From: a virus
Strand: one strand, 5' to 3'
Length of the DNA stretch: 21,264 nucleotides
IMG/VR virus record: IMGVR_UViG_3300031772_000341
Span: 1-21,264 of that record
Each line of letters starts with the position of its first letter. The first letter of the stretch is position 1. Shown in pieces: positions 1-21,264 of this stretch. Under the pieces are notes generated by a model, which made no database searches, was not told where the DNA came from, and worked only from the letters and a program-made list of their open reading frames with translations. The translations under genes were made by a program, and so were the position numbers.

Positions 1-91
1 ACAAACCCAACGAAGCCCCAACAACCGAATCGCCAGGGGGCAGCTCAGTCGTTAGACCACTGATATTGACAAGTGGGCGACGAGCTACCAT
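1..91 (-). CDS. Partial tail-fibre/appendage protein (N-terminus only)
   Basis: An open frame starts at an ATG on the minus strand (bases 91-89) and runs off the left edge of the window, giving about 30 residues. The start MVARRPLVN, followed by GL, EL and GDSV, closely matches the start of the next gene upstream (MATRRPLVI, GL, EL, GDTV). The two are therefore very likely paralogous fibre proteins sharing an N-terminal virion-attachment module. The start lies about 35 bases beyond the stop of the 619-residue gene at 126, as expected for co-transcribed fibre genes. No clear Shine-Dalgarno sequence is seen. The function of the missing part is unknown. Confidence 0.7.
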   Translation of the reverse strand, partial: MVARRPLVNISGLTTELPPGDSVVGASLGL

Positions 92-125
92 GACAAACCA
101 ACTTTTAAATCTACTTTAGCCTGGG

Positions 126-1985
126 TCAAATTGACTTGAGCAACATCAGACCGCTCGAAGTCACAGCACGACCAATAAAACTCCAGGGAACCTGGCCGTT
201 CCAAGACGTCGGTTTAGTTGATGTTGTCGTAATGCCGCTAGTTGTTGGATTTGCGTAGTAGAAGGCGCCGGTCGTTAGGTTGGCAGCAGGTTCGTTGTAT
301 AAAGTTCCTGGCAGATTCACGAGGCACGACGAGCCACTAGCCACGGTGGATTGGGAGACGCCGAGGACGTTAGGGAAGGAGTTTATGGTGGGAATGTATG
401 AGGTTGAGATGAGTTCGTTGGCTACAATTGCAGTGCCAAAACTGGAGTTGCCAACATCAGCGTAAGCAATGACGATTCGGTTGTTGGTTGAGTTGTAAGT
501 AAGGGAGGTGTAAGGGGAGCTAGCAGATTCAAAAACAACAGCAGTGCCGAATGAAATGGACGTACCAGAAACAGTACCGACAATGGCGGTGCCGTAGCTG
601 GAATTGCCGAAGTCTGTGTAAGCAATGACGACTCGACTATTAGTGGAGTCGTAAGTGGCGGAAATGTACCTGGAATCAGCAGATTCAAAAACAACAGCAG
701 TACCGAATGAGATTGATGTACCGGAGACAGTACCGACAATGGCGGTGCCAAAACTGGAGTTGCCGACGTCTGTGTAAGCAATTACAACTCGGTTGTTGGT
801 GGAATTGTAGGTGGCGGAGATGTTAAGGGTGGTAGCAGATTCAAAAACAACAGCAGTACCGAATGAGATTGCTGTACCAGAAACAGTACCGACAATGGCG
901 GTGCCGTATAAAGAGTTGCCGAAGTCTATGTAAGCAATGACGACTCGGTTGTTGGTGGAGTCGTAAGTGGCGGAGCTGGAAACGGTGGTAGCAGATTCAA
1001 AAACACCGGCAGTACCGAATGAGATTGATGTACCAGAAACAGTACCGACAATGGCGGTGCCGTAGCTGGAATTGCCGGCGTCTTGATAAGCAATGACGAC
1101 TCGGTTGTTGGTGGAGTCGTAAGTGGCGGAGATGTAAAAGGTGGTAGCAGATTCAAAAACAACAGCAGTACCGAATGAGATTGATGTACCGGAGACAGTA
1201 CCGACAATGGCGGTGCCGTAGCTGGAGTTACCACTGTCCGTGTAAGCAATTACAACTCGGTTGTTGGTGGAATCGTAGGTGGAGGAGATGTAGTCGGAGC
1301 TAGCAGATTCAAAAACAACGGCAGTACCGAATGAGATCGATGTGCCAGAAACAGTGCCGACAATGGCGGTGCCATAGTCGGAGTTGCCGAGGTCTCGGTA
1401 GGCGATAACGACTCGGTTGTTGGTGGAATCGTAGGTGGAGGAGATGTAGTCGGAGCTAGCAGATTCAAAAACAACAGCGGCACTAGGGAAACTAAAACTT
1501 TCTGTTGTTGTACTTCTAACACTCTGCACCCTCCCCGCACCATCAACACCAACCACATAACCCGACGCAATTGCACTAGCCGCCGTAAGCCGAGCAGTCG
1601 TTCCACCACCAGCGCCGAGAGTCGGGACTAAAGCCAGCGCAGCATTACCCGATGCAAGCGCAGCGGTGCCGACAACCAGCGAATTATTACCACTAGCCAG
1701 CGCATTAGAAGCTAAAAACGCCGCAGTAGAACCGCTAGCTAATGCAGTATTCGCAGTGACCTGAGCCGTGCCATCGATACCCAGCGCATCCCCGACGTAA
1801 ATAATCCCACTTGGATTCGGCGCCAGAGCAACATCAATTTGAATATTGCTAGAAACCGTGCCGCCGCCAGTTAGACCGCTACCAGCAACAACCTGAGTTG
1901 TCGAAGTACCCGCAGTAACAGTGTCGCCGGTTAACAGCTCCGAAACGAGACCATTTTCAATAACGAGCGGGCGGCGGGTAGCCAT
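126..1985 (-). CDS. Receptor-binding-type fibre protein with seven-bladed beta-propeller
   Basis: A 619-residue protein. Residues 1-169 are Ala/Ser/Gly-rich with repeated ASG tripeptides (fibre shaft or attachment part). Residues 170-521 are seven tandem 52-residue units built on FES, STNNRVVIAY, GN, YGTAIV and GTVSGTSISFG, each able to form four beta strands. The seventh unit lacks its last strand, while residues 160-168 (TTESFSFPS) before unit 1 resemble that strand, which fits velcro closure of a seven-bladed propeller. Residues 522-619 form a beta-rich module ending GRAVTSSGL that is shared with the 126-residue protein at 2651-3031. TTGAGG precedes the ATG by seven bases. The role is inferred to be host-surface recognition at the virion tip. 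The propeller fold is inferred from repeat length and number, not from any search. Confidence 0.8.
   Translation of the reverse strand: MATRRPLVIENGLVSELLTGDTVTAGTSTTQVVAGSGLTGGGTVSSNIQIDVALAPNPSGIIYVGDALGIDGTAQVTANTALASGSTAAFLASNALASGNNSLVVGTAALASGNAALALVPTLGAGGGTTARLTAASAIASGYVVGVDGAGRVQSVRSTTTESFSFPSAAVVFESASSDYISSTYDSTNNRVVIAYRDLGNSDYGTAIVGTVSGTSISFGTAVVFESASSDYISSTYDSTNNRVVIAYTDSGNSSYGTAIVGTVSGTSISFGTAVVFESATTFYISATYDSTNNRVVIAYQDAGNSSYGTAIVGTVSGTSISFGTAGVFESATTVSSSATYDSTNNRVVIAYIDFGNSLYGTAIVGTVSGTAISFGTAVVFESATTLNISATYNSTNNRVVIAYTDVGNSSFGTAIVGTVSGTSISFGTAVVFESADSRYISATYDSTNSRVVIAYTDFGNSSYGTAIVGTVSGTSISFGTAVVFESASSPYTSLTYNSTNNRIVIAYADVGNSSFGTAIVANELISTSYIPTINSFPNVLGVSQSTVASGSSCLVNLPGTLYNEPAANLTTGAFYYANPTTSGITTTSTKPTSWNGQVPWSFIGRAVTSSGLMLLKSI
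423..1478 (-). repeat. Seven 156-bp tandem repeats encoding propeller blades
   Basis: The motif on the plus strand around agcagattcaaaaac recurs every 156 bases, at about 527, 683, 839, 995, 1151, 1303 and 1459. Units differ by synonymous changes and by clusters of amino-acid changes at unit positions 8-13, 28-30 and 33-35. Units 1 and 2 are nearly identical across the first half at DNA level, which suggests recent duplication or gene conversion between blades. Confidence 0.9.
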
Positions 1986-2008
1986 CTTAAAACCTCAACG
2001 TAAGTGAA

Positions 2009-2512
2009 TCAGCTGTACAGATCCACGGGAGCTTCAATCTCAACATGCAACTCAGTTGTACTGAGTGCGATACCAAGATTTACAAGGGCCGCGTAGCCGC
2101 TAGCAGCCGTCACAGTACCAGAAGCGGTGCTGTATCGCGTAATCTCGCCAGTGAACCGTGAAAGATAGTAAAACTGGCCCGGAACTAACGTACTATCGGC
2201 CGTGATGTTGGCATCACTAACAACGACAACATCATCAACATTCACAGCCACGCCGCTGCCGGTTGGTGCCGCTGCTGTAGTAATACCAATAACGTTAAAT
2301 TGCTCAGAAGCAACACCGCTGGCAGCTGATGCTGGCAGTACATATGTACCGCTTACATACACAGGTTGACCTTGGATCAGAGCCGAACCAGCGGTAAAAG
2401 TTTGAGTTTGTCCAGCACTCGTGGTGACACCGGCTCCATTAACAAGCCAAACCTGCTGACTGCCGAGCGTAAAGTCCGTATAACGCCTATTAAATATCGC
2501 TCTGTCAGTCAT
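2009..2512 (-). CDS. Small virion appendage protein, DUF2190-like
   Basis: A 167-residue beta-rich protein with many Ala, Val, Ser and Gly residues and no membrane segment. The region after residue 85 reads GSGVAVNV, then LVPGQFYYLS, TGEIT and LVNLGIALSTTELHVEI. This matches the end module of the 619-residue fibre (LTTGAFYYA, TTSGIT, FIGRAVTSSGL) and the 126-residue protein at 2651-3031. The arrangement is reminiscent of small beta-sandwich phage proteins annotated DUF2190, a recalled resemblance that is unverified. It starts at an ATG and stands between two fibre genes on the same strand, so it may decorate or cap a fibre. Function unknown. Confidence 0.7.
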   Translation of the reverse strand: MTDRAIFNRRYTDFTLGSQQVWLVNGAGVTTSAGQTQTFTAGSALIQGQPVYVSGTYVLPASAASGVASEQFNVIGITTAAAPTGSGVAVNVDDVVVVSDANITADSTLVPGQFYYLSRFTGEITRYSTASGTVTAASGYAALVNLGIALSTTELHVEIEAPVDLYS

Positions 2513-2561
2513 TCTTAGAGCACGGACTTCTAGTATTTAAATTATAAACGACATCACAAAT

Positions 2562-2654
2562 TCAGTAGTTATCATCCCTCGGGTTGATAGCCATGAGGCT
2601 ATAGCCAGTAAGGAGTAAAAATCCAAGACTACTTAACAACAAAAAAACAATCAT
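2562..2654 (-). CDS. 30-residue putative single-span membrane peptide
   Basis: A short open frame of 30 codons starts at ATG 2654-2652, and that ATG overlaps the TGA of the 126-residue gene in an ATGA arrangement, the classic sign of translational coupling. The peptide begins MIVFLLLSSLGFLLLTGYSL and ends in a polar, charged tail (NPRDDNY), so it looks like one transmembrane helix with a hydrophilic C-terminus. There is no lipobox. No family is recognised. It does not obviously match the small photosystem proteins I can recall. It could be a lysis accessory or a chance frame. Confidence 0.4.
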   Translation of the reverse strand: MIVFLLLSSLGFLLLTGYSLMAINPRDDNY

Positions 2655-3031
2655 TTTACAATAAACTGAGGTTTACCTATTTCTATTGCAAGACCAGAAG
2701 AAGTAATAGCGCGACCTACGGGCTCAAGATAACAACCAGAAGATGTTAAATTATAACCAGAAGCCCAAACCGTATAAGATACGAGTAAACCAGAAGTTGT
2801 AGCAGAAAGATACCTAATGTTGCCTGGAGTCAATCCTGAATAAGAGTTATATATTGCATCAGAGTTAACACGAATAAGGTCTCCAGTAACACCGGAATCA
2901 ATCGCGATGCCAGCCACGCTGGCTTGATCCTGCGTGAGCGAACTAGCTTTAAAAATTAAACCAACTGAAGAAACATAAATAGCTTGACCAGCCGAGATGG
3001 CTTCACCAGCTCTAAAAGAAGTAATAGCCAT
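2651..3031 (-). CDS. Small virion appendage protein sharing fibre end module
   Basis: A 126-residue protein starting MAITSFRAGEAISAGQAIYV. The pattern of an AG-rich start, a VAGIAIDSG turn, LTPGNIRYLS and the closing PVGRAITSSGLAIEI resembles the small beta-sandwich DUF2190-type proteins (recalled, unverified). The second half aligns by eye with the C-terminal module of the 619-residue fibre: VNSDAIYN against VNLPGTLYN, and GRAITSSGL against GRAVTSSGL. Six SG dipeptides occur in 126 residues. It lies 24 bases after the 41-residue gene and overlaps the 30-residue ORF by four bases. It is probably a virion fibre component. The molecular role is unknown. Confidence 0.75.
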   Translation of the reverse strand: MAITSFRAGEAISAGQAIYVSSVGLIFKASSLTQDQASVAGIAIDSGVTGDLIRVNSDAIYNSYSGLTPGNIRYLSATTSGLLVSYTVWASGYNLTSSGCYLEPVGRAITSSGLAIEIGKPQFIVK

Positions 3032-3055
3032 CTCGACCTACTAGATCACTCCAGT

Positions 3056-3181
3056 TTAACCCTTTCCCTGGCCTCGCGTTTTTTTCCTACCGTGAGAAGG
3101 CTTGCTGTGTAAACCATCTCCCTGCCGAGTTTTTTTAGGTTTTGACTCGATTTTATCGAGGACAGCCTTGGGCTTGGACAT
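3056..3181 (-). CDS. 41-residue basic conserved cyanophage-type protein
   Basis: A complete 41-codon frame on the minus strand from ATG 3181 to TAA 3056. It is strongly basic, starting MSKPKAVLDKIESKPKKTR and ending GRKKTRGQGKG. From memory, very small proteins with an RQG-N/D-G, KP, GRKK, RGQGK pattern are common in marine cyanophage genomes, so I regard it as a real gene despite its size. The lysine and arginine density suggests nucleic-acid binding, but no domain is visible. It sits between the collagen-like fibre gene and the 126-residue gene and would be co-transcribed with them. No convincing Shine-Dalgarno is seen. Confidence 0.75.
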   Translation of the reverse strand: MSKPKAVLDKIESKPKKTRQGDGLHSKPSHGRKKTRGQGKG

Positions 3182-3225
3182 GAAGAAAAAGCGACGGCAC
3201 TAGCTTAAGGCCAAAACGAGGAACG

Positions 3226-3924
3226 TCAAGCGACTCTGTTAACAGTCAAGATAACGGAGGGGACTGCAGGAACGCCAGCCGAAGTCCCGGAAGCTAATAT
3301 ACGTAAACTTAAATCAGGAGATTTCCACCGGAGTTCGGTTGTGTCGTTAGTGTTCATAGAAAGAAACCAATTCCAAGCCGCAACTATGCGTTCGTTATTA
3401 TCGCGTAAAGTTACACTGGTGGCGCTGTCGGGGACATTGACATTATTTTTAGCTATCCATATAATTACATCGTCTGATCCAGCATCAGTTTTATCTAATT
3501 GAGCCGAATATTGAATATTGTATATACCAGAATTTGCAACTTGAATTAAATAACCAGAAACAACAGAAACACCATTAGAAATATCTGTTGTATTTAAACG
3601 AACTTTATTTATAGATGTTCCACTAGGATTTGTTTGAATAGTAGTGTCGTAAAAAGATCCGTAGTACGGAATTAACCCACTTCCCGGTACACCTTGAATA
3701 CCGGTAGGGCCGATTGCGCCACTAGGACCGATTGCGCCACTAGGGCCGATTGCGCCACTAGGGCCAGTCGGGCCGGGGATTCCATTATTTATAAGAACTA
3801 AAGCATTATCATCTCGTGTCGTATATAAGTAACCAGACGTTGTGTTTAAAACTAACTCCCCAATTGCAGGATCTCCAATGGAGACTCCTGATGCAGTGCG
3901 CTTTACTCGTTGAAAGTTAGACAT
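3226..3924 (-). CDS. Collagen-like tail fibre with C1q/TNF-like tip
   Basis: A 232-residue protein. Residues 1-45 carry the common phage-fibre start pattern (VKRTASGVSIGDPAIGELVLN, then SGYLY). Residues 48-83 are twelve uninterrupted Gly-X-Y triplets (GIP GPT GPS GAI and so on), able to form a collagen triple helix. Residues 84-232 are a beta-rich C-terminal domain (YYGSFYDTTIQ, NSGIYNIQYSAQL, IVAAWNWFL, LTVNRVA) resembling C1q/TNF-like trimeric tips. The ATG overlaps the TGA of the upstream 301-residue gene by one base (TGATG), with GGAGG nine bases before it. The role is inferred: a trimeric fibre, possibly host-binding. Confidence 0.85.
   Translation of the reverse strand: MSNFQRVKRTASGVSIGDPAIGELVLNTTSGYLYTTRDDNALVLINNGIPGPTGPSGAIGPSGAIGPSGAIGPTGIQGVPGSGLIPYYGSFYDTTIQTNPSGTSINKVRLNTTDISNGVSVVSGYLIQVANSGIYNIQYSAQLDKTDAGSDDVIIWIAKNNVNVPDSATSVTLRDNNERIVAAWNWFLSMNTNDTTELRWKSPDLSLRILASGTSAGVPAVPSVILTVNRVA
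3676..3783 (-). repeat. Collagen-like Gly-X-Y repeat with 18-bp DNA repeats
   Basis: The segment encodes twelve Gly-X-Y triplets. Its centre contains three nearly identical 18-base units (plus strand ccgattgcgccactaggg with one variable base), each encoding GPSGAI. Such repeats are prone to slippage, so the shaft length may vary between isolates. Confidence 0.9.
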
Positions 3925-4829
3925 CAGTAAACACCTCCATCAACATCAATGTCAGACCAAGTTGCTCCGTTCCACACCTTCAGGCGATTAACGGAAGAAT
4001 CGAGCCACCCAGCACCTTGTACACTAGGCGCCGGAGCGGCGGGTCCATAAGCAAAACTTCTAGAAGGTCCGGTTTCGTACCACCCAGAGGTTACTGCGTC
4101 ATAAACAAACAATGAACCCATTAAGGAATTAAACCAAATCGATCCGTCACGCGGCGGCGCGTTCAGACCAGTACCAGAAGGTGGTGCCTCTCCTTTAAGC
4201 GCAAGCGCTTCTGCGTTTGTCTGATACCACGAGGGCTCAGATACACCATTACCGGACGCATACACGAATAACCGCCCTTGGTTGGTGTCGAACCAAAGGT
4301 CACCTGCTGCGTACCCAGTGCCAGGTTGTCCAGAAACAGTGACAGAAGCACCACCACCACCTCCGCCTTGAGTATCTGTGCCGCTAATGACAGCAACAGT
4401 TCCGCTGTACAGAACGGTAACACTGCCTGCTCCTGCAGCATTTAAGTTAATTCTTGTGCCAGCGTCGCTGAGATAAATACCAGAGCCAGCGCTGATTGAA
4501 ATACCAGAAGCCGAAACGACAGCTGCGTTAATTACAGTTGCCGTACCACTTGTCGTGAAATATATACCAGAGCCAGCAGCAATATCCGCAGTGCCCCCTC
4601 CTCCTTGAACTCCGCTAATACTGGTATTCAAATCCTCCAGAGCACGCACCACCCCTTCAAAGTTGTAAGGGTACCCGTAAGGGCATCGTGAATAACTGAT
4701 GGTGCCCACGCCGCTTACGGTTTGGATAAGTTCTTCGACAACAGTAACAATACCCTCGAAGTTTTCAGAATGAAGCGCACGAGGGAATGAACCGTGTGTA
4801 GGGCAGGCGGGTACGTTAATCTCAGTCAT
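3924..4829 (-). CDS. Glycine-rich fibre protein with three W-F motifs
   Basis: A 301-residue protein. The N-terminus has two copies of a short module: CP, then NFEGIV..VEELIQTVSGV at about 23-41, and CP, then NFEGVVRALEDLNTSISGV at about 56-74. The middle (75-165) is Gly/Ala/Ser-rich with AGSGIY twice and two runs of Gly. The C-terminal third has three repeats of the pattern GxxWF-x-L-x-V-x-W, at about 176-202, 228-252 and 272-293. This pattern is common in phage fibre C-termini and also appears in the 179-residue fibre at 11593-12132. It starts at an ATG with GGGAGGG about 12 bases upstream. It is inferred to be a fibre or fibre-attached structural protein. Confidence 0.8.
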   Translation of the reverse strand: MTEINVPACPTHGSFPRALHSENFEGIVTVVEELIQTVSGVGTISYSRCPYGYPYNFEGVVRALEDLNTSISGVQGGGGTADIAAGSGIYFTTSGTATVINAAVVSASGISISAGSGIYLSDAGTRINLNAAGAGSVTVLYSGTVAVISGTDTQGGGGGGASVTVSGQPGTGYAAGDLWFDTNQGRLFVYASGNGVSEPSWYQTNAEALALKGEAPPSGTGLNAPPRDGSIWFNSLMGSLFVYDAVTSGWYETGPSRSFAYGPAAPAPSVQGAGWLDSSVNRLKVWNGATWSDIDVDGGVY

Positions 4830-4881
4830 TTACAGACGTAGCCCTCCCGTATTCTCCAGTTTAACTGAGGGAGATCAAATT

Positions 4882-5049
4882 CTACATCTTTGTGTTATCC
4901 ATAGAAATTTTAAATACGAGCTCGCCATCTCGTTCATGAAACGCAAACTGTTCAGCAAGTTGCCAGGCGGGGACTCCGAGCACAGTAGCCCTGCGGCGCA
5001 ATCCTTCCCAAGTAACTTCTTCTACTGGCTGGACTGTAATCTCAGACAC
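4882..5049 (-). CDS. 55-residue hypothetical protein
   Basis: A complete short frame of 55 codons starting at GTG 5049-5047 and ending at TAG 4884-4882. GGAGG (plus-strand cctcc at 5056-5060) stands six bases before the GTG, a strong ribosome-binding site that argues the gene is real. The protein starts MSEITVQPVEEVTWEGLRRR, continues as a probable helical segment (VPAWQLAEQFAFHERDGE) and ends KISMDNTKM. The repeated short-helix pattern (RRRATVLGVPAWQLAEQF) could be a small helix-turn-helix, but the family is not recognised. It is the first gene of the leftward fibre transcript. Confidence 0.65.
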   Translation of the reverse strand: MSEITVQPVEEVTWEGLRRRATVLGVPAWQLAEQFAFHERDGELVFKISMDNTKM

Positions 5050-5436
5050 AGGACACCTCCAGGTTTTACAAAGTCTATAGGTTTCTTAGGGTATATGTAA
5101 ACCACGAGCTAGCCGTAACCCTATGGTTTGCGTTTTAAAAAATCTTCCCAAAAACTTTCTCTAAAACCGTGCTTTACCAACCAAACTAGACTAACTAATC
5201 AAATATAAATTATTAGAGTTGTATCTATATAAACGTATTAAGTTAAAGTTTTATAAAACAACTAGGTAAACATTCAAAAACCCATTTAGTAAAAGATAAA
5301 AATTGTAGTCTCAATCCAGTCTCGTCGTAGACTCCTTAAAAATAGAAAGTATTAATTATTAGGGCTTTTGCGCCTACTCTTCTTTAATACGTTGTGTGCA
5401 CTCTAAAAATTTTATGCTTCCTTAACGTTTCTTGGT
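5050..5436. promoter_or_regulatory. Divergent AT-rich intergenic region
   Basis: A 387-base region between the leftward fibre genes and the rightward accessory island. It is much richer in A and T than its surroundings and has no supported ORF. It should contain promoters in both directions, but I cannot place convincing -35/-10 pairs. Visible structures are alternative short pairings at 5080-5129 (GGTTT with AAACC; TAGGGT with ACCCTA; AAACCA with TGGTTT) in the leader of the 55-residue gene, and a perfect 5-bp hairpin AGTCT-CGTCGT-AGACT at 5318-5333. Confidence 0.5.
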
Positions 5437-6168
5437 GTGCATCAGGTGCTATGCTGCACCCAGAATGCAACTCTTGGTATGGGCTTAAACCTCCGGGCAG
5501 TAGCGCTACTAGGTCTCCTCGACCTAGACGATTCAGCCTGTCCTAACCCCACGGGGGCTTCTAAGACCATTGAGAGGATTGGGCACTGGCATATTGAGCA
5601 CCACTCCGATGTCTCTGTCTGGCGTTGCTTGTGCGGTCGCTCGGACCCGCTCTGCATCCCGGCTAGCTTCCGCAAGCGAATCCGTCTGCCTCATGACCTG
5701 ATCCAAGCCTGCGAAGTTTGCCGGAGCGAGTTGGCGGCCTGTTCAAGTCGTGCCACACGGCTACACGCATGGCTGGAACGCCATCGGCTCCTGATCGATA
5801 GGACCGAGCACCTTGAGTACCCAGAGGATCGCGGCTTTACCTACAGTGAGGATGACGGACAATCCATACGGACTCGCCGTTTTATTTATGAAGCATTCTT
5901 TAAGACAAAACTAAGATCTAGTGATTTCGTGAGCTCCAAGTGCTCTAATCCATTTTGTATCAATCCATACCACTTGTGCATCAAACCAACCCCGAATCAG
6001 AAAGCTTCACCCGCGATCGCGAGGTTTATATCCCACCTTCAAGAGATAGGCATCTCAGCCAAGATTACTCAGAAGGTGGTGGCCGAAAAGTTCGGAACGA
6101 AATTATCTCTTTCCACAATCCAAGGGCTCAGGGCCGCAACCAAGCAATTACTAAGTACGGCGGCTTAA
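5437..6168 (+). CDS. Zinc-binding HNH/His-Me-finger-like DNA-binding protein
   Basis: Up to 243 residues from GTG 5437. ATG 5479 is an alternative start, and neither has a clear Shine-Dalgarno. A first cysteine cluster lies at 64-95 (CLC, C73, then CEVC). A second, at 169-180, reads CSNPFCINPYHL, the zinc loop of phage and homing HNH endonucleases. In active relatives a catalytic His precedes the first Cys by two (V-x-H-x-C). Here the residues are VSSKC, so that His is Ser167. This suggests DNA binding without nuclease activity. The last 40 residues (ITQKVVAEKFGTKLSLSTIQ) could be a helix-turn-helix. The first half is more G+C-rich than the second. A HIP1 octamer is at 6013-6020. It heads the plus-strand island and is likely a regulator. 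Confidence 0.65.
   Translation: MHQVLCCTQNATLGMGLNLRAVALLGLLDLDDSACPNPTGASKTIERIGHWHIEHHSDVSVWRCLCGRSDPLCIPASFRKRIRLPHDLIQACEVCRSELAACSSRATRLHAWLERHRLLIDRTEHLEYPEDRGFTYSEDDGQSIRTRRFIYEAFFKTKLRSSDFVSSKCSNPFCINPYHLCIKPTPNQKASPAIARFISHLQEIGISAKITQKVVAEKFGTKLSLSTIQGLRAATKQLLSTAA
6013..6020. repeat. HIP1 octamer GCGATCGC
   Basis: One exact copy of the palindrome that is highly over-represented in many cyanobacterial genomes. It lies inside the HNH-like gene. A single copy is only weak support for a cyanobacterial host or donor. Confidence 0.6.
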
Positions 6169-6185
6169 TCCTTGACTTACAGCAG

Positions 6186-6377
6186 ATGCAACCTGCTAGC
6201 ATCAGCGAGATTTCCGAAACGGTCGGTCAGTCTACGAGCACAACTCGAAATCATTTGAGGCGGCTGATGCAGTTGGGCCTCGTTATTAAAACTTCATTCG
6301 AGCATCATTCTCTCTACTGTTTAAATGGCTGTTACAACTTACACATCACCAGCGTACTCTCAGAGTTCTACGAATGA
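6186..6377 (+). CDS. Winged-helix reading frame overlapping the HNH-like gene
   Basis: The reading frame is open from about 5955 to TGA 6377 in the -1 frame relative to the HNH-like gene. Its last 75 residues look like a winged helix-turn-helix: a helix YGGLILDLQQM, then ISEISETVGQSTSTTRNHLRRLMQLGLVIK, then a wing. The recognisable domain begins before the only nearby ATG (6186), and no ATG, GTG or TTG lies in frame between 5976 and 6186. So either the protein starts at ATG 6186 with a trimmed first helix, or it is made by -1 frameshifting or read-through from the HNH-like frame, which stops at 6168. A sequencing or mutational frameshift is a third possibility. It overlaps the next gene by 53 bases. 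Confidence 0.5.
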   Translation: MQPASISEISETVGQSTSTTRNHLRRLMQLGLVIKTSFEHHSLYCLNGCYNLHITSVLSEFYE

Positions 6378-6780
6378 ACTCAAGCGTCCGTGTCTCTGGG
6401 ATGACAAGCATAAAATCGAGAACCTTCCGATTTGGATCTACACCGATAATCAACCACCAAAAAATATCGAAGAGTGCGAGGCAAAGTTAAGTTCACTTAA
6501 CTACACCATCCGCGACATTGAGCTACAAATTGAGATTCGTGAGCTTGAACTTAAGACTGGCTCTAGTCGCCACGGGAATGCTTTTGACTTCGATCGCTGG
6601 AAGGTAGGGGCACTTAAAGCTAAGCAAACTCACCTTTACCTCTTGAGCGCATATACATACTGGTTGCTCAATAACACCCCTAGAGTTCTTGACACAGCTT
6701 CAAAACTCGATAAGCTGATTGGGTTATTGATTGAGGATCCAGCAGACTTCGATCAAAAAGCTACGGCGCTCCTAAACTAA
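6325..6780 (+). CDS. Coiled-coil hypothetical protein
   Basis: A 151-residue protein starting at ATG 6325. Residues 1-45 are polar and probably disordered. Residues 48-80 (IEECEAKLSSLNYTIRD, then IELQIEIRELELK) have heptad-like spacing typical of a coiled coil. Residues 95-150 are helical with aromatic residues (THLYLLSAYTYWLL). No catalytic motif, signal peptide or family is recognised. It overlaps the winged-helix frame at its 5' end and is followed directly by a strong hairpin at 6783-6814. It may act with the DNA-binding proteins around it, but this is a guess from position only. Confidence 0.65.
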   Translation: MAVTTYTSPAYSQSSTNELKRPCLWDDKHKIENLPIWIYTDNQPPKNIEECEAKLSSLNYTIRDIELQIEIRELELKTGSSRHGNAFDFDRWKVGALKAKQTHLYLLSAYTYWLLNNTPRVLDTASKLDKLIGLLIEDPADFDQKATALLN

Positions 6781-6911
6781 ATGTGTCTTTGCGTAACAAA
6801 GGCCGCAGAGACACGGGGGGTGTTGTGTTCGTTTTAGCCTTTTCCGACTGACCGTAAGTCGCCCTGGTTGCCTGGTACCGGGTGACCAAGGGGAGCCCCT
6901 CAACTATTTAC
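6781..6911 (+). ncRNA. Intergenic block of three RNA hairpins
   Basis: Three consecutive stem-loops lie between two plus-strand genes. Hairpin 1: GTGTCTTTGCG (6783-6793) pairs over all 11 positions with CGCAGAGACAC (6804-6814), with one G-U pair and a 10-base loop. Hairpin 2: CGACT (6845-6849) with AGTCG (6857-6861). Hairpin 3: 6862-6874 with 6879-6892, 13 pairs with one bulged A and a GUAC loop. None is followed by a clean U-run, so a simple intrinsic terminator is unlikely. The gene that follows (ATG 6912) starts 20 bases after hairpin 3. The block could be a leader, an attenuator or a processed small RNA. Confidence 0.45.
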
Positions 6912-7235
6912 ATGGATCAATCACTCAGAGAAATCAAGCAGATCAGAGATGCTCTCGTCAACATTGACGTTACGCTTCAACTTTTAATTGCACAAAAAGA
7001 AGGCAAGGTAACAAGTGCTTTCGTAAATAAAAAAATAATTAGTCAAAGACTCAACGTACCTTCTGTAACAATCGACAAGCTGCTTCACCAAGGGATTGTA
7101 TCTGGCGGGTCTTCCGGTCTTGTTGAAGGAAAGCATTACTGTAAGGTGGACCCAGAAGAACGAAATTCTTCAAAGTTTCTGTTCGACCCACACGCGGTTA
7201 TGCAGGCCGCTTGGAAAAACTTTCAAAATGTTTGA
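6912..7235 (+). CDS. Putative helix-turn-helix DNA-binding protein
   Basis: A 107-residue protein from ATG 6912. A GTG 30 bases upstream (6882) is in frame, but it would lie inside hairpin 3. Residues 3-30 look like an amphipathic helix or coiled coil. Residues 36-62 (VNKKIISQRLNVPSVTIDKLLHQGIV) fit a helix-turn-helix of the MerR/excisionase kind, followed by a wing-like stretch (GKHYCKVDP) and a C-terminal helix (DPHAVMQAAWKNF). GGGGAG at about 6890 is a weak ribosome-binding site. The stop overlaps the start of the next gene by eight bases. It is inferred to be a small transcriptional regulator or DNA-architecture protein of the island. Confidence 0.6.
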   Translation: MDQSLREIKQIRDALVNIDVTLQLLIAQKEGKVTSAFVNKKIISQRLNVPSVTIDKLLHQGIVSGGSSGLVEGKHYCKVDPEERNSSKFLFDPHAVMQAAWKNFQNV

Positions 7236-7647
7236 TTTATCGCGAGGCGCAACTGCCCTCATTAAAAATTTATTTGGTGGCAACGAGACTGAGCGCATGA
7301 TCAGCGCTGGTGTTGTTCGGACTATTCTGTCCGACATGACTCGGTTGTACTTTGAGAACCGTGCCGCGATGGGAGAAGGGATTCTTGTATTTGATCCAGA
7401 AAGTCCCGAGCAATCAAAATACATGACTAAGACGGATCTTGAAAACGATTTAGCTATAGCTCAAGAGGGGATGGATCGAGAATCTGAGCAACTGTTCAGC
7501 AAAATTATTAAAATTATTGAAAAAGAATCTGATTCAGATTTAGCTCTTGTAGCCATGATTCAGTACAGCGAAATTGCTATTCACATTATTGACCCAAAGG
7601 AGGCTAATAAAAAGATTGACGAATATTCAAACGGTCTCTTTTACTAA
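7228..7647 (+). CDS. Hypothetical protein of accessory island
   Basis: A 139-residue protein starting at ATG 7228, which overlaps the stop of the preceding gene (TGA 7233-7235). It is largely helical and acidic, with helices around 8-45, 67-100 and 103-130. No membrane segment, cysteine motif or catalytic signature is seen and no family is recognised. Its 3' end contains a strong ribosome-binding sequence AAAGGAGG (7596-7603) that serves the next gene, so translation of the two genes is probably linked. Confidence 0.65.
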   Translation: MFDLSRGATALIKNLFGGNETERMISAGVVRTILSDMTRLYFENRAAMGEGILVFDPESPEQSKYMTKTDLENDLAIAQEGMDRESEQLFSKIIKIIEKESDSDLALVAMIQYSEIAIHIIDPKEANKKIDEYSNGLFY

Positions 7648-8206
7648 TGACGATTTTATATCTCCTCCTGAGTTAGTAGCTACCACGGCTGCTTTCTTTG
7701 GAGGATCAATTGACCTAGATCCTGCCTCAAGCGAAGTTGCTAACTCAATTGTTCAAGCTGATCGATTTTTTACGTGGCGTGAAAATGGACTTGTTCAACC
7801 GTGGAAAGCAAACAATATTTATCTTTATCCTCCTAGAAATGTCTTAACTGGTGATGAACAACCAAAAGACACCAGACTTTTTAGAAAATTATTAAGATTT
7901 AAAAAGTCGGCCCAACGCGTGTGGCTAGAGCACTGCTACCAAAAGTGGCTACACAACGAATTTGGACAAGCAATAATATTTTTAACTTCTTCTGAAGTTG
8001 CTTTATTGGTTACTCAGAAAATTAAATTTGATTTTCCTTTTTGTATACTTGCAGAGAGACCTAAACTTATACGAGAAAAAGATTTAAATTTAGTCAAAGC
8101 TAAAGTATTTGGTTTTTTATATTATTTACCGCCGCAATCAAATTACGAGATAAGTATTAGAAATTTTTCTGAACATTATAGTAATTTGGGACGGGTATAT
8201 ATTTAA
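7616..8206 (+). CDS. Dam-like DNA adenine methyltransferase homologue with degraded catalytic motif
   Basis: About 196 residues if started at TTG 7616, which is 12 bases after AAAGGAGG (7596-7603). No ATG is available. Residues 14-63 (FISPPELV, GGSIDLDPASSEVAN, ADRFFTW, NGL, QPW) match the phage DNA N-6-adenine-methyltransferase (Dam) family by eye. The family's catalytic NPPY/DPPY motif is expected next, but here it reads YLYPPRN (69-75), with Tyr for Asn/Asp and Arg for the aromatic residue. The rest keeps the family layout (AIIFLTSSEVALLVTQKI, FPFCILAERPKLI, VFGFLYYLPP). It may be a DNA-binding pseudoenzyme, or active on something else. It ends in a convergent 50-base overlap with the minus-strand gene at 8157-8459. 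Confidence 0.65.
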   Translation: MTNIQTVSFTNDDFISPPELVATTAAFFGGSIDLDPASSEVANSIVQADRFFTWRENGLVQPWKANNIYLYPPRNVLTGDEQPKDTRLFRKLLRFKKSAQRVWLEHCYQKWLHNEFGQAIIFLTSSEVALLVTQKIKFDFPFCILAERPKLIREKDLNLVKAKVFGFLYYLPPQSNYEISIRNFSEHYSNLGRVYI

Positions 8207-8459
8207 GCAAATCTTTAGTATCCCAAGATTCGTCTGGGCCATAGTTATCTTTTTCTCCAAAACCTATGCCCACAGGGCGAGTGGCTTGGAGGCGACTACG
8301 AGCGTCTTTTTTTTGTTGTCTTGCTCGATCTTTTAGCTCTAATCCGAATAATTCACCGGCAAATCTATGCGTTTTCGGTTCTTGATCAACATGATGCTGA
8401 CGTCGCCGCCCAAAAGCCTCTATTCTTTTCTCAATACCCAGCTTGTGGACACTGCGCAT
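8157..8459 (-). CDS. Basic hypothetical protein, last gene of endolysin operon
   Basis: A 100-residue basic protein starting at ATG 8459, whose last base overlaps the TAA of the 243-residue gene (TAATG), indicating translational coupling. The sequence is rich in Arg, Lys and His (RRRQHHVDQEPKTHR, DRARQQKKDARSR) and ends with an aromatic tail (YIPVPNYYNVQKNF). No domain is recognised. The last 50 bases overlap the end of the plus-strand Dam-like gene. It is possibly a small virion or DNA-associated protein. Confidence 0.6.
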   Translation of the reverse strand: MRSVHKLGIEKRIEAFGRRRQHHVDQEPKTHRFAGELFGLELKDRARQQKKDARSRLQATRPVGIGFGEKDNYGPDESWDTKDLLKYIPVPNYYNVQKNF

Positions 8460-9190
8460 TATGCCAGGGTCCCGTAGCTCATCAGACCTGCTACGTCGCC
8501 ACTAGTGTTGTAGTACCTACCAACGGCATCGGCAGTTCCTTGATTACCGTAAATAAATTTAGAAGCCTGTGGGCCACTGTAATCCATCATCATCCCATAT
8601 TGAGAAGCAATTTCAGGAGCAGTCCAGTCAGCTGCCTTTCTAATTGATCCAACATCCATAGAAACCACAGCGGGATCTAAAGCCAACTTTTCATAGCCGC
8701 CGAGACGACCTGCCAAAGAATATTGATTCTGGATATTATCAACTCGTGTATTTAATAAGTTATATTGTTTTGAGATATCAGGATCGATTCCTAAGTCACT
8801 ACGTCCTAGTGCGCTAACCTTATCCACAGTCTCTGCAAAAGCATCATAATATTTATTTAAAGCTTCTTCACCAGTCATCCCAGTTAGAGCAGGATAAATA
8901 TTAGCTATACGCTCATCGATTGCTTCTGTGGTTTCCCTAGCCCGCTCGTCTAGTTCCTTAATAGAATTTTGAGTATTAAATTTGGACCCTGCAAGAGCGC
9001 CTGCGGTGCCAGCTAGTCTAAAAATATTAGATCCTGCTTGAGAACCTAAACCTTTTAAAAAATCAGAACCAATACCGCCTAGGGGGTTACTACCTCCACT
9101 AGGTTTAAATGCGTCTGAATAATTTGGAGATCCACCGGATCCACCAGACCCGTTGTTAAAAAAACCGTAATCTGTAGTGTCAAAAGCCAT
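8459..9190 (-). CDS. Putative internal virion protein, Gly/Ser-rich with helical core
   Basis: A 243-residue protein. Residues 10-55 are a Gly/Ser/Asn/Pro-rich linker-like stretch (NNGSGGSGGSPNYS). Residues 56-75 are small and hydrophobic (FRLAGTAGALAGS). Residues 76-170 form long helices (NSIKELDERARETTEAIDER, VDNIQNQYSL). The C-terminus has aromatic residues and glycine (FIYGNQGTADAVGRYYN). No catalytic motif is seen. It lies directly after the endolysin gene and before the coupled basic protein. The composition resembles internal or tail-tube-associated virion proteins, but the family is not recognised. Confidence 0.65.
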   Translation of the reverse strand: MAFDTTDYGFFNNGSGGSGGSPNYSDAFKPSGGSNPLGGIGSDFLKGLGSQAGSNIFRLAGTAGALAGSKFNTQNSIKELDERARETTEAIDERIANIYPALTGMTGEEALNKYYDAFAETVDKVSALGRSDLGIDPDISKQYNLLNTRVDNIQNQYSLAGRLGGYEKLALDPAVVSMDVGSIRKAADWTAPEIASQYGMMMDYSGPQASKFIYGNQGTADAVGRYYNTSGDVAGLMSYGTLA

Positions 9191-9215
9191 CGTTTACTTA
9201 CGCACAAAAGCGCCT

Positions 9216-10088
9216 CTAGCTTATAAGTTTAACAGGCTCCTCGAATGAGCTAATAGCTTGAGCCAGCAATTGTGCCTTTGCTTGCTCCATTGCTACTTGA
9301 TTTCTTTGAAACTGTACTGCGGCCTCGGCTTTTGCCAAATCTTCAACTTTTTTACCCTGTTGACTTGATTTATATAAGTCAATTAACAAATCAGCACTAG
9401 GATCTACCGCAGAGTTGTTTTCGGAATAATTAGTGAACTCTGGCTTGCTTAAAGAAGACTGAGGTCCCGTCTGTCGCAGAGCGCCACCAATACCTAGTAA
9501 GTTAATAAATTTATTTAAAAACCCTAAGTTAGCGCCTTGCTTTCTGGCTGTAGCACCAGCCGGTTGCGTCGCAGCTTGCCCAGCCCTACGGGCTCCCTCA
9601 TCAAACCACGTGGAAATTTGTGACGAGCGTTTAACAGGCTGTCCATAAGCACTTTCACCAGTTGCAACAGGGATCGAAGCCCACTCAGGTGCAAGGTAGG
9701 CTTGAAGCTGTGGAGAGAGAGCTCCTTCTTTTGTCAACGCCGCCAGTCCACCTACAGGCATTAAGCGTTGGCGAACCTTGTACAACATTGCAAGGTCTTG
9801 ACTTTCAGGACTAAAGTCCTTTAGGCCCAGCTCACGAGCAGCTTCTGTATAAGTTGCAGGCATGAACTGATAAGCACCAGCTGCTGCACTTGCGTACCCT
9901 GGCGTGCGGACAACTTTATCTGGGTGCCTTGAAAAGTCACTAAACTTACCACCGCCAAACAAAACGTCGTAACCAGGCTGATTAGCACGCCAAGTACCTT
10001 CAGCGCGGCTGATGGCTTGCTGCAAACCCCGAAAAAACCCTGGATTTTGCTGGCGCCAGGCTTCTAACTGAGCCCTGCTCTGAGACAT
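9216..10088 (-). CDS. Lambda R-type endolysin (lytic transglycosylase) with C-terminal extension
   Basis: A 290-residue protein. Residues 25-150 match the lambda R endolysin family (GH104): catalytic Glu30 in SRAEGT, then GYDVLFGG (39-46), FSDFSRHP (49-56), SAAAGAYQFMPATY (67-80), LGLKDFSPESQD (87-98), and EWASIP..YGQ (135-150). Such enzymes cleave the MurNAc-GlcNAc bond to form a 1,6-anhydro product. Lambda R is about 158 residues. Here about 140 more follow, including a low-complexity linker and a Gln/Lys/Ala-rich helix near 245-285 that could anchor it in the virion. It could therefore be a lysis endolysin or a virion-associated lysozyme. No signal peptide is seen, so release would depend on a holin such as the candidate at 20920. 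Confidence 0.85.
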   Translation of the reverse strand: MSQSRAQLEAWRQQNPGFFRGLQQAISRAEGTWRANQPGYDVLFGGGKFSDFSRHPDKVVRTPGYASAAAGAYQFMPATYTEAARELGLKDFSPESQDLAMLYKVRQRLMPVGGLAALTKEGALSPQLQAYLAPEWASIPVATGESAYGQPVKRSSQISTWFDEGARRAGQAATQPAGATARKQGANLGFLNKFINLLGIGGALRQTGPQSSLSKPEFTNYSENNSAVDPSADLLIDLYKSSQQGKKVEDLAKAEAAVQFQRNQVAMEQAKAQLLAQAISSFEEPVKLIS

Positions 10089-10118
10089 TGTATTTACAAA
10101 TTCTTGATACTATCTAAT

Positions 10119-10358
10119 TTAATCCGTTTTGTTATCAGAATCGTTGAAAATATCTACTTCAGTGTCAATAACCACGCCGATTTCCCCCATAACGGACTTA
10201 TAAGCTCTTTCCCTGCACACAAATCTAAAAATTGTGTTCCATAGGTACTGGTCTCTGGCTTCCCCTTTCAAGGAATGAGCAGCGTTTTTAAGACGAGTGA
10301 GAGTGAAGTCATCTTCGAGAGTCAAGCCGACTCGGATCCGCCCAGGCTCGTTTGTCAC
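10119..10358 (-). CDS. Hypothetical 79-residue protein
   Basis: A 79-residue protein beginning at GTG 10358. It starts MTNEPGRIRVGLTLEDDF and continues TLTRLKNAAHSLKGEARDQY, then helices with Arg, Trp and Tyr residues, ending in an acidic tail (DTEVDIFNDSDNKTD). A short beta strand followed by a helix (RIRVGLTLEDDFTLTRLKNA) could suit a ribbon-helix-helix fold, but the match is not strong. It lies between the endolysin and the conserved 82-residue gene on the same strand. Function unknown. Confidence 0.55.
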   Translation of the reverse strand: MTNEPGRIRVGLTLEDDFTLTRLKNAAHSLKGEARDQYLWNTIFRFVCRERAYKSVMGEIGVVIDTEVDIFNDSDNKTD

Positions 10359-10412
10359 CGCCCGATATATATTTTCTAAAAGTCTAAATGAATTTACTAT
10401 TTTCTACTGCGC

Positions 10413-10661
10413 TTACCAAGATTTACAAGCCCAGTAACGTGCCTTAAGCTTACTTCCAGGATTATCACAGTTATGACGTGCCCTGAAGCTCTTTCTACGT
10501 TCGGGAATATGTTTTTTGATAGTCATGTTTGGGTCGCCAAATCGCACCAAGCGCACCTCGTCACCCTCTTTTGCAGCCACAGCGAATTTCTTTCCACCAT
10601 CAGAGTCCCTGCGTGGCTGGTTATATCCCTTGAAGATCTCACCAGCGAGCCGGATTGCCAT
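10413..10661 (-). CDS. Conserved phage protein with RFGDPNM / RRKSFRARHNCDNPG motif
   Basis: An 82-residue basic protein from ATG 10661. The C-terminal half, from VRFGDPNMTIKKHIPERRKS to FRARHNCDNPG and KARYWACKSW, is a conserved sequence I recall from many cyanophage and marine phage proteins, sometimes fused to longer proteins. A DUF6321-type name comes to mind but is unverified. The fixed His, two Cys and aromatic residues suggest a small metal- or nucleic-acid-binding unit, though no function is established to my knowledge. It is divergent from the excisionase-like gene at 10797. Confidence 0.7.
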   Translation of the reverse strand: MAIRLAGEIFKGYNQPRRDSDGGKKFAVAAKEGDEVRLVRFGDPNMTIKKHIPERRKSFRARHNCDNPGSKLKARYWACKSW

Positions 10662-10796
10662 AGGTCTGGTCCTGTGCGTTTTCTCAGTCTACTGGGTCTC
10701 AATTTAAAATTAACCTTAAGACAAGATTCACAGATTCACTTTGTGGAGATTCCTGCTAACCTTTTCACGTTGTCTTCATTCACAACGCCACATTAA
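10662..10796. promoter_or_regulatory. Divergent spacer with inverted repeat upstream of excisionase-like gene
   Basis: A 135-base spacer between the minus-strand 82-residue gene and the plus-strand DNA-binding gene. A perfect 6-base inverted repeat CGTTGT (10768-10773) / ACAACG (10782-10787) with an 8-base spacer lies 10 bases before ATG 10797. This is a typical place for an operator bound by the small DNA-binding protein itself, or for an mRNA hairpin. No Shine-Dalgarno precedes the ATG. Confidence 0.45.
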
Positions 10797-11048
10797 ATGG
10801 AATCCGCAAAGCTCTTGACCATCGCCCAGACCGCTGAGTTGCTGAACTGCTCTGCAGGTTTTGTACGTAAGCGTATCTCTCTGACCGAATCCAACCAGCC
10901 CGGTGGTTGGCCCAAGGGGATCTTCGTGAATCTCCAACCCAACGGCGCCAAGTCGCTGTTCCGCATCAATAAGGACGCTCTTGAGGCTTACCTAAACTCT
11001 GCGGAAGAAGAGGCTACAGTAGAAGAAAGCGTAGCTTGCGCTGTCTGA
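10797..11048 (+). CDS. Excisionase-like helix-turn-helix protein
   Basis: An 83-residue protein from ATG 10797. Residues 6-28 (LLTIAQTAELLNCSAGFVRKR) are a clear MerR/excisionase-type helix-turn-helix (HTH_17-like), followed by a wing (GGWPKGIFVNLQPNGAKSLF) that ends in the strand and helix FRINKDALEAYL, the usual close of this family. The last 15 residues are acidic. Such proteins act as recombination directionality factors or small transcription factors. No integrase is seen in the window, so a regulatory role is as likely. It is followed after nine bases by the Dps-like gene, suggesting one transcript. Confidence 0.75.
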   Translation: MESAKLLTIAQTAELLNCSAGFVRKRISLTESNQPGGWPKGIFVNLQPNGAKSLFRINKDALEAYLNSAEEEATVEESVACAV

Positions 11049-11057
11049 TCGCTGACA

Positions 11058-11600
11058 ATGAACACTTCCTCTTTGGCCAACATCTTTCAAAGTGCTTCTC
11101 AAGCTCCGACGCAAGAAGTCGTCAAAGAGGAGGTTATTCTTACAAAAGAGGCCACGCCAGATAATCTCGTTTATCAGATGGTCTCTTTTGCTTCTTATTT
11201 ATATCAATTGAACATCCAGGCTCATTTGCTTCACCTCAATGTCGAGTGCTCAAACTTTTTATCTGTTCATGAATTTTTAAAAGAACAGTACGAACAGCAC
11301 ACAGCAGATTTTGACAGGGTAGCTGAGTTAGTCCGCAGCATGGATTACTTAATGCCTATGTGCCAGTGTAGTCTTTTTGACGCATTTAAAAAATTCCCAG
11401 CCGTCAAGACCTACGACGCTCGCGAGGGTCTGACGCTTTACACTAAGAACATTGAAGCTGGCGCAATGATGGCAAAAGACGTCACAGAGGCAGCTCGTGA
11501 AACTGGAGCACCTGATGCTGAAAACTATCTTGCTGAAATTAGTGGCAATTTATTCAAAGGAGCTTGGATGCTAAAGGCGACTCTCCGAGGCTCTATGTAA
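11058..11600 (+). CDS. Dps/ferritin-like protein with altered ferroxidase site
   Basis: A 180-residue helical protein. Residues 36-105 match the Dps family: H59 in HLNV, then CSNFLSVHEFLKEQYEQ (64-80), then DRVAEL (86-91). Dps binds metal with two His, two Asp and one Glu at fixed spacing. Mapped from H59 and H71 (12 apart, as expected), the last two ligands are D86 and E90, but the position four after H71 is Lys75 in place of Asp. E76 is next to it. The N-terminal 35 residues are an extension and the C-terminal half has further helices. In hosts, Dps oxidises iron and protects DNA from peroxide. Here a protective or virion-linked role is inferred. The end overlaps the minus-strand fibre gene by eight bases. 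Confidence 0.7.
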   Translation: MNTSSLANIFQSASQAPTQEVVKEEVILTKEATPDNLVYQMVSFASYLYQLNIQAHLLHLNVECSNFLSVHEFLKEQYEQHTADFDRVAELVRSMDYLMPMCQCSLFDAFKKFPAVKTYDAREGLTLYTKNIEAGAMMAKDVTEAARETGAPDAENYLAEISGNLFKGAWMLKATLRGSM

Positions 11601-12132
11601 AAATCCAGCCTCCGTTGGCTGATACATATAAACCACTAGCGCCGGCATTAAGATACACGAGACCTCCGTTATAAGCTGCCGGAAGAGTAGTAACAACAGC
11701 AATTCCACTAGCTACAACAGCAGAGTTAGCCACTGTTGCCGTTGTTGCAGTAGTAGCTGACCCAGCAGTGGTGGCAAAACCAGCAGTAGTAGCCGACCCA
11801 GCAGTGGTGGCAGAATCAGCAAATCCTGCGCCGATTTTTTGCCAGACTGCTCCGGTCCAAACACGAAGGTAATAACTCGCTGTTGATGAGTCAGACCATA
11901 ATTCGCCGACTGAATTACCAGTAGAACCTACAGGACTGGAGTTAGGTGCGGTTGTGCCGTAATGGTTTGGACCAAACTTACGAATTGAACCTGCAGAATC
12001 TTTAAAATAAAGACCAGGATCGGCCGCACCAAAACTCAGTGAAAGTTCACCGGCCTGCACCGTGGAAGTGTTTGGACGGTCTGAAGCGTTACCACTGCGC
12101 TTAGAAAGCAGAATTACAGGTGTTGAAGCCAT
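11593..12132 (-). CDS. Tail-fibre protein with hexapeptide repeats
   Basis: A 179-residue protein. Residues 7-55 have the common phage-fibre opening (LLSKRSGNASDRP, AGELSLSFGAADPGLYFK, GSIRKFGP). Residues 75-100 carry the W-x-L-x-V-W motif (GELWSDSS, YYLRVWTGAVWQKIG) seen in the 301-residue fibre. Residues 107-142 are six hexapeptide units (SATTAG, SATTAG, FATTAG, SATTAT, TATVAN, SAVVAS), likely a beta-helical or coiled trimeric shaft. The rest is a small beta-rich tip. The ATG overlaps the TGA of the 514-residue gene by one base (TGATG). It is inferred to be a short fibre or fibre base. Confidence 0.8.
   Translation of the reverse strand: MASTPVILLSKRSGNASDRPNTSTVQAGELSLSFGAADPGLYFKDSAGSIRKFGPNHYGTTAPNSSPVGSTGNSVGELWSDSSTASYYLRVWTGAVWQKIGAGFADSATTAGSATTAGFATTAGSATTATTATVANSAVVASGIAVVTTLPAAYNGGLVYLNAGASGLYVSANGGWIFT
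11707..11814 (-). repeat. Six hexapeptide (SATTAG-type) repeats
   Basis: An 18-base period encodes SATTAG-like units within the 179-residue fibre gene. Plus-strand DNA shows alternating gcagtagtagc and gcagtggtggc blocks, so the first units are near-identical at DNA level and are a likely site of length variation. Confidence 0.85.
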
Positions 12133-13676
12133 CAGTAAGTGCCGCCGTTTATAAGTGAAGGATAAGAGGGATAAGGAATTAAAACACCATTAGCGTACCG
12201 ACCACCGTCGTAAATTAAAGTAGCTCCACTTACAAGAACTCCGTTACTGTATGTGCCTCCATCTAATTTAGGCGTAATGTTTGGATCAGGAGGGGCGAAA
12301 GGGTCGTATTGATCAATAGTAAACATTTCAAAACCACTAGCCGTCATAGGTGTAGTTGTACCTGACGCCAACGTGTCAAAATTAAGAGTTTTGACCATAG
12401 TGGGGTGCATGTCCGGGTACATCATGTGTACCGGCACTGTATTTTTTGAAGGTGAATATTTTTCCCACCAACGAAGACGTTTCTGTCGTTTCTCGAATGT
12501 TGTTTGCTTAGCAAGATTTAAATCAAACTCATCTCGATATCTGTCATCCATAGGCTCGTCGGTAGGTTGAGCTAACCACGCCGGTGGGAACATATCGTCA
12601 CCAAACCGATTCTGCATATCCCAGAAAGAAGCATAAATATGTTTACACCATCTAGGGGCAAAATAAATAAGATTAGGGTCTGAGTAAACTTTATTACCGT
12701 CTGTATAGCTAGGTAAGTTTAATAATTTTTTGACGTACAAGAATCCAAAATCACGACTAAATCCTGGAAAATCTCTAGTATTTTCAGTTCTAGATGCTAG
12801 ATAATCTTCACCAGCATCATATAAACCTGGTTTTAAATCTTGAGGTAGTGTGTAAGGGTATTTACGTCTAAGGTTATATTCGTAAAGGTTAAAATCTTCA
12901 CGAGCCAGATAGTCAGGGCAGTTGCATCCAAAACGCATCTCCGTAGTAAAGTAATCCCCTACACTAGGTAAACTGGCAGGAGCAGCCAAAGTCTCGTTAT
13001 TTATAACAGACCAGCTGTTATTTGTATCTAACGAAATAAAAATACTATTAAATATTGGCGCAAAACTAGGCGTAATAGGTGTAGTACCATTACCTACACC
13101 TATAACTACATAGTTGTTGTAACTAGTTTTTTCGGTTCCATTAGCGGCAAATCTATCAGAAAGTATCTCACCGGCAAAGAATGAAATAGGGGGGCCAAAG
13201 TTGCTGGATAGCTCTACGGCATAAATAGTTCCACTTGTCTGAGTTACAGATTTAATTGAGTACCCAAAGTCAAGAAAATTAAAAGAATCTCTAGGACGTA
13301 TGGCGACCATCCTCATGCCCATGTCTTGACTCATGGATGGATACATATAACAAACTCCAGGCAACGCTGCACCAATGCCCACGGTGCCTGTTGTCCAGTA
13401 ACGGAAAGAATAATTTAAACCTACATATGCTTGATTAGCGTACATATATAACTCATAACCCCGACGCCACCTAGTCCACATAGAGGCGTAGTTATAGTCG
13501 TACAGAATACTAAAATCTTTTAAATTAAAATCGGGTCTGAATTTACGTTTAAAAGGCATCGGCGAAGAAAGCTGATGCCCTGTACTAGCGCCTTCAAATG
13601 ACGAAAAGCTAAATTTAGATTTTTTTGGTTTATGAGAATTCCATTGAAACTCGTCTGATCCTTTCCGTCTAGTCAC
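12132..13676 (-). CDS. Putative virion protein with SWIM-type zinc motif
   Basis: A 514-residue protein from GTG 13676, three bases after the stop of the 185-residue gene. The first 45 residues are basic. Residues 55-95 are rich in Tyr and Trp (YASMWTRWRRGYELYMYANQ). Residues 249-256 read RFGCNCPDY and residues 342-354 read RWCKHIYASFWDM. Together these fit the SWIM zinc-finger pattern C-x-C-x(n)-C-x-H (C251, C253, C344, H346) with a 90-residue insertion. Residues 470-514 have three short repeats of DGGxYxNGVL type. The position between other virion candidates, and the coupled fibre gene, suggest a structural protein. SWIM domains usually bind DNA or protein, so a head or packaging role is conceivable. 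Confidence 0.65.
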   Translation of the reverse strand: MTRRKGSDEFQWNSHKPKKSKFSFSSFEGASTGHQLSSPMPFKRKFRPDFNLKDFSILYDYNYASMWTRWRRGYELYMYANQAYVGLNYSFRYWTTGTVGIGAALPGVCYMYPSMSQDMGMRMVAIRPRDSFNFLDFGYSIKSVTQTSGTIYAVELSSNFGPPISFFAGEILSDRFAANGTEKTSYNNYVVIGVGNGTTPITPSFAPIFNSIFISLDTNNSWSVINNETLAAPASLPSVGDYFTTEMRFGCNCPDYLAREDFNLYEYNLRRKYPYTLPQDLKPGLYDAGEDYLASRTENTRDFPGFSRDFGFLYVKKLLNLPSYTDGNKVYSDPNLIYFAPRWCKHIYASFWDMQNRFGDDMFPPAWLAQPTDEPMDDRYRDEFDLNLAKQTTFEKRQKRLRWWEKYSPSKNTVPVHMMYPDMHPTMVKTLNFDTLASGTTTPMTASGFEMFTIDQYDPFAPPDPNITPKLDGGTYSNGVLVSGATLIYDGGRYANGVLIPYPSYPSLINGGTY

Positions 13677-13679
13677 GGA

Positions 13680-14237
13680 TCAGTAGAAACCTCCCTGTGC
13701 CATGATACAAACACCGGAGGTACTTAAACCACCGGACACTGCGGCCGGACCGTTGCCGAGATAACCAACACAAAGGATATATCCTTTTTCAAGATACATC
13801 GCCTCAGCTTTACCTCTTTCAATCGGATAAACGAGACTAGTATCACCAACTTGAGGAGTAGGCGCGACACATGCAGGAAGTTCAACTCGTTGAATAACGC
13901 CTTCAGTTGCGCCCGAAAGACCTACCTCAAATTTCCCAACAAGTAAAGAAGTCGAAGTAGAGGGAGCTGCTTGGTTTGGAGCGTAAACATAAACTCCGAA
14001 AGCGGCAGTGCGTACACCTGACCTATTCGGATAACTTTCAGCAGAAACTACAAAAATATCTTCAATAAGAGCACCATCCTCAGAAGGAAGATCTCCCACA
14101 CGGACAAGTTGGATAAGATCACCAAAATCAGGATTACTGGCGTTAGCAATCACCGTAGTGCCGTTGTTGATCCTAGCTCCCCTAAAAAGGGGACGATCCA
14201 CCATCAGGGGTTGCTTGTTTGTGCTTGTGGATGCCAT
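13680..14237 (-). CDS. Small beta-rich virion protein (possible head decoration)
   Basis: A 185-residue protein starting MASTSTNKQPLMVDRPLFRG. It alternates hydrophobic strands and turns (LIQLVRVGD, EDIFVVSAESY, AAFGVYVYAP, LLVGKFEVGL, KGYILCVGYLG), a beta-sandwich-like layout without membrane segments or catalytic signature. It lies three bases upstream of the 514-residue gene and 30 bases after the 185-residue gene at 14268. The composition suits a decoration or head-fibre protein, which is an inference. No family is recognised. Confidence 0.6.
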   Translation of the reverse strand: MASTSTNKQPLMVDRPLFRGARINNGTTVIANASNPDFGDLIQLVRVGDLPSEDGALIEDIFVVSAESYPNRSGVRTAAFGVYVYAPNQAAPSTSTSLLVGKFEVGLSGATEGVIQRVELPACVAPTPQVGDTSLVYPIERGKAEAMYLEKGYILCVGYLGNGPAAVSGGLSTSGVCIMAQGGFY

Positions 14238-14267
14238 TAGATGCGCTCCGTGAGATTAGTGAATTAG

Positions 14268-14825
14268 TTAGCGTGCCGGTGTGGCAGGAGCTTGAGAAGG
14301 AAGTGTTCCGGTTGCAGCCGGAGTACCTAAATCAAACTGTCCGGTCTTCAGAGCTTTAAGAGCAGCCTCAAAGGGTATCTTATTTGATCGAACCCCTTCA
14401 AGTATTAACTGACGTTCTAAATCTTTTTGACTTGTTGCTTCGCGATCCTGACGAGCTTGAATTGTATCTTGTTCGTTGCGCTTCATCATCTGCTCGTACA
14501 CTTTAAAAATTAAAGCGTCGCCCGCCATTCTCGAATCTTCAGAGTCACGGCCAGGGAGAGGTAAGCCCTCGTAACCACGTTTAAAACTTAAAGCAACTTC
14601 AGCTATAGGTAAAAGCGCACCTGCAATATCGTTAATTGTCTTTAAAAATCCGCCTCCCTTGCCACGTGGCTCAGAGTCCATAGAGACACCAGCAGCTGGG
14701 GTCTCACGAGGGCTGAAAACAGGCTCTTGAGTTGCGCTCTCCACAGGGGGCTGAGGCATGAAATAAGGGACACGCTCGCCACCAGAGTAAGCGTAACTAC
14801 GTGGTGACATTGATGGGGCGTTCAT
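14268..14825 (-). CDS. Hypothetical virion-operon protein with amphipathic helix
   Basis: A 185-residue protein. The first 55 residues are Pro/Ser-rich and disordered. Residues 56-85 (GGGFLKTINDIAGALLPIAE, then VALSFKRGYEG) are an amphipathic or weakly membrane-active helix. Residues 100-165 are charged helices (VYEQMMKRNEQDTIQARQ, SQKDLERQLI). The tail is Ala/Pro/Thr-rich. This organisation, with a disordered start, a GG-rich lipophilic helix and a coiled middle, resembles internal or ejected virion proteins. The function is not recognised. Confidence 0.6.
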   Translation of the reverse strand: MNAPSMSPRSYAYSGGERVPYFMPQPPVESATQEPVFSPRETPAAGVSMDSEPRGKGGGFLKTINDIAGALLPIAEVALSFKRGYEGLPLPGRDSEDSRMAGDALIFKVYEQMMKRNEQDTIQARQDREATSQKDLERQLILEGVRSNKIPFEAALKALKTGQFDLGTPAATGTLPSQAPATPAR

Positions 14826-14867
14826 ACGCTTACTCTAAACGTTTTAGATCCTGCAGTTATTTTACTA

Positions 14868-16391
14868 TCAATACCCAGCGGACATTCCAGGACGAGGTGC
14901 TTGCTCCTTAAGAAAATTTAAGACTCGCTGCAAATTAGGTTGAACTTGAGGAGACGTCACACCAACCATATCAAAAGCACCTTGATTTGGGCTTACTGCA
15001 GCATCGGCAGTTGCTCTAGCGTTACCAACAGCAGCAGCATCAATCTGAGAACCAATAGGGGAAGTTACCGTGGTAGTGGTGATTGACTCAGCACTTTGTT
15101 GATTAGCGGCAGGGTTAGCAAGTTGCCGTTCTTGAAAGCGATAGGCAAGAACAGGATTTGCAGAGGCCCACATAGCCAAGCCACCACCGATGGTAGAGCT
15201 TTGACCCTCCATGTACTTCATTAGCTGTTGAATTTCAGGTTTTGCCTGAGCATATGCTTGACGAGCAGCGGCATAATCTTCCATGCTCCGGTACCGCTCG
15301 GGACTCATAGGTTCTACAGCGCGGCGTACTGCCGCAGCTCCTGGAGCGGATTGGGCAAGTGCTTCTCGAATCGCACTCTCTCGTTGGAGGTTCCCCGTGG
15401 TAACAGTGGGCCCTGCGACCGAGGGATCGCTATTACCAAAAGCACGAGACGCCTCCATTGCACTGGAGTCAGCAACACCTAAAGGGCTGCCATCTGTTTC
15501 ACCAAAGAGAAAAGGTGTAGGAGTTTGAGTTAAAGGCAAACTCGGAGGTGAGCCAGCAGTTGTTTCGCCAGTGCGATCACCGGACATCATCCCTGCCATC
15601 CCGGCACCGAACATGCCTAAACCAGCAGCCCCCGCAGCAGCTCGGAAAGCGGGGTTATTAAAGAGAGCTCCGAGATCCACAAGCTCGGCGCCGCTAGCTG
15701 CGTTACGAGATAAGAGTTCGGGGCGGATGGTGTACTCGCCGCTAAAAATATCAGGAAGGTTAGAAGTAAAAATTGATTGTTGACCTTCGGGCACTGCGGC
15801 ATTGCGAGCAGCTCCTGGCTGAGCCTGACTTAAACGAATTGTTTCAAGATTACGTTCAGTTGCTACAGGACCACCACGGTAAAATTGACCTCCAATCGGC
15901 GTTCCTTCTGGTCGAACAGCACCTCTAGTGGTGGTGAACTCAGCAACAGACCGTGAACCAGCAGGAAAGCGAAGGTCAAGTTCACCTTGTACTGGATTTC
16001 CAGTCATTGAAGGCCCTTGCATCGGGGCTCGTGCTGGACCTTGAAGGGTAGGTTGACTAATTAAATCTTCGGTAAACCTAGTACGCGCAACAGGAGGTGG
16101 CTGAGGAGCAAAGGTGTTTACATTTGGTGAATCAGCAAAAGGAACGCGAGTATTAGCACCCATCCACTGAGGTGCAGGCGCTTGCCCGAGTTGACTAGAT
16201 GTAGGGATATTACGAGTACCTAACATTCCTATATTGTCACCAGCTTGTACAGCTCGACGTACAGGTGCACTCTCAGCGCCCGGAAGAACTTGCCTAACTG
16301 CCTTAAGAAGTTCACTAGCTTCGCGAGGACCGCCAGCGCGTTGGATTAAGTTTTTAAGAAGACCGACCCCTCCGCGAATACCCGATTGCAT
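14868..16391 (-). CDS. Large low-complexity putative internal virion protein
   Basis: A 507-residue protein rich in Ala, Gly, Pro, Gln and Thr. It starts with a short amphipathic stretch (MQSGIRGGVGLLKNLIQRAG). Residues 246-270 (FRAAAGAAGLGMFGAGMAGMMSG) are Gly/Ala/Met-rich and could insert into a membrane. Regions of about 330-410 are helical (REALAQSAPGAAAVRRAVE, YAAARQAYAQAKPEIQQLM). The remainder looks disordered. No enzyme motif is seen. It is placed between the helix-hairpin-helix gene cluster and small virion genes. A possible role as an ejected or inner-capsid protein is inferred from composition only. Confidence 0.6.
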   Translation of the reverse strand: MQSGIRGGVGLLKNLIQRAGGPREASELLKAVRQVLPGAESAPVRRAVQAGDNIGMLGTRNIPTSSQLGQAPAPQWMGANTRVPFADSPNVNTFAPQPPPVARTRFTEDLISQPTLQGPARAPMQGPSMTGNPVQGELDLRFPAGSRSVAEFTTTRGAVRPEGTPIGGQFYRGGPVATERNLETIRLSQAQPGAARNAAVPEGQQSIFTSNLPDIFSGEYTIRPELLSRNAASGAELVDLGALFNNPAFRAAAGAAGLGMFGAGMAGMMSGDRTGETTAGSPPSLPLTQTPTPFLFGETDGSPLGVADSSAMEASRAFGNSDPSVAGPTVTTGNLQRESAIREALAQSAPGAAAVRRAVEPMSPERYRSMEDYAAARQAYAQAKPEIQQLMKYMEGQSSTIGGGLAMWASANPVLAYRFQERQLANPAANQQSAESITTTTVTSPIGSQIDAAAVGNARATADAAVSPNQGAFDMVGVTSPQVQPNLQRVLNFLKEQAPRPGMSAGY

Positions 16392-16422
16392 CTCTAATTA
16401 ACGCAAGATCAATAGAGACAGT

Positions 16423-17043
16423 CTATCTCCAATTTGCGTAAAAGTAGAGACGATCGGACCGAGATACATCCGGTGGGCCAGGGATGGCTTGAATAAATTC
16501 ACCACCACTCCGCTCAAAACGATAACGAGATGCCACGGGGTCTTTATAGTTTGGCACGTAGAGCATCTCAGCTAAACGTCCACATTCATAAAGATAGTTT
16601 TCACGCCAAATCCGAGCCGTCTCGCGTTTGTCTTGGATAGAAATCGAACGAGAAACATCACCAAGAATTGTTTCTTGACGGCTAGTTGCACGCCCTGCGG
16701 CTAGCTCAGTTAATCGTTCCGCTTCTTCACAGCGCTCAACTTGAGCAACAATCTTGTCGTAGTAAAACTCACTGGGAATACTATTACAAGCTTCTAAAAG
16801 GCGAGCATAGTCCCCAGCAGGTACTGTAGCAATATTATAACCTAGGTGATAAGCGACACGACTAAAGTTAAAGTCGTCAGCGCGGTAGCCAAAGGTTTGC
16901 GCGGGGTTACGCGTTAACTGATTAACAGCCGCGTAAATTACTTCGCGCTTAGTGGCGTCTGTAGTTGTAGGTTGAAATACAACCCCTTGTTGAGCTAGAA
17001 AAGATTGAATCTGTTCTAACTCGTTTTGACTTAGTTGCGCCAC
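16423..17043 (-). CDS. Hypothetical virion-operon protein
   Basis: A 206-residue mainly helical soluble protein starting MAQLSQNELEQIQSFLAQQG. Helices are visible at 5-18, 30-45, 75-125 and 140-160, with a Tyr/Arg/Pro-rich C-terminus (YKDPVASRYRFERSGGEF). There is no Cys motif or membrane segment. It is 22 bases from the helix-hairpin-helix gene and 31 from the 507-residue gene. The size and position would suit a head-completion or connector protein, but no family is recognised. Confidence 0.6.
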   Translation of the reverse strand: MAQLSQNELEQIQSFLAQQGVVFQPTTTDATKREVIYAAVNQLTRNPAQTFGYRADDFNFSRVAYHLGYNIATVPAGDYARLLEACNSIPSEFYYDKIVAQVERCEEAERLTELAAGRATSRQETILGDVSRSISIQDKRETARIWRENYLYECGRLAEMLYVPNYKDPVASRYRFERSGGEFIQAIPGPPDVSRSDRLYFYANWR

Positions 17044-17065
17044 AACCTAAGACTCTTACATCTTC

Positions 17066-17521
17066 TTATTCTACGTACACAACTCCAGTAGCAAACACTT
17101 CAGACCATTCGACTCTTTTAATACTTTCGAGTTGCTCAAGTTTTGTAAATCGTTCACCAGGCAAAGATTGACGTAATTCAACAATTTCTTTAGCTGTTTT
17201 AAGTCCAACCCCTGGCAAACACTGACTTAAACCTTCAGGAGTCAGGTTATTTAGGTTAATTCGGTTGTCTGTAGGAGGAAGAGGCTTAACAACAGCCAAC
17301 TCAACTTCATCTTTCTTGATATTTCGACGCCCACGGCGAGTTTGGAGAGTATTTGAGACCGGTTTAGGGTCCAAATCTTCTTTAAACTCATCAACTTGAT
17401 CTTTATGAGCAAAAAATACTTTTCCAGTGGTGCTGGAACGCACCATAAAGTACTCACCTTCATCGTGAGTAGAGATTACGTCAATTTTAACCCCACTGGG
17501 TTTATAAATTTTGGCGGACAT
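17066..17521 (-). CDS. ComEA-like helix-hairpin-helix DNA-binding protein
   Basis: A 151-residue protein. Residues 1-50 form a beta-rich start (IYKPSGVKIDVIS, YFMVRSSTTGKVFFAHKDQV). Residues 55-85 are a basic linker (TRRGRRNIKK). Residues 86-150 are a helix-hairpin-helix domain of ComEA type: RINLNNLTPEGLSQCLPGVG, with hairpin LPGVGLKTAKEIVELRQ at 102-118, then FTKLEQLESIKRV. This fold binds double-stranded DNA through the backbone, without sequence specificity. In a virion operon it may bind genome ends or DNA inside the capsid, which is an inference. It follows the 87-residue zinc protein on the same strand. Confidence 0.75.
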   Translation of the reverse strand: MSAKIYKPSGVKIDVISTHDEGEYFMVRSSTTGKVFFAHKDQVDEFKEDLDPKPVSNTLQTRRGRRNIKKDEVELAVVKPLPPTDNRINLNNLTPEGLSQCLPGVGLKTAKEIVELRQSLPGERFTKLEQLESIKRVEWSEVFATGVVYVE

Positions 17522-17563
17522 CTGAAAAGTCAGTATGTGAGCAGTAGTTTAGGTCAGGTTAGC

Positions 17564-17827
17564 CTAATCTTCGTACATACGCTTTAAATCTTTCTCAAAA
17601 TTCCCTAAAAACTCAGCTCTTTTCTCCCAAGTATCTCCTCCAGTGCACCCTTTTTTAGGATTAATGCACTCCGGGTCGGAGACACGATTGCAAACTAGAC
17701 CTGCAAGATCTAACTCATTGCCTCTGTAACCAGTTTTCCAGTGGTGAGCACCATTAAGCCACGTGGCACCACAACGTGAGCATTCCTTGCGTTCTAATTT
17801 TAAATCTGAAAACTCTCTATCATCCAT
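17564..17827 (-). CDS. Conserved cyanophage-type zinc protein
   Basis: An 87-residue protein with cysteine pairs C16-x2-C19 (KECSRCGATWLNGAHHW) and C46...C54 (LVCNRVSDPECINPKKG), plus two His at 28-29. The layout suggests a zinc ribbon or treble-clef fold, with a loop reminiscent of HNH proteins (PECINP). I recall closely similar proteins, with a TWLNG..H..DLAGLVCN pattern and ending near GGDTWEKR, in marine cyanophages, always unannotated. It is the first gene after the terminator at 17911-17936 and may have its own promoter in the 75-base gap. Confidence 0.7.
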   Translation of the reverse strand: MDDREFSDLKLERKECSRCGATWLNGAHHWKTGYRGNELDLAGLVCNRVSDPECINPKKGCTGGDTWEKRAEFLGNFEKDLKRMYED

Positions 17828-17910
17828 ATGAGTGAGTAAAGACGATACGCTTTATTAACTTTGACAGTGAAATGCGTTAAACATCATAAAAGATTACTTA
17901 AGAACAAGAA

Positions 17911-17936
17911 ATAAAAAACCCCTCCCGAAGGAGGGG
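17911..17936 (-). terminator. Intrinsic terminator after capsid genes
   Basis: On the minus strand CCCCTCC-TTCG-GGAGGGG forms a perfect 7-bp stem with a UUCG tetraloop closed by C-G, followed by TTTTTT-A-T. It lies 25 bases after the stop of the 292-residue gene and is a textbook Rho-independent terminator. It separates capsid gene expression from the genes downstream. Confidence 0.93.
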
Positions 17937-17961
17937 CTCCCTTGTTCGCATCCTGAGTTTA

Positions 17962-18840
17962 TCAGGAGGGCGAAGTTGAGGTATAGATCGAGGATTCGAT
18001 GACACCAGCAGGCTGCAGAGCAAGATCAGACCGCTCGGGCGGTTGATCGGCAACGATCCAGCACACCTCACAGATAGCGAGAGCTTTGTTCTTGCCGGAC
18101 AGCTTGTTAGCTGCAGCACGGGGATCATAGATACCCGAACCTTGGGCCAGACCAGAAGCAACAGCGCCACCCAGGTTGGCGGTGGTGAACAGTTTCCAAC
18201 GAGTATCAGCAGTCAGAGCAGACAGGCTGCTCGAATTGATGATGTTGGTGGAACCGACAGCACCATTGACAATGCGGCTGCTCGAACCAGTCAGGGTCGT
18301 ACCGAACTGACCAGACACCACGGTGGTGGTGTCACGCAGACCTTGGCCCACAGCGGGGATTAAGGTCAGTCGAGGAGTGGCAGAACCACCGGCAACGCCG
18401 GAACTCACGACATCGCCGCCGTCTACACGCAGAGAAGTGCGGTACACGAAAGCACCAGAAGGCACAGTAATGCCATCGGTGATGTCAGCCCGAATGTCCT
18501 TGTGGAAATCGGGGGAGGGGATAATAACGTTTGCGTTCAGGAAAGGCTGATTCGCAGCGTTTTGACCGGAACCGTAAGGTTGGGTGTAGTAGTCAAGCTG
18601 GTTATTGGTACCCAGAGCTTGATAGCTCAGGTCGACATAACCGATAGCTTGCTGGGCAATCCAACCGGGACGGAACACCACGCCCACAGGGCCACCGATA
18701 GGTTGGTCGGTGAAGCTCGTTTGAACGCCATTGGCGTTCTCGAACTGCATGGTCCTTTCTTCGTGCCAGTAACGAAGAACGTTCGTGTAGTTACCAGGAT
18801 AAATCTTGGCAACCGAGAGCTGATTAGGGTTGATAGTCAT
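17962..18840 (-). CDS. Capsid-associated virion protein
   Basis: A 292-residue protein with an excellent ribosome-binding site (GAGGAGG, nine bases before ATG 18840), directly after the capsid gene. It is rich in Gly, Ser, Thr and Val, with many predicted strands and SG tripeptides (VPSGAFVY, VVSSGVAGG, VASGLAQGSGIY). Near the C-terminus, KNKALAICEVCWIVADQPP contains a CEVC pair. It is more G+C-rich than neighbouring genes, like the capsid gene, as expected for a highly expressed pair. It could be a minor head, decoration or neck protein. No family is recognised. Confidence 0.7.
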   Translation of the reverse strand: MTINPNQLSVAKIYPGNYTNVLRYWHEERTMQFENANGVQTSFTDQPIGGPVGVVFRPGWIAQQAIGYVDLSYQALGTNNQLDYYTQPYGSGQNAANQPFLNANVIIPSPDFHKDIRADITDGITVPSGAFVYRTSLRVDGGDVVSSGVAGGSATPRLTLIPAVGQGLRDTTTVVSGQFGTTLTGSSSRIVNGAVGSTNIINSSSLSALTADTRWKLFTTANLGGAVASGLAQGSGIYDPRAAANKLSGKNKALAICEVCWIVADQPPERSDLALQPAGVIESSIYTSTSPS

Positions 18841-18854
18841 TGTTAGTTACCTCC

Positions 18855-19970
18855 TCAAGCGTCGAAAGAGTAACCAATGGTGACGAAATCAGCATTCAGA
18901 AGTTCGAAACCTGCGTACAGGCTCCAAATCATCATGATGAAACGGCTGAAGTCGTCGTTGTTGTTGAGGAGCACCTGGGCATTGTTGCCACCGATGCCAA
19001 CACCAACAGCTTGAGGACCAAAGAAGATACCAACAGCAGCGTTATAGTTAGCGGTGCTGGAAGCAATGGTCGCGCTCTGAGATTGAGTAGGCATGTTGGT
19101 GCTTTCGAAGAAGCGCACGCCCTCAAACACAAAGCCAGTAGGCATAATCGGCTCGCCAGCCACGAAGGTGGCTTGGCCAAAGCCTTGACCCATGTACAGA
19201 GCAGCGTTGGGCTGCATCCCGGACATGAGGGGGTTGATCTGACCATTGCCAGGATAACGAGCAACCTCGCGGAAGTCGCTGTTCTGACGAAGGTGCATCA
19301 GGAAGGTCGGATCGCAAACGCAGCGATAGAAACCGTCCTGGAAAGTGGGGGTGTTCCGCTTACGCAGGCTCTTCACCACGCGCAGCAGGTCATCCTTAAC
19401 GTCGAACTTAGCTTGCTCGGCGTTGGTGTAGGTCAGAGCGCCAGTGGCGAGATCACCAGGGAAGTAGTAACCGCCTTGGGTATCAGAAGATTGACCTTTG
19501 GAAACAGTCTTCAGGAGTTCATTGATGAACACCCGATCACGCCAACGACGATAGTCGTCGAGCAGAGTCAGGCTGCCGATGGATTGGTGGAAAGTGGTGA
19601 GATTGCCAGTATCCAGCAGGAGACGCTGGGCAGTGATCAGAGTCTCACGCGCAATCTTGAAGGTGCTGGGCTGAGTGGGATCACTCGGGTCAGCAGGGCC
19701 TGTGTACTCGCGAAGCGTCACGAGCACTTTGTCCTTCACAATATTGCGGCTGTTAGCAGTACCGATGGTCTGCTCGGCAGTGCGCTCGCGAGATTCTTTG
19801 GAGCCGGGGTTACCGAAGAAACGGTAACGATCGAGCTGTACAGTCTGACCGGGTTGCTTCGAGAAATCGTGAACAACTACGGGTTCCGCAGCCATCTCGA
19901 CGATGTATGCGGGGTGGGGACGGTACAGTTCAGCACCAAGAATCTTCGGAAAGTCATTATCGATAAACAT
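18855..19970 (-). CDS. Major capsid protein, HK97-fold (P22/N4-gp56-like)
   Basis: A 371-residue protein with features of the HK97-fold capsid family in its N4-gp56/P22-like branch. The N-terminal part has ARETLITAQRLLLDTGNLT and long helix residues (LLDDYRRWRDRVFINELLK). A conserved strand-helix block GFYRCVCDPTFLMHLRQNSD at about 214-233 is followed by GFVFEGVRFFESTN, the usual GvrfvES motif, and a beta-rich C-terminus. High expression is supported by its higher G+C content and by its place before a strong terminator. The start codon is inside a perfect hairpin (19956-19977). No scaffold or protease gene is adjacent. Confidence 0.78.
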   Translation of the reverse strand: MFIDNDFPKILGAELYRPHPAYIVEMAAEPVVVHDFSKQPGQTVQLDRYRFFGNPGSKESRERTAEQTIGTANSRNIVKDKVLVTLREYTGPADPSDPTQPSTFKIARETLITAQRLLLDTGNLTTFHQSIGSLTLLDDYRRWRDRVFINELLKTVSKGQSSDTQGGYYFPGDLATGALTYTNAEQAKFDVKDDLLRVVKSLRKRNTPTFQDGFYRCVCDPTFLMHLRQNSDFREVARYPGNGQINPLMSGMQPNAALYMGQGFGQATFVAGEPIMPTGFVFEGVRFFESTNMPTQSQSATIASSTANYNAAVGIFFGPQAVGVGIGGNNAQVLLNNNDDFSRFIMMIWSLYAGFELLNADFVTIGYSFDA

Positions 19971-19977
19971 CGATAAT
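19956..19977 (-). promoter_or_regulatory. Perfect 9-bp hairpin covering the capsid start codon
   Basis: The plus-strand sequence is ATTATCGAT (19956-19964), loop AAAC (19965-19968), then ATCGATAAT (19969-19977), a perfect inverted repeat. The ATG of the capsid gene (19970-19968 on the minus strand) lies partly in the loop and partly in the stem. As RNA the structure could limit ribosome access. As DNA it could be an operator. The ribosome-binding sequence upstream is weak (TTGGAT). Confidence 0.7.
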
Positions 19978-20053
19978 ATCCAAAAGAAACTACAAAAACA
20001 ATCTTAAAACATGAGGATCATTAAGAGTAAAAAATTGTCGCACTTTTAGCGGT

Positions 20054-20857
20054 TTAAATTTTAGTCCCAGGGCTAAAGGTCCGCACCATGTTACGTACAC
20101 CTTCTCCAAGCACACCATATATAAAAGCATAATTTGGAACATACCTTAAAGATTTACCTCGATAGCTATTACGAACTGGTGAACCCATCTGACCAGGTAC
20201 CCCTGTATAACGAGTCTCCGTGAGGCTTTGGCAATATACGGGATGGTGATACACCCACGCAGCGCGAGAACCTGATGTGTCGTTAGTTGGATTAGTAAGC
20301 GTAGGGGAAGCGATTGTGGGGTGTGTTACACCACCGCCAGTAATTCCTCCACCATCTACCGTGTTGTCATTCGAACTAGGTGTTTGAAACGGAGAATAAA
20401 GCTGGTTATCAGGAACTTGTTCGCCATACCAAGTATGTGTACCGAAGTTACGTAGACCAGGTTCAGGCCCATAAGCAGTTTGAACACTCGCGTTAGCGTT
20501 ACTGTAAATACCCTGCGCACGAAAGCCAACGTAGCTATCTAGTAATCCAGACGCATGAGGTTGAATATTTTCGTAGTTAGTCCAGTAACCAGAAATAGCA
20601 GGAGGCACCGCCCGCCAATCCGTAGTGAAATAACCATTGAGATTCGGAGGACCTACTGGAATACGACCAAAATCAGCACCTTCATCATTAACCCCGTACC
20701 AAGTCTGTTGTACCCCAGAAGGGGGTACATACCCACTTGAAATAGTTAAGTACGTGTCGGTGAGATTTAAGTTGTCACCAGTACGCTGAGGGCCCGACTG
20801 GATCGGGTGATAAAGGTTTTTATCGTATTTCCAATTAGTCTGCGCTGCGTATACCAT
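20054..20857 (-). CDS. Tyr/Trp-rich putative virion protein
   Basis: A 267-residue protein from ATG 20857, with GGAG seven bases upstream. It is rich in Tyr, Trp, Asn, Gly and Pro (WKYDKNLYHP, SGYVPPSGVQQTWYGVND, WRAVPPAISGYWTNYENI). Residues 165-195 are low-complexity Thr/Asn/Gly, and the end is helical (YAFIYGVLGEGVRNMVRTF). The repeated WYG and SGY patterns look like surface-loop repeats. It is the first gene before the capsid gene, with an 83-base gap. The family is not recognised. A portal-proximal, head-fibre or neck role is only a guess. Confidence 0.6.
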   Translation of the reverse strand: MVYAAQTNWKYDKNLYHPIQSGPQRTGDNLNLTDTYLTISSGYVPPSGVQQTWYGVNDEGADFGRIPVGPPNLNGYFTTDWRAVPPAISGYWTNYENIQPHASGLLDSYVGFRAQGIYSNANASVQTAYGPEPGLRNFGTHTWYGEQVPDNQLYSPFQTPSSNDNTVDGGGITGGGVTHPTIASPTLTNPTNDTSGSRAAWVYHHPVYCQSLTETRYTGVPGQMGSPVRNSYRGKSLRYVPNYAFIYGVLGEGVRNMVRTFSPGTKI

Positions 20858-20919
20858 AGTGCCACTCCAGCTTATTTAATTGTACTTGTTCTAAAATATT
20901 AAAGAGCTTGTAAGGGTAA

Positions 20920-21258
20920 ATGTCTTCCCACATAGAGAAAGCCCTTACGATGTTTTTCGAAGACCCAGAAGCATCTATAGCTTGTTTTTCAGGCTCAATA
21001 ACAGAAAGTCTTACCCACCCACGGGGGATTAAAAAAGTTATTCCTTATTTAATCAAAGCTTCTATAGTCGGTTATATGCTGGCGACTTTTGTAAGCCCGG
21101 CTATTGAAGAAAGATTTAGGCTCACAAAAAATGAGGCCATAGCGACCGCATTTATTATCGGTTATGCCGGAATTCGAATCTTGGCCGCAGCTGAGCGTAT
21201 AGCCGAAAAAGAACTAGGACGCCGACTAGGAAAAGATAAAGAAAATAATATTAGTTAA
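20920..21258 (+). CDS. Holin-like small membrane protein
   Basis: A 112-residue protein starting at ATG 20920 with AAGGG seven bases upstream. The N-terminal 35 residues are amphipathic. Two hydrophobic segments lie at about 38-60 (VIPYLIKASIVGYMLATFV) and 72-92 (EAIATAFIIGYAGIRILAA), followed by a charged C-terminal tail (ERIAEKELGRRLGKDKEN). The size, two membrane helices and basic/charged tail are those of class II holins. It would release the endolysin encoded at 9216-10088 if both are used for lysis. The gene is divergent from the virion operon. It could instead be an unrelated membrane protein. Confidence 0.65.
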   Translation: MSSHIEKALTMFFEDPEASIACFSGSITESLTHPRGIKKVIPYLIKASIVGYMLATFVSPAIEERFRLTKNEAIATAFIIGYAGIRILAAAERIAEKELGRRLGKDKENNIS

Positions 21259-21264
21259 TAACTA

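Follow-up and report, generated by a model that had tools for sequence, protein, structure and literature searches.

A block of six plus-strand genes carried by phages related to Synechococcus phage S-EIV1 is tentatively read here as a regulatory operon of nucleic-acid-binding pseudo-enzymes, the second half of which (the HTH-like, U, and Dam-like genes) would be controlled by an RNA leader. The features of the block are listed in Table 1.

Table 1. Features of the six-gene block. Positions are those of the window, defined as the whole 21,264-nucleotide stretch analyzed (IMG/VR record IMGVR_UViG_3300031772_000341).
Feature	Position	Strand	Remarks
HNH / His-Cys-box-like zinc protein, 229 aa	5479..6168	+	start by conservation and by upstream stops in relatives; phrog_1872/6254 endonuclease matches
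Winged-helix (ArsR/MarR-like) protein	5976..6377	+	Pfam HTH_5 3e-8; probable start GTG 5976
Coiled-coil-like protein (CC), 151 aa	6325..6780	+	conserved in all block-bearing loci
Structured RNA, ~120 nt	6783..6901	+	directly 5' of the fourth (HTH-like) gene, mid-block
RNA P1 hairpin	6783-6792/6805-6814	+
RNA pseudoknot, L1 with L3	6798-6803 with 6837-6842	+	loop-loop
RNA P2 closing helix	6815-6820/6896-6901	+
RNA P3	6821-6831/6845-6853	+
RNA P4	6862-6875/6878-6892	+	palindromic tip GGTACC
HTH-like protein, 107 aa	6912..7235	+	ATG 10 nt past the RNA closing helix
Unknown protein (U), 139 aa	7228..7647	+	start ATG 7228; S-EIV1 orthologue adjoins the Dam-like gene
Dam-like pseudo-methyltransferase, 196 aa	7616..8206	+	start about TTG 7616, after AAAGGAGG

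Source and Conservation of the Block

The window phage is a relative of S-EIV1, with 69% identity in the major head protein. S-EIV1 is a freshwater cyanobacterial phage, and the S-EIV1-related viruses carrying the block are a widespread group. As an indication of the breadth of the lineage, 549 Dam-like stretches are present in IMG/VR.

The initial annotation placed six plus-strand genes inside minus-strand virion genes, and all six are real. The starts of its HNH-like, winged-helix, and HTH-like genes are corrected here, and it missed the RNA in the gap at 6781-6911. Wherever homologues of the flanking genes were found in relatives, they lie on the minus strand. Lack of a conserved neighborhood in relatives had been named as grounds against the annotation; in 70 of 81 loci all six genes retain their order and their strand, and 10 further loci are interrupted by contig ends. 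The flanking virion genes are as syntenic as the block, and therefore co-occurrence of the six genes alone does not prove one coordinated system. The block genes have dN/dS values of 0.01-0.11 where computable, and pseudogene decay is rejected on this basis.

PADLOC returned generic matches to winged-helix proteins, a weak match to an orphan methyltransferase (0.022), and a single weak match that lies outside the block, but nothing else. Solved-structure searches with the HNH-like, HTH-like, and U profiles gave nothing useful, and the Dam-like profile gave a chance match only.

HNH-like and Dam-like Proteins

The HNH-like protein contains (N- to C-terminal) a CxC...CxxC motif, a C-x4-C-x4-H core in which Ser takes the place of the catalytic His, and a helical HTH-like region. 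The replacement of this His (VSSKC) in a zinc protein of HNH type had been proposed from the window, and both the Ser and the endonuclease phrog matches bear it out. GTG 5437 was rejected as the start in favor of ATG 5479, because stops interrupt the extension upstream of the ATG in several relatives.

The zinc-binding core is present in 62 of the 62 distinct HNH-like proteins spanning the region. Its spacing is common to the HNH / His-Cys-box homing endonucleases of the I-PpoI type, with the exception that the catalytic His of the beta-beta-alpha-metal core is found in none of the 62 distinct orthologues. Substitutes at this position vary freely between Ser, Thr, Met, Pro, Val, Asn, Arg, and Cys. 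An extra HNH-like ORF in a second clade also lacks the His (0/19). The AlphaFold model has a pLDDT of 75 and a pTM of 0.55, and its best relevant Foldseek match is a weak one to I-PpoI (E = 1.1). Weak matches to PF05551 occur in 3 of 10 members.

The Dam-like protein matches phrog_111 (7e-9) and Pfam Dam (6e-4). Against PF05869, the window protein scores 20 bits with a cut-off of 28.1 bits, which one orthologue exceeds. Motif IV, (D/N/S)PP(Y/F/W), is absent, and (Y/F)PP(R/K/S) is found in its place in 66 of 66 distinct proteins. The YPPR reported earlier in place of NPPY is present in the window and reflects a lineage-wide loss (NPPY, 0/66). LDPASS, a DPA-type motif presumed to be the SAM site, is kept in all 66 distinct proteins, and an LDPASS-like motif is shared, along with profile similarity, with the phage Dam N6-adenine methyltransferases (PF05869 / phrog_111). 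Canonical Dam relatives retain NPPY, as do most of the more distant family members outside the lineage, whereas the block-bearing lineage has (Y/F)PP(R/K) throughout. The closest solved folds found by Foldseek are SAM-dependent N-methyltransferases, at weak similarity, and the weak matches include the RNA methyltransferases RlmJ, METTL16, and METTL5.

Because the residue losses are lineage-wide and dN/dS is about 0.01-0.11, the HNH-like and Dam-like proteins are regarded as maintained pseudo-enzymes rather than products of decay. Intact catalytic residues as the commonest form would also have counted against the initial annotation; the orthologues have neither (0/62 for His, 0/66 for NPPY). 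This absence, together with the conserved neighborhood, makes restriction-modification unlikely, the key residues of both the nuclease-like and the methylase-like protein being missing across the lineage. A second Dam match was not found in 15 related records. The earlier proposal of a coordinated binding or regulatory system thus holds in setting restriction-modification aside, but its appeal to co-occurrence is insufficient alone for coordination.

Winged-helix Gene and Its Overlap

The first ~190 nucleotides of the winged-helix gene overlap the HNH-like gene in its -1 frame. The domain assigned previously is retained; the start at 5955 is not, the conserved start being 5976. An ATG or GTG about 190 nucleotides before the HNH-like stop is kept across about 50 further loci, and in another clade it lies at -112, -130, or -142. 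From this comparison, GTG 5976 is most likely the start. ATC 6105, a candidate from 10 sequences, was discarded, as about 50 additional loci show ATG or GTG instead.

Within the last 37 HNH-like codons, the -1 frame is open in 31 of 32 loci, compared with 5.5 expected under synonymous shuffling. The +1 frame is open in 3 loci (4.0 expected). The overlap is under selection. A programmed frameshift from the HNH-like gene into the winged-helix frame is less favored than separate initiation, given the conserved start codons.

CC, HTH-like, and U Genes

CC has no Pfam match and belongs to no known family; a remote homologue lies elsewhere in the S-EIV1 genome (E = 2e-6). The HTH-like protein has no confident Pfam or domain match, and its earlier start at 6882 is replaced by ATG 6912. 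By eye, an S-EIV1 protein of similar layout sits beside the U/Dam-like pair. U has the highest conservation of the six genes in the closest set.

Structured RNA

The gap at 6781-6911 is strongly conserved. The RNA within it consists of a three-way junction, an external hairpin, and a loop-loop pseudoknot. In an alignment of 59 distinct sequences, its 44 pairs are 92% paired, compared with at most 51% for slid controls. Double-changed cells number 752 versus 231 in shuffles (score 0.759 versus 0.214), and the folding z is -3.55. The pseudoknot, which was not part of the model, is paired in 354 of 354 cells and shows covariation. The same fold was obtained when predicted independently on a second sequence set. 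A U-G pair is conserved in 59 of 59 sequences and a G-U pair in 53 of 59, which places the RNA on the plus strand. Comparative sequence analysis thus establishes the fold, the pseudoknot, and the strand. The RNA also contains invariant unpaired A-rich and U-rich stretches. It is unlikely to be coding, since open frames occur in few of the sequences. Rfam 15 has no match at the gathering threshold, and none at E up to 5.

The P4 tip is a perfect palindromic hexamer in 51 of 58 sequences, of nine kinds. Its central dinucleotide is self-complementary in 52 of 58, compared with 26 expected from shuffling. The tip covaries as a symmetric RNA-RNA kissing contact would, and it may therefore mediate dimerization. 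A DNA operator fits less well, as RNA better explains the compensatory changes and the conservation of G-U pairs.

The RNA lies directly 5' of the HTH-like gene, 3-24 nucleotides from its start codon, even where an extra gene sits between CC and HTH. A pattern scan of IMG/VR placed 19 of 19 model matches inside the block. The linkage of the RNA to the HTH-like gene is clear, and its staying beside that gene when an ORF is inserted makes a CC 3' end less likely. No Shine-Dalgarno (SD) sequence was found in 56 spacers between the RNA and HTH. Worth noting is one locus (L034) in which the RNA is lost and the HTH-like gene likewise has no SD; the RNA is therefore not needed as an SD replacement, and at least one phage does without it. 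A scan of the gap for an intrinsic terminator or promoter did not rise above chance. A competing terminator-like hairpin at the RNA 3' end is not conserved by eye, and no conserved alternative hairpin, terminator, or SD-sequestering switch was identified at the RNA.

Relation to Known Systems

In S-EIV1 (KJ410740), adjacent U and Dam-like genes lie opposite the virion genes with an HTH-like neighbor, and the Dam-like motif is FPPN. A degenerate HNH-like protein (VSRTC) and a CC-like protein are both encoded elsewhere in that genome. Unlike the window, S-EIV1 does not have the six-gene block intact, and no match to the RNA was detected there, although U and Dam are present.

The phage T4 gene 32 translational operator is a pseudoknot in the leader just upstream of a nucleic-acid-binding protein gene. 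The block RNA is likewise a pseudoknotted element 5' of a gene for a putative nucleic-acid-binding protein, but it is much larger, contains a three-way junction, and lies inside an operon.

GOLLD, ROOL, and OLE are structured RNAs that show covariation, and two of the three are carried by phages. GOLLD and OLE are reported to have intermolecular kissing loops with switching palindromes (PMC12286853). The P4 tip gives the same kind of signal as these symmetric palindromes. Membership is not claimed, and the block RNA differs in its length (about 120 nucleotides, not several hundred) and in its cis position before a coding region.

Proposed Function and Alternatives

In the preferred reading, the operon would be lineage-wide in S-EIV1-like phages and transcribed against the virion genes. 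Its HNH-like and Dam-like proteins would bind nucleic acid without cutting or methylating, and with the winged-helix and HTH-like proteins they would make up a set of regulators. The RNA would divide the operon and serve as the cis leader of its second half. Its three-way junction, locked by the pseudoknot, could self-associate through the P4 tip. An operon protein would probably set the folded state of the RNA by binding to it, and that state would control initiation at the SD-less HTH start. The structured RNA also points to regulation at the RNA level.

The RNA could instead act in trans, being processed from the operon mRNA, dimerizing by P4, and acting together with the pseudo-enzymes either as RNA or as an RNA-protein particle; a regulator and an anti-defense factor are examples of what it might be. 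The compact pseudoknotted fold, the covarying tip, the kissing-loop palindromes reported for GOLLD and OLE (PMC12286853), and the weak resemblance of the Dam-like model to RNA methyltransferases are in keeping with this. It is judged unlikely, as the constant position near the HTH start, even with a gene inserted upstream, fits a cis element, and no conserved processing signal was identified.

Somewhat less probable is that no coordinated system exists, and that unrelated regulators are co-located by chance in a syntenic genome. The equally conserved order of the flanking virion genes and the dispersed CC-like and HNH-like genes of S-EIV1 agree with this, but the block genes overlap one another, share a strand opposite the virion genes, and include a U-Dam pair that is still adjacent in S-EIV1.

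A metabolite riboswitch controlling the HTH-U-Dam half is quite improbable. Its position 5' of a coding region, junction, pseudoknot, and invariant unpaired stretches are as expected, but Rfam has no riboswitch match at E up to 5, a clear expression platform or terminator switch is absent, and the downstream genes appear DNA/RNA-binding rather than metabolic. Enzymatic activity of the Dam-like and HNH-like proteins, with altered chemistry and as part of a modification or nuclease system, is very unlikely: purifying selection maintains the two proteins and the LDPASS motif, but the motif IV Asn/Tyr and the catalytic His are missing in every orthologue, the HNH-like substitutes are unconstrained, and NPPY persists in most relatives outside the lineage.

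There is also a more speculative reading, which we consider quite improbable. The RNA and pseudo-enzymes might together make up a phage regulatory particle of a new kind, in which a pseudoknotted RNA, dimerized by its palindromic P4 tip, would be the target of a protein with a methyltransferase fold. That protein would have exchanged catalysis for RNA recognition, and the particle would control phage or host gene expression.

The block brings to light a previously undescribed structured RNA in a widespread virus lineage; this RNA covaries strongly, contains a pseudoknot, and is absent from Rfam 15. The two enzyme-like proteins offer a clear example of catalytic residues lost across an entire lineage in proteins that remain under purifying selection, and the HNH-like and winged-helix genes add a long, conserved overlap in different frames. 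The combination is unusual, and with it the reuse of dead enzymes and leader RNAs by phages for regulation becomes testable.

The virus and its relatives

This viral record of 21,264 bases has no DNA-level match in the public phage collection. Its major head protein shares 69% identity with that of Synechococcus phage S-EIV1 (KJ410740). Many closer relatives exist in IMG/VR, some of them on contigs of about 85 kb. A 619-amino-acid protein built of repeated units of about 45 residues (VVFES...YDSTNNRVVIAY...GNSxYGTAIVGTVSGTSISFGTA) is probably a repeat-built fibre or adhesin. The end of the region bearing this protein differs between relatives.

Features of the window discussed in the text
Feature	Position	Strand	Remark
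Repeat protein	126-1985	-	619 amino acids
Divergent region	5050-5478		non-coding
HNH-like	5479-6168	+	corrected boundary
HNH codons 141-160	5899-5958	+	
Winged-helix	about 5976-6377	+	corrected boundary
CC (coiled-coil-like)	6325-6780	+	corrected boundary
Structured RNA	6783-6901	+	helices P1 to P4
HTH-like	6912-7235	+	corrected boundary
U (unknown protein)	7228-7647	+	corrected boundary
Dam-like	about 7616-8206	+	corrected boundary
Xis-like/Dps-like island	10797-11600	+	

The six-gene block

The six plus-strand frames of the initial annotation are all conserved in relatives, although some of their boundaries needed correction. With profiles from ten relatives, 70 of 81 loci proved to hold all six genes in identical order and strand; the fetched loci are the best 80 of 549 candidate Dam-like stretches, near-duplicates included, so this count describes the nearer part of the group. 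Ten of the remaining 11 loci are interrupted by a contig end, and the other, L098, is a distant S-EIV1-like locus with U and Dam only. Flanking homologues, wherever they were found, lie on the minus strand, and an Xis-like/Dps-like pair lies on the plus strand. Because these strands are constant across loci, the entire region is syntenic, and gene co-occurrence alone is therefore weak evidence for one system. dN/dS is 0.01-0.11 where dS could be computed, showing strong purifying selection on the five block genes tested.

The Xis-like/Dps-like pair forms a second island on the plus strand, in which a Dps-like ferritin follows an Xis-like HTH protein; at least 75 of 80 related loci retain it. 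The Xis-like protein reaches 95% identity in near relatives. The divergent region, about 430 bp, has minus-strand genes on one side and the HNH gene on the other. Its last 35 or so nucleotides show conservation among relatives, and the operon's leader probably lies there.

HNH-like and winged-helix genes

The HNH-like protein matches phage endonuclease families (phrog_1872, 3e-5) and keeps a C-x4-C-x4-H motif. In its spacing this motif resembles the I-PpoI His-Cys box, and Foldseek matches the protein weakly to I-PpoI. The catalytic His, noted earlier as replaced in the window, is replaced in all 62 distinct proteins, which carry Ser, Thr, Met, Pro, Val, Asn, Arg, or Cys there; an HNH-like protein of S-EIV1 reads VSRTC. 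One clade (L049-L075, L093, L097) has an additional HNH-like ORF of about 140 amino acids between CC and HTH, just upstream of the RNA, with the catalytic His in 0 of 19.

The overlap of the HNH-like and winged-helix genes is firm. In every locus the winged-helix ORF occupies the -1 frame relative to HNH. Of 32 representatives, 31 have this frame open across the final 37 codons of HNH, versus 5.5 expected by synonymous shuffling, and 3 have the control +1 frame open, versus 4.0; the representatives share ancestry and are not independent trials. Nearly all members of the window's clade have an ATG or GTG about 190 nucleotides upstream of the HNH stop, and the other clade mostly has an ATG 112, 130, or 142 nucleotides upstream. 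HNH codons 141-160 adjoin the presumed winged-helix start on its 5' side and, among close relatives, hardly vary at synonymous sites (90% of comparisons identical versus about 32-54% in the preceding codons). They may have a role in translation initiation or in regulation.

Dam-like protein

The Dam-like protein matches phrog_111 (7e-9) and Pfam Dam (6e-4, with one orthologue exceeding the cut-off). LDPASS is present in all 66 proteins. The reported replacement of NPPY extends to the same 66, as (Y/F)PP(R/K) and, once, FPPS. Relatives outside the lineage mostly retain NPPY, whereas S-EIV1-type sequences also lack it (FPPN in S-EIV1, FPPS in L098 and L165). The AlphaFold model has a pLDDT of 84 and a pTM of 0.83. 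Its nearest solved folds are the SAM-dependent N-methyltransferases PsiM, RlmJ, and METTL16, with weak scores (E about 2e-3, TM about 0.4).

The losses of catalytic residues in both enzyme-like proteins are firm. At the level of this lineage, neither intact residues as the common form nor loss of the neighbourhood was found.

A structured RNA between CC and HTH

What lies between CC and HTH is a structured RNA rather than a spacer, and the existence and fold of this RNA are firm. The initial annotation, sound in its core observation, overlooked this most informative element. For a structure of 44 pairs derived by hand, pairing reaches 92.3% in 25 nearer-clade sequences, with 222 double-changed cells versus 65.5 shuffled and at most 45 in slid controls. 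From 28 more distant sequences, an independent set, RNAalifold predicts the same helices. R1, a covariance model without the pseudoknot, detects a single copy in each of 70 out of 73 sources, its training rows matching by construction. In the R1 alignment (59 distinct rows), the entire structure scores 0.759 versus 0.214 shuffled and 0.155 for the best slid control; the alignment leans towards structure for the modelled helices, with no such lean for the pseudoknot. All 354 cells of this pseudoknot, which joins the P1 and P3 loops, are paired (controls: 79.6% shuffled, at most 68.6% slid), and four of its six pairs show double changes. P4 contains an invariant U-G and a nearly invariant G-U pair, which place the RNA on the plus strand.

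The RNA has no match in Rfam 15. A pattern scan of all viral contigs returned 41 stretches, of which 19 were confirmed by the model, all in the block; one relative of about 85 kb, searched over its full length, contains one copy. S-EIV1, L098, L165, and L034 have no match above noise. The block is present in L034 with a CC-HTH gap of only 34 nucleotides (L034:5226-5260), making it a natural deletion of the RNA with the full protein block retained. The remnant before the HTH start looks like the 3' end of the RNA.

P1 starts a few nucleotides past the upstream stop codon, and P2 usually ends 3-24 nucleotides 5' of the HTH ATG. The extra ORF is inserted on the upstream side of the RNA, which therefore belongs to HTH. 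This position fits a cis element controlling HTH-U-Dam. A Shine-Dalgarno-like GGAG, AGGA, or GAGG is found in 0 of 56 spacers between P2 and the HTH ATG. L034, which has lost the RNA, also lacks one; the RNA is therefore not simply a Shine-Dalgarno substitute.

In 51 of 58 sequences the tip of P4 is a perfectly palindromic hexamer, and nine different hexamers occur. The two bases at the centre of the tip are complementary in 52 of 58 sequences, versus 26 expected by shuffling; with clustering at 75% identity the figure is 22 of 28. Adjacent bases are unable to pair with each other within one strand. The central bases are complementary yet adjacent, so the argument is the same as that which supported symmetric intermolecular kissing of the OLE and GOLLD RNAs (PMC12286853). 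Dimerisation of the RNA via the P4 tip is suggested by this sequence pattern.

Interpretation

The account with the best support is that of a regulatory operon whose pseudo-enzymes bind nucleic acid and whose second half is under a pseudoknotted leader RNA. Shielding of DNA, suggested in the initial annotation, is a putative role. As to function, we infer that the HNH-like and Dam-like proteins would act within this operon by binding nucleic acid, and that the leader RNA would govern HTH-U-Dam.
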